A stretch of 64,000 bases of DNA, from assembly GCF_003999255.1 (NCBI RefSeq), contig NZ_CP034791.1:1776501-1840500 (forward strand), given 5' to 3'. A program made the position numbers and the translations under genes. A model generated the notes under the pieces. It saw nothing but the letters and a program-made list of their open reading frames with translations, was not told the origin of the DNA and made no database searches. Positions 1 to 64,000 of the stretch are shown here, in pieces (within the stretch, counting starts at the first letter, position 1; every line of letters starts with the position of its first letter). This DNA is from Caldicellulosiruptor changbaiensis (GTDB lineage: Bacteria > Bacillota > Thermoanaerobacteria > Caldicellulosiruptorales > Caldicellulosiruptoraceae).

Positions 1-30
1 CCTATCTTTTAAGAATTTATAAAACAAAAA

Positions 31-56
31 GGATTAGCACAGGCTAATCCTTTTTT
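31..56 (-). terminator. Intrinsic terminator after rpmE
   Basis: An 8-bp perfect stem (ggattagc / gctaatcc) with a 4-nt loop is flanked by T-rich sequence on both sides, so it can stop transcription from either strand. It lies 19 bp past the rpmE stop codon. Confidence 0.8.
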
Positions 57-74
57 ATGTGCGCCTCTTAAACT

Positions 75-293
75 CTATTTCTGGTCAAGACCATATTTCT
101 TCATAAACCTCTCCACTCTTCCTGTTGTATCAACAAACTTCTGCTTTCCTGTGAAAAATGGATGGCATTTAGAACAAATTTCAACATGAATTTCCTTCTT
201 TGTTGAACCAGTTATAAATGTCTCACCACATGCACATCTTACAACCGCATCATGATAATATGTTGGATGGATTCCTTCCTTCATTTTATTCAC
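75..293 (-). CDS. rpmE: 50S ribosomal protein L31
   Basis: 72-residue ribosomal protein L31 of the large subunit. The zinc-binding form is visible: Cys20-x-Cys22 and Cys40-x-x-Cys43 followed by HPF, the pattern of the C+ type. Length is normal for the family. A strong ribosome-binding site (caggaggtgaataaa) precedes the ATG. In clostridial relatives rpmE commonly follows rho; here several genes (vapBC, an MFS transporter, prsW, a glycosylase and an amidase) separate the two, suggesting insertions into an ancestral rho-rpmE pair. Because this form keeps its cysteines, it should serve as the zinc-replete L31; no C- paralogue is seen in the window. Confidence 0.97.
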
Positions 294-441
294 CTCCTGC
301 TAAAATTTATGTTAAATTCTGTTATTTTTTTGAACTCATAGCTTTCTCACACCCATAAAGGCGCAAAAATATTTTACAACAGTTATGTGTCTTTTACAAG
401 AGCTTTTTAGAAGAATAAAAAAACAATTTACAATAACTTCC

Positions 442-840
442 TTAAAACTCTTTTAACTTTGGCTCTACCAAAGCAATCTGAGAAAAATCTTTATCGTTGT
501 GAAGAAGTAGTAAACCATTTTCAATTGCTATTTGAGCAATTATCACATCAATTGTACTTCTTATATTGATTCCTTTTTTCATGCATTTAAAATATAACTC
601 TGCAGCCTTTTCATATGACTTTTTACTATTTTTTAAATCATAGAATCTCTGGCTACTTAAATATTCCTTGAGCAGGTTGAATTCTTTCTCACCCTTCGCA
701 CCTTGCAAAATCTCCTGATACACTATATTACAAATACCAAACGGTATATTATTAGAAATTACATAATGTAACTTCTCAACTTTTTAATTTGCGTTTCCTT
801 TAAAGTAATCTATCAATACTGAAGTATCAACTAAAATCAT
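442..840 (-). pseudogene. vapC: VapC-type PIN-domain toxin interrupted by an in-frame stop
   Basis: The reading frame starts at an ATG at 838-840 with the PIN hallmark MILVDTSVLIDYF (acidic Asp5 and Asp11), but codon 19 is TAA (784-786). The same frame then continues without another stop to 442, encoding the rest of a PIN fold, including DVIIAQIAIENG and the C-terminal LLLHNDKDF acidic motif. PIN toxins of this family are RNases of about 130 residues that cleave tRNA or mRNA; the whole span is 132 codons, so only the nonsense codon breaks it. An internal GTG (723) could restart translation but would lose the first catalytic Asp. The start overlaps the vapB stop by ATGA, the usual VapBC coupling. 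Confidence 0.8.
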
Positions 841-1040
841 GAATTCAGCCTCATTTCTTTATAATCATAATCTTCTGCAAATGAAATTTTACCTCTCAGT
901 TCTGACAATTTCTTTCGGCTGTGATTCTCAACAAACTCTTTTAAAGCAGTCTCAACAGCTTCCTTCTTAGTAGTTTTAACTTCTGCTATCTTCATCGCTT
1001 TTTTTAAAAGTTCATCGTTCAAAATTATATTTGTTCTCAT
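837..1040 (-). CDS. vapB: VapB-type antitoxin
   Basis: 67-residue antitoxin of the VapB family (MRTNIILNDELLKKAMKI, a ribbon-helix-helix type N-terminus: a beta strand followed by two helices), which would dimerise, bind DNA and neutralise the VapC toxin encoded immediately downstream with a 4-base ATGA overlap. I chose the start at 1040, preceded by taggagatgtataaag, over an upstream in-frame codon because the extra 17 residues would be encoded by the operator palindrome. Since the toxin next to it carries a stop codon, this antitoxin may now be an orphan, or may still act on other VapC proteins in the genome. Confidence 0.85.
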   Translation of the reverse strand: MRTNIILNDELLKKAMKIAEVKTTKKEAVETALKEFVENHSRKKLSELRGKISFAEDYDYKEMRLNS

Positions 1041-1054
1041 CTTTATACATCTCC

Positions 1055-1091
1055 TAATGTGTATTCTAATACACATTAATTCTCCTGTCAA
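1055..1091 (-). promoter_or_regulatory. vapBC promoter with overlapping operator palindrome
   Basis: On the minus strand TTGACA (1086-1091) is followed after 17 bp by TAGAAT (1063-1068). A perfect inverted repeat of 11-bp arms and 2-bp centre (1055-1078; arm taatgtgtatt) covers the -10 box and part of the spacer. Occlusion by the VapB ribbon-helix-helix dimer is the expected autoregulation; the binding itself is inference. Confidence 0.75.
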
Positions 1092-1104
1092 TTAAACTAA
1101 ATTT

Positions 1105-2376
1105 TTACTCCTCTCTAACTTTAAAACAGAGTATAAAAAATCCTAACACCATGCAGCAAAAAGAAATCAAAAAAAGAATATTTTTGCCAAGTGCATCAAT
1201 AATTCCTCCGGCTATAATAGAGTTGAATGCAAAAAAAGGTCCCATTAAAAAGTTTCTAAGCCCTATATAAGCCGGCTGTTTTAATGGGTCTTTACAAAGT
1301 TTTGCAGCTAAATTGCTCTCATTTACATTTCTTGCACTCTGTGCAATACCAAATAGCCCCACTGAAAGATAGTAAATATTTATATTGCTCATCAAATATG
1401 TAAAGTAAATTGCAGGCAAGAATATGATAGCAGAAATTACAAGCGTACTTTTAAACCCATACTTTGAACCTATAATTCCCCACATCATATACCCAACTGT
1501 TTGAGAAAACAACAATATAGTTGTTGCAACCGCAACATGCTCAGTAGTTATACCAAGGCTATTTTTTGCAAATATAGTTTGAAAGCCAAACGGCATTTTA
1601 CCAAGTGCACCAATAAATAAAACTGAAAACAGGTAATATGTAAAGTTCTTATCCTCTTTTAAGATCAAAAACATGTTTTTAAAATAGTGTTTATTGTTAA
1701 TCTCCTTTTTTGGCTTTTTTTGTGGTATCTCCTTCATAAGTGAAAAAAGATAAAGTGAGATCATCATTATTAAAAAGGCAATGAAAAACAAAAGAGCATA
1801 ATTATAAGGATATCTCAAAAGTCTCAAAATTTTACCCATCAAAAAAGCACCAAGCGTTTCGCAAAGTCCCCCAATTGACGACCTGATACCAAAGAATTTG
1901 CTCCGCTGTCTTTCAGGTATTAGTTTTAAAATCAGATTGAACCACGTAATATTCGCAAATGAAGCAAAAAATCCTTGAAGACTAAAAATCAAGTAGAACA
2001 GTACAACAAACAGAAGTTCATTCCTTTCAGCAAACAAAAACACATCAATGGCCAAAAGAAGCCACATAAGCCGCATTATTAAAGCCACTTTTATGAAATA
2101 TTCTTTGTAAGTCTCAAGCATCTCAAGCTTTTTAGCAACAAGTATCTGGGGAGAGTTTGACAAAAGCACATTCAGTGTTGTCAAAAGTCCAATCAAAGTA
2201 TTTGACTTTACATAATGTGAAATAAAGTAAACTATAACAGTTGAGACTGAGAGCATTCCGCTTGCAATGGCAAAGATTGCACCATCTGTGATTGACACAA
2301 TTGAATTTTTCTTTAAATTCTTATACGCAAAAGTTTCAAGTTTTTTCAGCTCACGTTCTTGTTCCTCAGCTGTCAC
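1105..2376 (-). CDS. MFS family transporter
   Basis: 423-residue integral membrane protein with about twelve hydrophobic helices and a soluble central loop near residue 220 (EIPQKKPKKE), typical of the major facilitator superfamily. The N-terminus (about 50 residues) is charged, then helix 1 starts around ISDGAIFAIASG. A GTG start at 2374-2376 follows gaggagatgaatttaaa. No substrate-specific motif is recognised, so neither sugar nor drug transport can be claimed. It is followed by vapBC on the same strand but that pair has its own promoter. Its upstream neighbour is the PrsW-like protease, 24 bp away, so the two could be cotranscribed. Confidence 0.8.
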   Translation of the reverse strand: MTAEEQERELKKLETFAYKNLKKNSIVSITDGAIFAIASGMLSVSTVIVYFISHYVKSNTLIGLLTTLNVLLSNSPQILVAKKLEMLETYKEYFIKVALIMRLMWLLLAIDVFLFAERNELLFVVLFYLIFSLQGFFASFANITWFNLILKLIPERQRSKFFGIRSSIGGLCETLGAFLMGKILRLLRYPYNYALLFFIAFLIMMISLYLFSLMKEIPQKKPKKEINNKHYFKNMFLILKEDKNFTYYLFSVLFIGALGKMPFGFQTIFAKNSLGITTEHVAVATTILLFSQTVGYMMWGIIGSKYGFKSTLVISAIIFLPAIYFTYLMSNINIYYLSVGLFGIAQSARNVNESNLAAKLCKDPLKQPAYIGLRNFLMGPFFAFNSIIAGGIIDALGKNILFLISFCCMVLGFFILCFKVREE

Positions 2377-2400
2377 TTTAAATTCATCTCCTCACAAATT

Positions 2401-3105
2401 TTAAAAATATAGTCTTGAAATCTCCTGACTTCTTTTGATCAGCCTCAAACAGTAGATAAAAAGCAAAAGCTCATATATTCCAACAATTGCTAAAGCACCA
2501 TAGACATTTAGCATCAATACAAAATCATAAAATCCATGTAGAAGCATTGGCAAAATTAGCGATACTTTAAAGTACCAATAGCTTCTATCAGCTGGTGCAA
2601 ATCTTGCGAAACCCAAATAGTATCCCATTACAACCCCGAACATGGCATGAGCAGGCACTGCCATGATACCTCTTAAAACAATTACTGTAATAGCTTCTTG
2701 ATATGATGTTTGAAATGATTGTAGTACATATCCCACATTTTCAATTGCCGCAAACCCTACAGCAGAAAAAACACAATAAACAATCCCGTCAAAAGGCTGA
2801 TTAAAATATGGTGTATCATAGGCAACTCTCAGAACAACAAGCCTTTTAAAATACTCTTCTGTTAGACCTGCCACAATAAAGGCTTCAAATACAATAAAAG
2901 AAATTCTGCTTGAAGCAGAAATACTCCCATATGCCATCAAAAAGTATTCAACTGGAACTACAACAGCGCTTATAAGCACTCCCCATACAAAAGTCTTTAA
3001 AAGAAGGTGCAGCGGCTCCTTTTCAAATTTGTCTCTCACATATATATAAAGAGCAATAAACAAAGATGGTGCAATGCTGAGGATTATCAGCTTATAAGGA
3101 ATCAT
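2401..3105 (-). CDS. prsW: PrsW-family intramembrane metalloprotease
   Basis: 234-residue multi-pass membrane protein of the PrsW/CPBP-related family. Visible signature blocks are EEYFKR (the EExxK-type motif), FAAIENVGY and a later HAMFG, the conserved acidic and histidine residues thought to hold the catalytic metal. In Bacillus PrsW makes the site-1 cut in the anti-sigma factor RsiW; no sigma/anti-sigma pair is seen nearby, so the substrate is unknown. The start at 3105 is preferred to 3114 because gtggagg lies 9 bp before it but abuts the upstream ATG. It sits between the DNA glycosylase and the MFS gene on the same strand. Confidence 0.85.
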   Translation of the reverse strand: MIPYKLIILSIAPSLFIALYIYVRDKFEKEPLHLLLKTFVWGVLISAVVVPVEYFLMAYGSISASSRISFIVFEAFIVAGLTEEYFKRLVVLRVAYDTPYFNQPFDGIVYCVFSAVGFAAIENVGYVLQSFQTSYQEAITVIVLRGIMAVPAHAMFGVVMGYYLGFARFAPADRSYWYFKVSLILPMLLHGFYDFVLMLNVYGALAIVGIYELLLFIYCLRLIKRSQEISRLYF

Positions 3106-3138
3106 ACTAAGCATCCTCCACTATTTTGTATTTTTCTT

Positions 3139-4005
3139 CTATTTTTTGTGGTTATTTCTTATATAGTGAAATAGAAAAAGCTGAGCATAGCCTGCTAAAT
3201 CTCCAAAAGAATCTACAAAGTCTTTAATTTGCTCTTTTGTTTTAAACCCATAATATTCTTTGAGTGCCCTTTTTACCCACACATCAATTGGAAACACATT
3301 GTATTTTTGCAGAGAATACAGCAAAATACAGTCGGCAACCTTATCACCAATTCCTTTTATAGTCTTTAAAACCCGCCTTGCTTTTTGCACCTCCAAATCA
3401 ATTAGCTCATCAAAATTAATAAGTCCATTTTTTACTTTTTCAACAGCATCTTTTATATACTCTGCTCTATAGCCAAGACCAAGAAGTTTTAAACTATCTA
3501 TTGAACTACTCCAGAGACTTTCGATTGTGGGAAAAGACCAAGAAACGTAGCCTTTATATGTTATTTTTTTGCCAAAGGCTTGACAAAGTCTTCCTATCAA
3601 AAGCTGAATTCTCTTTATGTTGTTATTCTGAGAAATAATGAATGAAATCATACATTCAAATGGTTCTTGGTTCAAAAGTCTCATGCCCCTGTATTTTTCA
3701 ACTGCTTCTTTCAAAATGCTATCGTGACCAGATAACTTTTCTAAAATTTCATCATAGTCCTTGTCTAAATCAAAATACCAGTAAAAAGATTTTTTAAATT
3801 CATCAGGTGAACAATTGTAAATATCAAAGGTATCCTCATCCTGAGGCTTTATGAATATTATCTTTTCATCAACAACACCTATGTAAAAATCATCCATTTT
3901 CTTCCATCTAAAACACTGACCACTGAAGAATGTTGCATCAAAATCAATATGCACACCGCTTATCCGAATAAAATCAGTGTACCATTTTATGTTCAACAGC
4001 TTCAT
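3139..4005 (-). CDS. ogg: 8-oxoguanine DNA glycosylase (OGG1-like, HhH-GPD)
   Basis: About 288-residue bifunctional base-excision repair enzyme that removes oxidised guanine and cleaves the strand. The N-terminal OGG domain (FFSGQCFRWKK) is followed by the HhH-GPD fold: helix-hairpin-helix LKTIKGIGDKVADCILLYSL with the catalytic Lys, and FPIDVWVKRAL with the catalytic Asp. Length and domain order match the OGG1-like bacterial/archaeal family rather than Nth or MutY; no iron-sulphur cysteine cluster is present. The start is uncertain: aaaggg directly abuts the ATG at 4005, so a TTG nine bases further in (3996) may be used. A terminator separates it from the amidase gene. Confidence 0.88.
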   Translation of the reverse strand: MKLLNIKWYTDFIRISGVHIDFDATFFSGQCFRWKKMDDFYIGVVDEKIIFIKPQDEDTFDIYNCSPDEFKKSFYWYFDLDKDYDEILEKLSGHDSILKEAVEKYRGMRLLNQEPFECMISFIISQNNNIKRIQLLIGRLCQAFGKKITYKGYVSWSFPTIESLWSSSIDSLKLLGLGYRAEYIKDAVEKVKNGLINFDELIDLEVQKARRVLKTIKGIGDKVADCILLYSLQKYNVFPIDVWVKRALKEYYGFKTKEQIKDFVDSFGDLAGYAQLFLFHYIRNNHKK

Positions 4006-4034
4006 CCCTTTCGGCAATAAAATTTAAAAACAAA

Positions 4035-4061
4035 AAGAGCCAAGTACGTTTTTTGGCTCTA
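4035..4061 (-). terminator. Intrinsic terminator after the amidase gene
   Basis: Stem agagcca(a) / (t)tggctct with an 11-nt loop, followed on the minus strand by tttttgttttt. It lies between the amidase stop and the glycosylase start. Confidence 0.7.
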
Positions 4062-4089
4062 TTTTTTAATTATTAGAATACAGTATTTT

Positions 4090-4662
4090 TTAAGGTTTAT
4101 CAATATTTTTTTGATAGCCTGCTACTCCATTTGCAATTGCCATTGCCATCTTGATCTGAAAGTTATCATGTATTAGCATTGCTTCTTCTTTCGGATTGCT
4201 GAGAAAACCACATTCAACTAAAATTGCAGGCATTTTTGTTTCCCTTAGGACACAAAAGTTTGCAAACTTTACCCCACGGTTTACAAGCTTTAACATTTGA
4301 GTAATGCTCTTTTGCACCTCAAAAGCCAATAAAAATCCTTTTTTGCTATATTTGTAATAATATGTTTCAGCTCCTTCTGCAGTATCTCTCGTACTACTGT
4401 TACAATGAATACTGATGAAAATATCTACCATGTTTTCGTTTGCGATCTTGCACCGTGCTTTGAGGTCTTCTTGAATACTTTTTTGCCCCCATGGAAGTTC
4501 ATCAGACTCTCTTGTGAGTATAACCTGGGCTTTTATACCATCTTCCAAGATGTATTTTAGCTTTTTTGCAATAGAAAGAGTAATATCCTTTTCCTTTGTC
4601 CCGTATTTCCCAATTGCACCAGGGTCCCTGCCACCATGGCCAGGGTCAATGCATACTTTCAT
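4090..4662 (-). CDS. N-acetylmuramoyl-L-alanine amidase (Amidase_3)
   Basis: 190-residue zinc amidase that would cut the bond between N-acetylmuramic acid and L-alanine in peptidoglycan. The family landmarks are all present: CIDPGHGGRDPGAIG with the first zinc His, the Glu of TLTRESDE-type block, SIHCNS with the second His, and the C-terminal PAILVECGFLSNPKE containing the catalytic Glu. There is no signal peptide or cell-wall-binding repeat, so it is either cytoplasmic (spore or cortex related CwlD-like, released in the mother cell) or exported by another route. ATG at 4662 follows taggaggtgaaaaaa with ideal spacing. Confidence 0.9.
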   Translation of the reverse strand: MKVCIDPGHGGRDPGAIGKYGTKEKDITLSIAKKLKYILEDGIKAQVILTRESDELPWGQKSIQEDLKARCKIANENMVDIFISIHCNSSTRDTAEGAETYYYKYSKKGFLLAFEVQKSITQMLKLVNRGVKFANFCVLRETKMPAILVECGFLSNPKEEAMLIHDNFQIKMAMAIANGVAGYQKNIDKP

Positions 4663-4739
4663 TTTTTTCACCTCCTAAAAATCAGTTTATTTCAAAAGGC
4701 TTTTTTTGTTAAATTCAGAAAAACTATCAGAATAAAAAA

Positions 4740-4773
4740 AGTAGCTGCTTTTTTATTACAAAAAGCAGCTACT
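4740..4773 (-). terminator. Intrinsic terminator after rho
   Basis: 14-bp near-perfect stem (agtagctgcttttt / aaaaagcagctact) with 6-nt loop followed on the minus strand by a T-run. It sits between the rho stop (4856) and the amidase start. Confidence 0.85.
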
Positions 4774-4855
4774 TTGCTTCAAATCTTAATTAGTTAGTTT
4801 AAAATCTCAAAAATTTTTAAAATTTTCTATTATTCACTACTTGTTAACTCAAATT

Positions 4856-6526
4856 TTATGGTAAATTCTTTAATATTGTCTTTATAAACTCCTCATTTGA
4901 CTTTGTCCTTGCCAAGCTATTGATAATTCTCTCTGTTGTCTCAGCAGTACCAAGGTTAGAAAGTGCTCTTCGAATAGCATCAACTGCAGCCTTTTCTTCT
5001 TCAGACAGTAAAAGCTCTTCCCTTCGTGTTCCAGACTTGTTAATATCAATTGCTGGGAATATTCTCTTCTCAGAAAGTTTTCTATCAAGGTGAAGCTCCA
5101 TATTACCTGTCCCTTTGAACTCTTCATAAATTACATCGTCCATTCTTGAGCCTGTCTCAATTAGTGCTGTTGCAAGAATTGTAAGGCTCCCACCTTCTTT
5201 GAGGTTCCGTGCCGCACCAAAGAACTTCTTTGGCTTGTGGAGAGCGTTAGGGTCAAGACCACCAGAGAGTGTCCTTCCAGAAGGTGGCTCAACCAAGTTA
5301 TATGCACGTGCAAGCCTTGTGAGGCTATCAAGAAGTATAACAACATCCCTCTTGCACTCAACAAGTCGCATGGCCCTCTCCAGTACCATCTCAGCAACCT
5401 TGATATGGTGCTCGGGCGTCTCATCAAATGTAGAATAATGAATCTCTGCTTTTATGGAATCTTGCATGTCTGTGACCTCTTCAGGTCTTTCGTCAATCAA
5501 AAGAACAATCAAATGCAAATCATCATAGTTTGTCAAAATACTATTTGCTATTTTCTTTAAAAGTGTTGTTTTACCAGCTTTTGGCGGCGCTACAATAAGA
5601 CCCCTCTGGCCTCTTCCAATTGGAGCAATCAAGTCAATTAGTCTTACTGCCAAATCGTTTGGCTCTTCTTTGTTCTCCAAAACAATTCTTCTATTTGGGA
5701 AAATTGGAGTCAAATCTTCAAAAGGTGTACGTTTTGCAACCTCTTCAGGTTTCATGTCATTGACGCTTTGGACGTACAAAAGCCCTGCAAATTTTTCATT
5801 TTCTTTGGGTAGTCTAATTGGACCTCTTATCTTGTCACCTGTTTTTAGATTGAATTTTCTGATTTGAGATGGTGAGACATAGATATCGTTTGGTCCTGGC
5901 ATAAATGAGTCGTCTCTTAGAAAACCGTAGCCACCACCGCCACCTGGTTCATATATAATCTCTAAAACTCCTTCGCCTATACCACCTATCTCAACTTTAC
6001 CTTCAAGTTCTTTTAATTCTGGTGGAATTTCAACAACCATCTTATCCTCTCTTTTTTCTTCTTTTTTTTCTTTCAGCTCTATAACCTTCTTTTCCTCTTC
6101 TCTTTTTTCCTCTGTCTCAGCAGCCTCTTTAGGTTCTTGTTCCTCTTTGGGTGCCTTCCTTTCTCCCTCTTGCCCTTGTTCTTGCACCTGTGTTTCTATT
6201 TCAGACGGCACTGCTTCGGCTTTGTTAGATTCTTCTTTATTTTCTATTTCTTCTACTACCTGTTCATTTTGAACATCTGCTGCTACAGATTCTTGCTGCT
6301 GAAGCATTTCACTTTTTTTCTTTCTTCCTCTTCTGCCTTTCTCTTTTTTCTCTATACCTTCTAATATTTGTGCGTCTTGTGGCGTTGTACCAATAAACTC
6401 TTTAATTGCTTCTATTAGCTGATTCTTTTTGAGCAAAGAATATTTTTGAATACCAAGACTTTTAGCAATCTCTCGAAGTTCAATGATCGACTTCCCTTTT
6501 AAAAACTCCTCAATCGAGTTAGGCAC
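4856..6526 (-). CDS. rho: Transcription termination factor Rho with acidic insertion
   Basis: 556-residue hexameric RNA helicase that ends transcription. Order: N-terminal Rho_N helical domain (SIEEFLKGKSIIELREIAKSLG), a long Glu/Lys-rich low-complexity insertion (about residues 65-180), the cold-shock-like RNA-binding domain (GYGFLRDDSFMPGPNDIYVS), then the ATPase core with Walker A APPKAGKTTLLKK, Walker B VVILLDSLTRLARAYN and the Q/R-loop blocks (SGGLDPNALHKPKKFFGAARN). Typical Rho is about 420 residues, so the insertion adds over 100. I prefer the GTG at 6526, preceded by agaaggagggaaaaga, over an ATG 42 bp upstream that has no ribosome-binding site. Confidence 0.95.
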   Translation of the reverse strand: MPNSIEEFLKGKSIIELREIAKSLGIQKYSLLKKNQLIEAIKEFIGTTPQDAQILEGIEKKEKGRRGRKKKSEMLQQQESVAADVQNEQVVEEIENKEESNKAEAVPSEIETQVQEQGQEGERKAPKEEQEPKEAAETEEKREEEKKVIELKEKKEEKREDKMVVEIPPELKELEGKVEIGGIGEGVLEIIYEPGGGGGYGFLRDDSFMPGPNDIYVSPSQIRKFNLKTGDKIRGPIRLPKENEKFAGLLYVQSVNDMKPEEVAKRTPFEDLTPIFPNRRIVLENKEEPNDLAVRLIDLIAPIGRGQRGLIVAPPKAGKTTLLKKIANSILTNYDDLHLIVLLIDERPEEVTDMQDSIKAEIHYSTFDETPEHHIKVAEMVLERAMRLVECKRDVVILLDSLTRLARAYNLVEPPSGRTLSGGLDPNALHKPKKFFGAARNLKEGGSLTILATALIETGSRMDDVIYEEFKGTGNMELHLDRKLSEKRIFPAIDINKSGTRREELLLSEEEKAAVDAIRRALSNLGTAETTERIINSLARTKSNEEFIKTILKNLP

Positions 6527-6577
6527 TCTTTTCCCTCCTTCTAACAATATTATAATTTTTTCTTGCATTTATATACT

Positions 6578-6603
6578 ATTAACTTCTGTCTGGGGAAGTT
6601 AAT
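6578..6603 (-). promoter_or_regulatory. Hairpin in the rho leader
   Basis: A 9-bp stem (attaacttc / gaagttaat) with an 8-nt loop lies in the 5' leader between the rho promoter and the GTG start. It has no T-run, so it is not an intrinsic terminator. Autoregulation of rho through its leader is known in other bacteria; a role for this hairpin is inference. Confidence 0.4.
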
Positions 6604-6635
6604 CGCAAGAGATGAAGGCTAATCTGATATATTTT

Positions 6636-6664
6636 ATTTTAAGAGTATAATATTATATTGTCAA
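6636..6664 (-). promoter_or_regulatory. Predicted sigma-A promoter of rho
   Basis: TTGACA (6659-6664), 17-bp spacer, TAAAAT (6636-6641) on the minus strand, giving a leader of about 100 nt before the rho GTG. Confidence 0.65.
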
Positions 6665-6713
6665 TAGCATGATTTTTAAATTTGAATTAAAATTAGTACA
6701 AAAATAAAAAACC

Positions 6714-6741
6714 CCCGAACGCTCTATAAGTTGCATTCGGG
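6714..6741 (-). terminator. Intrinsic terminator after galE
   Basis: Stem cccgaa / ttcggg with a 16-nt loop, preceded on the minus strand side by galE and followed by ggggttttttattttt. Ends the gal operon. Confidence 0.75.
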
Positions 6742-6764
6742 CAAGACCTTGAAATTTTATAAGC

Positions 6765-7751
6765 TTACTTTTCATCATAGCCGTTTGGATGTGTTGAGTG
6801 CCATTTCCATGCAGTTGAAATTATAACCTCTAAGCTATTGTACTTTTGCTCCCAGCCAAGCACTTCTTGTGCTTTTTTGGATGATGCAACTAAAATTGAA
6901 GGGTCTCCTGGTCTTCTCTGCCCAATCTCATATGGAATCTTTTTCCCAACAACCTCACTTGCTTTTTCAATTACCTCCATCACAGAAAAGCCCAACCCAT
7001 TTCCAAGATTAAATATATCGCTTTTATTATATTTTTCCAAATATTCCAATGCTTTTAGGTGCGCATCGCACAAATCAAGGACATGTATATAATCTCTTAT
7101 ACATGTGCCATCTTTTGTGTTATAGTCATTGCCGTACACAGTGACCTTCTCGCGTATGCCAAGTGCTGCTTGAAGGACTATTGGTATTAAGTGAGTTTCA
7201 GGGTTGTGGTCCTCACCAATAATTCCATCCGGATGAGCACCAGCTACATTGAAATATCTGAGCGACACAAATTTTAAACCATATGCTCTGTCCATCCATT
7301 TTAACATTTTCTCAATTGCAAGCTTTGTCTCACCGTAAGGGTTTGTTGGCTCAGTTTTGTCTGTCTCAAGTATAGGAATGTTTTCTGGCTCTCCATAGAC
7401 TGCTGCTGTTGATGAGAATACAAGTTTTTTAACGTTGTGCTTTATCATTGTATCTACAAGATTGAGTGTACCATAGACATTGTTATAGTAGTACTTTATT
7501 GGATTTTGTACACTTTCACCAACCAAGGAGGAAGCTGCAAAATGAATGACCGCTGAGATCTCATTTTCTGAAAAGACTTTATCTAAAAACTCCTTGTCCT
7601 TCAAATCACCCTTGTAGAACTTTCCACCAAGTACTGCTTTCGAATGCCCTTTTTCAAAGTTGTCAACTACCACAACATCAAATCCTTTTTCAAGCAAAAC
7701 CCAAACCATATGGCTTCCTATATACCCAGCTCCACCTGTTACAAGAATCAT
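6765..7751 (-). CDS. galE: UDP-glucose 4-epimerase
   Basis: 328-residue short-chain dehydrogenase-type epimerase converting UDP-galactose to UDP-glucose, the last step of the Leloir pathway. Rossmann motif TGGAGYIG at residues 5-12 binds NAD; the catalytic block FSSTAAVYG (112-120) and the Tyr139-x-x-x-Lys143 pair in NPYGETK are intact. The sugar-binding C-terminus (RRPGDPS) is present. Length is standard. It is the third gene of galT-galK-galE and starts 27 bp after galK; a terminator follows. ATG is preceded by aagaaagggttgggatttag. Confidence 0.96.
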   Translation of the reverse strand: MILVTGGAGYIGSHMVWVLLEKGFDVVVVDNFEKGHSKAVLGGKFYKGDLKDKEFLDKVFSENEISAVIHFAASSLVGESVQNPIKYYYNNVYGTLNLVDTMIKHNVKKLVFSSTAAVYGEPENIPILETDKTEPTNPYGETKLAIEKMLKWMDRAYGLKFVSLRYFNVAGAHPDGIIGEDHNPETHLIPIVLQAALGIREKVTVYGNDYNTKDGTCIRDYIHVLDLCDAHLKALEYLEKYNKSDIFNLGNGLGFSVMEVIEKASEVVGKKIPYEIGQRRPGDPSILVASSKKAQEVLGWEQKYNSLEVIISTAWKWHSTHPNGYDEK

Positions 7752-7778
7752 CTAAATCCCAACCCTTTCTTAATCATT

Positions 7779-8948
7779 TTAGATTTCTATCTCTCTTGCT
7801 CCATCGTCAATGTCAAAGATATAAAAGTCAGGCTTTAGAGAAGTTTTTTGATAATAATTTTCTCCAACCTTTTTTATAAACTCATCAATAGCATCCTTGT
7901 GAACAATTGAAACTGTACAGCCGCCAAAGCCAGCACCTGTCATGCGACTGCCAATTACCCCCTCAATCTTGAGAGCTTCTTCAAAAAGTGTGTCAAGCTC
8001 AAATCCGGTCACTTCATAGTCATCACGCAAAGATACATGAGAGTCTATCATGAGCTTTCCAAAGCTTAAAAGATCGCCTTTTTCTAACACCTCAATCGAC
8101 TTTAATACCCTGTCATCTTCATAAACAACATGCCTTACCCTTTTCAAGATGGTTTCATCTTCAATTAAGTCTTTATACTTTTCAAATGTGTCTCTATCCA
8201 GCTCGCCAAGGCAGGAAATTGTAAGCTTTTTTTGCAACATTTTAAGCCCTTTTTCACATTCGGCTCTTCGTTCATTGTATTTTGAGCTGGCAAGGCTTCT
8301 TTTCTTATTTGTATTGCTAATAACAAGCTTATAATCACCAAGCTTTAAAGGTACATACTTGTACTCCATAGTCCTTGTGTTTAAGAAAATTGCATGGTCT
8401 TTTTTGCCAAGGCTGGATGCAAACTGGTCCATAATTCCACAGTTTACACCAACAAATCTATTCTCGGCTCTTTGGCAAATAAAACTTAAAGCTACCTTAT
8501 CAATGGGTTTTTCATTAAAAATTGAATAGACTGCAATACCAGTAGCACACTCAATTGCCGCAGAAGAAGAAAGCCCAGCACCGTGGGGAACTGTGTCATG
8601 AAAGAGCATATCAGCACCACCAACATTATAGCCTGAGTTCATAAGCTCTTTTATAACACCAAGTTGATAATTCCCCCACCTGATAGACTTGTAGCTATCT
8701 ATATTCTCAATATCAGCTTCAACAAGCTCTTTTAAATCTGTTGCATAAAGTCTTATTTTGCTGTCATCTCTTTTTCTAATCAAAATGGTTGTGCCCACAT
8801 TGAGCGCTGCAGGGAAAACATACCCACCATTGTAGTCTGTGTGCTCGCCAATCAGGTTTACTCTTCCGCTTGAAAAAAAACACCTTATCTTTTCATCCGT
8901 CTTACCATACACATCTTCGAACACCTTCAAAAGATCTTTGATTTCCAT
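7779..8948 (-). CDS. galK: Galactokinase
   Basis: 389-residue GHMP-family kinase that phosphorylates alpha-D-galactose with ATP to galactose-1-phosphate. The galactokinase signature GRVNLIGEHTDYNGGY starts at residue 28; the phosphate-binding GHMP loop VPHGAGLSSSAA lies near residue 125 and the C-terminal motif GSRMTGAGFGGCTV near residue 335. All three family motifs are intact and the length is typical. ATG follows aaggaggcaaataaagag, four bases after the galT stop, so the genes are translationally close-coupled. Confidence 0.96.
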   Translation of the reverse strand: MEIKDLLKVFEDVYGKTDEKIRCFFSSGRVNLIGEHTDYNGGYVFPAALNVGTTILIRKRDDSKIRLYATDLKELVEADIENIDSYKSIRWGNYQLGVIKELMNSGYNVGGADMLFHDTVPHGAGLSSSAAIECATGIAVYSIFNEKPIDKVALSFICQRAENRFVGVNCGIMDQFASSLGKKDHAIFLNTRTMEYKYVPLKLGDYKLVISNTNKKRSLASSKYNERRAECEKGLKMLQKKLTISCLGELDRDTFEKYKDLIEDETILKRVRHVVYEDDRVLKSIEVLEKGDLLSFGKLMIDSHVSLRDDYEVTGFELDTLFEEALKIEGVIGSRMTGAGFGGCTVSIVHKDAIDEFIKKVGENYYQKTSLKPDFYIFDIDDGAREIEI

Positions 8949-8952
8949 CTCT

Positions 8953-9939
8953 TTATTTGCCTCCTTGCATCTTGTCCAAAAATCTCTTGTACGCCTGTCT
9001 TAACTCTTCTGCCTTTTCTTCGGGCGATGTTGTATTGCACGGTGCCCATGCGCCTGTCTCGCTTGATGCATTGAACTTTTGTTTGTCTTTTGAACGCATC
9101 GGCGGATAAAATTCAACGTGAAAATGATAGAAGCTTGAATAGTCCTTGTCAACATTTACAGGTAGCTGATGAAAACACATCATATACGGAAATTGATAGT
9201 CAAACAAGCTGTCAAGTGTGCCTGTAGTTTCTTTCAAAATCTTTGCAAAACTATTCTTTTCATCATCTGTAAATTCTGATATTGTTCCAACATGGCGTTT
9301 TGGCGAGATAAACACACCGTATGGATACTCTGTAAAGAAAGGAAGGTATGTCACAAAGTGATCATTTTCGATTATTACTCTTTTCTTAAATTCCATCTCC
9401 TCTTTGTCAATTCTACAAATTAGGCACTCATTGTAAGAATTGTAGTGCAACTCAGCACTCTCAAGTTCGCGCAAAATCTTTAGTGGAATCCACGAATAGC
9501 CGTATATCTGCCCGTGTGGATGTGGCATTGTAACACCCACAACCTCGCCTCTGTTTTCAAAGATGAATATAAACTTTATATTTGGATCTTTTTTCAAGGC
9601 TTCAAACCTTTCAACCCACAAGTCTACAAGCTTTCGAATATGCTGAACGCTCAGCTCAGGTAATGTTATTGTATGATTTGGTGAGTACAAAATGACCTCA
9701 CACTTTCCATAAGCAGGAGCCACTTTATAAAAATTGGTTGCCACAGGATCAGGTTCTGGTGGATTTTGCATAAGTGCCGGAAAATCATTGTCATACTCTA
9801 AAACGTCGTAAGTTTCTGGTACTCTGCCAGAACCAGGGCAAAAAGGACACCAGTCTTTTGGCATTTGAGGCCTTTCTTGCCTGTGTGATGCAATCATCAC
9901 CCAGTCGCGTAAAAGTGGGTTCCATCTTAGTTCTGCCAT
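8953..9939 (-). CDS. galT: Galactose-1-phosphate uridylyltransferase
   Basis: 328-residue HIT-superfamily enzyme exchanging UMP between UDP-glucose and galactose-1-phosphate. A zinc-type CPFCPG pair lies at Cys31 and Cys34, and the active-site HPHGQ motif at residues 140-144 carries the nucleophilic His142. A second His-rich zinc region (FHVEFYPP) is also present. Length agrees with the class I family. First gene of the galT-galK-galE operon; the regulator upstream is separated by an intrinsic terminator, so galT needs its own promoter in the roughly 60 bp between, although I see no clear consensus there. Ribosome-binding site gggggag. Confidence 0.95.
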   Translation of the reverse strand: MAELRWNPLLRDWVMIASHRQERPQMPKDWCPFCPGSGRVPETYDVLEYDNDFPALMQNPPEPDPVATNFYKVAPAYGKCEVILYSPNHTITLPELSVQHIRKLVDLWVERFEALKKDPNIKFIFIFENRGEVVGVTMPHPHGQIYGYSWIPLKILRELESAELHYNSYNECLICRIDKEEMEFKKRVIIENDHFVTYLPFFTEYPYGVFISPKRHVGTISEFTDDEKNSFAKILKETTGTLDSLFDYQFPYMMCFHQLPVNVDKDYSSFYHFHVEFYPPMRSKDKQKFNASSETGAWAPCNTTSPEEKAEELRQAYKRFLDKMQGGK

Positions 9940-10002
9940 CTTTTCTCCCCCATGTTTTTAAATTATTTTTTTAGCTTTTCTTCTATTTTCATTCTAAAAA
10001 AA

Positions 10003-10031
10003 AAGAAGTGCAATTTAAATGCACTTCTTTT
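10003..10031 (-). terminator. Intrinsic terminator between the AraC regulator and galT
   Basis: Nine-base arms (aagaagtgc / gcacttctt, extended by at pairs) around a short loop, with T-runs on both sides. It ends the regulator transcript. Confidence 0.8.
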
Positions 10032-10907
10032 TTATGTATTAGCATTTTTTTTAGATATATCGTAAATATATTTATCCTTTTTGTAATTCAACGGCGACAC
10101 TCCAAATTTTTTCTTAAAAAGTCTGCTAAAATAATTCTGATCTTCTATCCCAACCATTTTTGAAATCTCTCCAATTGGAAGGTCTGTTGTCTCAATGAGT
10201 TCTTTTGATTTCTTCAGTCTTATGTTAATAAGATACTCCTTAAATGTTATCCCAAGCTGTTTTTTAAAAAGATAACTCAAGTATGTCGGTGACAGATACA
10301 CCATCTTTGCCAAATCATCTAATGTTATATCTTCCATATAGTGGTTTTTGATGTATTCGATTATCTTTTCAATTGACGACAGTGAAGATATTCTGATCAT
10401 CTCAGAGTCTAAGATGTACTTTGCAACAATGTGCATCATGTCGAGTACACTTTGTAGCTTTTCATGGTCTATATGAGTAAGGTTAAAAAAACTTCTTCTT
10501 GCAGCTTCAATATCAAGTGGCTGGTCTTTTATCTTTTCAAAAACTTCCTGCCACTTCTCTTCAGTTGGGGGCTCTAACAAAATCTGTCCTATAAAAAGTG
10601 CACCTATATAGCTATTATTGAAAAAAAGCGGTATTACAGCTTTAACAAGTCCCATATGACACCTGTAAACATGTACACCTTTCTTTTTCTGAGCAGTCTG
10701 TGCACCGGCTAAATCAGAATTTCGGCATGCTTCACCATTTTGGTAATACTGCTTCATTAACATACAAAATCCACATGTGCCCTTTTTCTTGTTCTCAACC
10801 CATTGATTGTCGGCTGTTAAGAAATTTGCCGATATTCCTGTGATATAAGAAAAGTTGTCCAAAACCGAAATCAAATCGTCATATTTGATAATCTCTTTGA
10901 AATCCAT
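10032..10907 (-). CDS. PocR-domain AraC-family transcriptional regulator
   Basis: 291-residue regulator. The N-terminal half (to about residue 165) is a PocR-type sensory domain with its Cys-rich ligand-pocket pattern (GTCGFCMLMK, GEACRNSDLAGA, YRCHMGLVKAVIPLF). The C-terminal 100 residues are an AraC DNA-binding domain with two helix-turn-helices (LDDLAKMVYLSPTYLSYLFKK; IGEISKMVGIEDQNYFSRLFKK). PocR in Salmonella senses propanediol; in clostridia this architecture governs various sugar or polyol genes. Position directly before galTKE suggests galactose-pathway control, which is inference. ATG follows aagggtgttaaattggc. Confidence 0.88.
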   Translation of the reverse strand: MDFKEIIKYDDLISVLDNFSYITGISANFLTADNQWVENKKKGTCGFCMLMKQYYQNGEACRNSDLAGAQTAQKKKGVHVYRCHMGLVKAVIPLFFNNSYIGALFIGQILLEPPTEEKWQEVFEKIKDQPLDIEAARRSFFNLTHIDHEKLQSVLDMMHIVAKYILDSEMIRISSLSSIEKIIEYIKNHYMEDITLDDLAKMVYLSPTYLSYLFKKQLGITFKEYLINIRLKKSKELIETTDLPIGEISKMVGIEDQNYFSRLFKKKFGVSPLNYKKDKYIYDISKKNANT

Positions 10908-10932
10908 GCCAATTTAACACCCTTTATTATTT

Positions 10933-11349
10933 TTAGTCAATACAAACAATCTTAATACCATTCTCTGCCAAAACCCTTGCAGCAATTCCTGTACCGTCTA
11001 CAAGCCTTCTTGAAAAGCTACCATCATACACCTTGCCAAAGCCACAAGAAGGACTTTTGGACTTTAAAAATGCAATGTCAGCGCCAAAAAACCTTGCCAC
11101 TTTTAATGTTTCTATAGCTCCTTTATAAAAATTATCGGTAAAATCTCGGCCTTCTATATCAAGCACCTTACCATCTTTAATTTCACAAGGGTTTCTTGGG
11201 GTTGGAAGTCCACCAAGCTGCTCAGGACAAACAGGTATCAAAATATACTCTTTTTTGAGTCTTTCTACTATCTCACTTCTCAAGTTATTTGTTCCATCAT
11301 ATTTTGTATTAAGCCCTATAAGGCAGCTACTTATAAGCGCAAACCTCAT
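10933..11349 (-). CDS. DUF523 family protein
   Basis: 138-residue small soluble protein of DUF523. Hallmarks are the N-terminal SSCLIGLNTKYDG, the PVCPEQLGGLPTPR block and the conserved Cys in SPSCGFGKVYDG; these cysteines suggest metal or thiol chemistry, but no activity is established. The start codon overlaps the engB stop by ATGA (11346-11349), so it is translationally coupled to engB. The AraC regulator gene begins 26 bp after its stop. Homologues are often found as partners or fusions with DUF1722; no such neighbour is seen here. Confidence 0.85.
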   Translation of the reverse strand: MRFALISSCLIGLNTKYDGTNNLRSEIVERLKKEYILIPVCPEQLGGLPTPRNPCEIKDGKVLDIEGRDFTDNFYKGAIETLKVARFFGADIAFLKSKSPSCGFGKVYDGSFSRRLVDGTGIAARVLAENGIKIVCID

Positions 11350-11960
11350 CTTTTCCCCTTCTCTTTTAAAATTGCTTCTTCCATAAATTTAACTATACTG
11401 TACTGAATCTGCTTTGCACCCATGCCTGTTTTTGCAGAGAATTGATAGAATAGATCCTTTTCAATTCCAAGTTCTTTCGAAATAAGCTCTGTGTTTTTTG
11501 TAAGTTCATTATTAGAAAGTTTATCGCATTTTGTCAAGACAATCATAATAGGAATCTCTTTCTTGTCAAAAAAGCTAAGCATAATTTTGTCATCTTCTGT
11601 TGGAAGATGCCTTGAGTCAAGCAGCAAAACCGCAAGTTTTAGCTCTTCCCTTTCCAAAAGGTACTCTTCTATCATAACCTTCCATCTTTTCTTCTCCTCT
11701 TTTGAAACCTGAGCGTAACCATAGCCGGGAAGGTCAACAACTCTGAACTTGTTATCAATATTGAAAAAGTTTATTGTTCGTGTCTTGCCTGGTGTTGAGC
11801 CAACTTTTGCTAATTTGTCCTTAAAAATAGTGTTTATAAACGAAGATTTTCCAACATTCGACCTTCCACAGATACACATCTCAGGCATCTTTATAGGTGG
11901 ATAGTCATCCTTTTTGACAGCAATTTTCTCAAGATTTGCATTTGACAGGTTTATCTTCAA
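11346..11960 (-). CDS. engB: Ribosome biogenesis GTPase EngB (YsxC/YihA)
   Basis: 204-residue TRAFAC GTPase needed for 50S subunit assembly. G1 is GRSNVGKSS (residues 32-40), G3 is DLPGYG, G4 is TKCDK, and the G2 region TPGKTRTINFF is conserved. The length and the absence of accessory domains are typical of EngB. It starts at a TTG preceded by ggggggttaaaagagaa, 20 bp after the lon stop; lon-engB adjacency is a conserved Gram-positive arrangement, supporting both calls. Confidence 0.95.
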   Translation of the reverse strand: MKINLSNANLEKIAVKKDDYPPIKMPEMCICGRSNVGKSSFINTIFKDKLAKVGSTPGKTRTINFFNIDNKFRVVDLPGYGYAQVSKEEKKRWKVMIEEYLLEREELKLAVLLLDSRHLPTEDDKIMLSFFDKKEIPIMIVLTKCDKLSNNELTKNTELISKELGIEKDLFYQFSAKTGMGAKQIQYSIVKFMEEAILKEKGKR

Positions 11961-11979
11961 ATTCTCTTTTAACCCCCCT

Positions 11980-14301
11980 TTACTCTTTTATTGCAATTTT
12001 AAACACCTCATCAATTGCCTTGACAAAAACAAAGTTCATGTCCTTTTTAACATAGTCTTCCAGCTCGTCTACATCCTTTTTATTCTCATAGGGTAAAATC
12101 ACATTTTTAATTCCAACTCTTTTTGCAGCCAAGATTTTCTCCTTCACACCACCAATTGGCAATACTCTTCCACTTAAAGTAATTTCTCCTGTCATTGCAA
12201 CGTCATGTCTTACAGGTTTTTTAGAAAGAGCTGAGACCATTGCAGTTGCCATAGTAACTCCAGCAGACGGTCCATCTTTTGGTATAGCACCTTCTGGCAC
12301 ATGAATATGAATGTCATATTCTTTATAAAAATTCTCATCTATTCCAAGCTCTTTCGCACGTGCACGGATGATACTAACTGCTGCCTTTGCCGACTCTTTC
12401 ATGACATCACCAAGCTGGCCGGTAAGCTCAAGCTTGCCACTTCCTGGCATAACCAGTGCCTCAACAGAAAGTGTCTCACCGCCAAAAGGTGTCCATGCAA
12501 GCCCTGTTACAATTCCTATCCTATCTTCTTCAATTAGTTCATCCCTTCTATATTTTCTTACACCCAGATATTTCTCCAAATTCTTTGTGGTAATTCTAAC
12601 CATTTTTTTATTCTCTTCCAAAATCTCTTTTGCAACACGCCTGCAAAGCCTTGCAATCTCTCTTTCTAAGTTTCTAACACCTGACTCTCTTGTATAGAAT
12701 GATATTATATCACGAATTACCGCTTCATCATATCTAATTTGAGACTTCTTAAGACCATTTTGTTCTATCTGCTTAGGGAACAAATATCTTTTTGCAATCT
12801 CAACTTTCTCTTCTTCAGTATAACCTGTAATTTCAATAACTTCAAGCCTGTCAAGAAGCGGTCTTGGGATTGTCTCAAGTGTGTTTGCTGTTGCAATAAA
12901 CATCACTTCTGACAAATCAAATGGAATTTCAATATAATGATCACGGAATGCATAGTTTTGTTCACTGTCGAGCACTTCTAAAAGTGCTGATGCAGGGTCG
13001 CCCCTAAAATCCTGCGACATTTTGTCAATCTCATCTAAAAGTATAAGCGGATTTTTTGTCTTTGCCTGCCTGAGAGCATAGATAATTCTCCCTGGCATAG
13101 CACCAACATATGTCTTTCTGTGTCCACGAATCTCCGCCTCATCCCGAAGACCACCCAGAGAGATTCGTACATAGTTTCTGTTCAAAGCTCTTGCAATTGA
13201 TTTTGCAATAGATGTCTTGCCAACACCGGGCGGTCCAACTAAGCACAAAATAGGACCTTTTAGATTATTTTTTAATTTCCTCACAGCGATATATTCAAGA
13301 ATCCTCTCTTTGACCTTTGTCAAACCATAGTGGTCCTCATCCAAGACATTCTTGACGACATTTATATCAATTTTCTCTTCACTTTTTACATTCCACGGAA
13401 GGTCAATAACCCACTCCAAATATGTTCGAATAACACCAACCTCAGGTGAGTTTGGCGGAAGCTTCTCAAGTCTATCTATCTCTTTGTAAACCTTTTGCAG
13501 GTTTTCGTTACTCAGGCCTAATTTTTTTACCTGTTCTCTGTACTCTTGTGCTTCTGAAAAGAGACTATCTTTTTCGCCAAGCTCGCTCTGGATTGCTTTG
13601 AGCTGCTCTCTCAAGTAATACTCTTTTTGCATCTTGTCAATCTGTTTTTTAACCTTGAGGGTAATCTTTCTCTCTATTTCGATTATCTCTTTTTCTCTTA
13701 ATATGAGCTCATATAGCTTTGTGAGCCTTTCTTTTAGGTCTACTTGTTCTAAAAGTAGCTGCTTGTCTTCAAGCTTGACAATTACATTCGCTGCAATAAC
13801 ATCAGCAAGCTGTCCAGGATTTTGAATTGTGGTAACAGATAAAATAGCATCAGGTGGAATTCTACTTGTTAGCCTTGCATACTCCTCAAATGCAGAAACT
13901 ACGTTTCTTATAAGTGCTTCTAATTCAGGGTCGTCTAAATTACCACCGTTTTCTTTGTATTCTTCAACCTCTACCAAAAAGTATGGATCAACAGAAACAT
14001 AGTCTATGACTTTTGCCCTGCTAAGTCCCTCTACCAAAATTCTTGACGTTTCGCTTGGAAGTTTTAACATTTGCTTAATCTTTGCAACTGTTCCATATTG
14101 ATATAAATCTTGTGGGCTTGGCTCTTCCTGTTTTGGGTCTTTTTGAGCCAAAAGCAAAACCTGCTGGTCGCTGTTCATAGCTTCTTCTAATGCTTTTAGC
14201 GAGATCTGCCTTCCAACATCAAAGTGAAGCATCATGTATGGAAATACCACAAGTCCCCGCAACGGTATAACTGGTATAGTTCTTTTGGTTACAGCAATCA
14301 T
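11980..14301 (-). CDS. lon: ATP-dependent Lon protease
   Basis: 773-residue AAA+ serine protease that degrades damaged and regulatory proteins in the cytoplasm. The N-terminal substrate domain ([21 protein letters not shown]) and coiled-coil linker are followed by the AAA module with Walker [10 protein letters not shown] around residue 356 and Walker [10 protein letters not shown]; the C-terminal protease domain holds the catalytic Ser in PKDGPSAGV near residue 676 and the Lys in [11 protein letters not shown]. It is full length. ATG at 14301 or the TTG just before it could start; gaggcagatagg lies upstream. It is divergent from glpP across an 80-bp gap. Confidence 0.96.
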
Positions 14302-14344
14302 CAAAGCCTATCTGCCTCCGTTTTTAATTTTTGAATTTGAGGTG

Positions 14345-14350
14345 TATAAT
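14345..14350 (+). promoter_or_regulatory. Candidate -10 box of glpP
   Basis: TATAAT at 14345-14350, about 35 bp before the glpP ATG. No convincing -35 box is present at 16-18 bp, so the start signal may be weak or activator dependent. Confidence 0.35.
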
Positions 14351-14383
14351 TATATTAAAAACCCAAAAAGGAGCTAAATTACA

Positions 14384-14947
14384 ATGGAAAATCTATTAGA
14401 TGAACTCATTCAAAATCCTATTATACCAGCTGTAAGAGATAAAGCAATACTCCAATCTGCCTTAAACTCTGATTGTAGAGTTATTTTTCTTCTTCACTCT
14501 ACTATTTTAACCATTAGGGATGAAATTAGTATGATAAAACAAAAAAATAAACTTGTCTTTGTCCACATTGACCTCATAGAAGGAGTGGGAAAAGACGAAA
14601 AAGGGATTGAATTTCTTAAAAGTATTGGTGCTGATGGTATTATATCAACAAGGCAAAACCTAATCAACCATGCCTTTTCACTTTCTCTGCCTTGTGTACA
14701 GAGAATATTTCTGATAGACTCACAATCAATATCTTCAGGACTTAAAATGATAGAAAACTCAAAACCAACATTTGTTGAAGTGCTGCCAGGTGTTATACCA
14801 AAAGCAATTTATAAGCTTTCACAAAATACTCAAATTCCAATTATTGCAGGTGGAATGATCGAATCAAAAGAAGACGTAATGCAAGCATTGGGCGCTGGAG
14901 CTATTGCAATATCGACAAGCAACAGTAATCTTTTTTCTCTTCTTTAA
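14384..14947 (+). CDS. glpP: Glycerol-3-phosphate responsive antiterminator GlpP
   Basis: 187-residue TIM-barrel-like protein of the GlpP family (NPIIPAVRDKAILQSALNSDCRVIFLLHSTI at its N-terminus; GADGIISTRQNLI; IPIIAGGMIESKEDV). In Bacillus GlpP binds glpD leader mRNA in the presence of glycerol-3-phosphate and prevents termination. Here it lies convergent to the glycerol-3-phosphate oxidoreductase operon, overlapping the last gene of that operon tail to tail by 4 bp, and an intrinsic terminator stands right before the first gene of that operon. ATG is preceded by aaaaaggagctaaattaca. Length is normal. Confidence 0.92.
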   Translation: MENLLDELIQNPIIPAVRDKAILQSALNSDCRVIFLLHSTILTIRDEISMIKQKNKLVFVHIDLIEGVGKDEKGIEFLKSIGADGIISTRQNLINHAFSLSLPCVQRIFLIDSQSISSGLKMIENSKPTFVEVLPGVIPKAIYKLSQNTQIPIIAGGMIESKEDVMQALGAGAIAISTSNSNLFSLL

Positions 14948-15312
14948 AAAGAACTTTTTCTATTCACTTTCCTTGTTGCTATTACATCAGCACCAGTATC
15001 TAAAATATTTTTTACAACTACAAAACCAACTTTAACTGGTGCTGTAACTTCTATTTTTCTTAAAATTGCCATAGCGTCAAAAAGAAGTCTCTTAGGTATT
15101 GGCTTATCTGTTCTAACAGGCAAAAATTCTATTTCGCCATCTTTCACATGAATGGTTGTTGTGAGAATTCTTTTGGGCTGGGTAAACTCATCTTTTGCAT
15201 ACTCAAGACCACGGCTACATCCATAGCCGATATATTTTATCTCATTTCCTTCTTCTTTTTTCTCAATACTGCAGCCTTTTGGACACAAAATACACGTAAT
15301 TTTGTCCATCAC
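14944..15312 (-). CDS. DUF1667 protein, third gene of the glp oxidoreductase operon
   Basis: 122-residue DUF1667 protein. The N-terminal CILCPKGCSIEKK and a further Cys in YGCSRGLEYA give a four-cysteine pattern that suggests an iron-sulphur or zinc site. This domain nearly always follows the two FAD enzymes found here and is assumed to be an electron-transfer or scaffolding subunit of that complex; direct activity is not known. The start overlaps the upstream gene stop by 4 bp (ATGA type), and its end overlaps the convergent glpP stop by 4 bp. Confidence 0.88.
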   Translation of the reverse strand: MMDKITCILCPKGCSIEKKEEGNEIKYIGYGCSRGLEYAKDEFTQPKRILTTTIHVKDGEIEFLPVRTDKPIPKRLLFDAMAILRKIEVTAPVKVGFVVVKNILDTGADVIATRKVNRKSSF

Positions 15313-16595
15313 CCATATATCTCCCCTTTTAAGCTATTATCTTCAAGCTTCAAGATTATATCCTGAGAAAAGTCTATCTGGGATAGTATCTTTTCAGATA
15401 AGGTGAGGCTTTCCATCTCACCAGGTGTCAGGTGCTGCTTTTTTATTCTTAAAAGTTTTCTGCCTGAATTTATGAGTGTCACCACTTTGTTGTGATAGAC
15501 ATTGTCAACTCTATACCTTAAAATTGTAGGCTCTAAAAAGTTTTTGTTCAACCGCTGTGGCACAACATACTTAATACCACTTGATGCTATAATATTTGTT
15601 AGCTGGTCTTTTTGAAAAAGTTCTGGGGTCTTGCAAAAAAGTGCTGCGTACTTGCCAGCAGTCTCAGCCTCTAAAGTTACATTGTCAACAAGGTCATGGA
15701 CATGCAGGACATTCCCACATGCAAAGATGCCACGCGCTGTGGTTGAAAATGTATTGTCAACAACAGGTCCACCTGTTGCCATATCAAGCAAAACCCCTGC
15801 TTTTTTGCTAAGCTCGTTTTCAGGAATCAGTCCAACAGAAAAAAGTACTGTGTCACATTCAATAAACCTTTCAGTAGCCGGAATTTCTTTAAAATCTTTG
15901 TCAACAGCTGAGATAGTAACACCTTCAACCCTTTCCTTGCCGTGGATTTTTACTACTTTATGAGAAAGAAGAAGAGGAATACCAAAGTCTTCTAAACACT
16001 GGACAATGTTTCTTCTGAGCCCTGTTGAGTATGGCATTATCTCAACAACTGCTTTTACCTCAATTCCCTCTAATGTAAGCCTTCTTGCCATAATAAGGCC
16101 AATGTCCCCAGAGCCAACTATCACAGCTTTTTTGCCTATTTTATACCCTTCGATATTTATAAACCTCTGAGCCTGTCCTGCAGTAAAGATTCCTGCCGGG
16201 CGTGTACCTGGTATCTGGACTGCACCTCTTGTTCTTTCTCTTGCTCCCATTGCAAGCACAATTGCCTTTGCTTTGAGCTTTTTAAGACCATGTTTGTTTA
16301 CAATTGTAACCTCTCTTCCAGGATTTATATCTATTACATGCGTGTCTGTTAAGTACTCAATTCCACTTTTTTCAACCAATTCAATAAACCTTTGAGCATA
16401 TTCAGGTCCTGTTAGTTCTTTTTTGAAATAGTGAAGACCAAAACCGGGGTGAATACACTGATTCAAAATTCCACCTAAAAATTTGTCTCTTTCTATTATC
16501 AAAACCCTTTTATCATCTAAGTTTTCGAAACTCTTCAGAGCTGCTGCAAGACCTGCAGGCCCACCACCTATGACTATTAAACTATACTCATGCAT
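15309..16595 (-). CDS. FAD-dependent pyridine nucleotide-disulphide-type oxidoreductase
   Basis: 428-residue flavoprotein with the FAD-binding motif VIGGGPAGLAAAL (residues 7-19) and a central NAD(P) Rossmann motif VIVGSGDIGLIMARR; the ATG box near SVGLIPENEL is present. It lacks the redox-active CxxC of thioredoxin reductase. It is the middle gene of a trio with a GlpA-type dehydrogenase upstream and DUF1667 downstream. By analogy with anaerobic glycerol-3-phosphate dehydrogenase it likely passes electrons from the GlpA-like subunit to NAD or to another carrier; this role is inference. Confidence 0.85.
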   Translation of the reverse strand: MHEYSLIVIGGGPAGLAAALKSFENLDDKRVLIIERDKFLGGILNQCIHPGFGLHYFKKELTGPEYAQRFIELVEKSGIEYLTDTHVIDINPGREVTIVNKHGLKKLKAKAIVLAMGARERTRGAVQIPGTRPAGIFTAGQAQRFINIEGYKIGKKAVIVGSGDIGLIMARRLTLEGIEVKAVVEIMPYSTGLRRNIVQCLEDFGIPLLLSHKVVKIHGKERVEGVTISAVDKDFKEIPATERFIECDTVLFSVGLIPENELSKKAGVLLDMATGGPVVDNTFSTTARGIFACGNVLHVHDLVDNVTLEAETAGKYAALFCKTPELFQKDQLTNIIASSGIKYVVPQRLNKNFLEPTILRYRVDNVYHNKVVTLINSGRKLLRIKKQHLTPGEMESLTLSEKILSQIDFSQDIILKLEDNSLKGEIYG

Positions 16596-16596
16596 A

Positions 16597-18036
16597 TTAC
16601 TTTCCCCACCTTTTCTCAGTTAGAATATATGAACCCTTGCCAAACTTGGTTATTTGAGTTTTGCTCACGCCAAGTTCCCTTGATAGAATATCAATCACGC
16701 GCGGTGTGCAAAATCCGCCCTGGCACCTTCCCATACCTGCTCTTGTTCTTCTTTTGATGCCATCTATGGTCCTTGCACCTCTTTTTATTGCCTCAACAAT
16801 TTCATATTCAGACACAAGCTCACATCTGCATACAATGTTCCCAAAGCTCGGATAAAGCTTAATCATTCTTTCTTTTTCTTCATCAGAAAGCTTTGAAAAC
16901 CTTTTTATATCTTCCCTATAAGGATTAAAATTAAGATTTCTTTTCGCGTTAAGTTTTCTGCTTACCAGTTCAGCGATATACCTTCCTATTGCCAACGATG
17001 CGGTAAGACCTGGTGACTCAATTCCTGCAACGTTTATAAAGTTTTTGACATCTTCGTCTTCTTCAATGATAAAGTCATGAGTATCCGGTGTTGCTCTGAT
17101 TCCCGAAAAGATTGTTATTACATCTCTCTTGCTCAGGCTTGGCAATACTTTCCTTGCCTTTTCAAATACCTCATCAAGCCCTTCTTGGGTTGTAGCTGTG
17201 TCATCCTTGCTATCTATATACTCAGAGTTCGGTCCAACAAGTACATTTCCATCTACAGTCGGGGTTACTAAAATTCCTTTTCCCTTTTCTGTGGGTACCT
17301 GAAAAATGACTCTGGCAACTGGCATCTTCTCTGGTTTGTCTAAGATGTAGTACTGTCCGCGTCTTGGATATATTTTGAAAAGCTTTGCTCCTGCCATTTT
17401 ACTTATTTCATCTGCATGTACTCCTGCACAGTTTATTAAAACCCTGGTTTTTATAAAGCGGCTGTCCGCTGAATGAACCACAAAATAGTCTCCATCTTTT
17501 TCTATTTTGCAGACTTCAAAGCGGAATATCACATCTGCTCCATTTTGAATAGCATTTTCAAAAAGGGCGACTGTTAGCTTATACGGATTTGTAATTCCAG
17601 AGTATGGAGCAAAAAGTGCTGCTTTTATGTTTCTGCTCAAATTCGGCTCATTTTCAAAAACCCACTCTTGACTTTTTATCTCAAGTCCTTTAACGCCATT
17701 TCTCTTCCCTCTTTGCAGAAGTTCTTCCAACACATTTATCTCATAATCATCAAACGCAACCACAAGCGAACCAATCATCTTATACTCAACATCAAGTTCA
17801 TTGCAAACATCTGCAAATATATTGTTCCCCTCAACATTGAATCTTGCCTTTTTGGTCCCCTCAATTGGGTCATAACCTGCGTGCACTATTCCAGAGTTTG
17901 CTTTGGACGCACCTTCTGCAACATCTTCCATTTTTTCGAGGCTGCATACTTTTAATCTGTAACGTGTTAGCTCTCTTAAAATTGACATGCCAACAACTCC
18001 TGCTCCTATTACAGCAACATCATAAATTCTGCTCAT
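16597..18036 (-). CDS. glpA: GlpA-like FAD dehydrogenase with C-terminal BFD-type iron-sulphur domain
   Basis: 479-residue flavoprotein. The N-terminal FAD motif VAVIGAGVVGMSILREL and the DAO-family block SKANSGIVHAGYDP identify the glycerol-3-phosphate dehydrogenase/DAO superfamily. The C-terminus (from about residue 405) is a BFD-like [2Fe-2S] domain with Cys-x-Cys (CRCELV) and Cys-x4-Cys (CQGGFC). The likely reaction is oxidation of glycerol-3-phosphate to dihydroxyacetone phosphate. The start at 18036 is chosen because aaaagggtgataat lies right before it; a start 42 bp upstream would sit close to the terminator U-run. First gene of the three-gene operon. Confidence 0.87.
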   Translation of the reverse strand: MSRIYDVAVIGAGVVGMSILRELTRYRLKVCSLEKMEDVAEGASKANSGIVHAGYDPIEGTKKARFNVEGNNIFADVCNELDVEYKMIGSLVVAFDDYEINVLEELLQRGKRNGVKGLEIKSQEWVFENEPNLSRNIKAALFAPYSGITNPYKLTVALFENAIQNGADVIFRFEVCKIEKDGDYFVVHSADSRFIKTRVLINCAGVHADEISKMAGAKLFKIYPRRGQYYILDKPEKMPVARVIFQVPTEKGKGILVTPTVDGNVLVGPNSEYIDSKDDTATTQEGLDEVFEKARKVLPSLSKRDVITIFSGIRATPDTHDFIIEEDEDVKNFINVAGIESPGLTASLAIGRYIAELVSRKLNAKRNLNFNPYREDIKRFSKLSDEEKERMIKLYPSFGNIVCRCELVSEYEIVEAIKRGARTIDGIKRRTRAGMGRCQGGFCTPRVIDILSRELGVSKTQITKFGKGSYILTEKRWGK

Positions 18037-18069
18037 ATTATCACCCTTTTCAAAATATGGTAAATAAAA

Positions 18070-18112
18070 AGCCTGCAAATAGCCCCTTTTTGAAAGAAGC
18101 TATTTGCAGGCT
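18070..18112 (-). terminator. Leader terminator/attenuator before the glp oxidoreductase operon
   Basis: A 14-bp perfect stem (agcctgcaaatagc / gctatttgcaggct) with a 15-nt loop is followed on the minus strand by tttttattt and, 34 bp on, by the first glp gene. A terminator in front of, rather than behind, an operon with a glpP gene at its far end fits GlpP antitermination; it may alternatively just end the small upstream gene. Confidence 0.75.
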
Positions 18113-18193
18113 CTCCACATCTCTTGCCAAGGTTTATTTTAAGACAATTCAATCAAAAAATCAATAAAAATTTTCAAAGACCCATTACAAACT

Positions 18194-18364
18194 CTATGTC
18201 TGGTCCATGCTGGTCAGAACATTATCAAAATAGTTTATATTGCACCTTTTCCCGTCCCAGTGAATACAGACTTCACAGCTCATATCACCTTTGTGAGAGT
18301 AACCACCATCGTTAAACTCTGGGCAGAGTTTGGCAACTGCTCTTTGCTGTTCCTTGCTTGCCAT
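18194..18364 (-). CDS. Small cysteine-containing hypothetical protein
   Basis: 56 residues beginning MASKEQQRAVAKLCPEF. Four cysteines (14, 30, 33, 41), including CEVCIHW and a following RC, suggest a metal-binding knuckle. A ribosome-binding site aggggtgataaaaaac fits the ATG at 18364 better than the GTG four codons upstream. It stands alone before the glp attenuator, on the same strand, and so may be the first gene of that transcript. I do not recognise the family. Confidence 0.55.
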   Translation of the reverse strand: MASKEQQRAVAKLCPEFNDGGYSHKGDMSCEVCIHWDGKRCNINYFDNVLTSMDQT

Positions 18365-18464
18365 GTTTTTTATCACCCCTGGCTTGGTCTTAAAATACTT
18401 TCTATAATAAATAACTTTTCCTGTGAAGATGGTCTTTTATACGTCTTTAACACAAAATATGTGC

Positions 18465-18470
18465 TATAAT
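18465..18470 (+). promoter_or_regulatory. Extended -10 box before the alcohol dehydrogenase gene
   Basis: TGTGCTATAAT: a consensus TATAAT with a TG dinucleotide nearby and no clear -35 box. About 48 bp before the start codon. Confidence 0.5.
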
Positions 18471-18517
18471 TTATCTTAAAGCACAAATAGTATAGTACTG
18501 TGAAGGAGGCCTTGAAA

Positions 18518-19612
18518 ATGAGCAAATTTTTCATGCCAACAAAGGTCATATTTGAAAAAGATGGTGTTTTGAAGAATAAAGACCTTTTCAAGCTTGGCAA
18601 AAGAGCCTTCATTGTGACATCTCCATCTTCTCTGATGAACGGCTCCTTAGAAGATGTAACAACTGTATTAAAGGAACTTTCAATTGAATATTCAATATAC
18701 AGCAAAATCGCTCAAAATCCAAGCGTAGAACAGATAGATGAAGTTTCAAAATTGGCAAGAGAGTTTTCCCCAGACTTTATAATTGGAATTGGTGGAGGTT
18801 CTCCTCTTGACTCATCAAAGGCAGTGGCAGTGCTGTGTGCTGAAAAAAATCTAAAAGCTCAGGACCTTTTTGACTCAAAATTTGAAAAGTGCTTACCTAT
18901 AGTTGCAATTCCAACAACATGTGGTACAGGAAGCGAGGTTACTCCATATTCTATTTTGACTTTGAAAACAATTGAAAATAAAAAGAGCTTTGCATCAGAA
19001 TTAATATTCCCGAAAATAGCAATCGTGGATTACAAATATCTTTTAACATTGCCACATAACGTTATTGTAAACACCCTCTTTGATGCTCTTTCTCATGTGA
19101 TAGAAGGCTACCTTTCAAAATCCTCAGACCATATAATTGAAGCCTACGCTAAAAAAGCCTTAAGTCTATTTGCACGCTCAAAAGGTAATCTAAAAGAGAA
19201 CGCTTTAAAAGAAGCTGACCTTGAAAAGTTTGCATGGATATCATTGATTGGGGGAATAATTATTGCACAGACAGGTACTTTAATTGTTCATCCTTTAGGT
19301 TACAACCTTACTTATTACCATGACATCCCACACGGAAGAGCCAATGCAATCTTACTTTCAAGCTTTTTGAGGCTTGAGAGCAAATATTTAAAAGAAGAAG
19401 TAAGCTTTGCTTTAAACTGCATGGGCTTTGAAAGCATAGATGAATTTTCTAAGTTTGTAAGATTTTTTGTTAAAGAATCTATTCCAAAATTGTCAAGTGA
19501 CAGAATAGAATATTATGCAAAAAGAGCACTTGAGTCTAAAAATGTAGCAAACTTAAGACATGCAATCTCGCTTGATGAAATGATAGATGTTTTGAAATCT
19601 TCGGTTGAGTAG
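18518..19612 (+). CDS. Iron-containing alcohol dehydrogenase family protein
   Basis: 364-residue group III dehydrogenase. The NAD-binding block IIGIGGGSPLDSSKA is at about residue 87, followed by AIPTTCGTGSEVTPYSI. The metal-binding set is Asp in IVDYKYL, His in LFDALSHVIEGYLS, His in IVHPLGYNL and His in HDIPHG, all conserved. Substrate is not inferable; butanol/ethanol dehydrogenase or lactaldehyde-type activities are all possible. The ATG at 18518 is preceded by gaaggaggccttgaaa; an in-frame start 18 bp upstream overlaps that site and is rejected. It stands as a single gene followed by the azoreductase 84 bp on. Confidence 0.9.
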   Translation: MSKFFMPTKVIFEKDGVLKNKDLFKLGKRAFIVTSPSSLMNGSLEDVTTVLKELSIEYSIYSKIAQNPSVEQIDEVSKLAREFSPDFIIGIGGGSPLDSSKAVAVLCAEKNLKAQDLFDSKFEKCLPIVAIPTTCGTGSEVTPYSILTLKTIENKKSFASELIFPKIAIVDYKYLLTLPHNVIVNTLFDALSHVIEGYLSKSSDHIIEAYAKKALSLFARSKGNLKENALKEADLEKFAWISLIGGIIIAQTGTLIVHPLGYNLTYYHDIPHGRANAILLSSFLRLESKYLKEEVSFALNCMGFESIDEFSKFVRFFVKESIPKLSSDRIEYYAKRALESKNVANLRHAISLDEMIDVLKSSVE

Positions 19613-19696
19613 TCAAAAATAAATTCATAGTTATACAATCGACTTACAGGGGTATAATATAATCAAGGAAATTGTTCTTGTAAAGGAGATGTTCGA

Positions 19697-20302
19697 ATGG
19701 CAAAGCTACTGTATATAAAGGCTAATCCAAAGAGCGACCAAAGTTCAAGAACATTTATAATCTCGGAACATTTTATAAAGGTATACAAAGAATTTCATCC
19801 AAATGACCAGATTATTACTTTAGACCTTTACAAAGAAGGAATTCATTTTCTTTCTCAAGAGGACATCAACGATATCTTCGCTCCAAAGACTGAGGCATCA
19901 AAGCATCATCCTATTTTGAAGTATGCCTATCAGTTTGCTGATGCTGACAAGTATGTGTTTGCAGCACCTATGTGGAATTTGAGCATTCCCGCAATCCTTA
20001 AGGCATATATAGACTACATCACAGTCTCAGGAATAACCTTTAAATACACAGAACAAGGGGCTGTTGGGCTCCTTCGTGGTAAAAAAGCAGTTCATATCAT
20101 GGCAACAGGCGGAGAGTACAAAACACCACCATTTTCAGACTTTGAAATGGCAAATAGATACCTTAAAACAATCTTAGGATTCATGGGAGTGGAGGATTTT
20201 CAGCTAATTTCAGCTCAGCGGCTTGACATCGTAGGTGAGGATGTAGAAAAGATTATCTCAAATGCGTTGAAAGAGGCTGAGGAGATAGCAAAAAGGTTTT
20301 AA
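19697..20302 (+). CDS. azoR: FMN-dependent NADH-azoreductase
   Basis: 201-residue flavodoxin-like quinone reductase of the AzoR family. The FMN phosphate site is ANPKSDQSSR (residues 9-18) and the flavin-contact blocks PMWNLSIPAILKAYIDY and MATGGEY are typical. It would reduce quinones or azo compounds by two electrons using NADH, protecting from thiol-reactive stress. ATG follows taaaggagatgttcga. A TATAAT lies about 40 bp upstream within ggggtataatataatc, so it may have its own promoter. Confidence 0.92.
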   Translation: MAKLLYIKANPKSDQSSRTFIISEHFIKVYKEFHPNDQIITLDLYKEGIHFLSQEDINDIFAPKTEASKHHPILKYAYQFADADKYVFAAPMWNLSIPAILKAYIDYITVSGITFKYTEQGAVGLLRGKKAVHIMATGGEYKTPPFSDFEMANRYLKTILGFMGVEDFQLISAQRLDIVGEDVEKIISNALKEAEEIAKRF

Positions 20303-20330
20303 AAAGAAAATTTTGGGGACAGATTAAAAC

Positions 20331-20365
20331 AGGGGCTGTCAAAAAAAGATAATTTGATAGCCCCT
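20331..20365. terminator. Bidirectional terminator between azoR and the propeller gene
   Basis: Stem aggggct(g)tcaaa / tttga(t)agcccct with a short A-rich loop, T-run on the plus strand; it lies between two convergent genes and can serve both. Confidence 0.7.
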
Positions 20366-20430
20366 TTCTTGCAATACAAAGTGTTCGTTTATTTCATACT
20401 TTGATACAGTAATTAAATTTAAAATTATTC

Positions 20431-21510
20431 TTATTTCCCATATGAGACTGTCATCCTTGTTATAAAAGTATTCTTTTTTTCAAATATTTTTCGCAACTTT
20501 TTCTCTCTTAAATCATATTCAAAAACAGCACTTGGATAAGCTTCGATTCCTTCGCCAAACATCATTCTCTTTGCATCTTTAGGAATACCGATAAACCAGA
20601 GTTTTTTTCCATCATTACTTAAATAACCTGCTATCGGGGACGCAAACTCCTCAACAGGTGTATCTTTTATTTTTTTTAGCATACTTTCAGTTAGTATTGG
20701 CACTATTACTTTTGACTTTAGATCTAACTTGTATATGCCCGTTTCTCCCTTTTTTCTGGTAGAGTTTAGATAAATATTGGTTGCACTAAAAGTAATAATA
20801 TTACTCTTTGGTACAAAACCTAAAGCTCCAATTGATCCTGCTTTGAGTTCAGTAATTTTCGTATATTTTTGATTTTTTAAATCAATGATGTAAAAAGTAT
20901 GTTTTATTGAATCAACAGAGGAATTATCCTCATACATCTTTTTCTCATCCATAGATGAATAAGAGACAGTAAAAATATGATTACTACCAATCACTTTAAT
21001 TTCATCAAATACCATATCAGAATTTATAGGTTTTACCATTTGAGCTTTTTTCTTTTCAACATCAAAAATCCATATTCTTGGTATTGGAGAACTCAATCCA
21101 ACTCTTGATACACATATTTTCAAAGGTTTTTCACTGAGAATTTCAATATCTATTTCTCCAGCTTGATCATTAGTAACTTGGAATACTTTCTGATTTTTTA
21201 AATTCTTCACAAACAACTCCCAAGGCCCAGTTCCAATTGCATCAGCATACGCAAGCCATTCTTCATTTGTGGAAATATCACCAAAGGTCATGACTTCCCT
21301 GTTTTTAAGAATTAGTTCTTCCTTTTTCTTTTTAGGTATAACCTTCCACATATGAGTCTTTCCATTTTTATCATATACTGAGACAAGTAACTTTTCCACT
21401 ACCTCTTCTTTGCTGGCTCCCCCTTTATTATAAATTCCTAAAGATAAGGATAGTAGCAATAAAATTGCTACTATCCTTATTACATCTATTTTTAACTTTG
21501 AATAGGCCAT
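20431..21510 (-). CDS. Membrane-anchored or secreted beta-propeller protein
   Basis: 359-residue protein with one N-terminal hydrophobic segment (IDVIRIVAILLLLSLSLGIY) that serves as signal or anchor, and a body of repeated beta-strand pairs (for example RIWIFDVEKKKAQMV, HTFYIIDLKNQKYTKI, GIYKLDLKSKVIVPIL) typical of TolB/WD40-like propellers. Function unknown; it resembles the 24332-25531 product in layout. Its ATG lies inside the 3' end of the RlpA-like gene (18-bp overlap), behind tttagggggaaaatag, so both belong to one transcript. A terminator follows. Confidence 0.6.
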   Translation of the reverse strand: MAYSKLKIDVIRIVAILLLLSLSLGIYNKGGASKEEVVEKLLVSVYDKNGKTHMWKVIPKKKKEELILKNREVMTFGDISTNEEWLAYADAIGTGPWELFVKNLKNQKVFQVTNDQAGEIDIEILSEKPLKICVSRVGLSSPIPRIWIFDVEKKKAQMVKPINSDMVFDEIKVIGSNHIFTVSYSSMDEKKMYEDNSSVDSIKHTFYIIDLKNQKYTKITELKAGSIGALGFVPKSNIITFSATNIYLNSTRKKGETGIYKLDLKSKVIVPILTESMLKKIKDTPVEEFASPIAGYLSNDGKKLWFIGIPKDAKRMMFGEGIEAYPSAVFEYDLREKKLRKIFEKKNTFITRMTVSYGK

Positions 21511-22284
21511 TCTATTTTCCCCCTAAAAATTCCTTTACTTGGATTATGAATTTTTGAAAATGCTGTTTTTACCATATCCAATATTCTACCTTGCACATAT
21601 GGACCTCTATCTAATATTTTTACTGTTGTGCTTTTGCCATTTTCAAGACTGGTTACCTTTACCCTTGTCCAAAATTTAATTGTCTTATGTGCAGCACTTT
21701 CGCTATCCAATATAACTCCTGCTGCTCCTTTTTTTTCCTTCACCATTATACCATGAAATATAACCTGTTTCTGTATTCAACTTTATAGCACCCTGTTGCA
21801 AAATGTTATTACTATTTTCATCATCGTTTGCTTTATTTTCTATTTTTTCTGATTTACTATCATTAGTTTTGATTTCATCTAATTTCACTTCTTTTAAATC
21901 AATTTTCAAAGGTTCTTCTTGCCCCTGATGAATAACAACTGGTGCACCTAATGCGTCATATACAACTATCATTCCAGGCTCTACTTCAGGTAAATCCTCT
22001 TCAGGTAGCGGTTTACAATTTTCTGCTATTTTTTTGTCTTCTTTTGATAAAGAAACTAGATTATCACTGCCTTCAGACAAAATAATTAATTTTCCATTTT
22101 CATCAAATGTAATAATCGTGCCTGGTTTCATATAAGAGGGTATTTTATTATGGCTTTTATCTATTTCGTTACTATTCAAAGCCGTTGCAGCTAAAGAATT
22201 CCAACTACTTAACACTAAAAGCAAAACTGAACAAAAAGCAATGATTTTGTCAAAGTTCATTCTAAACATTTTTTTGGTAAACAT
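21492..22284 (-). pseudogene. RlpA-like secreted protein, frameshifted at an A8 run
   Basis: The first frame (from ATG 22284) encodes a signal peptide (IIAFCSVLLLVLSSWNSLAATA), two short repeat-like segments (PGTIITFDENGKLIIL; PGMIVVYDALGAPVVI) and then ISWYNGEGK. The rest of an RlpA-type double-psi barrel (AAHKTIKFWTRVKVTSLENG, then ILDRGPYVQGRILDMVKTAF) continues in another frame. The switch falls at GGAAAAAAAAGG (about 21728-21739), and removing one A joins them. RlpA-like proteins act on peptidoglycan or septal glycan. Either a mutation or slippage at the A-run could apply. It is the first cargo gene behind leader copy 1. Confidence 0.7.
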
Positions 22285-22290
22285 TTACTA

Positions 22291-22745
22291 TCTACCTCCC
22301 ATTTTATTTTACATCCCTTCATGGGCGCCCATGAGAGGTTAATGCCATTGTAACATGAAATCTTTTTAAGTACAGGTTGCAATATTTTTTATATTCTTTT
22401 GTATATTATCTTATTTTCATATAAACTTTATTATTTAAAACAGGCAATATGCAAATTGTTATATTTACTAATATTCTCCTTGGCACTTTCACCTCAATTT
22501 TACTTTATTAATTTTCATCCTGTCAAACTCGTTTTTTCTTTTTTTTTAGTTAATTTTAAGCAATTTTTAGCTATCAGCTCTCTCTATCTTCAAATATCTC
22601 TAAATTTCTTAAATTTTCTCATGTTTTTTCGCAAACAAAATGCTGTCCCACCCCTTGGAAGCAGCTTTCTAATCCTCTTTAAAAAATTTTTAAGACTCTA
22701 TCCTTTTCTATTCTCATCAAATTATTATACAAAATTTGTTATTTT
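22291..22745 (-). repeat. Leader/MMPL-end repeat, copy 1
   Basis: First of four copies of a roughly 450-bp unit: hairpin near the start codon (22312-22345), promoter (22497-22526), terminator (about 22640-22665) and a worn 50-bp remnant of an MMPL gene 3' end (about 22690-22735). On the minus strand it leads into the RlpA-like gene. This copy is the most diverged. No gene lies here. Confidence 0.75.
22497..22526 (-). promoter_or_regulatory. Conserved leader promoter, copy 1
   Basis: TTGACA (22521-22526), 18-bp spacer, TAAAAT (22497-22502). The same boxes and spacing occur in all four repeat copies. Confidence 0.65.
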
Positions 22746-23014
22746 ATATCATCAATTTTATACTCTATTATCCCACTGTCACTTTTAAACTGAATGGAAT
22801 TACCAGAAAACTTAATATCGCCAGTTCCTTTGTCCCATTTCACTCTTTTATTTATTACAATCTTTTCATCTTTAACTTTGCCTATATTAAGCTTCATTTC
22901 GTCTCCAGCAATTTATATCTTTCGTGTAGAATGCAATATCATTATCTTCTGAAATATAAGGACCTTTGAGGATACTCTCACTATCAGACGTTTCAAAAAT
23001 GACTTGGTCATTTT
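22739..23014 (-). pseudogene. Remnant of a gene cut by the IS481-like element
   Basis: Downstream of the insertion the minus strand reads DQVIFETSDSESILKGPY and on to AFYTKDINCW, then after a one-base frame change DEMKLNIGKVKDEKI to SGIIEYKIDDIK and a stop at 22739. The upstream part up to the insertion is only about 45 bp, so the gene probably began there or was an extension of the propeller gene ending at 24332. The family is not recognised. It ends against leader copy 1. Confidence 0.45.
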
Positions 23015-24285
23015 CTCGAATAGGTGTAGAGATATTTACCACAGCGAAAGAATGTGCGAAAATAGTGAGGAGAAACTCATAAAAAGAATTGAGGCTGCCT
23101 CCATCCTGACATGAATATTAATTAAAAAGTGTAATCTCCCATTCAAAAGAAACTTTCAAAAACTACCAGGATGGGAGGGCAGCCTACTATGAATATTATA
23201 TCATATCACGAAATAAGAAAAATATCTCCCGAAAAAGCAAGAGAATTAGTCCGGAAAGTCTTTGTGGCGAACAACAAAAACGTATCAAAAACTGCTAAAA
23301 TATTAGGTGTATCAAGAGCTACTATAAGAAGAGCAATTTACGGTCCTCTTGAGGATAAATCAAGAAAACCTAAAACTTGCCCCAGAAAACTTTCTTCTGA
23401 ACTTGAAAATCTCATTATTGAGGAATCTAAAAGAACTGGCTTTAGATACAGACGTTTGTCTCTTTATCTTTTCAGAAAATATGGCATTAAAATAAGCGAA
23501 AACACAATAAAGTCAGTTCTTAAAAGAAACGCTGTTACCTGGGAAAAACAAGAAAGACAAAAAAGGGTGAAAGAAGTTTATATGATTATGAAGCTCTCAT
23601 TCCATTTTCTGAGTTTCAACTTGATACAAAGCATCTTTTAGACAAAGACAGCCTTCCTGAAGAAGTATACGAACATATGAAAAAACACAATTTACCTTGC
23701 TATGAGTGGAACATGATAGATATTGCAACAAGAGCAAGATTTACAGCTTACTCCTATGAACTTTCATCTGCTTTTGGCTTCATGTTTATATCTTTGGTTG
23801 CTTTATGGTTAAGAACACATAATGTGAGAACCCCAATAAAAATCCGAATTGGACAATGGAGAAGAATTTTGCGGAGGAAGTGAAAGAAAGCTAAAGGAGT
23901 GGAATAAGATGTTTTCTATTTTAGGAGTAGAACTAAATCCTATTCCACCAAGAGCAAAACATCTTATGGGGGTAATTGAAAATTCACATCGAGCAGATGA
24001 CGAATATTTAGCAATAGATTCATGCTGAGAGATGTAAAAACAAAGAAGAATTTATTCAGAGAGCTCAAAGGTGGCAGGATACGTGGAACTTTTTTAGACC
24101 TCATAGTGGTAAAGGAATGAATGGGAGGACACCATTTGAAAAGTTCATAAATTCGAAATCTTTGGTCTCCTCCCACGTTTTTCAGTTTCCTACATTACTT
24201 CTTGAGAACATTCTGAAGAAAGTAGGTACTTTCTATTCTCTGTTCTGTAATAAATTAGGTGGTAAATATGTCTTCACCACGTGCC
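23015..24285 (+). mobile_element. Decayed IS481-like insertion sequence
   Basis: About 1.27 kb bounded by imperfect inverted repeats (gatatttaccac at 23031-23042 and gtggtaaatatg at 24259-24270 are the best inner match) and flanked by the 14-bp direct repeat gacttggtcatttt at 23001-23014 and 24286-24299, which I read as the target duplication. Contains the broken transposase below. Confidence 0.75.
23189..24230 (+). pseudogene. IS481-type DDE transposase, multiply frameshifted
   Basis: The N-terminal frame gives a helix-turn-helix (NVSKTAKILGVSRATIRRAIYG) and linker. A frame change near 23577 leads to FQLDTKHLLDKDSLPEEVYE, then EWNMIDIATRARFTAYSYEL with DDE-type rve features; another near 23850 gives NGEEFCGGSERKLKEWNKM and PPRAKHLMGVIENSHRADDE with the catalytic-Glu region, and further breaks follow after 24010. 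ATG is preceded by gggagggcagcctact. With at least three frameshifts it should be inactive. Confidence 0.75.
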
Positions 24286-24331
24286 GACTTGGTCATTTTT
24301 ATAAATCTTTTTTCTGCCTTTCAGAAAAGTT

Positions 24332-25531
24332 TCACTTTGAAATCACATCACAACTTACAATACCGCCCTTTATTTGAAATAATAGCTCAACCTTTTTATT
24401 TTTTAGTCTATAAATATTGGTATCAAAAATTTTATTAGGTACAAATGACTGATAGTTTCTGTCAATAAAATAAATTGCTTTATCATTACCATATATCGGC
24501 CAATAGGCATTACTGTCTTTGGGCACATCGTTAACAATCTCCAACTTTCCAGTATTAAGGTCAAGAATAACCGGTTTTGATCTAAACGGGTCAATAATAG
24601 AAGAATAATCCCCAAATTCTTGATATTCTGGTTCTCCCTGCGCAAACATGTATTTATCATTTGAAATAAAACATCCTGGTGAGTTGCACAATCCTGTATT
24701 TGTACTAAATTCCTTTACAATTCCGCTTTCCAAATTTATTGCTGATACCCATACATATGGTGGATCTGCTGGTGATCTGGTGCTTATTACAATCCATTTG
24801 TTATCACTGCTTATAGAAGTAGAGTATATTATTCTATAAACAACTTTTACTGAAAAATTACCAAATTTCTCAGACAGAAGTTTTTTCTTTGTATTATTTG
24901 ATAAATCAAATAATACAAGTGATGTGGCTGAAGGATTTTCTTTACTGTTATTTTCTCCACACACTATGTATCTGCTATCACGCGAAATAGACGGCCAGCA
25001 AAATTTACCTTCTGCTATACGTTCTAATAAAAATTGCTTACTTTCTCCATTTCTATGCTCTTTCTGACATCTCAAAAGATACAATGCTTTGCTGGTTGCT
25101 ATTACAAACTCTTCTTTTTCTTTATTTACGTTGATATATTCTATCCCTTCTTTTAATTGTTGTCGATATACCTCTTTTCTGGTTTTATAATCAACCACAA
25201 TTATTTCTTTAAGATTACTGGTGTAAGCTACATGATTTTTTCCCCATGCAAAAAATCGACGTGGGAAAAGTGTAAAATTCTTGTTAATCTCAGCATCGGT
25301 TGTTTTGAATTTGAATAGCAAATCGTCATTTCCACGGCTGTCAACAAGTCTTCCCTCTAATGTCATTCCAAACAATATCTTGGGATTTTTCTTTTCTAAA
25401 ACTCTTACATATCCAATTTTTGTAACATTTTGTTGATTATAAATTATTAAAAACCCAATTAAAAGCATTCCCACAAAGGCAACTATCTTAGCAAGTAACC
25501 TTGTTGTAGGCATTTTGTTTTTTGACTTCAT
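24332..25531 (-). CDS. Membrane-anchored beta-propeller protein
   Basis: 399 residues: a short basic N-terminus, one hydrophobic segment (LLAKIVAFVGMLLIGFLIIY, residues 13-32) with no lipobox, then beta-rich propeller-like repeats (KEIIVVDYKTRKEVYRQQL, TSLVLFDLSNNTKKKLLSEK, VWVSAINLESGIVKEF, KPVILDLNTGKLEIVN). It resembles the 20431-21510 product in layout. ATG follows gaaagggtgtgaaaaaga. It lies 260 bp downstream of the NlpC/P60 gene and beyond that gene's terminator, so it needs its own promoter, which I cannot identify. Function unknown; an exported sensor or binding protein is possible. Confidence 0.6.
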   Translation of the reverse strand: MKSKNKMPTTRLLAKIVAFVGMLLIGFLIIYNQQNVTKIGYVRVLEKKNPKILFGMTLEGRLVDSRGNDDLLFKFKTTDAEINKNFTLFPRRFFAWGKNHVAYTSNLKEIIVVDYKTRKEVYRQQLKEGIEYINVNKEKEEFVIATSKALYLLRCQKEHRNGESKQFLLERIAEGKFCWPSISRDSRYIVCGENNSKENPSATSLVLFDLSNNTKKKLLSEKFGNFSVKVVYRIIYSTSISSDNKWIVISTRSPADPPYVWVSAINLESGIVKEFSTNTGLCNSPGCFISNDKYMFAQGEPEYQEFGDYSSIIDPFRSKPVILDLNTGKLEIVNDVPKDSNAYWPIYGNDKAIYFIDRNYQSFVPNKIFDTNIYRLKNKKVELLFQIKGGIVSCDVISK

Positions 25532-25699
25532 TCTTTTTCACACCCTTTCACTTTTTTTTCATAAAAACCAATATGATATGAACTTTTATAACTGTTTTTA
25601 TTTACAACTGTTTGATTGATTATTGAACTAATATTTCCTTATTCATTGATTTGAGCAATTTGCTGTTCACATACTCATTCTTCAAAAATAAATAAAAGC

Positions 25700-25737
25700 C
25701 CTCCTTGTGGCTAATTGTGAATATAGCCACAAGGAGG
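25700..25737 (-). terminator. Intrinsic terminator after the NHL-NlpC/P60 gene
   Basis: 13-bp perfect stem (cctccttgtggct / agccacaaggagg) with 12-nt loop; T-rich tract on both sides. Confidence 0.85.
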
Positions 25738-25790
25738 TTTTTTGATTTGACATAACCCACATATTAACTAACAACAACTTCTTTGGTACT

Positions 25791-27419
25791 TTAATTCACA
25801 AATGGGCATTTATATGCACCGTAGTTGCTTTCTACATACGACTTACTTCGTGCTTGGTGAATAACCCGATCGTAACCTCCTGTTGTGCTTTCATATACTA
25901 TATAATTTCCATTCTGATCTCTTTTATAGAAAATCATTACATGGCTGCTGTTACACAATATATCGCCCTGCTGTAAAGAGGAAAAACTAATTTTAGTAGA
26001 TATATTCATTAATCCAGTTGTGTTATATTTTTGAGACAAACCCCAGCACCTGCTTACAAATCCAGAACAGTCAACTCCAGCTGTTCCCCCTACATATCCA
26101 GGAGCATTTGTACAAACATTTCCAGCTGCATATCCATCTTTAATTTTGGTATCAAAACCAGAAAAAGAATCCCATCCGCCCCAGCAATACGGAACTTGAT
26201 AGTAATACGTATTGTATGATGTTATGAAAGATGGTCTTTTCCATAAACTGGGATTTGCAACCTTTGAACCATCATAATTTTGTTTTGAACAATACCATTT
26301 GTAATTATTATATTGTTGAGCAGTTAGAATTATTTGGCCTCTGGTTATACTGGAAGCTATCGCAGCGGGTAAGGTTTTTTCTGCAGACTGCTCTGTTTCA
26401 ATTTTGCTACTAATTGCATTTTCTCCACTTCCTAAAGATTTTGTGTATTCTATATATTGTTCGCTTGTCATCCATGAGTCAACCATTAATACATATACCC
26501 TCTTCTCACATGGCAACAAGACAAAGACGTTCCCATTATCAAGTACTACATCTTTTTGCGGCCAAGAATATTTAACATCCGGAATTTTTACGAGCCCTTC
26601 TATATTCTGTGTTTTTGAATTTAACTTAACTATCCATTCGCCATAATCATTGGTTATCTTCCAAAATTGAACAAAACCATTTTTCCCAATATAATAATAG
26701 GCACTGTATTCGTCGACAAGCCATCTCGGAAATTCGCTAACCTCAAGTGTATTGATGTAAGCCTTTCGATTAGAAACATTTGCTTTCCATATACATCCAT
26801 CAGACGACATGTTTCCTTCTTTTTCTTCTGTTACGTATAAGTTATTCTCTCTATACTCACCATTTTGTCTTTTACCCAAAAAACAAGTTTTCATTTTGTC
26901 TCCAGCAAGTACTACAAAAGGCCCTTTTTCGCTTACTCCAAAGTAAGCAAATGGTTCTAACCGTATCTCTTTATTTAAAGAGGCAATTTCAATTGTGCCA
27001 TTGTTTATTGTAATTAAAGTATTCAGACCAGCATTAAATAAATATATCTTGCCGTTTTTATCAACTGCCATACCATGAATCCATTGCCCTTCTGGTATAT
27101 TAATTTTTTCAATTAAATCACCTTTGCTCTTACTGTATACAAGTACTCTATGATGAACATTATCAAGAATGTAGATTTTATCTCCTTTCACATCAAAAGC
27201 ATTAGGTCCTTCGTGAGAACCATAACCCGCCATCCCTGTGTATTCAATACCTTCTTCGGATACAGGAATATTCAATATAGTCTTAAAATTTGGAAAATCA
27301 TTGCTTTTGCTGACTGAAGGTATAGTAGCTGTAGTTTTTTGAGGCAAAATAGAAAAAACACTTATAATCATTAAAGTACATGTTATTAAAATTGCTACAA
27401 TTTTTTTGTAGTTTTTCAT
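25791..27419 (-). CDS. Secreted NHL-propeller protein with C-terminal NlpC/P60-like peptidase
   Basis: 542 residues. A Sec signal peptide (KIVAILITCTLMIISVFSILP) is followed by an NHL-type propeller (GPNAFDVKGDKIYILDNVHHRVLVYSKSKG; GQWIHGMAVDKNGKIYLFNAG). A short linker around residues 330-355 leads to a C-terminal cysteine peptidase of NlpC/P60 type: the nucleophile is Cys451 in GVDCSGFVSRCWG and the His is 493 in SSHVMIFY. It should act outside the cell on peptidoglycan peptides or on a rival's wall. ATG follows aggtaggaggaatagagt at the end of leader copy 2, so it is the cargo of that copy. Confidence 0.82.
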   Translation of the reverse strand: MKNYKKIVAILITCTLMIISVFSILPQKTTATIPSVSKSNDFPNFKTILNIPVSEEGIEYTGMAGYGSHEGPNAFDVKGDKIYILDNVHHRVLVYSKSKGDLIEKINIPEGQWIHGMAVDKNGKIYLFNAGLNTLITINNGTIEIASLNKEIRLEPFAYFGVSEKGPFVVLAGDKMKTCFLGKRQNGEYRENNLYVTEEKEGNMSSDGCIWKANVSNRKAYINTLEVSEFPRWLVDEYSAYYYIGKNGFVQFWKITNDYGEWIVKLNSKTQNIEGLVKIPDVKYSWPQKDVVLDNGNVFVLLPCEKRVYVLMVDSWMTSEQYIEYTKSLGSGENAISSKIETEQSAEKTLPAAIASSITRGQIILTAQQYNNYKWYCSKQNYDGSKVANPSLWKRPSFITSYNTYYYQVPYCWGGWDSFSGFDTKIKDGYAAGNVCTNAPGYVGGTAGVDCSGFVSRCWGLSQKYNTTGLMNISTKISFSSLQQGDILCNSSHVMIFYKRDQNGNYIVYESTTGGYDRVIHQARSKSYVESNYGAYKCPFVN

Positions 27420-27447
27420 ACTCTATTCCTCCTACCTATTTTATTTT

Positions 27448-27482
27448 GCATCCTTTCATGAGCACCCATGAAAGGTTGATGC
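27448..27482 (-). promoter_or_regulatory. Leader hairpin near the start codon, copy 2
   Basis: Stem cctttcatg / catgaaagg with outer gcat / atgc pairs and loop ggtgct, ending about 28 nt before the start codon. Equivalents sit at 22312-22345 and 35336-35370. Copies 1 and 4 carry different bases in the stem (loop ggcgcc in copy 1) yet still fold. Confidence 0.55.
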
Positions 27483-27675
27483 CATTGTAACTTGAAATAT
27501 TTTAAGTATAATAAACAAATAGACAAATAATGGTAACAAACATAAACATGTTGCAATATTTTCTTTTTTATATTCCCTGGTATACCATCCTATTTGCATA
27601 TAATCTATCTCATTTACGAGAGGCAATATGCAAATTGCTATATTTATTAATATTATCCTTGGCATTTTCACCTCA

Positions 27676-27705
27676 ATTTTACTTTATTAATTTTCATTTT
27701 GTCAA
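27676..27705 (-). promoter_or_regulatory. Conserved leader promoter, copy 2
   Basis: TTGACA (27700-27705), 18-bp spacer, TAAAAT (27676-27681), giving a leader of about 250 nt. Confidence 0.65.
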
Positions 27706-27808
27706 TCTCGTTTTTTAAAGTTAATTTTATGCAAATTTAAGCTATTATCTCTCTCTTTCTTTTAATATCTCTAAATTTCTTGAATTTTCTCATGTTTTTT
27801 GCAAACAA

Positions 27809-27840
27809 AAAGCTGCCCCCTTCTCTTGGAAGCAGCTTTC
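27809..27840 (-). terminator. Terminator of the MMPL remnant, copy 2
   Basis: Stem agctgc(ccc) / (gaa)gcagct followed on the minus strand by tttttgtttg. Equivalent hairpins occur in all copies. Confidence 0.65.
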
Positions 27841-28297
27841 AAATTTTTTCGAAGTTCCTTTTATATTATATCCCTTTTTACTCTTATTAAAGTACTATAC
27901 AAAAACGGATGTAGGAAAAATGCAGACAGAACTAACTCTATTACAATGCAGATATAAACTTCTATCAAAGCTAAAATTCTTAATAAAAGTACAGTTTATG
28001 GAAACATTTGGTTTGCCAACGAAATAAAAAAATATAAACTATGTCTTTAAAGATTCTTTAGGAAATAAACCAGCTTCGTAAATTTCTTGACATAATGGAT
28101 CAGAAGCATAAAAACTACCTGTTTTGATATATGCATAAGCTCTACAGCCACCTCTACAAGTAGAGAGAAATTTACACATTGAGCAGACTCCTTTTAATTG
28201 ATTTACATTGATATTTCTTATTTCCTCCATAACAAAACTGTACCAGCATTCTTCTATAGTTTTTTCTCTAATATTCCCAATAATTAATTCATTTATA

Positions 28298-29411
28298 GAG
28301 GTTGTTGAATAAAAGAAATAACCATATAAAGTAAACATAGTAACAAATGAAAAAAACCCCTTGTGTTATAATTTAATTTAAGAGAAAACCACAACAAAAC
28401 ACAAGGGGGAAAAGATATACTCATGAATATTAAAGCACAAAATAAGAAATTTTTAAAGCTACTTTTTGTAGTGAAAAAGGTTACTGAAGCTCTGACAAGG
28501 AGAATAAAGCACAATAGAAGAGGACGCCCAAGGAAATTTAATTTGTTTCAAATAATAGCTTGTCTGGTTTACAAAGTTAAGAAGGGGATAAAGAGTTTCA
28601 GAGAATTAGAATATCGAATAAATCAAGACACAGAGTTTAAGCAAGTAGTAGGTATAGAAGAAAGTCCGGACTATTCATATTTTGCGAAGTTGTCAAGAAA
28701 AATAGAAAAAGAATACATGCAAGATATAAAAGACATATTAATAGCTAAGATAGAACCTGATATGAGTATAGCGATAGTAGATTCTACACCTTTGAGAAGT
28801 GCCAAAAATGATTCAGAAGCAAAAATAGGTATACATATTACAATAGGATTTTACAGGGGATACAAATTACATCTTTTGTGTACAGGTAAAGAAGAAGTAA
28901 TACCACTTTTCTGGATTTTAACAGGGGCAAATGAACATGACTCAAGACAAGAAGAGCTTTTATATAGGGCATGGGGCTTTGGCTGTGAGATTGTATTAGC
29001 AGATGCGGGATACGATTGTAGCAGATGGTTTAATATAGCAAATGAGCTTAAAGTTAAATTTGTTGCTGGGATAAACAAAAGAAACATGAAAGATAAAAAC
29101 AATGTTAAGAATGTTTTTAGAAGAAATAACATAAGATTTTTAGAAACTGAAGAGGGCAAAAAGCTATACAAGCATAGAACAAAGATTGAAAGACTATTTA
29201 GTAAATTAAAAGGTGAATATAATCTTGAGAATGTAAGGCTCAGGAGGTTTAAGAATTATAAAAGGTATATTGATTGGATACTAATTACTTTTTTGTTTGA
29301 GCAACTTCTCAGAAAAGTAGAAGGTAAGAAGTTTTCTTTCGCATATGAATGGAATCAATAACTTTTGCTCATTTTATGTATTATTGGTAATAATTTTTAT
29401 TCAACAACCTA
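28298..29411 (+). mobile_element. IS4/IS5-superfamily insertion sequence inside the radical SAM gene
   Basis: 1.11-kb element with 16-bp terminal inverted repeats (aggttgttgaataaaa at 28299-28314 and its complement at 29395-29410) flanked by 12-bp direct repeats (aattcatttata at 28286-28297 and 29412-29423). It carries one intact transposase gene, so the insertion looks recent. Confidence 0.92.
28423..29361 (+). CDS. IS4/IS5-type DDE transposase
   Basis: 312-residue transposase with an RNase H-like DDE_Tnp_1 catalytic domain: first Asp in SIAIVDSTPL, second Asp in EIVLADAGYD, and the Glu in TKIERLFSKLKGEY (the Y-x2-R-x3-E-x6-K-type signature). The N-terminal half contains the helical DNA-binding region (RRGRPRKFNLFQIIACLVYKV). 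The frame is full length and runs nearly the whole element. ATG at 28423 follows aagggggaaaagatatactc. No frameshift or missing catalytic residue is seen, so it is probably active. Confidence 0.92.
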   Translation: MNIKAQNKKFLKLLFVVKKVTEALTRRIKHNRRGRPRKFNLFQIIACLVYKVKKGIKSFRELEYRINQDTEFKQVVGIEESPDYSYFAKLSRKIEKEYMQDIKDILIAKIEPDMSIAIVDSTPLRSAKNDSEAKIGIHITIGFYRGYKLHLLCTGKEEVIPLFWILTGANEHDSRQEELLYRAWGFGCEIVLADAGYDCSRWFNIANELKVKFVAGINKRNMKDKNNVKNVFRRNNIRFLETEEGKKLYKHRTKIERLFSKLKGEYNLENVRLRRFKNYKRYIDWILITFLFEQLLRKVEGKKFSFAYEWNQ

Positions 29412-30259
29412 AATTCATTTATATTTAATAAACCATCACATGGTGCTATATTCCCATTAGAATCAATTCCTATTATGTTTGGAAATGTACAGTAATAACC
29501 TTTCCCATACTTTCTTGTTGATAATACTTTTGGTATTAAACCAGGTGGTAAAATAAGACTTAGCTCGGTAGAAGTATTTTTACTTACAAAATATTCTGCT
29601 ATATTACTAAAAATATCCATTTTTTCTTTTACTGATACATCTATTGCAGAACAAGCTCTTCCTGTTGGAAGTAATGGAATTAATGCATATGTATCAACGT
29701 TTAATTCACAAGCTAAATCATATAACTTGAAAATTTGATTTTTGTTATCTTCCATTAATGTCGTTGCCATTATCACTGTAGTATCAGAATTTTTAAAATA
29801 TCTCTTTGCTAAATTTAATGCTTTTATTCCTTCTCTAAAAGCTCCTATTTTATTTCTTATTTTATCATGTGTTTCTTCTAATCCATCTATACTAACTTGA
29901 AAAATCTTCAAATTAAATTTTGATAATATTTTTATTATTTCTTCGTCGATAGTAATTCCATTAGTACTCACTGAAATTCTCAATCCTTTATTATGTGCAA
30001 ATTCACAAATTTCTAATATGTTTTCATTTAGAAAAGGTTCTCCACCATTTAAATACAAGTCTAAACAACCTGCCTCATATAACTGTTCAATTATCAATTT
30101 AATCTCGTTAACAGAAAGTTCACTTTGATAATCAAAATTTTTATTTGCTACATAACAATGTTTGCAAGCTAAATTACATTTGCGAGTAACTTTAACCGAA
30201 GCAGATAATATGGGTATGCTACTGAAAATATCTTCACTATTTACAAACATTTTCAAAAT

Positions 30260-31366
30260 TCACTCTCCTACTATACAATCCGGCGGGAAAAGACCCTCTT
30301 CATATAGTTTTTGGCACGTTGGAAATGGTGCATGTATATCTTTATAATACGCATACGCTGAGGCACGACAACTACCTGCACATGTACTTAGAAATATACA
30401 TTTACTACAAACACCTTTAATATCTAATCTATTTAGTTCGGACAACTTTGAAAATACATTAGACCTTTCCCATATATCCAAGACAGAAGATTCTCTTATG
30501 TTTCCTGCAATATATTCAGGAAAAGTAAAAAAACCATCACATGGAGCAACATCACCATTTGCTTCAATACCTATGATATTAGGAAATGCACAACATACCT
30601 CAAATTGCTTATGCAGACCTTCTTCTCGTAAATCGGCAGGTACTAAAGCTGGCGGAATAATACTATTTTCTGCTAACTTGAATTTTCCTTTATATTTTCT
30701 ATAAGCACTAAACAAATCATTAATTGCTAATTTTAATTCTTGCGAAGTTACATCTAGTTCACTATTAGCTCTACCAGCTACTAAAAGTAAAACTAAAGAA
30801 TATATATCAACTTCATATTCAACTACAATATCAATTATTTTATTAATTTGATCATAATTTTCTTTCATAAGACAAGTAGCTATTGTCACATTTTTAAAAT
30901 TCAACTCTTTTAATAATTTTAAAGCATTTATTGCTTTTTCGAAAAATCCATCACCTCTAATTTTATTATGAATTTCCTTAGGTCCATCAATACTAATTTG
31001 AAACATAGAAAAGTTTATATTTTGTATTTCTTTTAGTATATCTTTTGTGAGTAGAGAACCATTAGTACTTATTAATATTTCCATATTTTTATAGTACGCA
31101 TATTGTAATATCTCTACTATATCTCCTCTTGCAAATGGCTCACCGCCTGTAAAAAAGATTTTCTTTACTCCAAATTCATCACTATAAACGTCTATTAGCT
31201 TCTTAATTTCTCGAGTAGTTAACTCATTATTAAATGGTTCACCTGAGTTACCATAGCAATGTTTGCAAAATGCATTACATCTTTTAGTTACTCTTATTGA
31301 AGCAGCAAGTATTGGTATATCACCTAATATCTCCTTAATTCCAATAGAAGTATCCACTAATTCCAT
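30260..31366 (-). CDS. Radical SAM/SPASM peptide-modifying enzyme
   Basis: 368 residues. The radical SAM cluster motif is Cys30-x3-Cys34-x2-Cys37 (TKRCNAFCKHCY), then FFTGGEPFARG; the C-terminal SPASM region has DVAPCDGFF and CSKCIFLSTCAGSCRASA plus a late CQKLYEEG, enough cysteines for two auxiliary clusters. Such enzymes make C-C, thioether or D-amino-acid modifications in ribosomal peptides. It starts one base after the PqqD-like gene and 3 bp separate it from the second radical SAM gene, with which it shares the layout and much of the sequence. The substrate is most likely the 25-residue peptide at 32895-32972. Confidence 0.9.
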   Translation of the reverse strand: MELVDTSIGIKEILGDIPILAASIRVTKRCNAFCKHCYGNSGEPFNNELTTREIKKLIDVYSDEFGVKKIFFTGGEPFARGDIVEILQYAYYKNMEILISTNGSLLTKDILKEIQNINFSMFQISIDGPKEIHNKIRGDGFFEKAINALKLLKELNFKNVTIATCLMKENYDQINKIIDIVVEYEVDIYSLVLLLVAGRANSELDVTSQELKLAINDLFSAYRKYKGKFKLAENSIIPPALVPADLREEGLHKQFEVCCAFPNIIGIEANGDVAPCDGFFTFPEYIAGNIRESSVLDIWERSNVFSKLSELNRLDIKGVCSKCIFLSTCAGSCRASAYAYYKDIHAPFPTCQKLYEEGLFPPDCIVGE

Positions 31367-31630
31367 TTATTCATCAATCCTTTCGATAAGATTCCCTTCT
31401 ATCAATAAATTCAGGCAATTTTTTATATCTTCAATAATCATTTTTTTATCTTCATCAGATTGAGGCGTATATTTTTCAAAGAACTTTTTTACAATTATAT
31501 TCTCATCTACAGGTTCTCTACAACATTCCCATATTTCAAAAGCTGTTTTGTTTAAAGCAATTCCATTACTAAATAAATATCCATTTTTAAATATTCTATA
31601 ATCCACTTTTACTTGTTTATATTTAGGCAT
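31367..31630 (-). CDS. PqqD-like RiPP recognition element protein
   Basis: 87 residues forming a PqqD-type winged helix: beta hairpin FKNGYLFSNGIALN, the family signature LNKTAFEIWECC, then helices ending in LLIEGNLIERI. PqqD-like proteins bind the leader of a precursor peptide and present it to radical SAM enzymes. It is free-standing rather than fused. ATG follows ggggggtgtttag; the stop is directly followed by the radical SAM start codon, showing tight coupling. Placement between exporter and two radical SAM genes supports the RiPP assignment. Confidence 0.88.
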   Translation of the reverse strand: MPKYKQVKVDYRIFKNGYLFSNGIALNKTAFEIWECCREPVDENIIVKKFFEKYTPQSDEDKKMIIEDIKNCLNLLIEGNLIERIDE

Positions 31631-31658
31631 CTAAACACCCCCCATTTTAATCAGTATT

Positions 31659-32831
31659 TCAATATATCCTTTCAAAAAATAACAAAACAAAAACTGCTAA
31701 ACCCGAAATTAAAATAAATACAGCACTTACAAACAAACCATATGAAATGCCTAAAACCTTTATAAAGTAACCAATTCCTATACCTGCTAAAATTTCGCCG
31801 CTCGCTTCTGCAAATTGAAAAAAAGATAATGTAGTAGCCCTTATTTCAGAATCAATAAATTTATTTAGATAACTTTGAAGATAAGGTCTAAGAATAACTT
31901 CTAATACAAAAAAGGACACTAAACATAAGTATGAGATAATATTTAAGTTTATAAAGATAGCAACAGTTAGTATTATAAACATTGAAATTTTTAGATTGCC
32001 AATTATTAATAAATCATTCTTTTTATTGTTAATCAACATGTTTTGTAAAAACATAAACGCAAGACCAAAAATAGCACTAATTATATATATATTGCTTATC
32101 CAAAAAACGTTGAATTTTCTATATTTTAAATATGTCTGATAAAATCTTTCTATACCATCAAATCCTATTGCAAATAAAAACATTGCTAATGACAATAACA
32201 ATAGAGTTTTACTTGACATCACATAAGAAACAGATAATTTTATTTTATTTATTATTGACTTATTGATATTCGAATTATGAGATACTGGCAACGATTCAGG
32301 TACAAAAATACATGTTATTAAGGTAGCAATTAAATATAATACTGCTGACACTAAAAATGGCATAATAGTATTCATTTTGTACAAATAGGTTATAAAAATT
32401 GCTCCAATAATACTTCCAGCAATCAAAATAATGTACATTTTTCTCAACTCATTTTCAAGTTTATCGACTTTCCCTTTCAGAATCAAATGATCAGCTAACC
32501 ATGCCTCTAATGCTCCAGATTCGAAAGAATCAGCTAATCCCATTATTAATACTGAAAATACAAACATATAAATTGTATTTCCCAATGAAAATAAGAAAAA
32601 AGCTATAAAATATAAAAAAGCTGATAAAAATAATGAAACTTTTCTACCATATTTATCTGCAAATGCCCCAAGAGGAATTTCTGTGATAAACCTAACTGTT
32701 TCCAAAACTGTACCTAATATACCAATAAAAAACAAAGAAATTTTGTTGTTTGACATATGCAATATCCAAATAGGAAAAAATAACCCTTTTGCAGTGCCTT
32801 TTAAAAAAATTGTTACATAATAAGCTAACAT
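31659..32831 (-). CDS. MFS transporter of the RiPP operon
   Basis: 390-residue twelve-helix major facilitator protein (FITEIPLGAFADKYGRKVSLFLSAFLYF carries the loop 2-3 signature G-x3-D-x2-GR-K). It lies between the precursor candidate and the PqqD-like gene. The likely job is export of the matured peptide or self-protection, which is inference; MFS exporters do occur in RiPP clusters though ABC exporters are commoner. ATG is preceded by gcgagggggtttt. Only 63 bp, holding a strong hairpin, separate it from the peptide gene. Confidence 0.85.
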   Translation of the reverse strand: MLAYYVTIFLKGTAKGLFFPIWILHMSNNKISLFFIGILGTVLETVRFITEIPLGAFADKYGRKVSLFLSAFLYFIAFFLFSLGNTIYMFVFSVLIMGLADSFESGALEAWLADHLILKGKVDKLENELRKMYIILIAGSIIGAIFITYLYKMNTIMPFLVSAVLYLIATLITCIFVPESLPVSHNSNINKSIINKIKLSVSYVMSSKTLLLLSLAMFLFAIGFDGIERFYQTYLKYRKFNVFWISNIYIISAIFGLAFMFLQNMLINNKKNDLLIIGNLKISMFIILTVAIFINLNIISYLCLVSFFVLEVILRPYLQSYLNKFIDSEIRATTLSFFQFAEASGEILAGIGIGYFIKVLGISYGLFVSAVFILISGLAVFVLLFFERIY

Positions 32832-32856
32832 AAAACCCCCTCGCGTTTCTTGTTAG

Positions 32857-32889
32857 TAGTGGCAAGTCACTAAAAGTGACTTGCCACTA
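32857..32889 (-). promoter_or_regulatory. Strong hairpin between precursor peptide and transporter genes
   Basis: Perfect 15-bp stem (tagtggcaagtcact / agtgacttgccacta) with a 3-nt loop, starting 5 bp after the peptide stop. No T-run follows, so it is not a canonical terminator; a 3'-stabilising or partial-attenuation role that raises peptide mRNA over enzyme mRNA is likely. Confidence 0.8.
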
Positions 32890-32894
32890 ATGAT

Positions 32895-32972
32895 TTAAAC
32901 TTTGTGACCGCCCATTACTACTAAACCTCTAACTACCCTTTTAACAACAGGTTTAGAGTAATTTTTCATCAT
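32895..32972 (-). CDS. Candidate RiPP precursor peptide (25 residues)
   Basis: A 26-codon frame begins ATGATG after gagaggaggtgctattta, an excellent ribosome-binding site with ideal spacing, and ends at TAA 32895-32897. The peptide starts MMKNYSKPVV, has the basic stretch VKRVVRG in the middle and ends LVVMGGHKV. It contains no Cys, Thr or Trp, so lanthipeptide, sactipeptide and Trp cross-link chemistries do not fit; epimerisation or a cross-link at aliphatic, Tyr, His or Lys side chains remain possible. It is the first gene of the operon with exporter, PqqD-like protein and two radical SAM enzymes. It could alternatively be a regulatory leader peptide. Confidence 0.75.
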   Translation of the reverse strand: MMKNYSKPVVKRVVRGLVVMGGHKV

Positions 32973-33013
32973 TAAATAGCACCTCCTCTCTTGTTAGAAT
33001 ATTTTGTAATGTT

Positions 33014-33067
33014 ATAAAACGCTCATTATGAGCGTTTTATGTAATAATTTAGATGATCAAGTGTCAA
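33014..33067 (-). promoter_or_regulatory. RiPP operon promoter with operator-like palindrome
   Basis: TTGACA (33062-33067), 17-bp spacer, TTACAT (33039-33044). A 27-bp palindrome (33014-33040; arm ataaaacgctcat, one central base) overlaps the -10 box and the expected start site, 40 bp before the peptide ATG. This suits repressor control; no regulator gene is seen next to it. Confidence 0.6.
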
Positions 33068-33243
33068 ATCATTCTTTTGTAAGATAAAATTGAACCTCAA
33101 TAATTATATATATGCATGTTTTAATATTTTCTTTTTTATATTCCCTGGTATACCATCCTATTTGCATATAAACTATCTCATTTGCGAGAGGCAATATGCA
33201 AATTGCTATATTTATTAATATTCTCCTTGGAATTTTCACCTCA

Positions 33244-33273
33244 ATTTTACTTTATTAATTTTTATCCTGTCAA
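33244..33273 (-). promoter_or_regulatory. Conserved leader promoter, copy 3
   Basis: TTGACA (33268-33273), 18-bp spacer, TAAAAT (33244-33249). It could add readthrough transcription to the RiPP operon. Confidence 0.6.
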
Positions 33274-33387
33274 ACTCGTTTTTTTTTTTTTTTTTTAGTT
33301 AATTTCAAGCAATTTTTAGCTATAAGCTTTCTCTTTCTTCAAATATCTCTATATTTCTTAAATTTTCTCATGTTTTTTCGCAAACAA

Positions 33388-33415
33388 AAAGCTGCCCCCT
33401 TCTCTGGAGGCAGCT
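33388..33415 (-). terminator. Terminator of the MMPL fragment, copy 3
   Basis: Stem agctgccccc / ggaggcagct (one bulge) with ttctct loop, followed on the minus strand by tttttgtttg. Confidence 0.7.
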
Positions 33416-33441
33416 ATCTAAATTGCTTTTTAAAAGCATTT

Positions 33442-33725
33442 TTAAACTATATCTCTCTTTATCCTCATCAAACCATTGAACAAGAACGGCAAAAGGAAAA
33501 ATGCAAGCAGAACAAGACCTATCACAACACAGATTGAAACCTGCATTAATGTCAAAATCCCAGATGGCAGCATTGCCGCAAATGTGCCGGCTAAAATTAT
33601 CACCGCTGATGTTACAACATGACCAATGTTTGCTGAGGTAAGTCTCAGTGCTTTGTTTATCTCCAAGTCTTTATATTCATAAAATCTTATCAGCAAGAAC
33701 ACACTGCAGTTTATTCTAAAGTATA
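33442..33725 (-). pseudogene. MMPL/RND-type transporter, C-terminal fragment
   Basis: Encodes the last 86 residues of an MMPL-family membrane transporter (FLLIRFYEYKDLEINKALRL to the end KRDIV), nearly identical to the C-terminus at 35764. Homology at DNA level runs to about 33725 and then stops abruptly in unrelated sequence, so it is a truncated duplicate without its own start. Confidence 0.88.
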
Positions 33726-33911
33726 CTTTTCCTTTCCTTCTCTATCCATTTATCCTTAAATACAATCATATTATGACATAGAGCCTAATTTTTGTTCCTT
33801 TACGTATCTATACATTTTATCAAATTTACCCATAAAATTATATTACAAAAAAAGAAAAAATCGCCTTTATTTTTACAAAGGGACTTTTGTAGATTGCTGA
33901 AATAAAAATAA

Positions 33912-33943
33912 CCTGCAAATCTTTGAAAATAAAGGATTGCAGG
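33912..33943 (-). terminator. Terminator after the DUF5412 gene
   Basis: Stem cctgcaaatcttt / aaaggattgcagg (slight mismatch) followed by ttatttttatttc on the minus strand. The rest of 33726-34027 shows nothing recognisable. Confidence 0.65.
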
Positions 33944-34027
33944 CTATTTAAGCTTAAGAAAAATTCTATAGCGAAAAAATACTCTGCTCACTTTCCCTGA
34001 GATTTTTGTTTTTTATTCAAAATTGTT

Positions 34028-34453
34028 CTATCGCCTTTTTACAGGTTCTTTTCTCCAATCAAAAGAGTCTTTAAAAATGTCTAATCTGTGACCATTAATT
34101 ATAACTACATGATTATTTATCCATCTAACATCAGCTCTATCTTCCGGGTAATCCCAGTATATGTTTCTAATTTTTAAGCCACTTTTATAACACAGCTCTC
34201 CTCTAACTCCATATGCTGTTGTTGCACCACCATTGATTAAGTAAAATTTAATTTTATATTTTCCATCAGGGGATAAAGATTCACTTAAAAATTCGCCATG
34301 CGGAAGCATGTTCATATCAAAAAATCGCCAGCAGACAAATAAAGTAAATAATAATATGAGCATTAATATTGTCATCAATAATTTGATTAATATTCTTTTA
34401 AAAGAACCTTTGTTTACTTCAGCTGAACCATTAGATTTATAAACCTTGCTCAT
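34028..34453 (-). CDS. DUF5412-like membrane protein, putative partner of the type-44 toxin
   Basis: 141 residues: basic N-terminus, one transmembrane segment (ILIKLLMTILMLILLFTLFVCW) and an extracytoplasmic domain matching DUF5412 (SESLSPDGKYKIKFYLINGGATTAYGVRGEL, IYWDYPEDRADVRW, VVIINGHRLDI). I chose the start at 34453, behind aaagggatatcatggt, because an upstream in-frame start lies in the 3' end of the toxin gene. The gene overlaps the toxin gene by 17 bp, so the two are coupled; this makes an immunity role plausible, but DUF5412 also occurs without toxins. Terminator follows. Confidence 0.68.
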   Translation of the reverse strand: MSKVYKSNGSAEVNKGSFKRILIKLLMTILMLILLFTLFVCWRFFDMNMLPHGEFLSESLSPDGKYKIKFYLINGGATTAYGVRGELCYKSGLKIRNIYWDYPEDRADVRWINNHVVIINGHRLDIFKDSFDWRKEPVKRR

Positions 34454-35306
34454 ACCATGATATCCCTTTCCTAATTGCTTCTTGATCTTTCGGATCATCA
34501 AAATAGCTATTATACCAAGAAATTTTAAAATTTCCAGTTAATATTTGAGCAAGTCCAGCAGCTGAACATAAAACTTCTGCTGGAAGAGGTAATGATCTAC
34601 CTGTATATCCATAATGAATATTACCAATATCTTCTCCATGTATATACTCTATCTTACCATCAACAACGATTTTATATAATTTATTCCATCCATATATTCT
34701 TTTGTAATCCCAATCACCACCTTCTCTTACTTTAGATGTCCAATATGCAACTTTTGCAGAATACGCTAAGGCAGCATTTCCACTAATAATTAATGTTGAT
34801 AAATAAATACCGTTCAATTCATTTACATTAGCTCTGCACATTTCTATCAAATATACACGCTCTGGCTCATCTGGATCACGCTGAATAACAATTGAATTTT
34901 TATCGCTTTTTACACTTTTATTTTTTAGTTGTATATTTTTTGAAAGCTGTATACTAAAATCATCTTTTACTTCTATAATTCCTTCCTCTATAGCTAAGTT
35001 AAGGTATTTTATGCATTCTTTATACTTCAATATTAAATTATCGTCTTTGACTATATCTTTTATTGATTCATTGACAGTAATACTTCCATCATCATTAATC
35101 CTTAAATAATTTTTGGGACTTTTTAGCACAAGACTATTAATATTGAGCAAACTTTCTATCAATTTACTATCTTGCAATGTATAGTTGCCAACTATCTTAT
35201 ATTTTTCATCTTCAGCATATGACAAAGAGAAGTTAAATACATTAAATATAAATACAAAACTCGTCATAATACTTAAAAAAGCTACCTTCTTTTTACGGTT
35301 TTTCAT
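34437..35306 (-). CDS. Secreted protein with polymorphic toxin type 44 domain
   Basis: 289 residues starting MKNRKKKVAFLSIMTSFVF, a Sec signal peptide likely cut after residue 31 (LSYA-ED). The middle is a charged helical region. The C-terminal 110 residues resemble the Ntox44 family: WDYK (199-202), HGEDIGNIHYGYTG (223-236) and DDPKDQ (270-275), with conserved His/Glu/Asp as presumed catalytic residues of a nuclease-like fold. The start at 35306 follows aggtaggaggaataagaat in leader copy 4; a longer frame to 35477 would consist of leader sequence. Family call is from memory of the motif pattern. Confidence 0.72.
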   Translation of the reverse strand: MKNRKKKVAFLSIMTSFVFIFNVFNFSLSYAEDEKYKIVGNYTLQDSKLIESLLNINSLVLKSPKNYLRINDDGSITVNESIKDIVKDDNLILKYKECIKYLNLAIEEGIIEVKDDFSIQLSKNIQLKNKSVKSDKNSIVIQRDPDEPERVYLIEMCRANVNELNGIYLSTLIISGNAALAYSAKVAYWTSKVREGGDWDYKRIYGWNKLYKIVVDGKIEYIHGEDIGNIHYGYTGRSLPLPAEVLCSAAGLAQILTGNFKISWYNSYFDDPKDQEAIRKGISWYEQGL

Positions 35307-35564
35307 ATTCTTATTCCTCCTACCTATTTTATTTTGCATCCCTTCATGAGCACCCATGAGAGGTTGATGCCATTGTAAGTTGAAATCTTTTAAGTTACGG
35401 AAAAACAAATAAACATATAATAGTAGCAGACATAAACTTGTTGCAATATTTTCTTTTAATATTTTCTGGTATACCATCCTATTTGCATATAATCTATCTT
35501 ATTCGCGAAAGGATATATGCAAATTTCTATACTTATTAATATCATCCTTGGTATTTTCACCTCA

Positions 35565-35594
35565 ATTTTACTTTATTAATTTTTATTCTGTCAA
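35565..35594 (-). promoter_or_regulatory. Conserved leader promoter, copy 4
   Basis: TTGACA (35589-35594), 18-bp spacer, TAAAAT (35565-35570). Confidence 0.65.
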
Positions 35595-35710
35595 CCTCGT
35601 TTTTTTTTTTTTTTTTAGTTAATTTTAAGCAATTTTTAACTATCAGCTCTCTCTTACTTTAAATCGCTTTAAATTTCTTTAATTTTCTCAATATTGTTAC
35701 ACAAACAAAA

Positions 35711-35736
35711 AGCTGCCACCTTTTATAGGTAGCAGC
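35711..35736 (-). terminator. Terminator of the MMPL gene remnant, copy 4
   Basis: Stem gctgc(c)acc / ggt(a)gcagc with tttta loop, followed on the minus strand by tttttgtttg. Confidence 0.7.
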
Positions 35737-35763
35737 CTTTTATTTTTTTTTAAAGATACTTTT

Positions 35764-36960
35764 TTAAACTATGTCCCTTTTTACCCTCATCAAAGTATTA
35801 TACAAAAACGGCAGCAGGAAAAATGCAAGCAAAAGAAGACCTATCACAACACAGATGGAAACCTGCATTAATGTCAAGATTCCAGATGGCAGCATTGCTG
35901 CAAATGTGCCGGCTAAAATTATCACTGCAGATGTTACTACATGTCCTATATTTGCTGAGGTAAGCCTGAGTGCCTCATTTATCTCCAAGTCTTTATATTC
36001 ATAAAACCTTATCAGCAAGAATACACTGTAGTCTATTCCAAGAGCTAAGAACACAACAAAGGTGAAAAATGGCACGCTCCAGTTAAGTGCTTCGTACTTG
36101 AAAATGCCTTTGAAAATCATCTCTGTGATAGAGAGTGCAAGGTAGTAGTCGACAAAAACTATTACTACCATCACACCTGCATTAAAGATTGACCTTGAAA
36201 TAATGAACATGAGTATTAAAATGCTTATTATCATTATTAGTCTTAAAGTCTTGAAATCCTTAAAATAAATGCTTCTCAAATCGTGGTTGCTTGATGATAT
36301 TCCTCCAACTCCCCATGAAACAAATTTAGTGTCTACAAACTCTAAAGAATTTTTCAAAACTTTTTCCACGTTGTCAACAACATCAATTGCTTTGTTTGTA
36401 TATGGGTTTGTGTCAAGAATCAAGATTATCTTTGTTATTGTTCTATCTTTATTCATATATGAATCTAAAGCCTTTTTGAAGCTATTACTTTTTATAGCCT
36501 CTGGTGGAACATAAAAGATGTTTGTTGTCTTGTATCCTTCAAAATAACTCTTCATACTCTGCATAGAATTTGCCATCTTGTTAAGTGCATCAGAAATCTG
36601 CAAAAGCGCTGATTTTAAACTTGTAAACCCTGTCTGAAGTTCATCAACTTTTTTTAGAATCTGTTCTTTTTGTTTGTCAAACTCCTGAATTTTTGAATAC
36701 ATAAGATTTACACCTGAGATTATTTCCTTTTGCCCCTTGTCAATTTTGTTATAACCACTTACAACTTTTCCTTGAGCATCTGCAAGATGTTTGGTAGCTA
36801 CAGCAATACTGTCAATCGAATTTGAGATAAAGTTTTAAAGAATTATCTGCCTCTGAAATTTGTAATGAAATCCTTTCACATTCAGATGAAAATTCTTTTA
36901 GCTTAAGGGCAAGTTTGCTGCTTTCACTTTCAATCTTCGATAGAATCTCTGCAGCCATAA
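35764..36960 (-). pseudogene. MMPL/RND-type transporter, 5'-truncated and frameshifted
   Basis: The open part (35764-36702) is a coiled-coil/periplasmic-type segment (KKVDELQTGFTSLKSALLQISDAL) followed by six membrane helices and the MMPL block FLALGIDYSVFLLIRFYEYKDLE; it ends KRDIV. Upstream the same protein continues (SNSIDSIAVATKHLADAQGKVV), then a one-base shift near 36836 and LKLKEFSSECERISLQISEAD, and all homology stops near 36960. MMPL transporters export lipids or peptides across the membrane; about 1000 residues is usual, so over half is missing. It is the fullest of the four remnants. Confidence 0.83.
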
Positions 36961-37249
36961 TATAATTGATACACTTTTCGCTTGCAAAATTTACATAAAT
37001 TTATGGATGCTTTCAACTTTCTTTTGTTTTTAAATAAAACTACTTTCTTTGCTGAAAATGCACATTTTATATTACCGGTAATTGCTTTGTTATTATCTAT
37101 TTTACCCAACATTGAACCAACAATAAATATACCCTTGCGCAAAAAAATAAATCTAACTTCTATAAAAATTGAGTCTACTATTGATATTTCGTCATCGTTC
37201 TATCAATCTAATTCATCGCTCTAATTCATAGATATAACAAAACAAATCT
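36961..37249. other. Intergenic stretch without recognisable gene
   Basis: About 290 bp between the MMPL remnant and the nucleotidyltransferase gene. Short frames run on both strands (70-80 codons) but none has a convincing ribosome-binding site or a family resemblance. Confidence 0.5.
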
Positions 37250-38866
37250 TTATTTAACTAATATTACTTCTGCCATTGTTGTAGGATCATTTATTGCTAA
37301 AAACCAACAACCCAAATAATTTATTTTATCAATATTTTTATCTACTTTTCCATTAACTTGAATATCAAATAAAAATCTATTGCCCTGTTTTGGATTAATC
37401 AATATAACATTCCAAGGAATTTTTAGCTGAAGTAAAAAGCTATCATCGTTTTTTGTTATTTGTACTTTATCAAGTATATTTTCTAATATCTTATCTTGAT
37501 TAACATTATACTCACCTTCAATTATTCTTTTCTCCCCACTAACATCTTTGATTTTAATATCTATCATCTTTAATATTTGATAATTGTAAAAACTTAAAAT
37601 AATTTCCATATCTTTTTTATACCAATGCTCTAATTCTGATGATGGTAATTTTATTACAATAATGAAAAAACTATAGTCCCAGCTAACTCCAATAGAAATA
37701 TTTTCTCCATTTAAAATTATTTCATTCCTTTCATATGTTTCTGTATTCAACAAACAACATTTCAAATTATAAAATAATATATTTTCGCAAGATTTTCTAA
37801 TTTTATATGGGCAAATAAGAAATATACCTTCTCTCAATTTAAAAATAGCTGTTTTTATTATGTCTGCTTTGTTACTAAAAATAAACTTTGAAGCATTATA
37901 TTTCAATAACTCTTTAATAACTTTTTTTCTAAAACCTTCTTTTACATTATGAAGAGAGTTATGATAGACATTTTGGAGTTCAACTATATATTTTTGATAC
38001 ATTCCTTTAGGAAATATTTCTGAAATTAACTTTAATGCAAATAGAACTTCACCTACTATATTTAGTTTTTCGGCATTTTTTAATATCTCCTCCCAAACAA
38101 TCTTATTTCTATACTTATTCTCAAAAAGTAAAATATCTATAAGTAGTAATAATCTTAAGTATGGCTCCTTCCCTTCTGTTAACATAGAATAATAATCCAA
38201 GATAAAATCCTTTGAAAAATGATATAATAAATATAAAAAATTATTGTTAACATCTAACCGATAGAAAATTTTCCCTTTAACTTTATATTGTTCTGCTTTA
38301 TTTATCAATTGTTTTATAAATTCATTTTCATCATCCCAGTTACATGTAAATTTTAAATGAACTTCAATCGGAACATTAACTAGCATATTCCCAATAATTA
38401 ACTGTTTGTTCATAGAAGGTAAATGATTATGTCCTCGTAGTTTTAAATCATAAACGTTAATTAAATTATCACTTACATGTAATCCTTTTTCATCTTTATA
38501 TCCTAACTTACCTAAATGGTCTAATAATACTGGTAAATCGTCACAAGTAACTAAAATATCTATATCACTTGTTTTTCTAATTTCTGGGTATTTATATAAA
38601 TCATAGCTTAGTAAAATACCTTTCAAAAACAAAACTTTTATCTTCGAACAAATTTCATTTATATTTAACATCTCGTTAAATATAATATCATTGATAAATT
38701 TTTGAAATTTTATTTTTGCGGTTGTTCTATTTAAGACTTCGTCATCTATATTATATTTTGAAAATAATACTCTATCTAGTTCGTAACTTTCAGCAAATTT
38801 ATATAGAAGACTCTCATCTTTTATATAATTTATCAAGTAATTATATAAAACCTCATATACTTTCAT
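37250..38866 (-). CDS. Nucleotidyltransferase (NTP_transf_5 type) with C-terminal CBM9-like domain
   Basis: 538 residues. The N-terminal 350 match the uncharacterised nucleotidyltransferase family often found in peptide natural-product clusters: KVLFLKGILLSYDLYKYPEIRKTSDIDILV, with Asp101 and Asp103 as metal ligands and IEVHLKF near residue 165. The C-terminal 190 residues are beta-rich and end in NDPTTMAEVILVK, resembling the CBM9/DOMON fold. It likely transfers a nucleotide to a peptide or small molecule; the substrate is unknown. ATG follows aggaggagaatggtatata and lies 29 bp behind the ABC gene, so it is in that operon. Strong AT bias marks the whole cluster. Confidence 0.75.
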   Translation of the reverse strand: MKVYEVLYNYLINYIKDESLLYKFAESYELDRVLFSKYNIDDEVLNRTTAKIKFQKFINDIIFNEMLNINEICSKIKVLFLKGILLSYDLYKYPEIRKTSDIDILVTCDDLPVLLDHLGKLGYKDEKGLHVSDNLINVYDLKLRGHNHLPSMNKQLIIGNMLVNVPIEVHLKFTCNWDDENEFIKQLINKAEQYKVKGKIFYRLDVNNNFLYLLYHFSKDFILDYYSMLTEGKEPYLRLLLLIDILLFENKYRNKIVWEEILKNAEKLNIVGEVLFALKLISEIFPKGMYQKYIVELQNVYHNSLHNVKEGFRKKVIKELLKYNASKFIFSNKADIIKTAIFKLREGIFLICPYKIRKSCENILFYNLKCCLLNTETYERNEIILNGENISIGVSWDYSFFIIVIKLPSSELEHWYKKDMEIILSFYNYQILKMIDIKIKDVSGEKRIIEGEYNVNQDKILENILDKVQITKNDDSFLLQLKIPWNVILINPKQGNRFLFDIQVNGKVDKNIDKINYLGCWFLAINDPTTMAEVILVK

Positions 38867-38895
38867 TATATACCATTCTCCTCCTAAAATAAAAT

Positions 38896-40500
38896 TTAAT
38901 TGAAATCAATTTGATAAATTTTATTAAAATATCTCAATAAGTTCCTTTCATGAGTAACCATAATAATAGTAGTGTTTGGATCTTCTAGCAGACTGGAAAT
39001 AACTTTTTTCCCCTCTTCATCTAAATTTGCAGTTACTTCGTCAAACAAATAAAATTGCCTCCCTTTGAGCATTGCTCTTCCAAGAGAAATTCGTTGTTTT
39101 TGCCCACCTGATAAATAAATTCCATTATCACCCGCACGTTTGTCTTTTATTTCTTCCAACATTAGTTTTTTCATAACGCTCTCTAAAGTATTTATTTCTT
39201 TGTTGAATTTCACCATCTTGATATTATCTTCCACTGAAAAGTTAAATATAAATGGCTGTTGAGAACAATACCCAATTCTTTCTCTTAAACTCTCTAAATT
39301 TATTTCCTTGAGTTCAATCCCATTAATGTAAATTTCACCTTCATAGTCCTCATAGAAACCTAAAAGAATTTTTAAAAAAGTAGTCTTTCCAGACCCATTT
39401 TCACCTATTATTGCTACTTTATCTCCTTTTTTTATGTCAAGAGAAATATTCTTGAAAATATAATCTTTATCAAACCTATATCCTATATTTTTTATCTCTA
39501 CAATTTCTATATCCTTTGTTAGTACTTTTCCTCCATATCTTTCTGGAGAGTTTATTAAATCTAATATCCTCTTTGAGAATATTTTAAGTTTATAAAACTG
39601 GTTAATCGTATTAATGATGTAATTTATCATTCCCTTTATCAAAATTGAATATCCAGTTATTTTTATAAAATCTCCCAAGGAAATTTTATTTCTTAACATA
39701 AAATAACTGCCCAAAATATACATAAATAGCATTGAAATCTGAGAGAAAGTATCATCCATTGTCTTTAAAATAACTGAAGTTTTGATCTTCTCTTTTACAT
39801 ACTTTTCAATAAAGTCTTGGTAGCACTTTTTTATCATTTCCTTTATTTCCTTTTCTAATGAATGAACTTTAATATACAAAAAACTTTGAACAACTTGATT
39901 TTCTAATTCTCTTAATTCATCTTTCCTCTCCTGACCATATTTTGTAATTCTCTGGTTTTGTTTTTTTGTGATTAGAGGAATTATTATAGGAAGTAAAACT
40001 AATATAAAAGATAATATTGAATAAAAAATTTCTATTTTTATCATTACATATAGTACGTAAAGTATGAATATACAAGAAAACAAAATTTCAACAACATCCA
40101 AAATTGCAAATCTAAATAATCTTATATCATCATTAAATCTTGTCAGCACTTCACCAACTGTCAATTTATTTAATTTCAAAAGCTTTTGACACAAAAATTT
40201 TTTGTAGATATTAGTATCGTGTAGGACTACTACCTTCCCAAATAATAAAGCTCTATATATAGAAGATATGCACGGCAAAACAAAAATAACAATACACAGA
40301 ATAAATAGAAGATTAATTATGTTGTTTTTCAATAAATAAAAATCTCTTTTTAATGCTGCATCCATATAAACTCCTAATTTTGATACCAAATATATGTCTA
40401 CAATATTTTGTAGAGAAAAAATAATTATATCACACAACAATACATACCAATATTTAACCAAAAAATCCTTAACTAATCTATTTTTTTCTTTAATCACCAT
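38896..40500 (-). CDS. ABC transporter, fused membrane and ATPase domains (second half)
   Basis: 534 residues: six-helix type I exporter membrane domain (to about residue 320) and an ATPase with Walker A GENGSGKTTFLK, Q-loop YCSQQPF, signature LSGGQKQRISLGRAM, Walker B FYLFDEVTANLD and H-loop MVTHER. All motifs are canonical. With the preceding gene it probably forms a heterodimeric exporter. It starts 17 bp after that gene behind gcgaggtagtttttt. No peptidase C39 domain is present, so any leader cleavage would need another enzyme. Peptide export is inferred from neighbours. Confidence 0.88.
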   Translation of the reverse strand: MVIKEKNRLVKDFLVKYWYVLLCDIIIFSLQNIVDIYLVSKLGVYMDAALKRDFYLLKNNIINLLFILCIVIFVLPCISSIYRALLFGKVVVLHDTNIYKKFLCQKLLKLNKLTVGEVLTRFNDDIRLFRFAILDVVEILFSCIFILYVLYVMIKIEIFYSILSFILVLLPIIIPLITKKQNQRITKYGQERKDELRELENQVVQSFLYIKVHSLEKEIKEMIKKCYQDFIEKYVKEKIKTSVILKTMDDTFSQISMLFMYILGSYFMLRNKISLGDFIKITGYSILIKGMINYIINTINQFYKLKIFSKRILDLINSPERYGGKVLTKDIEIVEIKNIGYRFDKDYIFKNISLDIKKGDKVAIIGENGSGKTTFLKILLGFYEDYEGEIYINGIELKEINLESLRERIGYCSQQPFIFNFSVEDNIKMVKFNKEINTLESVMKKLMLEEIKDKRAGDNGIYLSGGQKQRISLGRAMLKGRQFYLFDEVTANLDEEGKKVISSLLEDPNTTIIMVTHERNLLRYFNKIYQIDFN

Positions 40501-40517
40501 AAAAAACTACCTCGCTG

Positions 40518-42125
40518 TTAATAAATTTCAGCAATTTCGTTTACTGATTGGTTTTCGATTCTCCAAATTTTATTTACACAACTTGCCAATTCAATATTAT
40601 GTGAAACAATTATTATTGTTTTTTCACTTTTACAAAGAATATCTTTCAAAATTTCTATACTTTTAGTATCAAGATAATTAGTCGGTTCATCAATTATTAA
40701 GATTGAAGACTTTTTCAACAACCCTCTTATTATTGATATTTTCTGTTTTTGCCCATCTGAAAGTTGATTAATTTTTTTTGATAAAATATCATCCAAACCA
40801 AACAAGTGCAGTAAACTTCTTTTTCTATCTTCCAAATTGTCTTGAATCATCATATTAAGGTTATTATCTATATCCTGTGTAAAGAAAGTAAAATTTTGAG
40901 GAATAAATGAAATGTGTTTACTGAAACTCTTAAAATCTACTTTTGAAAGTGGTACACCATTAATAAGAATATCACCTTTAAAAGATTCATAAAGTCCCAT
41001 TATAAGCTTCAAAAGAGTAGTTTTTCCACTTCCATTAGAACCCATAATCAATATTTTATCTCCTTTGTTGATACGAAAATTTAATTTGTTGAAGATACTC
41101 TTAGAATTTTCATAGGAAAACGAAACATTTTTAAACACAATATTTTCAATTTCATTTATTTGTATCATATTCCCATATTGATCTTCTATATCAAAATTTA
41201 GTATTTCACTAATTCTTTCAAAAGAACTTTTTTCAACCCTCAAATTTTGAAAACCTTTTGCTGCTACTTTAAAATTATCAATTACAATAGGAAAAAGTGA
41301 TATGAACACTACAACCAAATCAGGAGTTATTAATTTTTTATATAAAAATAAACCTAACATGATATATGTACCAAATTTTGCTATATTGTTGCATAAGTTG
41401 TAAAGTATATCTTCAATTGTTCCTACTTTTTCCATTTCATTTGCACATTTTTTGCTGACTTCTTCCAAGGAAAGAAATCTTAAAGAGGCCCATTCATAAA
41501 GATTATATGCTTTTATTACTTCAATTCCTTCAAAAGACTGTTTAATAAAACCTGTTAACTCATCATCTGCACGATGACTTTCCTCAACTATTTTATTCAT
41601 ATATTTTATTGTAAAAAACAGTGGAAATATAGGTAAAATCCAAAGACCAAAAAAAATAACTGAAAGAGAAAAATTTTTTAGACCCAAAAAAATAAAATAA
41701 CCTGCTAAACATATTAAGGCTGAAAAAACTGAAGAATAATGAACATAAAAACACTTTACTATATCATTAAAGTCCTGCTCTAATCTATTTAAAATCTCAC
41801 CTTGTCCATATTTTTCTATTAATGAATATTTGTTATTCAAAAACAACATAAATAACTTTTTCTTTAGTTCAATAATTCTATTCTCTTTAAAAAATTCAAT
41901 TAACAATGAAAAAAATAATTTGCCAGAAATAATAATAAGATAAATTAAAAGAAAGGTAACTACATTACATATAAAAACCTCCATATCTTTTTGGATAGCT
42001 AATGAAAATAATTTAGCAAAGGTATTAGAAATATATATGTTTACGATACCCTCAATTAAATTTATAAAAACAATGAAAATAGTAGGTAATAACAATACTA
42101 TTCTTACATAGTATTTAAAATTCAT
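40518..42125 (-). CDS. ABC transporter, fused membrane and ATPase domains (first half)
   Basis: 535 residues with six membrane helices and an ATPase: Walker A GSNGSGKTTLLK, Q-loop FIPQNF, signature LSDGQKQKISIIRG (Gly to Asp change at the third position), Walker B ILIIDEPTNYLD and H-loop IVSHN. The altered signature beside the consensus one in its partner suggests an asymmetric heterodimer with one degenerate site. I take the ATG at 42125 after ggaagggtgcaaaagg, not a start 39 bp upstream. First intact gene of the ABC-ABC-nucleotidyltransferase operon. Confidence 0.88.
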   Translation of the reverse strand: MNFKYYVRIVLLLPTIFIVFINLIEGIVNIYISNTFAKLFSLAIQKDMEVFICNVVTFLLIYLIIISGKLFFSLLIEFFKENRIIELKKKLFMLFLNNKYSLIEKYGQGEILNRLEQDFNDIVKCFYVHYSSVFSALICLAGYFIFLGLKNFSLSVIFFGLWILPIFPLFFTIKYMNKIVEESHRADDELTGFIKQSFEGIEVIKAYNLYEWASLRFLSLEEVSKKCANEMEKVGTIEDILYNLCNNIAKFGTYIMLGLFLYKKLITPDLVVVFISLFPIVIDNFKVAAKGFQNLRVEKSSFERISEILNFDIEDQYGNMIQINEIENIVFKNVSFSYENSKSIFNKLNFRINKGDKILIMGSNGSGKTTLLKLIMGLYESFKGDILINGVPLSKVDFKSFSKHISFIPQNFTFFTQDIDNNLNMMIQDNLEDRKRSLLHLFGLDDILSKKINQLSDGQKQKISIIRGLLKKSSILIIDEPTNYLDTKSIEILKDILCKSEKTIIIVSHNIELASCVNKIWRIENQSVNEIAEIY

Positions 42126-42240
42126 CCTTTTGCACCCTTCCCCAATAAATATAAGCTTATTCAATAATTCTACTCTGTATTGTTATATAAATTATCTAAC
42201 AACCAATTACATGTTACTTTTGAATTAATCACTTTTTCTT

Positions 42241-42618
42241 CTAAATTTCAATCTGGCAAAAGTAATCTGTAATAGGTGCATTTATTGATTTATAACAAGT
42301 AATTGAGGTAGTATTGTTTTGATCTAAAAATACTTTTAAAGGTAGATTTTTATAATTATATACTAAGCAAGAAAGAATTAACTCCTTTTCTTTTTGCATT
42401 ATTATTCTAAATTTATTGTTTTCGAAATGATATAGTTCCGGTATATATGCAACATTCAAAGTTTTATTGTAATTCTTTAATTTTGAAACGAATTAATTGT
42501 AATTATTTTGTATTTTAAAATTTGTTTTTATATCTATTAAGAAAGTTCTCACATTATTTTGCATTACATCTTTATAGTTTTGTAAATTTATCAAAGTCTA
42601 TTAATTGAATTAACATAA
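42241..42618 (-). pseudogene. Degenerate small gene upstream of the ABC exporters
   Basis: An ATG near 42618 preceded by taaggtgtgatt starts MLIQLIDFDKFTKL; after one frameshift the frame reads VMQNNVRTFLIDIKTNF, meets a TAA at 42493-42495 and goes on FVSKLKNYNKTLNVAYIPEL to a 72-codon tail ending DYFCQIEI at 42241. So a gene of about 125 codons with one frameshift and one stop is the simplest reading. I do not recognise the family; its position suggests a former member of the peptide cluster. Confidence 0.4.
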
Positions 42619-42674
42619 TCACACCTTACAATTAAATATACTACTATCAATTCATATCGTTAATGACAATTTAG

Positions 42675-42955
42675 TCATAATTTTCTCTCATAAGACAAGT
42701 GGCTACTGTCACATTTTTAAAGTTCAATTCTTTTAAGGACTTTAAAGCATTTATTGCTTTTTCAAAAAATCCATCACCTCTAATCTTATTATGAATTTCT
42801 TTAGGACCATCAATACTAATTTTAAATACAGAAAAATTTATATTTTGTATTTCCCTTTAGTATATCCCTTGTAAGTTATAACTACTATTGCTGATTAACA
42901 TTTCCATATTTTGTAGTATGCATATTGTAATATCTCTACTATATCTTCTCTCTCT
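42675..42955 (-). pseudogene. Internal fragment of a second radical SAM gene
   Basis: About 280 bp closely resembling 30856-31137, that is codons of roughly residues 77-170 of the radical SAM enzyme at 30260-31366. Long identical blocks are visible (for example the run coding for the segment around KLGPKEIHNKIRGDG-type sequence). It has small indels and lacks both the cluster-binding cysteines and the SPASM end, so it is dead. It shows that a second radical SAM gene once lay next to the ABC-nucleotidyltransferase genes, or was copied there. Confidence 0.82.
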
Positions 42956-43079
42956 CAATATACCTTTGATTTTCTCAAAATATCTCGCGATTTCTTTAAA
43001 ATTCGCTATCGAAACAAATAATTTTGTTCTTGATATTGTTATTATTGCTTTATTCTACCATACCCAGCTTAGACTCAGC

Positions 43080-43300
43080 CTCTCTATTGTATTTATCTTG
43101 TTGCTCTACCATATTACGGCGGGTATCTATCCACAACAACCATGGTGTTTACCCTCTCATGTCTCTCAGGGTCTTTTCTCACTTGCCCTCAATTCCCTCG
43201 TCCCATCTACCATGGCGTGGACGTCAGTTATGCTCGTATGCAGGGTCTTCGCCCGTATGGAGGATGTACTCTGACCACCCGCTCACATTTTTCAATCTAC
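43080..43300. other. GC-rich non-coding block beside IS110 element 1
   Basis: About 220 bp with visibly higher GC than its surroundings, containing catggtgtttaccc / taccatggcg-type inverted pieces and no convincing gene. It may be a structured RNA linked to the adjacent IS110 element, or imported sequence. No more can be said by eye. Confidence 0.35.
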
Positions 43301-43523
43301 TTTCTATAAAAAATCATTTAATCCTTTCTCCTTCATTTCTTAACCATCAATACATTTTCTAAGATGTGAACTATTATTAAAAGGGGCGCTTTGCTACTCG
43401 ACATGACTTAATCTCCTCGCAAAGCTAAGAATTTCTTTACCCCCTCAAGATGTGAATCACTCAAACTATTTCTCCTGCTTTAAACTAAGAATGTTCAAGC
43501 AATTTTTCTCACTTCGCTTCACT

Positions 43524-44810
43524 TCACGCTGTCCTTGCTAAAGCCTCTCTCTTTATATCGCTCAACATCTTGTTCCCATCATACTTTACGCCTTTTTTCA
43601 AAATCGCATAAAACACCCTTATCAATTTACAACACAGTGCTATTAATGATTGCTTCTTCTTCAAGGGATTGTTCTCTCGCGTGGTGTAATACCTGTGCAG
43701 CTGCTTAAATTCTTCATTCTTTGCTACTATTGTAATCATGGCCTTGAACAAGCTACTTCTGAGCCTTCCTCGCCCTCTTTTACTTATACACGTCTGACCC
43801 TTGTACTTGCCAGAACTATTCTCAACTATATTGAGTCCCGCTAATTTCTGTATCTGCTTCGAATCCTCATACCTCTTTATATCTCCAACCTCTGAAATAA
43901 ATCCAACTGCTGTCTTCACTCCAACACCTTTTATTTCAAGAAGCTTATCGCCATTCGGCACCTCTTTCAAAAGCTCTGCCATCTCGGCTTCTATCTCTTC
44001 TACTTGCTTGTTTAAAAGCTCATATTCTTCAAGCAAATATTTTATCTCTTGTCTTGCCAGCTTTCTACCTTCTTTTTTACCTATACTTCTTTTGGCAGCT
44101 TCTGTTAAATCCATCGCCCTCCTGCGACTAATCGCTCGCTTATCTACTTTGTCACGCCAGTACTCTATAATCCCTTCTACTTCCTTCCCTACTACATCAC
44201 AAGGCAATGGCATTTCTCTCAGCGTCGCTATTGCTGTCTTGCCTTCCCAATCAGAAAATACTCCTAAAAACTCTGGAAAATATATATCAAGCCAATTGAT
44301 TATTTGATTTTTTAAAACATTCAGCTGTTTTTGAAGCCTTTCATATATGTTCATCGCTACTCTCATCTCAGCATATATACCCTCGGGTATATTTGGTTCT
44401 GTGTATCTTCCATCCTTCACAAGCATTGCTATCGTCTTCGGATCCTTTATATCACTCTTAGTTTGCGTGTTATCATCAAGCTCCTTGCTCCTCTTCACGT
44501 GAAAAGGATTCACTAATACCACTTTTATGCCATTCTCTCTTAAGTACTGCTCAAAGCACAGCCAGTAATGCCCTGTAGGTTCTATCCCAACTATCATACT
44601 CTCCTTGCCATTTGCTTTCATTATCTTATTTGCCCAATCCAGAAATTTTTCCATACCTTCTTTCCTATTCTCAAATTCTATTCTCTTACCAAGCTCCACT
44701 CCTCTGAAGTCAAATGCTCTACCAACATGCCTTTCCTTTGCTATATCTACTCCTACAACTAAAGTTCTTTCTGTGACTTGTAATATCTTTTCATTTTGTG
44801 TATACTTCAA
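43524..44810 (-). CDS. IS110-family RNA-guided transposase
   Basis: 428 residues. The N-terminal RuvC-like DEDD domain starts VVGVDIAKERHVGRAFD (first Asp), with the Glu in VGIEPTGHYW and further acidic residues in TKSDIKDPKTIAMLV. The C-terminal Transposase_20 domain has LLEIKGVGVKTAVGFISEVGDIKRY and the catalytic-Ser region around GLNIVENSSGKYKGQ. It is intact. I choose a TTG start at 44810 behind aaaggaggtaccctc; a longer frame would translate the leader hairpin. Members excise and insert through a bridge RNA encoded in the element's flanking DNA. Confidence 0.92.
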   Translation of the reverse strand: MKYTQNEKILQVTERTLVVGVDIAKERHVGRAFDFRGVELGKRIEFENRKEGMEKFLDWANKIMKANGKESMIVGIEPTGHYWLCFEQYLRENGIKVVLVNPFHVKRSKELDDNTQTKSDIKDPKTIAMLVKDGRYTEPNIPEGIYAEMRVAMNIYERLQKQLNVLKNQIINWLDIYFPEFLGVFSDWEGKTAIATLREMPLPCDVVGKEVEGIIEYWRDKVDKRAISRRRAMDLTEAAKRSIGKKEGRKLARQEIKYLLEEYELLNKQVEEIEAEMAELLKEVPNGDKLLEIKGVGVKTAVGFISEVGDIKRYEDSKQIQKLAGLNIVENSSGKYKGQTCISKRGRGRLRSSLFKAMITIVAKNEEFKQLHRYYTTRENNPLKKKQSLIALCCKLIRVFYAILKKGVKYDGNKMLSDIKREALARTA

Positions 44811-44814
44811 AGAG

Positions 44815-44882
44815 GGTACCTCCTTTGTTGTGTTTTTTCGTAAGTTGTACAACTTACTTTATTAATTTTATCAGGAGGTACC
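44815..44882 (-). promoter_or_regulatory. Hairpin that sequesters the transposase ribosome-binding site
   Basis: Outer arms ggtacctcct (44815-44824) and aggaggtacc (44873-44882) are perfectly complementary over 10 bp; inside lies an 18-bp perfect palindrome at 44840-44857 (gtaagttgtacaacttac). In RNA read from upstream the arm overlapping the Shine-Dalgarno site would be paired, shutting off translation. Confidence 0.7.
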
Positions 44883-45179
44883 TTATCTTTTCAAATCTCT
44901 TTTCTCTTCATTTTCACTCATTTTCGTTCATTACAGGAATGCTCTCGTATAATATGATTATCAAATCACTTAAAACTTCATATCTCAATTGGTACATTTA
45001 ATTATCAGTACCAATTGATTACTGGAAATTCATTTTGATAATGCACCTTTCTTAAAACACTCATTTCTCAAAAATTGAATATTAAAATTGACTGCTACAG
45101 TTTAAATTTGCCCTTTATCTTTGGTAAACTAAAATCAGAAAAAGTTTAAGCCTGATTTAGTTTATTTGGATATATTTTG

Positions 45180-45400
45180 AACACCTCCTGCTGGACGTGC
45201 TTTGACATCTGCACGCCACAGCTTGCGAAAGACTGAACCCCAAAGGATTACATGAGTAATGTTTACTCGTTTGCTGTGCACGGTCAGGTTACCACATCTG
45301 ATTTGAGCATATCAGATGTGTGCACCCTGTAAACTGCTCCGTAGCTCTAATATCGGCGAGGCTGCATTACATGTAATCCCCAAGGATAAAGGGCTTAACA
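45180..45400 (+). ncRNA. Candidate bridge RNA of IS110 element 2
   Basis: The leader upstream of the transposase folds strongly: a long-range pair ggattacatg (45245-45254) with catgtaatcc (45370-45379), hairpin gagtaa-tgt-ttactc (45254-45268), and a perfect 10-bp hairpin cacatctgat / atcagatgtg (45293-45302 with 45311-45320). IS110 elements are known to carry a bridge RNA with two internal loops in this position. Boundaries are estimates. Confidence 0.6.
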
Positions 45401-45439
45401 CTTTTTCTTACCACTACTTGCAAAAAGGAGGTCTTCAAA

Positions 45440-46685
45440 TTGCCAAATACTTTAATCGTGGGCATTGATATCAGTAGTCAGTCAAATTCTATCTTCTTCA
45501 TCGATGATGCCGGTAATCACTTGATTAAAAAACCTTTTTCCTTGCCTAATGATCAAGAAGGCGCTAACGAATTAATCAAAAGAGTTATTGACTGCCTCAG
45601 CCAGTATAATCTATCCTGTATTAAGTTTGGCATGGAAGCAACTTCACATTACGCTTGGCATCTGCACTTGTATCTTGCTTCTTCATCTGAACTGCTGCCA
45701 TATAAACCAACTTTTTATGTTCTCAACCCAAGCATAGTCAAAGGCTTCAAAAAAATCTACACTTTCTTGCCTAAAACAGATAGCATCGATGCAATTATCA
45801 TCGCTGAATGTGTCAGGTTCAGCAAACTCAACCCAACACCTTTGCCTGATTTTAAATATGCTGCACTACAACGCCTTACCAGAATGCGCTATCATCTTGT
45901 TCACAATCTAACTCGCGAAAAAAACAGAGCTCTCAATCTCATATACCTTAAATTCTCTACTTATTCTCAAGACTGTCCATTTTCAGATATCTTCGGTAAA
46001 GCTTCTTGTGCTATCATCGAAAACTTTACACCTGATGATATCGCTTCTATGCCTTTAGAAGACTTAATTAAATTCGTATCCGATAACGGCAACAATAGAC
46101 TCTCAGATGTCAATAAAATCGCTGAAATACTTAAAACCGAGGCTCAAGCGTTCATACAGATTACATCCTCTGTTGGCTGAGGCAAATGACTTAGCTTTGT
46201 CTATGACCCTTGAAAACATTAGATTTATGCAAGAACAACTTAAAAAACTCGACAAAGAAATCTCAAAACTTCTTAAAGCTTTCTCTCAAACATTAACAAC
46301 CGTCCCTGGCATAGGAGATGTTCTTGCAGCCGGCATCATCGCTGAAATCGGTGATATCAAGCGCTTCAAAAATGAAGCTGCTTTGGCAAAGTATTCTGGC
46401 CTTGTTTGGACTCAGTACCAATCAGGCAACTTCAATGCCCAAGATGTCTCATTAGCTAAGTGTGGTAACCAATACCTGAGATACTATCTTGTTGAAGCTG
46501 CTAACTGTGTAAGGGTGCACACAGTACGCTACAAAGCCTTCTACAACAAGAAGTTCTCAGAGGTTACCAAGCATCAGCATAAACGTGCCCTCGTCCTCAC
46601 CGCAAGACGCTTAATTCCTTTGATCTTTGCAATGCTCAGCAAAGGTCAAATATATCAAGAAAGAGGTGATGTTTACAATACTTAG
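45440..46685 (+). pseudogene. IS110-family transposase with one frameshift
   Basis: The first frame starts TTG after aaaaaggaggtcttcaaa and gives LIVGIDISSQSNSIFF (first Asp), FGMEATSHYAWHL (Glu) and LPKTDSIDAIIIAECV (Asp pair), then stops at 46178-46180. The second frame resumes SYRLHPLLAEANDLALSM through VPGIGDVLAAGIIAEIGDIKRF to the end of the Transposase_20 domain. Dropping one T at gcgttcat (46151-46152) joins them into a protein of about 415 residues. Unlikely to be active unless the shift is bypassed. Confidence 0.85.
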
Positions 46686-46822
46686 TTAGTCCCAATTTTT
46701 TAATTTAATAATCTTTCCCAAACAAGCTGCCAGTTAAATTTTTCCATGCTGAGCGGCTCGGTATTTTATTGTCTTTTTTGCCCTAATTATCTAAAAAAAT
46801 TTTTTAAAAAACCCCCTTGACA

Positions 46823-48751
46823 TTATACCGTTTGTCTTTCTATTAAACTATCAATGTCTAAAATCAGAGCAATACCACCATTCCCCAAAAGTGTGCATCC
46901 TGAAATTCCTCTTACCTCACCAATGATTTGAGGAAGTGATTTTATAACAACTTGCTGCTGAGAAACCATTTGGTCAACCAATAGCACAGCCACCTTGCTC
47001 CCATTGCTCACCATAACTCCCAAATAAAATGGTCTTTCGTCTGCTAAGGCTTCTTTGTGGTAGAAGACTCTTCGCAAGTCAACAACATTATAACAAGCCC
47101 CTCTTTTGTATATAAATTGACTATGCCCTTCAGTAACTATATCTTTTTTTTCAACTTTAAATGTCTCTACAATAGTAGACAGAGGTAAAGCAAATATTTG
47201 TTCATTTACCTTTACAAGCATCCCATCAATAATTGCTAAAGTGAGTGGAATTCTAATAGTAAACTTGGTACCTATATCTTTTTGAGAGTCTACAAATATT
47301 CTGCCTCCTATCTTCTGAATATTGTTCTTAACAATGTCGAGGCCAATTCCTCTACCTGAATATTCAGTTGCCTCTTCTTTAGTAGAAAAGCCTGTTTGAA
47401 AGATCAAGTCATATACAAGCTGATCATCCACATCGCTTTTCTCAGAGATAAGTCCTCTTTCTAAAGCCTTTTTTATAATCTTTTCTTTATCAAGTCCTCT
47501 TCCATCATCTTCAATAGTTATTAAAACATCAGAGCCACTACTTTTAGCACTTATAAAGATATTGCCTTGTGGTGATTTACCTTTTTTTAGTCGTTCTTCT
47601 TTTTCCTCTATACCATGGTCAACTGCATTTCTGATTATGTGAATTAGTGGGTCTGTCAAATACTCAATTAAAACCTTGTCAAGCTCTGTTTCCTCACCAC
47701 TTATCTGTACCTCAACCTGCTTATTTAGTTTTGCAGACATCTCAACTACAATTCTCTTTAGCTTTTGAAATGTATTAGAAAGAGGTACCATTCTCATAGA
47801 CATAGCTATTTCCTGCAGGTCTCTTATAAGCTTTGACATTTGCAACGTTATACCTTTAAAACCCTCACTCTTTATCTCTTGTATATCAGGATGCTGTGTT
47901 AACATAGAAAATGTTACAACCATCTCACCAATTAGATCAACTAACCTATCTACTTTTTCGACATTGACATTGATAAGCCGCCCTGTTGACTGTACGTTCT
48001 TTATAGTAGACTCTTCCTTTTCATGATTCTTTTCAGAAATATTCTTTGCATCTTTTGTCTTTTCCTCTACCCTAATGTCTTTAATCCACACAAAATCATT
48101 AAAAAGACATAAAATGTCATCTTTACTAAGTGAGGTTTCAATTACTATTTTAAAACCTTCTTTTTTTATCATCTCAGCAGTTGAAGCATCAACCTCTATA
48201 TTTGGTGGAAAATACTCTAAAACATTTACATATTCTTTTAGCTTCTGAACAATCAAAAATGCACGCAAATTCTCCATTTCCCAGCCATCTTCAAACCACA
48301 TAACAATTGAGTACCTTTGGCCTTTCTCACTTTTTGCCTTTTGTTCAGTTTCTTGTAAAATACCTTCTAATTCTAATAAAACGTTTTCAATATCTTCATA
48401 AGAAGATAGTGGTAATGTATTTTCAATTGAGGCAACTTGCGAATTCATAAAATCAATAATTTTTAACATACTCAAAATAAATTTATCGATATTTAATGTT
48501 AAAATGCTTGAAGATTTTAGATTTACAAAGATGTCTTCTACCTTGTGGCAAACCTCTGAGATATCTTGATAACCCATCATGGCTGACGAGCCTTTTAAGG
48601 TATGCAATAGTCTTAACGCTTCTTCAACAGCAGATTTAAATTCTATATTTCCTTCTTTAAGTTCTACAAATACCTTTTCTAAACCATTTATAATTTCCCT
48701 TGCTTCAGAAATAAATATCTCAAACATAGGGTCTTTATTTAACTCATTCAC
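46823..48751 (-). CDS. cheA: Chemotaxis histidine kinase CheA
   Basis: 642 residues with the full CheA architecture: HPt domain with phospho-acceptor His50 (LLHTLKGSSAMMGY), a CheY-binding-like domain (about 145-240, SIVMWFEDGWEMENLR), dimerisation helices (VEKVDRLVDLIGEMVVTFSML), HATPase with N-box HIIRNAVDHGIE and G1/G2 boxes (DDGRGLD, GRGIGLDIVKNNIQKIGG), and a C-terminal CheW-like domain. A GTG start follows aaaggaggtggcagt. It is 16 bp after cheY, so one transcript. It would phosphorylate that CheY in response to receptors, none of which is encoded here. Confidence 0.94.
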   Translation of the reverse strand: MNELNKDPMFEIFISEAREIINGLEKVFVELKEGNIEFKSAVEEALRLLHTLKGSSAMMGYQDISEVCHKVEDIFVNLKSSSILTLNIDKFILSMLKIIDFMNSQVASIENTLPLSSYEDIENVLLELEGILQETEQKAKSEKGQRYSIVMWFEDGWEMENLRAFLIVQKLKEYVNVLEYFPPNIEVDASTAEMIKKEGFKIVIETSLSKDDILCLFNDFVWIKDIRVEEKTKDAKNISEKNHEKEESTIKNVQSTGRLINVNVEKVDRLVDLIGEMVVTFSMLTQHPDIQEIKSEGFKGITLQMSKLIRDLQEIAMSMRMVPLSNTFQKLKRIVVEMSAKLNKQVEVQISGEETELDKVLIEYLTDPLIHIIRNAVDHGIEEKEERLKKGKSPQGNIFISAKSSGSDVLITIEDDGRGLDKEKIIKKALERGLISEKSDVDDQLVYDLIFQTGFSTKEEATEYSGRGIGLDIVKNNIQKIGGRIFVDSQKDIGTKFTIRIPLTLAIIDGMLVKVNEQIFALPLSTIVETFKVEKKDIVTEGHSQFIYKRGACYNVVDLRRVFYHKEALADERPFYLGVMVSNGSKVAVLLVDQMVSQQQVVIKSLPQIIGEVRGISGCTLLGNGGIALILDIDSLIERQTV

Positions 48752-48767
48752 ACTGCCACCTTCTTTT

Positions 48768-49121
48768 TTACAGAGAGTTTAGCAGTTTTACAAGATGTTC
48801 TTCCTTGTAGGGTTTCACAATAAAGCCCTTTGCCCCGTTTAGAACCGCTTCTTTTACTTTTTCTTCCTGTCCAAGCGCTGTTATCATAACCACTTTTGCA
48901 TTTCTGTCAATTTCCATAATCTTTTTTAAAACCTCTATCCCATTCATCTCCGGCATAGTAATATCAAGTGTGACAATGTCAGGCTTGAGCTCAGAAAACA
49001 TTCTTAAACAGCTCTTCCCATCACAAGCCTCGCCAACAACTTCAAATCCATACTTCTCTAATGTATGTTTTAACGAATATCTAACAAATGCTGCGTCATC
49101 TACAATCAAAACCTTTTTCAT
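48768..49121 (-). CDS. cheY: CheY-like response regulator
   Basis: 117-residue single receiver domain: acidic pair Asp8-Asp9, phospho-acceptor Asp53 in VTLDITMPEMNG, Thr in VMITALG and Lys in FIVKPYKEE. No output domain, as in CheY proteins acting on the flagellar motor or a phosphate sink. It directly precedes cheA, which should be its kinase. ATG follows ggggaggtagttaggttc. Its promoter must lie in the 80 bp before it, next to the terminator of the nucleoside operon. Confidence 0.92.
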   Translation of the reverse strand: MKKVLIVDDAAFVRYSLKHTLEKYGFEVVGEACDGKSCLRMFSELKPDIVTLDITMPEMNGIEVLKKIMEIDRNAKVVMITALGQEEKVKEAVLNGAKGFIVKPYKEEHLVKLLNSL

Positions 49122-49200
49122 GAACCTAACTACCTCCCCGCAGCAAAAAATTCCCTATTTTAATATTTACCCAGCTTATTTGTATAACAAACAAAAAAAT

Positions 49201-49229
49201 CCTACACCGCTTTTAGTTTGCGATGTAGG
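49201..49229 (-). terminator. Terminator of the nucleoside salvage operon
   Basis: Stem cctaca(c)cgc / gcg(a)tgtagg with a 9-nt loop, followed on the minus strand by atttttttgtttg. Confidence 0.8.
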
Positions 49230-49241
49230 AGCTACCTCTTT

Positions 49242-50057
49242 TTACATTATCTCAATTATATCTCTAATTATTTTTATAAACTTTTCTTCAACTGCCTTTG
49301 ATACTTCAATTACCTCTTCATGAGAAAGCTTTTTGTCTAAGATCCCAGCAGCCATGTTTGTTATACACGAAATACCAAAAACCCTAATTCCCATCTGTCT
49401 TGCAGCAATGACCTCTGGAACAGTTGACATGCCAACTGCATCAGCACCCAGTATTTTGAGCATTCTTATCTCTGAGGGTGTTTCATATGAAGGACCTTTT
49501 AAAAATGCGTACACTCCTTCTTTGTAGTCAACTCCATTTTTTTTGTAAACATCCTTTGCCTTTTCAATTGTCTCTTTGTCATATGCATATGTCATATCAA
49601 AAAATCTTTCGCCAAAATACTGAGCATCTTCACCTATTGCAGGGTTTTCACCAGAAAGATTGATATGATCTTTTATTACCATTAAATCCCCAGGTGATAA
49701 AAATTGTGATATTCCACCTGCTGCATTTGTCACTATTAGATTCTTTACTCCAAGCAAGCCTGCAACTCTTACTCCAAACACAACCTCTTCAACCTTGTAC
49801 CCCTCATAAAGATGAAATCTCCCTTGAAACGCTAAAACCTTTCTACCTTTGACATCTCCGAATATCAAGTTCCCTTTATGTCCCTTTACTGTCGAAACAG
49901 GAAAATGAGGAATTTCAGAATATTTTAATACAATCTTATCTTCAATTGTCTCTGCAAACTCCCCAAGGCCACTTCCCAAAATTATTGCAATCTCTGGAAT
50001 TTGAGGAAGGTAACGTTGAATAAATTCAGTAGCCTCTTTGACCTTTTGGTAATACAT
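49242..50057 (-). CDS. punA: Purine nucleoside phosphorylase
   Basis: 271-residue trimeric-type phosphorylase splitting inosine/guanosine with phosphate to base and ribose-1-phosphate. Phosphate-loop IILGSGLGEFAE, the ribose/phosphate block GRFHLYEGY, LIVTNAAGGIS and the base-recognition Glu/Asn region GPSYETPSEIRMLK plus MSTVPEVIAAR are conserved. Length typical. Last gene of the operon, 37 bp after deoB; ribose-1-phosphate is the substrate of that phosphopentomutase. In Bacillus deoB (drm) and punA (pupG) are also adjacent. Confidence 0.94.
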   Translation of the reverse strand: MYYQKVKEATEFIQRYLPQIPEIAIILGSGLGEFAETIEDKIVLKYSEIPHFPVSTVKGHKGNLIFGDVKGRKVLAFQGRFHLYEGYKVEEVVFGVRVAGLLGVKNLIVTNAAGGISQFLSPGDLMVIKDHINLSGENPAIGEDAQYFGERFFDMTYAYDKETIEKAKDVYKKNGVDYKEGVYAFLKGPSYETPSEIRMLKILGADAVGMSTVPEVIAARQMGIRVFGISCITNMAAGILDKKLSHEEVIEVSKAVEEKFIKIIRDIIEIM

Positions 50058-50094
50058 AAAATCACCTCAATTTTTATAAAAATTCCAATTAAAA

Positions 50095-51264
50095 TTATAT
50101 CAAAATTTCTTTTAAAAAGCTCTCTCCGTTTCGCAAGGCTTTAACTTTCAAATACTCAGCAACTGTCTGACCAATATCAGAAAAACTCTCCCTTGTTCCA
50201 AGATTATAACCTTTTTTAATTTTCTCTCCATATATCAAGATTGGCACATGTTCACGTGAATGGTCTGTACTGGGCGTTGTTGGGTCACACCCATGGTCAG
50301 CTGTAATTATAAGAATATCGTCTTTTTCAAGCTTTTCAATAATCTCAGGAAGTCTTTCATCAAACTCAAGCAAGGCCTCAGCATACCCTATTGGGTCATT
50401 TCTATGTCCATAGAGCATGTCATAGTCAACAAGGTTAGTAAATATAAGCCCATCTTTTGCCTCATCCATTGCCTGGAGGGTTTTATTAACCCCATCCATA
50501 TTCCCCTCTGTGTGAATGCTCATGCTCAGGCCTCTCTTTGCAAATATATCTTCAATCTTGCCAATACCTACAACTTCAAGTCCAGCTTCTTTTACATTAT
50601 CGAGCAGTGTCTCATAAGGTGGCTCAACTGCAAAGTCTTTTCTGTTATAAGTTCTGACAAAACTATTTCTGTCTTTTCCAATAAAAGGTCTTGCAATAAC
50701 CCTTGCAACAAGCCATTTACCAACCAACATTCTTCTTGCTATCTCGCATATTCTATAAAGCTCATCAAGAGGAATGACATCTTCATGAGCAGCAATCTGA
50801 AATACAGAATCTGCTGAAGTATACACAATAGGGTAGCCAGTTTTCATATGCTGCTCTCCAAGCTCTTTTATTATTTCAGTACCAGATGCCACTTTATTTC
50901 CCAGCACTTTTCTGCCAATTTGTCTTTCAAACTCTTCAATAAGTTCTTCTGGAAACCCCTCAGGAAAAGTTTTAAACGGTTCTTCCAACACAACCCCTGC
51001 TATTTCCCAATGTCCTGTAATTGTATCTTTACCTTTTGACTTTTCCTTGCTCTTGCCATAAACACCAATCGGATTTGGATTAGGTGGTGTGCCTTTTATG
51101 TCTGTGATATTTCCTATTCCAAGCTTATACATATTTTTGAGCTCTATGCCACCAACAGCATATGAAGTATTTGAAAGTGTGTTGCTCCCCTCATCGCCGT
51201 ATAATTTTGCATCCCCTAACTCACCAACGCCTACACTGTCAAGTACAATTAGGACTACCTTCAT
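50095..51264 (-). CDS. deoB: Phosphopentomutase
   Basis: 389-residue alkaline-phosphatase-superfamily enzyme interconverting (deoxy)ribose-1-phosphate and -5-phosphate. N-terminal metal-binding [15 protein letters not shown], the phospho-acceptor Thr region [13 protein letters not shown], and the C-terminal [27 protein letters not shown] with the metal His/Asp cluster are all intact. ATG follows ctgggaaggggattttctatc. It sits between deoC and the purine phosphorylase and links both phosphorylases to the pentose phosphate and DeoC routes. Confidence 0.96.
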
Positions 51265-51302
51265 GATAGAAAATCCCCTTCCCAGAAAAGTAAAAATTCA
51301 GT

Positions 51303-51965
51303 TTAATCTTCTGTAACAATTGCAATACCAGAACTTGTACCAATCCTGATTGCACCCGCTTCTATCATTTTAAGTGCATCTTCATAGGTTCTAATACCAC
51401 CTGAAGCTTTTATCTTAACTTTATCACCAACCACTTTTCTCATCAAAAGTATATCCTCATACTTGGCACCACTTTTGGAAAAGCCTGTTGAAGTCTTTAC
51501 AAAATCAGCTCCTGCAGCCATCACTATTTTACATGCTTCTATCTTCTGTTGGTCACTTAACTCAGATGTTTCAATAATCACTTTTACAATCTTATTTTTA
51601 TACCCCCTTGCAATATCAACAATATTTTTTATCTCTTCGTATACATAGTCTACATTTCCTTCTAACAAAGCTCCAATATTTATAACCATGTCTATTTCAT
51701 CTGCTCCATCTTCAAATGCTTCTCTTGCTTCAAATATCTTAGTTTTCATGGAAGTTGCACCAAGTGGAAAACCTATCACAGTTGCAACCTTAACCGGTGA
51801 GTCTTTTAAATACTCCTTGCAAACCTTTACATAGTATGGATTGACACAAACTGAGGCAAAAGAATATTTGAGCGCTTCATCACAAAGCTTTTTTATGTCT
51901 GCATGAGTAGCATTTGATTTTAAAAGCGTATGATCAATAAACTTTGCTATTTCTTTTTTTGTCAT
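51303..51965 (-). CDS. deoC: Deoxyribose-phosphate aldolase
   Basis: 220-residue class I aldolase cleaving 2-deoxyribose-5-phosphate to glyceraldehyde-3-phosphate and acetaldehyde. FIDHTLLKSNAT, VIIETSELSDQQK and the Schiff-base Lys in AGADFVKTSTGF, with a second Lys in VKIKASGGIRTYEDA, are typical. TIM barrel of standard length. ATG after gaggagtggttagaa, 23 bp behind the pyrimidine phosphorylase stop. The acetaldehyde made could be handled by other dehydrogenases. Confidence 0.96.
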   Translation of the reverse strand: MTKKEIAKFIDHTLLKSNATHADIKKLCDEALKYSFASVCVNPYYVKVCKEYLKDSPVKVATVIGFPLGATSMKTKIFEAREAFEDGADEIDMVINIGALLEGNVDYVYEEIKNIVDIARGYKNKIVKVIIETSELSDQQKIEACKIVMAAGADFVKTSTGFSKSGAKYEDILLMRKVVGDKVKIKASGGIRTYEDALKMIEAGAIRIGTSSGIAIVTED

Positions 51966-51988
51966 TTCTAACCACTCCTCATAAAATC

Positions 51989-53314
51989 TTACATTTCATA
52001 TATACCATCTTTTGTTATTTTAGCAAATATGACCTTTCTCTTCTCTACATATTCTCGTGAGAACGTAAAGGCATCTTCCACATCTGATATGACCTCATTT
52101 AGTTTTCTTTCATCGTTTGCATAAATCCGCGCATAAGGCTTGCCTTTTTCAATCTTGCTACCTATCTTGCCAAACAGCTCAATTCCAACTGAGTAGTCTA
52201 TGACGTCTTCTTTTTTCTGTCTACCGCTGCCAAGTTTTAAAGCAGCTATTCCAAGTTTTAACGCATCAATATCCTTTATATATAAGTCTTCTTCGCATTT
52301 CAGTTCATAAACATATTTTGCCTGGGGTAGCAGTGAATAATCATTAACAACTTCAGGATTTCCACCTTGGTTTTGAATTATCTCTTCAAATTTTTTGAGT
52401 GCCCAGCCTTTTTCAATGCTTTCAATAAGTCTTTCTTTTGCTCTTTCTCTATCTTTCTCAATACCCGATAAAATCATCATCTCTGTTGCAAATTCAATGC
52501 AAAGGTTTCTCAAATCCTCATGTCCTCTTCCTTTTAATACTTCTATTGCTTCAATAACCTCTAAGGAATTCCCTATCATCAGTCCAAGCGGCTGATTCAT
52601 ATCAGTCACATATGCCACTGTTCCCCTGCCAGCCAAATTGCCAATTTCAACCATAGTGTTGGCAAGTTCTTTCGCATCTTCATAGCTTTTCATAAAAGCA
52701 CCTTTTCCAAATTTGACATCAAGAATTATTTTATCAGCCCCTGCTGCTATCTTTTTGCTCATAATAGATGATGCAATGAGTGGAATTGACTCAACCGTTG
52801 CTGTAACATCTCTCAGAGCGTAAATCTTTTTGTCAGCAGGAACAAGGTCCTTCGACTGTCCAACAATTGCCGCCCCAACTCTGTTGACAGCTTCAATAAA
52901 TTCATCTTTAGAAAGTTCTGTCCTAAACCCAGGGATTGACTCTAACTTGTCAATTGTGCCACCTGTGTGAGAAAGTCCTCGTCCTGACATCTTGGCAACT
53001 TTCACACCAACCGAAGCTGCAAGCGGTATCAATACAAGAGTTGTTGTGTCGGCTATTCCACCACTTGAGTGTTTGTCAACCTTTATCCCCTCTATTTTAC
53101 TCAGGTCTACCATCTCACCTGACTGAGCCATTAGCATTGTGAAAGTAGTCAGCTCTTCTTTTGACATTCCTCGAAAATAAACTGCCATCAAAAATGCTGC
53201 CATCTGATAATCAGGAATTTCATCATTAATATACCCATTTATTAGAAACTCTAATTCATCCTTATTAAGCTCAAACCCATCTCTCTTTTTGCGTATAATT
53301 TCAGTTATCAACAT
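51989..53314 (-). CDS. pdp: Pyrimidine-nucleoside phosphorylase
   Basis: 441 residues of the thymidine/pyrimidine phosphorylase family: alpha domain with MTEIIRKKRDG-type start (MLITEIIRKKRDG) and YQMAAFLMAVYFRGM, the signature KVDKHSSGGIADTTTLVLIPLAA that binds phosphate, and the C-terminal PYNP domain (GKPYARIYAND). It splits uridine or thymidine with phosphate. The Lys of KVDKHSSGG marks the broad-specificity Bacillus-type enzyme; Thy- versus Uri-preference cannot be read. It follows the XapX gene by 33 bp. Confidence 0.94.
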   Translation of the reverse strand: MLITEIIRKKRDGFELNKDELEFLINGYINDEIPDYQMAAFLMAVYFRGMSKEELTTFTMLMAQSGEMVDLSKIEGIKVDKHSSGGIADTTTLVLIPLAASVGVKVAKMSGRGLSHTGGTIDKLESIPGFRTELSKDEFIEAVNRVGAAIVGQSKDLVPADKKIYALRDVTATVESIPLIASSIMSKKIAAGADKIILDVKFGKGAFMKSYEDAKELANTMVEIGNLAGRGTVAYVTDMNQPLGLMIGNSLEVIEAIEVLKGRGHEDLRNLCIEFATEMMILSGIEKDRERAKERLIESIEKGWALKKFEEIIQNQGGNPEVVNDYSLLPQAKYVYELKCEEDLYIKDIDALKLGIAALKLGSGRQKKEDVIDYSVGIELFGKIGSKIEKGKPYARIYANDERKLNEVISDVEDAFTFSREYVEKRKVIFAKITKDGIYEM

Positions 53315-53347
53315 AAAAATCTCACCTTCTTATTCATCTTTAAAGAT

Positions 53348-53518
53348 TTATTTTGTAAACAATTTTAAAAGCTGCTCTATAGCAAAAGCACCTAAGAAAA
53401 TCCCAAAAATACCCGCAATTCCTGCCAGAGCATTTGGTGCAGGAATAGGTAGCTTGAGAATCTTAAATATTGCTCCAACTATAAAACCTGTGAGAAGCGA
53501 AAGAAGTATTGCCTTCAA
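53348..53518 (-). CDS. XapX-domain small membrane protein
   Basis: 56 residues, two hydrophobic helices: ILLSLLTGFIVGAIFKIL and AGIAGIFGIFLGAFAIEQLL, with the XapX hallmark KLPIPAPNALAGIAGI in between. It starts at TTG 53518 behind caggagggtagacaaagg. XapX proteins are small integral membrane proteins first named from the xanthosine operon xapABR region; their function is unknown. Its place between cdd and pdp within a nucleoside operon matches that association. Confidence 0.85.
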   Translation of the reverse strand: MKAILLSLLTGFIVGAIFKILKLPIPAPNALAGIAGIFGIFLGAFAIEQLLKLFTK

Positions 53519-53557
53519 CCTTTGTCTACCCTCCTGAAAATCATTTTGTTTGACACT

Positions 53558-53965
53558 CTATAAATCAAAGCCATAAGGTAAAAGTTCTTTCGCGTTAGTT
53601 TCGATGATTTTAGTCATATCAGAGTTTGAAAGATATATTGTAGAATCTTTTGCAAGCTCAAGTATAACCTGCCTACACGCACCACATGGCGAAATAGGTT
53701 CATTTTGAGGACCGATTACAAAAATAGCCTTAATATCTTTGTGACCCTCCGAAATTGCTTTGAAAAGAGCAACTCTTTCAGCACAGATTGTCAGAGAATA
53801 GGAGGCATTTTCAATATTACAGCCTAAATACACTTTTCCACTTTGTGTTAAAACCGCTGCCCCAACTTTAAAGTTTGAATAGGGTGCATAGGCCCTACTT
53901 TGCTGTTCTTTCGCTAAATTCAAAATACTCTTTAACGTATCATCAATCTCGGTTAAGTATTTCAT
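53558..53965 (-). CDS. cdd: Cytidine deaminase
   Basis: 135-residue zinc deaminase turning cytidine and deoxycytidine into the uridines. Zinc site: CAERVALFKAI (Cys and the catalytic Glu) and PCGACRQVI (two Cys); substrate-binding YAPYSNFKVGAAV and NIENASYSLT are present. Three-Cys coordination marks the homotetrameric class. ATG follows aaagagggtataaaaag, 5 bp after the GntR stop, so coupled. Its uridine product feeds pdp in the same operon. Confidence 0.96.
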   Translation of the reverse strand: MKYLTEIDDTLKSILNLAKEQQSRAYAPYSNFKVGAAVLTQSGKVYLGCNIENASYSLTICAERVALFKAISEGHKDIKAIFVIGPQNEPISPCGACRQVILELAKDSTIYLSNSDMTKIIETNAKELLPYGFDL

Positions 53966-53969
53966 CTTT

Positions 53970-54701
53970 TTATACCCTCTTTCTTACAATGTAGAATCTA
54001 AACTTTTTGGGTGAAAAGAAATTTGAAGAATATAATATAGGAGTATCACTTTGGTCAAAATGTATTTGGTCAAGCAAAAGTACGACATCGTTTTTTTCAA
54101 GCTCCAACTTTTTATATACTCCATTCTTCTCAGCAAGCATTGGAATTATATCAGAGACTGCATATGCAATATATATTCCCAAATTATCATTTAAATAGTC
54201 AAAAAGTGACTCTCCTTTAAATTCAAATTTCTCACCAAAAAGCTTAGCAGGAAGTCTATCTATGCAGTATACAACTGGTATGTTGTCGGCAAGTCTTACA
54301 CGTTCAATTTTTATAATCTCTTCATTTTGATTAATTTTCAACATATGTGCTTCTTTTGCATTCGGGTAAGTCCGTGTAATAATTACATCTTTTGTATGTG
54401 GTTGATACCCCTGCTTTTCCATAAGTTTTGTTATGCTTTGTAGTTCTTCCATACCTGTTTGCAAAATTGGTCTTGATGCAACAAAAGTGCCTATTCCATG
54501 TTTTCTAATAACATATCCTTCCTCTTCTAATATCCTCATTGCCTCTCTTAAAGTAGCCCGACTGACACCAAAAAATTTTGCAAGTTCTACCTCAGACGGA
54601 AGCTTATCTCCCTCTTTGAATTTTTCTTCGATAAGGTGCTTTAACTTTCGCAACACCAATTCATACCTGGGTGGATAAACAACGCTCTCTGCACTCTCCA
54701 C
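53970..54701 (-). CDS. GntR-family (HutC/UTRA) transcriptional regulator
   Basis: 243 residues: N-terminal winged helix (YELVLRKLKHLIEEKFKEGDKLPSEVELAKFFGVSRATLREAMRILEEEGYV) and C-terminal UTRA sensor domain (IIKIERVRLADNIPVVYCIDRLP; SLFDYLNDNLG). UTRA regulators sense small metabolites, here likely a nucleoside or phosphorylated pentose. It lies between the ABC permeases and cdd within the operon it presumably represses. The 7-bp repeat array in front of the binding-protein gene (60164-60200) is the best operator candidate in the window; that link is inference. Confidence 0.9.
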   Translation of the reverse strand: MESAESVVYPPRYELVLRKLKHLIEEKFKEGDKLPSEVELAKFFGVSRATLREAMRILEEEGYVIRKHGIGTFVASRPILQTGMEELQSITKLMEKQGYQPHTKDVIITRTYPNAKEAHMLKINQNEEIIKIERVRLADNIPVVYCIDRLPAKLFGEKFEFKGESLFDYLNDNLGIYIAYAVSDIIPMLAEKNGVYKKLELEKNDVVLLLDQIHFDQSDTPILYSSNFFSPKKFRFYIVRKRV

Positions 54702-54721
54702 AGTCCACCCACTCCTTTCTC

Positions 54722-55651
54722 TTATTTTTTAGGCCTGTAAGGAATACCGTCAGCAGCAGGTGCAACGCTCTTCCCACCTATTCCAATCAGTGCTAAGATT
54801 GTAACTACATAAGGTAACATCATGATAATGTTTTTTGAAATCGAAGACTCTTGCAATGTATAGCTCAGGGCTGTTGCAAAACCAAACAAAAGTGATGCCA
54901 AAAATGAGCCAACAGGTGTCCATTTACCAAATATCATCGCAGCAAGTGCTATATAACCTCTCCCTGAAGACATTTCAGGAGAAAAGCTATTTAATACTCC
55001 TATTGAAAGATATGCCCCACCAAGGGCTGAAAATGCTCCACCAAGAATTACACCAAGATACTTCATTTTTACAACATCTATACCAGCTGTTTCAGCAGCT
55101 TCTGGATTTTCACCAACAGCTCTTAGTCTCAGCCCAACAGTTGTCTTGAACAAAAACCACTGGCTAAGTATTATCAAAACAAACATTATATAAACCATCA
55201 CATTTTGACCGCTCAAAATCTGACCAATTATAGGAATCTTATCAATAACAGGTATCTTAACATCAGGAAGTTTTGGTGTATCAAATGGTGTTCCTTCAGG
55301 ACCATATATTGCATTGAAAAGATAAGCAGTGATACCTGATGCAAATATGTTAAAAGCCATACCAAGAACTATTTGGTTTGCGTACATCTTTGCAGCTGCC
55401 CATGCAAATACATATGCTACCAAAATACCTGAGATTACTCCTGCTAAAAGCCCAAGCCATGCATTGTGAAAGTATGCCGAAAACGCAACAGAAACAAATG
55501 CAGAAATTAGCATTATCCCTTCCATAGAAATATTGACAACACCAGCTCGTTCAGAAAAAGTTCCGCCAATTGCCGGAAGTGCAAGCGGGACTGCCATTGC
55601 AATGGTTGACGCCCACAAATATGGATTTGTGAAAATACTGAGTATATTCAT
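54722..55651 (-). CDS. nupQ: Nucleoside ABC transporter permease (NupQ-like)
   Basis: 309-residue membrane protein of the branched-chain/BMP-type permease family: eight or more helices, with ALPAIGGTFSERAGVVNISMEGIMLI near the N-terminus and the EAA-like cytoplasmic loop LRAVGENPEAAETAGIDVVKMKYLGVILGGA. It pairs with the preceding permease to form the channel of the nucleoside importer. Its start is 1 bp past the nupP stop. Homologues are BmpC/NupQ. Substrate nucleoside is inferred from neighbours. Confidence 0.9.
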   Translation of the reverse strand: MNILSIFTNPYLWASTIAMAVPLALPAIGGTFSERAGVVNISMEGIMLISAFVSVAFSAYFHNAWLGLLAGVISGILVAYVFAWAAAKMYANQIVLGMAFNIFASGITAYLFNAIYGPEGTPFDTPKLPDVKIPVIDKIPIIGQILSGQNVMVYIMFVLIILSQWFLFKTTVGLRLRAVGENPEAAETAGIDVVKMKYLGVILGGAFSALGGAYLSIGVLNSFSPEMSSGRGYIALAAMIFGKWTPVGSFLASLLFGFATALSYTLQESSISKNIIMMLPYVVTILALIGIGGKSVAPAADGIPYRPKK

Positions 55652-55652
55652 T

Positions 55653-56732
55653 TTACTCTTGACCTCCTACCGGTTCCAACTTTGATTTTCTGGTTTTAAT
55701 CTTTTCCATAATAACCCTGTAAAGTTCTTCAATTGCAATAAAGAAGATTATGAGCCCTACAACAACATCAGCAAGCTGGCCGGAAATATTTGTTTGCATC
55801 TGCATCTCCTGCGCGCCTGTTGAAAGTCCTGCCAAGAAAAGTGCTGCTATCACAACACCAATTGGATTGTTATTTGCAAGAAGTGCAACAACTATAGCAG
55901 TATAACCATATCCTGATGTAAAGCTATCATATAGTCTGTGCTGCACCCCCATTATCTGAACAGCTCCTGCAAGACCTGCAAATGCACCTGAAAGTCCCAT
56001 AGCTAAAACAAGTTTTCTTGCAACATTTATACCTGCATATCTTGCAGCTTTCATATTAAAACCTACTGCTCTGAGTTCATAACCTATTGTGGTTTTGTAC
56101 ATGAGAATATAAACCACCACAACTGCTAAAATTGCAATAAAAAGTCCACTTGACAGCTGTGTATTTGGCACTAAAATACTTAGCTTTGCACTGTCTTGAA
56201 TTAGCGGCGATTGAGGTATTGTCCCTTTGTCCATCATCGGCCCGCCTTCTAATAGATAGTGGCTAAAATAGATAGCTATGTAACTCATCATCATAGTTGT
56301 AATAACCTCATGAGCACCAGTGTAAACCTTTGCCAACCCCGGAACAAGTCCACCCCACAGTGCACCTGCTATCATAGCACAGACAATTATAAAAGGAATG
56401 TGCAGATACCATGGAAGACCTTTTATCTGGTACCCAAGATAAGTCGCAACAATTGCACCTATCCAAAACTGTCCTTCAGCACCAATATTAAAAAGCCCAG
56501 AGGAAAATGCTATCGCAACACCAAGGCCTGTTATTATCAGTGGTATTGCATTTGTCAATGTTGTTGCAAAGTTCATTAGATTCCCATATGCTCCGCTAAA
56601 AAGTGCTATGTACGCATAAATAGGATTTTGTTTTGCTGTGATTAATATCACAATCCCGCCTACAATCATTGATATAAAAATAGCAATAAGTGGCATTAAA
56701 ATACTCTGTAAAGCTTTTTTTACCATCACCAT
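55653..56732 (-). CDS. nupP: Nucleoside ABC transporter permease (NupP-like)
   Basis: 359-residue permease with about nine helices; FSSGLFNIGAEGQFWIGAIVATYLGYQ and the EAA-like loop LRAVGFNMKAARYAGINVARKLVLAMGLSGAFAGLAGA are typical of the family. It is encoded directly behind the ATPase gene with one base between stop and start, and directly before nupQ. The extra C-terminal tail after helix 9 is charged (EKIKTRKSKLEPVGGQE). Together with nupQ, nupO and the BMP-family binding protein it makes a full importer. Confidence 0.9.
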   Translation of the reverse strand: MVMVKKALQSILMPLIAIFISMIVGGIVILITAKQNPIYAYIALFSGAYGNLMNFATTLTNAIPLIITGLGVAIAFSSGLFNIGAEGQFWIGAIVATYLGYQIKGLPWYLHIPFIIVCAMIAGALWGGLVPGLAKVYTGAHEVITTMMMSYIAIYFSHYLLEGGPMMDKGTIPQSPLIQDSAKLSILVPNTQLSSGLFIAILAVVVVYILMYKTTIGYELRAVGFNMKAARYAGINVARKLVLAMGLSGAFAGLAGAVQIMGVQHRLYDSFTSGYGYTAIVVALLANNNPIGVVIAALFLAGLSTGAQEMQMQTNISGQLADVVVGLIIFFIAIEELYRVIMEKIKTRKSKLEPVGGQE

Positions 56733-56733
56733 T

Positions 56734-58251
56734 TTAAGCCTCCTTCTTTTTCTTGCCTGTCATCAAAAGTCCTATATCTTCTTTTGTTGCAGTTTTGCTA
56801 TCTAATATATCCATAATTCTTCCAGAGTACATCACAGCAATCCTGTCAGACAGGTTCAAAATCTCGTCAAGCTCCAAAGAAACAAGTAGTATTGCTTTAC
56901 CACTGTCTCTAAGCTCAATGAGCTTTCTGTGGATGTACTCAATCGCACCCACATCCATTCCTCTTGTTGGCTGAACAGCAATTAAAAGGTCTGGACTGCT
57001 TGAAAACTCTCTTGCCAAAATTACTTTTTGCTGATTGCCACCTGAAAGATTCTTTGCAAATAGTCTAAAATCTGGTGGACGCACATCAAATTCATGAATG
57101 AGTTTATCAGCCTCAAGAGTTATAACTTTGTAATTTAAAAATCCTCTATTTGAATATGGCTTTTTGTAGTATCTTTTAAGCACAATATTTTCTGCCACTG
57201 TAAAGTTCAAAACAAGTCCATCCTGTTGCCTGTCTGCTGGAATATAAGCAATTCCTTTTTCATAACGTTTGCGTGTGGGAAGGTTTTGAATCTCCTGTCC
57301 ATTGAAAATTATCTTTCCTGTCGAGGGAATAAGTCCAACAATAGCTTCTACAAGCTCATTTTGACCGTTTCCATCAACACCTGCTATACCAAAAATCTCT
57401 CCGCTTCTTATTTCAAAACTTACATCTTTGACCTTTTCAACACCGTTTTTCAATTTAACTGTCAGATTTTCAATCTTTAAAACAGTCTCACCTAACCGCG
57501 GTTCACTCTTTTCAACCACAAGTTTAACCTCTCTTCCAACCATCAAATTTGCAAGTTCCTGTTCGTTGGTTTCTTTTGTATTCAAGGTCTTTATTGTCTT
57601 TCCTCTTCTCATAACAGTAACCCTATCCGAAATTTCCATAACCTCATCAAGCTTGTGGCTTATAAACAGTATGGATATTCCCTGAGCTTTGAGGTTATTT
57701 ATAATTTTAAAAAGCTCTCTTGTCTCTTGAGGTGTGAGCATTGCCGTTGGCTCATCAAGTATCAAAAGCCTTGCATCTCTGTAAAAAGCCTTTAATATCT
57801 CTACTCTTTGCTGCATACCTACACTTAAATCTCCAACTTTTGCTTTTGGGTCAATTTCTAAATTGTATTTCTTTGAAATTTCAAGAATTTTCTTCTCAGC
57901 TTCCTGAACATTAAATCTAAAACCTTTTGGTTCAAATCCCAAAACAATATTTTCAGCTACCGTAAATACAGGTATCAACATAAAATGCTGATGAACCATT
58001 CCTATTCCTTTTTCAATCGCTTCATGAGGGCCTTTGACCTCAAGTTTTTTACCCTCAAAATATATCTCTCCAGAATCAGGTTCATAAAGTCCGTAGATTA
58101 TATTCATTAAAGTAGACTTTCCTGCCCCATTTTCACCAAGAATGGCATGTACTTCGCCTTTTTTAACATTTAAATTCACATTATCATTTGCCAGAATATT
58201 ACCAAATCTTTTTGAAATACCTCGTACTTCTAAAATATATTCCATTTTCAC
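56734..58251 (-). CDS. nupO: Nucleoside ABC transporter ATPase (NupO-like)
   Basis: 505 residues with two fused ATPase halves. First: Walker A GENGAGKSTLMN, signature LSVGMQQRVEILKAF, Walker B LLILDEPTAMLT. Second: degenerate Walker A GVDGNGQNELVEA, signature LSGGNQQKVILAREF, and VQPTRGMDVG. The degenerate second site is usual for sugar and nucleoside importers of this class. Starts 14 bp after the phosphorylase gene. It energises the nupP/nupQ permeases. Confidence 0.93.
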   Translation of the reverse strand: MKMEYILEVRGISKRFGNILANDNVNLNVKKGEVHAILGENGAGKSTLMNIIYGLYEPDSGEIYFEGKKLEVKGPHEAIEKGIGMVHQHFMLIPVFTVAENIVLGFEPKGFRFNVQEAEKKILEISKKYNLEIDPKAKVGDLSVGMQQRVEILKAFYRDARLLILDEPTAMLTPQETRELFKIINNLKAQGISILFISHKLDEVMEISDRVTVMRRGKTIKTLNTKETNEQELANLMVGREVKLVVEKSEPRLGETVLKIENLTVKLKNGVEKVKDVSFEIRSGEIFGIAGVDGNGQNELVEAIVGLIPSTGKIIFNGQEIQNLPTRKRYEKGIAYIPADRQQDGLVLNFTVAENIVLKRYYKKPYSNRGFLNYKVITLEADKLIHEFDVRPPDFRLFAKNLSGGNQQKVILAREFSSSPDLLIAVQPTRGMDVGAIEYIHRKLIELRDSGKAILLVSLELDEILNLSDRIAVMYSGRIMDILDSKTATKEDIGLLMTGKKKKEA

Positions 58252-58264
58252 GCCCCACCTGTCT

Positions 58265-58999
58265 TTACAATCTTTTTATTATTTCAATAATAACAGTTTT
58301 GAGTTTTTCTATATTTGCAGAAAACACTCTCAAAACCTCTTCATGTGAAACAGGTTTTATATTCGGGTCATCTTCCAAGCCAGCATCATAATCTGTCACA
58401 AGAGTTATATTTAAATACTTTATTCCAAGCTCATTTGCTAAAGCTACCTCGGGATACTGAGTCATTCCAATAACGTCAAACCCCATCTTGGAGTACCATC
58501 TGCTCTCAGCTAAAGTAGAAAATCGCGGTCCCTGAATAACCACACACGTACCTTTTTTATGAAATCTGTATCCAAGTTCTTCTAAAACATTGATTGCAAT
58601 TTCTCTCATCTGTTCATCATAAGGCTGTGCCATTGAGGTGTGCTTTACATCTCCAATATCCGAAAATGTATCCTCCCGTCCCCATGTTCTGTCAACAAAC
58701 TGGTCAACAATTACAAAATCACCCGGCATAATCTCTTTTTTTAAGCTTCCACACGCTGTTGTTGAAATAATCTTATCAACACCAAGTTCTTTTAATGCAT
58801 ATATATTTGCCTTATATGGCACTTTATGAGGAGGGTAAATATGGGTTTTACCATGCCTCGGAATAAACGCAACTTCTTTCCCTTCTACTTTTGAAATTGC
58901 TATTTTATCACTTGGTTTGCCATACGGGGTTTCAATCTCTATCTCTTTAACATTTTCCAAAAAAGAGTAAAATCCAGAACCACCTATTATCCCTATCAT
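58265..58999 (-). CDS. mtnP: S-methyl-5'-thioadenosine or purine nucleoside phosphorylase (MTAP family)
   Basis: 244 residues of the MTAP/PNP-II family: IIGGSGFYSFLENV, phosphate-binding FIPRHGKTHIYPPHKVPYKANIYAL, IISTTACGSLKKEIMPGDFVIVDQF, and the base site YDAGLED near the C-terminus. It cleaves methylthioadenosine or 6-oxopurine nucleosides with phosphate; the specificity residues cannot be judged by eye. First gene of the operon behind a strong promoter at 59022-59050. The presence of punA at the other end suggests the two cover different purines. Confidence 0.87.
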   Translation of the reverse strand: MIGIIGGSGFYSFLENVKEIEIETPYGKPSDKIAISKVEGKEVAFIPRHGKTHIYPPHKVPYKANIYALKELGVDKIISTTACGSLKKEIMPGDFVIVDQFVDRTWGREDTFSDIGDVKHTSMAQPYDEQMREIAINVLEELGYRFHKKGTCVVIQGPRFSTLAESRWYSKMGFDVIGMTQYPEVALANELGIKYLNITLVTDYDAGLEDDPNIKPVSHEEVLRVFSANIEKLKTVIIEIIKRL

Positions 59000-59021
59000 A
59001 ACAGATTAGATCTCCTTTCCA

Positions 59022-59050
59022 TTTATATCAATAAACACATATATTGTCAA
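59022..59050 (-). promoter_or_regulatory. Promoter of the nucleoside salvage operon
   Basis: Perfect TTGACA (59045-59050), 17-bp spacer, TATAAA (59022-59027), directly downstream of the terminator of the binding-protein gene. Confidence 0.75.
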
Positions 59051-59089
59051 AAGGCCTGCTGCGGTATAAGCTTTTTCCAGCAGGCCTTT
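59050..59089 (-). terminator. Terminator after the nucleoside-binding protein gene
   Basis: 12-bp stem (aaaggcctgctg / cagcaggccttt) with a 16-nt loop. The T-run is short (cctttt) and runs straight into the next -35 box, so readthrough is possible. Confidence 0.7.
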
Positions 59090-59105
59090 AAAACTTATAT
59101 GGTCA

Positions 59106-60137
59106 TTACTTTACTTCCGTTGGTATCTTTATCTTACCAGCTTTTATATCAGCAATTACCTTGTTTATTTTGTCGCTCACACTCTTTGGAACACCTTTCA
59201 TAAATGGTGCAAGCCCAACACCATTGTTTTTCAACTCGAAGTAAAGGATACCACTTTTGAATTTTCCATTTAATGTATCCTTTATAACGCTATATGTTGC
59301 AACGTCAACTCTCTTCATTGCAGAGGTAACAACAGTGTTTGGCGCCACATAGCTCTGGTCTGAGTCTACACCAATTGCATAAACTCCCTTTTCTTTTGCA
59401 GCCTGGATAACACCAAGACCTGTCTGCCCAGCTACCTGGAATACAAAATCTGCACCCTGTGCTATTATAGAAAGCGCTACTTGCTTACCTGATGCTGGGT
59501 CATCAAACTTACCAGTATATTTGATTATAACTTTTGCTTTTGGAATCTCTCTCAAAACACCAGCTTTAAAACCTGCGATGTATCTGTCAACAGGTGGAAT
59601 CTTCATACCACCTACAACTCCAAATACATTCTTTCCAGTTGTTTTGCCAAACTTGCCTTTCTCCAGCAATGCTGCTGCAACACCTGCTAAGTAGCCTGCT
59701 TGTTCTTCTCTGAACATAGCTGAGGCAACATTAGGAAGATTAGAAATCTCAGAGTCGATAATTAAAAATTTTGTCTTTGGAAACTGCTTTGCAACTGTCA
59801 CAACTGAATCGTGCATTAGAAAACCAACTGTAATAATTAAATCATAATTAGCTTTTGCAAGTTTTTGTAAGTTCGGAATATAGTCTGTCATCTGCTTTGA
59901 TTGAATGAGAGTTGTCTTGATTTTGAGTTCTTTCTCTGCCTTCTTTAAACCCTCATATGCCGACTGGTTGAAACTTCTGTCATTGACACCACCAACGTCT
60001 GTAACAAGCCCTACCTTAAAAACTTTTTGGGATGTAGACCCATTTGCCATGTTCCAAGATACATTTAAGCTTAACAAAAGTGCAGCAATCACAACAAGAC
60101 TTAACACTGCATATAGCCTTTTCTTCATATTCTTCAT
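59106..60137 (-). CDS. nupN: BMP-family nucleoside-binding protein (NupN-like)
   Basis: 343-residue periplasmic-type binding protein of the basic membrane protein family: signal peptide (LYAVLSLVVIAALLLSLNVSW), then VGLVTDVGGVNDRSFNQSAYEGL, TVGFLMHDSVVTVAKQFP and AIGVDSDQSYVAPNTVVTSAMKRVD. BMP proteins bind purine nucleosides. There is no lipobox cysteine at the end of the signal region, unlike most Gram-positive homologues, so retention at the membrane is unexplained. Start at 60137 suits aaaaaggaggtttgcttttt. It is transcribed from its own promoter and separated from the permease operon by a terminator, giving more binding protein. Confidence 0.9.
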   Translation of the reverse strand: MKNMKKRLYAVLSLVVIAALLLSLNVSWNMANGSTSQKVFKVGLVTDVGGVNDRSFNQSAYEGLKKAEKELKIKTTLIQSKQMTDYIPNLQKLAKANYDLIITVGFLMHDSVVTVAKQFPKTKFLIIDSEISNLPNVASAMFREEQAGYLAGVAAALLEKGKFGKTTGKNVFGVVGGMKIPPVDRYIAGFKAGVLREIPKAKVIIKYTGKFDDPASGKQVALSIIAQGADFVFQVAGQTGLGVIQAAKEKGVYAIGVDSDQSYVAPNTVVTSAMKRVDVATYSVIKDTLNGKFKSGILYFELKNNGVGLAPFMKGVPKSVSDKINKVIADIKAGKIKIPTEVK

Positions 60138-60163
60138 AAAAAGCAAACCTCCTTTTTATTTTT

Positions 60164-60200
60164 TAGATGTCAGACATCTAACATCTGACATCTGACATTA
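60164..60200 (-). promoter_or_regulatory. Operator candidate: palindrome plus 7-bp tandem repeats
   Basis: A 17-bp palindrome (60164-60180; arms tagatgtc / gacatcta) runs into four head-to-tail 7-bp steps (gacatct, aacatct, gacatct, gacatta; 60173-60200). It lies just downstream of the -10 box of the binding-protein gene, where a repressor would block transcription. Confidence 0.65.
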
Positions 60201-60201
60201 C

Positions 60202-60231
60202 TATTTTATAATCTTTGTTCAAAAAAGTCAA
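60202..60231 (-). promoter_or_regulatory. Promoter of the nucleoside-binding protein gene
   Basis: On the minus strand TTGACT is followed after about 17 bp by TAAAAT (overlapping TATAAA). Positions are good to within a base or two. Confidence 0.55.
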
Positions 60232-60268
60232 TATGAAAATTTGTAAATTTGTGAACTATAATATAAAA

Positions 60269-60291
60269 GGCTGCTTTATTGGGTCGCAGCC
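60269..60291 (-). terminator. Terminator after gatD
   Basis: Stem ggctgc / gcagcc with an 11-nt loop, then ttttatatt on the minus strand. Confidence 0.7.
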
Positions 60292-60310
60292 CCTTGCTAC
60301 AATTATTGTT

Positions 60311-61048
60311 TTACATATACAATTCCTTTACCTTCTCGTGAGCCATGTACTCTAAAGTGTCATCTAACTTCTCGAATTCCAAAGCATCAAAAGCATACTT
60401 TCTTTCAAGAGCTTTTTTGAGTATATAATCTGCAATATGTGGATTTTTAGGAAGAAGAGGACCGTGCAAATAAGTACCTATAACGTTTTTATAAATTAGC
60501 CCCTCAAACCTGTCCTTTCCGTTATTGCCAAAACCTTTTAGGACCTTGCCAAAAGGTTGATAACCATGATATGTCCTACCACCGTGATTTTCGTAACCTA
60601 CTACTGTTTTTGGAAAAACATCTAATGTTGTTTCAATGACTATATTCCCAATTAGCCTTTTGTTTTCAGACTTAGTATAAAAGCCCAATACTCCAAGTCC
60701 TTTTATTACATTTTGGTTTGCATCAATATAAGCCTCCCCTAAGAGCTGATACCCTCCACAAATTGCAAGCAGGCAAACTCCATCTTCAATCAGACTTTTA
60801 AGCAAATCTTTTAAGTTTAGCAAATGACTATACATAATTCCTTGCTCCCTGTCAGATGCCCCTCCAAGTAGGATTATATCTGCACTTTTTAAAATATCCT
60901 CGTTAGAATTGAAGTTATATTCAACAATATTTGCCTTCATACCTCTCCATTCACATCTTTTTTGCAGCGTAATGATATTACCTCTATCACCATATAAATT
61001 TAAAGCTTCTGGAAACATATTCACAATGTTTAGCTCCAATCCAATCAC
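60311..61048 (-). CDS. gatD: Lipid II isoglutaminyl synthase, glutaminase subunit GatD
   Basis: 245-residue class I glutamine amidotransferase: FPEALNLYGDRGNIITLQKR at the N-terminus, nucleophile Cys in LLAICGGYQLLGEAY, and the His in GTYLHGPLLPKNPHIADY. It releases ammonia from glutamine for MurT, which amidates the D-Glu of lipid II. CobQ-like enzymes share the fold, but adjacency to MurT (2-bp gap) decides the call. The start is a GTG at 61048 or a TTG nine bases in; gaggtg precedes the latter. Confidence 0.9.
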   Translation of the reverse strand: MIGLELNIVNMFPEALNLYGDRGNIITLQKRCEWRGMKANIVEYNFNSNEDILKSADIILLGGASDREQGIMYSHLLNLKDLLKSLIEDGVCLLAICGGYQLLGEAYIDANQNVIKGLGVLGFYTKSENKRLIGNIVIETTLDVFPKTVVGYENHGGRTYHGYQPFGKVLKGFGNNGKDRFEGLIYKNVIGTYLHGPLLPKNPHIADYILKKALERKYAFDALEFEKLDDTLEYMAHEKVKELYM

Positions 61049-61049
61049 C

Positions 61050-62384
61050 TCATGTTTTTTTCAAACTCTCTACTATTTTCTTTGTCTTAAACAAAGCTGT
61101 ATATGTGGGAAGAATGTAAATCTTGTGAGCTTCTTCTAATGAAATTACTTTTTTCAAATCTTTTTCAAAATCAATAAACTCAAAATCTTTTAGTTCAAAA
61201 CTACTGTACTTAACTCTCAGCGCCATATCCTCTTTTCTTTTACCACCAAAAAATAAAGCCCTAATATTTTTAACTTCACTTAATATGTCAAAATCGGCAT
61301 CCCAAATCCATGAGACATCTTTTCCATCAGCAGCGTTGTCATTGAGAATAAAAACAATTGCTTTAGGGCAAGGGTCATCTGCTATTACTTTCAGTGTCTC
61401 ACTCATACCAATTGGATTTTTGACAAGAGATATGACTACTTGTTTGCCATATACTTCAACTTCCTCCATGCGGCCAAGTTTGTTTGTAAAAGTCTCAACC
61501 CGGTCTTTTATTTTATTCGTTTCTATCCCAAGTAACATAGCAACAGACATCGCTGCACAGACATTGTAAAGGTTATAAATGCCCCCTACTTTCCATCTAA
61601 TATCTTGAATTTTTGTGCCATTTTCTCTATCCATAAAGTCAAATACAAAACTGCCATCTTCAGACTTTATATTCGTAATCAAAAACCTGCTTTCAGGATT
61701 TTTATATCCGCACTGAGAACAAATGTATTTTCCAAGATGTCCAACATTATAAAACGTATACTCAAGCTGGCTATTACAAACTGGGCAAAACCATGAATCA
61801 AGTGTAACATTTGCTAACCTGCTGAGCGCATTTTCATCAACACTATAAAATACCTTTTTTTCTCCGCTGTAACTTGCTAAATTTGGATCATCTGCATTGA
61901 TAACTGCCAAAGCTCCATTTATATGGCTCAATATTAGATCTTTTACTCTGTCAAGTTCACCATACCTGTCAAGCTGGTCTCTAAAAACATTTGTTGTCAC
62001 AAATATATCCGCTTTTAAATCCTTTGTAACAACAGGTAGTGATCCCTCATCAACCTCAAAACAGGCTATCTCATAGCTTTTTTTGAGGTTATTTATAAAC
62101 GCACTTATTATCCCATTTACCATGTTAGAACCTTTTAGATTTGAAAGAATGGTTTTGTCAGGACTTATTATCCAGTTTATAAGGTTGTTAGTTGTTGTTT
62201 TACCATTTGTACCAGATACAAGTATTTTAAATCTGCACCTTCTGTCAATCTCCTTTAAAATATCTGGGCAGATTTTATAGGCAATCTTGCCAGGTGCACT
62301 TGTCGCATCTTTTCTTAAAAGCTTGAGCAATAGTTTTGCTGTTATTCCTGCAAAAGTGGCTAAATAAAATCTTAAGTTTTTCAA
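61050..62384 (-). CDS. murT: Lipid II isoglutaminyl synthase, MurT subunit
   Basis: 444-residue Mur-ligase-like protein. ATP-binding ILVSGTNGKTTTNNLINWII, Mur central-domain blocks (FVTTNVFRDQLDRYGELD; NADDPNLASY), a four-cysteine zinc ribbon (CPVCNSQLEY with YICSQCGYKNP) characteristic of MurT, and the DUF1727 C-terminus (LVKNPIGMSETLKVI). With GatD it amidates lipid II glutamate to isoglutamine in the cytoplasm. TTG start after ggggatgaaaaata. Confidence 0.93.
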   Translation of the reverse strand: MKNLRFYLATFAGITAKLLLKLLRKDATSAPGKIAYKICPDILKEIDRRCRFKILVSGTNGKTTTNNLINWIISPDKTILSNLKGSNMVNGIISAFINNLKKSYEIACFEVDEGSLPVVTKDLKADIFVTTNVFRDQLDRYGELDRVKDLILSHINGALAVINADDPNLASYSGEKKVFYSVDENALSRLANVTLDSWFCPVCNSQLEYTFYNVGHLGKYICSQCGYKNPESRFLITNIKSEDGSFVFDFMDRENGTKIQDIRWKVGGIYNLYNVCAAMSVAMLLGIETNKIKDRVETFTNKLGRMEEVEVYGKQVVISLVKNPIGMSETLKVIADDPCPKAIVFILNDNAADGKDVSWIWDADFDILSEVKNIRALFFGGKRKEDMALRVKYSSFELKDFEFIDFEKDLKKVISLEEAHKIYILPTYTALFKTKKIVESLKKT

Positions 62385-62427
62385 TATTTTTCATCCCCTT
62401 GTCTACAAATACTTCATAAAGATAAAA

Positions 62428-62446
62428 AGCAAGGCTTTGCCTTGCT
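62428..62446 (-). terminator. Terminator after xerD
   Basis: 8-bp perfect stem (agcaaggc / gccttgct) with 3-nt loop; tttttatcttt follows on the minus strand. Confidence 0.82.
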
Positions 62447-62459
62447 AATTTCCCATATC

Positions 62460-63335
62460 TTAAGCACGTGGATGTGCTTTTTGATAAACCTCTTTTAGCT
62501 TGACATTCGCAACCTGAAGATATCTTTGAGTAGTTGAAATATCAGCATGCCCAAGCATCTGCTGGACAGCTCTCACATCTGCTCCATTTTCAATTAGATG
62601 TGTTGCAAAAGAATGCCTTAATATGTGCGGAGTTATTTCCTTATTTATACCTGCCACATTAGCGTAGAATTTTACAATTTTCCAAAATCCTTGCCTTGTC
62701 ATCCTTGCCCCATTGAAGTTCAAAAAAAGAGCCTCCTGTTCTTTATTTCTTGCAAGGTATGGTCTTGAGTAGTTCAAGTATTTCTCTACTGCCTCAATTG
62801 CATACGAACCAATTGGAATTATCCTATCTCTTTTTTTATTTCTGCATATAATATAGCCATGTTCAAGGTTGATGTCAGAAAGATTAAGACCAATTAGTTC
62901 ACTTACTCTTATACCTGTTGCGTACAAAAGCTCAAGCATTGCCTTGTCCCTTATACCTTTTATATCATCTTCTCGTGGACAGCTCAAAAGTTTCTCTACC
63001 TCATCTTTTGTCAAGATTTGGGGAGGTGTTCTTTCAAGTTTAGGCGGGTCAATCTCTATTTTCCCTATGTCTACAATGTTCCGGTCCTTTAAAAATTCAT
63101 AGAATACCTTTAGCGAAACAATTGCTCTTGCTATTGTGCTGTTTGACTTTCCGCTTTTTTGCATATTGATAATATATGTGATTATAGTAGCCTGTGACGT
63201 ATCTTCAATCTTCATCCCGATGTTATCCAAAAACTCTATGTATTTCTTTATATCTCTCAAATAAGACATAACTGTATTTTGTGAAAATCTCTGTTTTTGG
63301 CATAGATGTTCATAAAAAGCCTCTACTATCTTCAT
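62460..63335 (-). CDS. xerD: Site-specific tyrosine recombinase XerD
   Basis: 291-residue tyrosine recombinase that with XerC resolves chromosome dimers at dif. N-terminal SAM-like domain (FYEHLCQKQRFSQNTVMSYLRDIKKYIEFL); catalytic set: Arg in LLYATGIRVSELIGLNL, Lys-hairpin CRNKKRDRIIPIG, HILRHSFATHLIENG (His, Arg), GHADISTTQRYLQ (His, Tyr). Length is XerD-like. It follows spoIIM, the arrangement seen in Bacillus (spoIIM near ripX). ATG follows gggatttgaaaatagatgaag, start by N-terminal homology. Confidence 0.94.
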   Translation of the reverse strand: MKIVEAFYEHLCQKQRFSQNTVMSYLRDIKKYIEFLDNIGMKIEDTSQATIITYIINMQKSGKSNSTIARAIVSLKVFYEFLKDRNIVDIGKIEIDPPKLERTPPQILTKDEVEKLLSCPREDDIKGIRDKAMLELLYATGIRVSELIGLNLSDINLEHGYIICRNKKRDRIIPIGSYAIEAVEKYLNYSRPYLARNKEQEALFLNFNGARMTRQGFWKIVKFYANVAGINKEITPHILRHSFATHLIENGADVRAVQQMLGHADISTTQRYLQVANVKLKEVYQKAHPRA

Positions 63336-63378
63336 CTATTTTCAAATCCCCTCTATATATAAATTCCATTTATAGATC

Positions 63379-63942
63379 TTAAATCAAATTGCATGCAAAC
63401 CTCGAAACAAAAGCATCTATCACAACTATGCCACATATTAATAATACCACTATTAGACCTACCACAATATTAAATCTTTTTTCAAATTTGAACAATCTAT
63501 CCCTAATTAAATAGTTGGTAAATGAGTACAGAATAAGTATAATCAAAAATATTAAAACAATCAATTCTTTTAGTAATATGTAAGTGAAAAAGAAACCTAT
63601 AGCATGAAACTTGTAGATGGTGAAAAAAGCGCCTATTGTTAGCCCAAACACAAATCCTTTTAAAATAATCATGCCTATATTTAAAATTTGCAAGTATTTA
63701 TTTAAATTTGATAGTCCCCATATTGTAAGATACAATAAAATAGCAGATATCGAAAAAAAGATTACTTTATTCCAGTACAAATTATCTGGAGTTTTCGCAC
63801 TGTTTATTGAAAGTACTATAAAATTTTTGAGTTCGTCTCTTCGAGCTTGGCTGAGCAAAAAATAGAAGTTTATACCGGTAATTACGCCTCCTAAGTAAAG
63901 TGTTAAAATAGCAAAAAATAGTAATTTTACTTTTTTTCTCAT
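63379..63942 (-). CDS. spoIIM: Stage II sporulation protein M
   Basis: 187-residue membrane protein with about five helices matching SpoIIM: FFAILTLYLGGVITGINFYFLL, then KGFVFGLTIGAFFTIYKFHAIGFFFTYIL with the family's Gly-rich helix. SpoIIM works with SpoIID and SpoIIP in engulfment during sporulation. The B. subtilis protein is slightly longer. Finding it supports a sporulation-lineage host even if the organism is not known to form spores. No clear ribosome-binding site is seen before the ATG. Confidence 0.9.
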   Translation of the reverse strand: MRKKVKLLFFAILTLYLGGVITGINFYFLLSQARRDELKNFIVLSINSAKTPDNLYWNKVIFFSISAILLYLTIWGLSNLNKYLQILNIGMIILKGFVFGLTIGAFFTIYKFHAIGFFFTYILLKELIVLIFLIILILYSFTNYLIRDRLFKFEKRFNIVVGLIVVLLICGIVVIDAFVSRFACNLI

Positions 63943-64000
63943 TTTCTTATTTTTGCTTGCGTTTATTTATAGTAAAATAATATGTCAATTACAAGTCAGT

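Follow-up and report, generated by a model that had tools for sequence, protein, structure and literature searches.

In the window, which is the whole 64,000-nucleotide stretch of Caldicellulosiruptor changbaiensis DNA analyzed here, a mini-ORF, an MFS gene, a PqqD-like gene and a radical SAM/SPASM gene (radical SAM 1) were found on the minus strand, followed by a second radical SAM gene (radical SAM 2; Table 1). The initial annotation had listed the first four genes in this order, and they were found again at 32895-32972, 31659-32831, 31367-31630 and 30260-31366, respectively. The gaps between them are 63, 28 and 0 bp, with 3 bp ahead of radical SAM 2. The annotated gaps of 0-65 bp overlook an insert of ~1.1 kb. 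The operon is real and conserved: an uninterrupted five-gene version with the same mini-gene (type I) is present in three other genomes of the genus (G001, G002 and G007).

Table 1. Features of the operon and its surroundings, with positions in the window.
Feature	Position	Strand	Basis or remark
Best sigma-70-like promoter, TTGACA-N18-TAAAAT	33244..33273	-	Consensus match, 11/12
Perfect inverted repeat AAAACGCTCAT-N-ATGAGCGTTTT, upstream of precursor	33016..33038	.	Invariant in 4 genomes, flanks variable
Ribosome-binding site AGGAGG of precursor	32982..32987	-	Sequence; conserved in alignment
Precursor peptide gene, 24 aa, MKNYSKPVVKRVVRGLVVMGGHKV	32895..32969	-	Kept in L028, L029 and L030; YxxPxV motif
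Strong RNA hairpin between precursor and MFS gene	32857..32889	-	-25.8 kcal/mol, z = -6.3
MFS exporter, 390 aa	31659..32831	-	PF07690, 78.7 bits
Stand-alone PqqD-like RiPP recognition element, 87 aa	31367..31630	-	PF05402, 24.6 bits (cutoff 23.4)
Radical SAM/SPASM enzyme 1, 368 aa, intact	30260..31366	-	PF04055 and PF13186
Radical SAM 2, N-terminal piece (~283 native residues)	29381..30256	-	Tail of few foreign codons and stop
Insertion sequence, 1,112 bp	28299..29410	+	DDE transposase at 28423-29361 (plus strand)
ORF with orphaned C-terminal piece of radical SAM 2	28039..28338	-	Native sequence from near 28298
Remnant of second, decayed radical SAM 1 copy (residues ~80-192)	42617..42951	-	Sequence similarity

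Radical SAM 1 scored above the cutoffs of PF04055 and PF13186, as did the intact radical SAM 2 of the related locus L028. The CxxxCxxC motif and the SPASM cysteines are invariant in the alignment of radical SAM 1. The dN/dS values of the more distant pairs (0.15–0.29) indicate that the radical SAM 1, radical SAM 2 and PqqD genes are all under purifying selection. The PqqD-like protein passed the PF05402 cutoff barely, and it provides the RiPP recognition element (RRE) found in operons for radical SAM-modified RiPPs (RaS-RiPPs). The top fold matches of its single-sequence model were lasso RRE-leader complexes, which, given the low confidence of the model (pLDDT 52) and the weakness of the matches, are a weak pointer at most. 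The MFS exporter distantly matches tetracycline-efflux models. No operon protein reached the cutoff of an NCBIfam equivalog, and an Rfam scan of positions 20000-46000 gave no match.

In the window, radical SAM 2 is cut by an insertion sequence, which is bounded by 16-bp terminal inverted repeats and has duplicated 12 bp of its target (TATAAATGAATT). This element has many copies in the genome, ~11 of which are near-identical, and L028 holds the empty site. The C-terminal ORF carries the CxxC...CxxxC part of the SPASM domain and the final Cys. Because the gene is split, the strain has one intact modifying enzyme; the two SPASM enzymes of the initial annotation exist in the relatives but not in the window. 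With radical SAM 2 disabled in this way, this strain is unlikely to make the full product.

The mini-gene had been read as 25 codons starting at 32972. However, this first ATG is missing in every intact relative, and L028, L029 and L030 have the second ATG only. Thus, the gene most likely starts at 32969 and has 24 codons. The strong ribosome-binding site attributed to it was confirmed. Three further genomes hold the mini-ORF at the equivalent position, with identities of 100, 100 and 92%, a conservation that is beyond chance. With only 2 changes in 24 codons, the type I precursor is so conserved that its substitution pattern is hardly informative. It contains no Cys, Trp, Thr or Glu, and its sole Tyr is within the leader. 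Its YSKPVV segment, which has the YxxPx[V] pattern, matches the leader motif [Y/W]xxPx[L/V/I/F/A] that is bound by stand-alone RREs (PMC13381572).

The precursor gene is flanked by possible control elements. The inverted repeat upstream of it was found once, compared to 0 in 100 shuffles (RNA z = -3.5), and is a putative operator or 5' UTR hairpin. The promoter-like site was picked by its consensus match, and such sites are no commoner in the region than in shuffles. The hairpin between the precursor and MFS genes is not followed by a T run, and its probable role is to adjust the amount of precursor relative to the enzymes or the stability of the mRNA. At the equivalent place, the type II operons described below have unrelated hairpins (z = -9.3 and -5.9).

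The same parts in a different order were found in eight genomes of two genera (type II). Besides an 18-aa precursor (MKK[SQ]PII..M..GCD[NS].H), type II operons encode a single radical SAM/SPASM enzyme along with a PqqD-like protein and an MFS exporter. Their mini-ORF lies ahead of the radical SAM gene, with the MFS gene at the end. The Tyr of YxxP is missing from type II precursors, which are under purifying selection (dN/dS 0.10, p = 0.003). The small precursor gene is next to the enzyme genes in 4 genomes with type I and at 7 of the 8 type II loci; the eighth, in G016, retains only the exporter and a PqqD remnant. The resemblance between the precursors of the two types is weak and no more than suggestive of homology, as ~4% of shuffles align equally well. 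Of 515 mini-ORF starts accompanied by a ribosome-binding site at the loci examined, these precursors alone have the motif P[VIL][VIL]xx[VILMA]xxG; as it was fitted to both types, it is no independent proof. A clade of type I and type II radical SAM enzymes was neither shown nor rejected by the tree (p-AU 0.23).

The modifying enzymes are broken at 10 of the 15 loci, and the exporter is still open at 9 of these 10. Retention of the exporter suggests that it also has a protective role. On the broken type II radical SAM genes, changes were too few for dN/dS to reveal relaxed selection.

Searches of genome and viral contigs with radical SAM 1 gave one distant match (27% identity), and none among the viral contigs. 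No further operon was recognized in the phylum samples with radical SAM 1, an alignment, the MFS protein and a type II PqqD as queries, where the strongest matches outside the two genera resemble heme-type radical SAM pairs. The exception is one weak PqqD match in G198, at a locus unlike this operon. The plasmid search found only radical SAM proteins of ~29% identity, nearly all from Rhizobium.

The initial proposal that the mini-ORF encodes the substrate of a RiPP operon is well supported by gene order, the RRE-type leader motif, conservation and the purifying selection on type II precursors. We consider it quite likely that this is a RaS-RiPP operon with a very short precursor, and we infer RRE binding, modification, trimming, export and biological role as follows. 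The PqqD-like protein would bind the N-terminal half of the 24-aa precursor via Y-S-K-P-V-V and present the C-terminal part (~LVVMGGHKV) to the two SPASM radical SAM enzymes. These would install at least one cross-link or oxidation without the use of Cys, Trp or Thr. A housekeeping peptidase would trim the product, and the MFS protein would export a short peptide of ~5–10 residues, as in tryglysin. The MFS protein may also be protective and so outlive the biosynthetic genes. Points against this reading are that the operon contains no peptidase gene, that type II precursors have no Tyr of YxxP, that the two precursor types are only weakly alike, that the enzyme tree did not establish a joint clade, and that the type I substitutions are hardly informative.

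The nearest characterized system is the streptococcal WGK operon for tryglysin, which consists of the 21-aa wgkA, the radical SAM gene wgkB, the RRE gene wgkC and the transporter gene wgkD, and whose 7-aa product comes from the few C-terminal residues of the precursor (PMC8092268). Similar to WGK, the operons of this study combine a very short precursor (24 and 18 aa) with a SPASM radical SAM enzyme, a stand-alone RRE and a transporter. Different from WGK, however, they lack the Trp-Gly-Lys motif, no Rgg/SHP regulator was seen, and in type I the exporter directly follows the precursor and there are two radical SAM enzymes. Of the NCBIfam models for WGK (NF050035 for WgkB and NF050069 for WgkC), NF050035 gave 152 bits for type I and 174 bits for type II, compared to its cutoff of 650. 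The view that the operon fits none of the groups considered is correct for the core motif but not for the architecture, which is known from streptococcal RaS-RiPP operons (PMC8092268). That it is apparently undescribed agrees with the NCBIfam result, and no describing paper was found within the literature searched.

Lasso and LPP systems share the leader motif Y-x-x-P-x-[LVI] and a small PqqD-like RRE (PMC13381572), but the operon has radical SAM enzymes in place of a lasso cyclase, leader peptidase or kinase. In the TVG pathway, TvgB makes cyclopropylglycine from valine (PMC9062424). Similarly, a SPASM-subfamily radical SAM enzyme would act here on a Val-/Gly-rich peptide without using Cys or Trp; however, TVGG repeats are absent and a Val preceding Gly is not a conserved feature of type II. 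TVG is a precedent only and not a prediction. Sactipeptides and ranthipeptides were rejected for type I, whose precursor has no Cys to act as thioether donor in the core. The single Cys of type II precursors, in GCD[NS].H, makes thioether chemistry possible there. Streptide-like KxxxW chemistry was also rejected, as Trp is absent from both precursor types and with it the Lys-Trp pair.

A role of the mini-ORF outside RiPP biosynthesis was also considered. As in antibiotic-inducible resistance genes, it could be a regulatory leader peptide, with ribosome stalling and the hairpin controlling the MFS drug-efflux gene while the radical SAM genes act elsewhere. The type I order of mini-ORF, hairpin and MFS gene, the tetracycline-efflux matches and the retention of the MFS gene as the enzymes decay are all consistent with this. 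However, the type II mini-ORF precedes the radical SAM gene with the MFS gene last, the peptide has an RRE-type motif and a PqqD-like gene alongside, and the type I hairpin lacks a terminator T run, all of which render such a role unlikely. Radical SAM genes placed by chance beside a small ORF could in turn belong to heme synthesis, as AhbC/AhbD or NirJ1/NirJ2 enzymes also occur as adjacent pairs, and AhbD and NirJ are among the best NCBIfam matches (~152–162 bits). Their scores are, however, 1/4 to 1/3 of the cutoffs (500–650 bits), heme genes are absent nearby and the PqqD gene sits between the exporter and the enzymes. Moreover, the type I enzymes form a well-supported group of their own that does not include the paired enzymes of other Clostridia. 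We regard heme synthesis as extremely improbable.

PqqA is ~22–24 aa long, and its partners are a stand-alone PqqD and a radical SAM enzyme of the SPASM type. The operon could likewise make a small cofactor-like molecule such as PQQ from its peptide, rather than a secreted bioactive peptide, and the PqqE and mycofactocin MftC models match its enzymes under their cutoffs; for PqqE (TIGR02109) the score was 88.6 bits against a cutoff of 381. Compared to the PQQ pathway, with its ~22-aa precursor, however, the Glu/Tyr pair and the downstream enzymes are missing (no pqqB/C/F-like or mft-like genes were found) and a dedicated MFS exporter is present. The alignment of the precursor with PqqA was not above shuffles, so homology was rejected, and patchy occurrence with frequent decay is atypical of a cofactor. 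A cofactor-like product thus has a small chance of being correct.

For the preferred RaS-RiPP operon, the bond formed is unpredictable because type I precursors lack Cys, Trp and Thr. As type I lacks the residues on which the common radical SAM RiPP cross-links rely, its product would probably arise by a less usual reaction. More speculatively, and less likely than not, the two enzymes may act in turn on this substrate (core near LVVMGGHKV) to form an undescribed RiPP bond, for example at the conserved His, Gly or Val, and types I and II may have branched within a single family that is specific to thermophiles and has GGH or GCD[NS].H as its core.

Thermophiles tend to yield stable proteins, and types I and II supply precursors of 24 and 18 aa as very small and genetically simple substrates of thermophile SPASM radical SAM enzymes. 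Moreover, enzymes have been lost repeatedly while the exporter stayed, which makes self-protection by the MFS protein directly testable. Finally, the window holds traces of a further radical SAM 1 copy that has decayed, in which positions 42668-42853 have 90% DNA identity to positions 30845-31030 of radical SAM 1.

The operon in the window, hereafter type I, is a genuine, hitherto unnamed radical SAM RiPP (RaS-RiPP) operon with an ultra-short precursor, as predicted from its genes, and possesses all of the general RaS-RiPP operon features tested. In agreement with the initial annotation, in which the mini-ORF was regarded as part of a RiPP operon, homologous intact operons all keep a similar small ORF; they occur in G001, G002 and G007, three further genomes of the same genus. 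Their precursors are identical to that of the window in two of the three; the third has V-to-I and M-to-L substitutions. The mini-gene stands, but its proposed length of 25 codons is less likely: the first ATG is absent in all three intact relatives, so that the start at 32969, which gives 24 amino acid residues, is preferred. Moreover, the radical SAM 1, radical SAM 2 and PqqD genes of type I are under purifying selection. Upstream of the precursor gene is a perfect inverted repeat that is unchanged between genomes although its surroundings vary, and the gap between the precursor and MFS genes holds a strong hairpin.

Coordinates of the type I operon and associated elements (window positions unless a locus is named)
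Feature	Position	Strand	Remarks
Precursor mini-gene	32895-32969	minus	first in operon order
MFS gene	31659-32831	minus	second in operon order
PqqD-like gene	31367-31630	minus	third; above Pfam cutoff
Radical SAM/SPASM gene 1	30260-31366	minus	fourth
Insertion sequence	28299-29410 (1,112 bp)		DDE transposase on strand opposite operon; 16-bp terminal inverted repeats; 12-bp target duplication
Radical SAM 1 remnant, one half	L033:7818-8138		adjoins IS110-like transposase
Radical SAM 1 remnant, other half	42617-42951		adjoins another IS110-like transposase
Repeated module copies	22287-22686, 27424-27979, 33110-33709, 35312-36031		intergenic part four times, near 22.3, 27.5, 33.1 and 35.4 kb

The two SPASM radical SAM enzymes originally proposed are found in the intact relatives but not in the window, where an insertion sequence (IS) splits radical SAM 2. 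The broken gene begins 3 bp beyond radical SAM gene 1; its N-terminal piece has ~283 native codons and stops inside the IS, and its C-terminal piece restarts past it. Given that the IS flanks correspond to the unbroken gene at L028 of a relative, that both pieces are 98-99% identical to an intact relative and that the genome contains many further IS copies (~11 near-identical, others at ~94%), the insertion is probably recent; copy number and similarity also point to a recent burst. As the later SPASM cysteines are on the lost part, loss of radical SAM 2 activity in the window strain is very probable.

A degenerate relative, a decayed second copy, was found at three places: in G005, in G008 and at a distant site of the window's genome (L033). 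In this copy, the precursor start is replaced by an IstB-like fragment, with VVRGSVVMGGHKV left over; deletions and frameshifts affect both PqqD and radical SAM 1, and the MFS gene, at ~79% identity, is open. In the window's genome, the radical SAM 1 remnant is cut near residue 80 into two distant halves, likely by chromosomal rearrangement between IS copies. The type I operon fills one slot in an array of repeats. The repeated unit, present in up to four copies that each precede different cargo, is a module joining the 3' end of an MMPL-type (RND) gene to the intergenic DNA after it. This arrangement resembles a tandem cargo array or an insertion hotspot and may explain operon gain and loss at this locus. 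One module copy precedes a 542-aa secreted-looking protein (25791-27419), whose C-terminal part resembles, by eye, an NlpC/P60-type hydrolase. Two ABC exporters lie next to the remnant of a second radical SAM 1, together with a large protein of the NTP_transf_5 (PF14907) type (37250-42164); perhaps another peptide-export operon, this group is retained in some relatives (L028 and, partly, L032 of G005).

A second operon, type II, was identified in another genus (G032, G020, G029 and G015), in the order mini-gene, hairpin, radical SAM/SPASM gene, PqqD-like gene and MFS gene. Its mini-gene, MKKSPIIRQMVVGCDNVH, has a GGAGG site; the G015 version is MKKSL.... The window's genus has a related locus with the precursor MKKQPIIVEMFAGCD[NS][IR]H: G008 holds it intact, and G002 and G001 have broken versions. 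In G016, just the MFS gene and a PqqD remnant survive. Comparison of the 18-codon gene across the two genera gives 6.8 synonymous and 8.2 non-synonymous changes, a dN/dS of 0.10 (p = 0.003, one-sided Fisher test), and the gene thus encodes a real peptide under constraint. Hairpins occur at the matching place after the precursor, with sequences unlike across operons (z = -6.3, -9.3 and -5.9). Type I and type II precursors are weakly similar, their MFS proteins are not close, and enzyme trees decide neither for nor against a common origin.

The type I precursor contains no Cys, Trp or Thr, and its proposed position outside the sactipeptide and streptide groups was borne out; the type II precursor has one Cys. 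PQQ, sactipeptide and streptide identities were rejected for the operon by curated models and precursor residues. The streptococcal WGK operon comprises a 21-aa precursor, a radical SAM enzyme, a RiPP recognition element (RRE) and a transporter, and yields a 7-aa growth-inhibiting product active at 100 nM (PMC8092268, PMC13361665). Its defining motif is absent from the window operon, and the curated WGK score is not reached. By WGK precedent, C-terminal precursor residues would be modified, then trimmed, then exported. The segment YSKPVV of the type I precursor matches [Y/W]xxPx[L/V/I/F/A], the motif recognised by small RREs in lasso and LPP pathways (PMC13381572). Radical SAM enzymes of this kind can work without Cys, Trp or Thr, as TvgB converts valine to cyclopropylglycine (PMC9062424). 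The RiPP clusters of anaerobes, Caldicellulosiruptor among them, were surveyed in 2014; in excerpts of that survey, lanthipeptide, sactipeptide and circularin-like clusters are named for the genus, and the type I operon is not described there (PMC4289311).

All enzymes are intact in 5 of 15 loci. The MFS gene is open in 9 of the 10 loci with deletions, frameshifts or IS in radical SAM genes, some of which share ancestry and hence do not represent ten independent events. In the second genus, the MFS genes at type II loci with broken enzymes still have a low dN/dS (0.13-0.18), part of which may date from before enzyme loss. Most simply, the exporter would be of use even when no product is made, for self-protection or resistance.

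Two further loci were noted. In G036, a single run (L035:8658-10824) combines a PqqD-like gene with two radical SAM genes as well as ABC transporters; no small precursor was found upstream, where an IS sits. In G030 (L040:7053-9520), a 52-aa ORF (MTYVKPTIQTLG...) with a YxxPx[I] motif and a ribosome-binding site precedes a 293-aa protein that looks PqqD-like, together with a radical SAM gene; this may be another RaS-RiPP locus.
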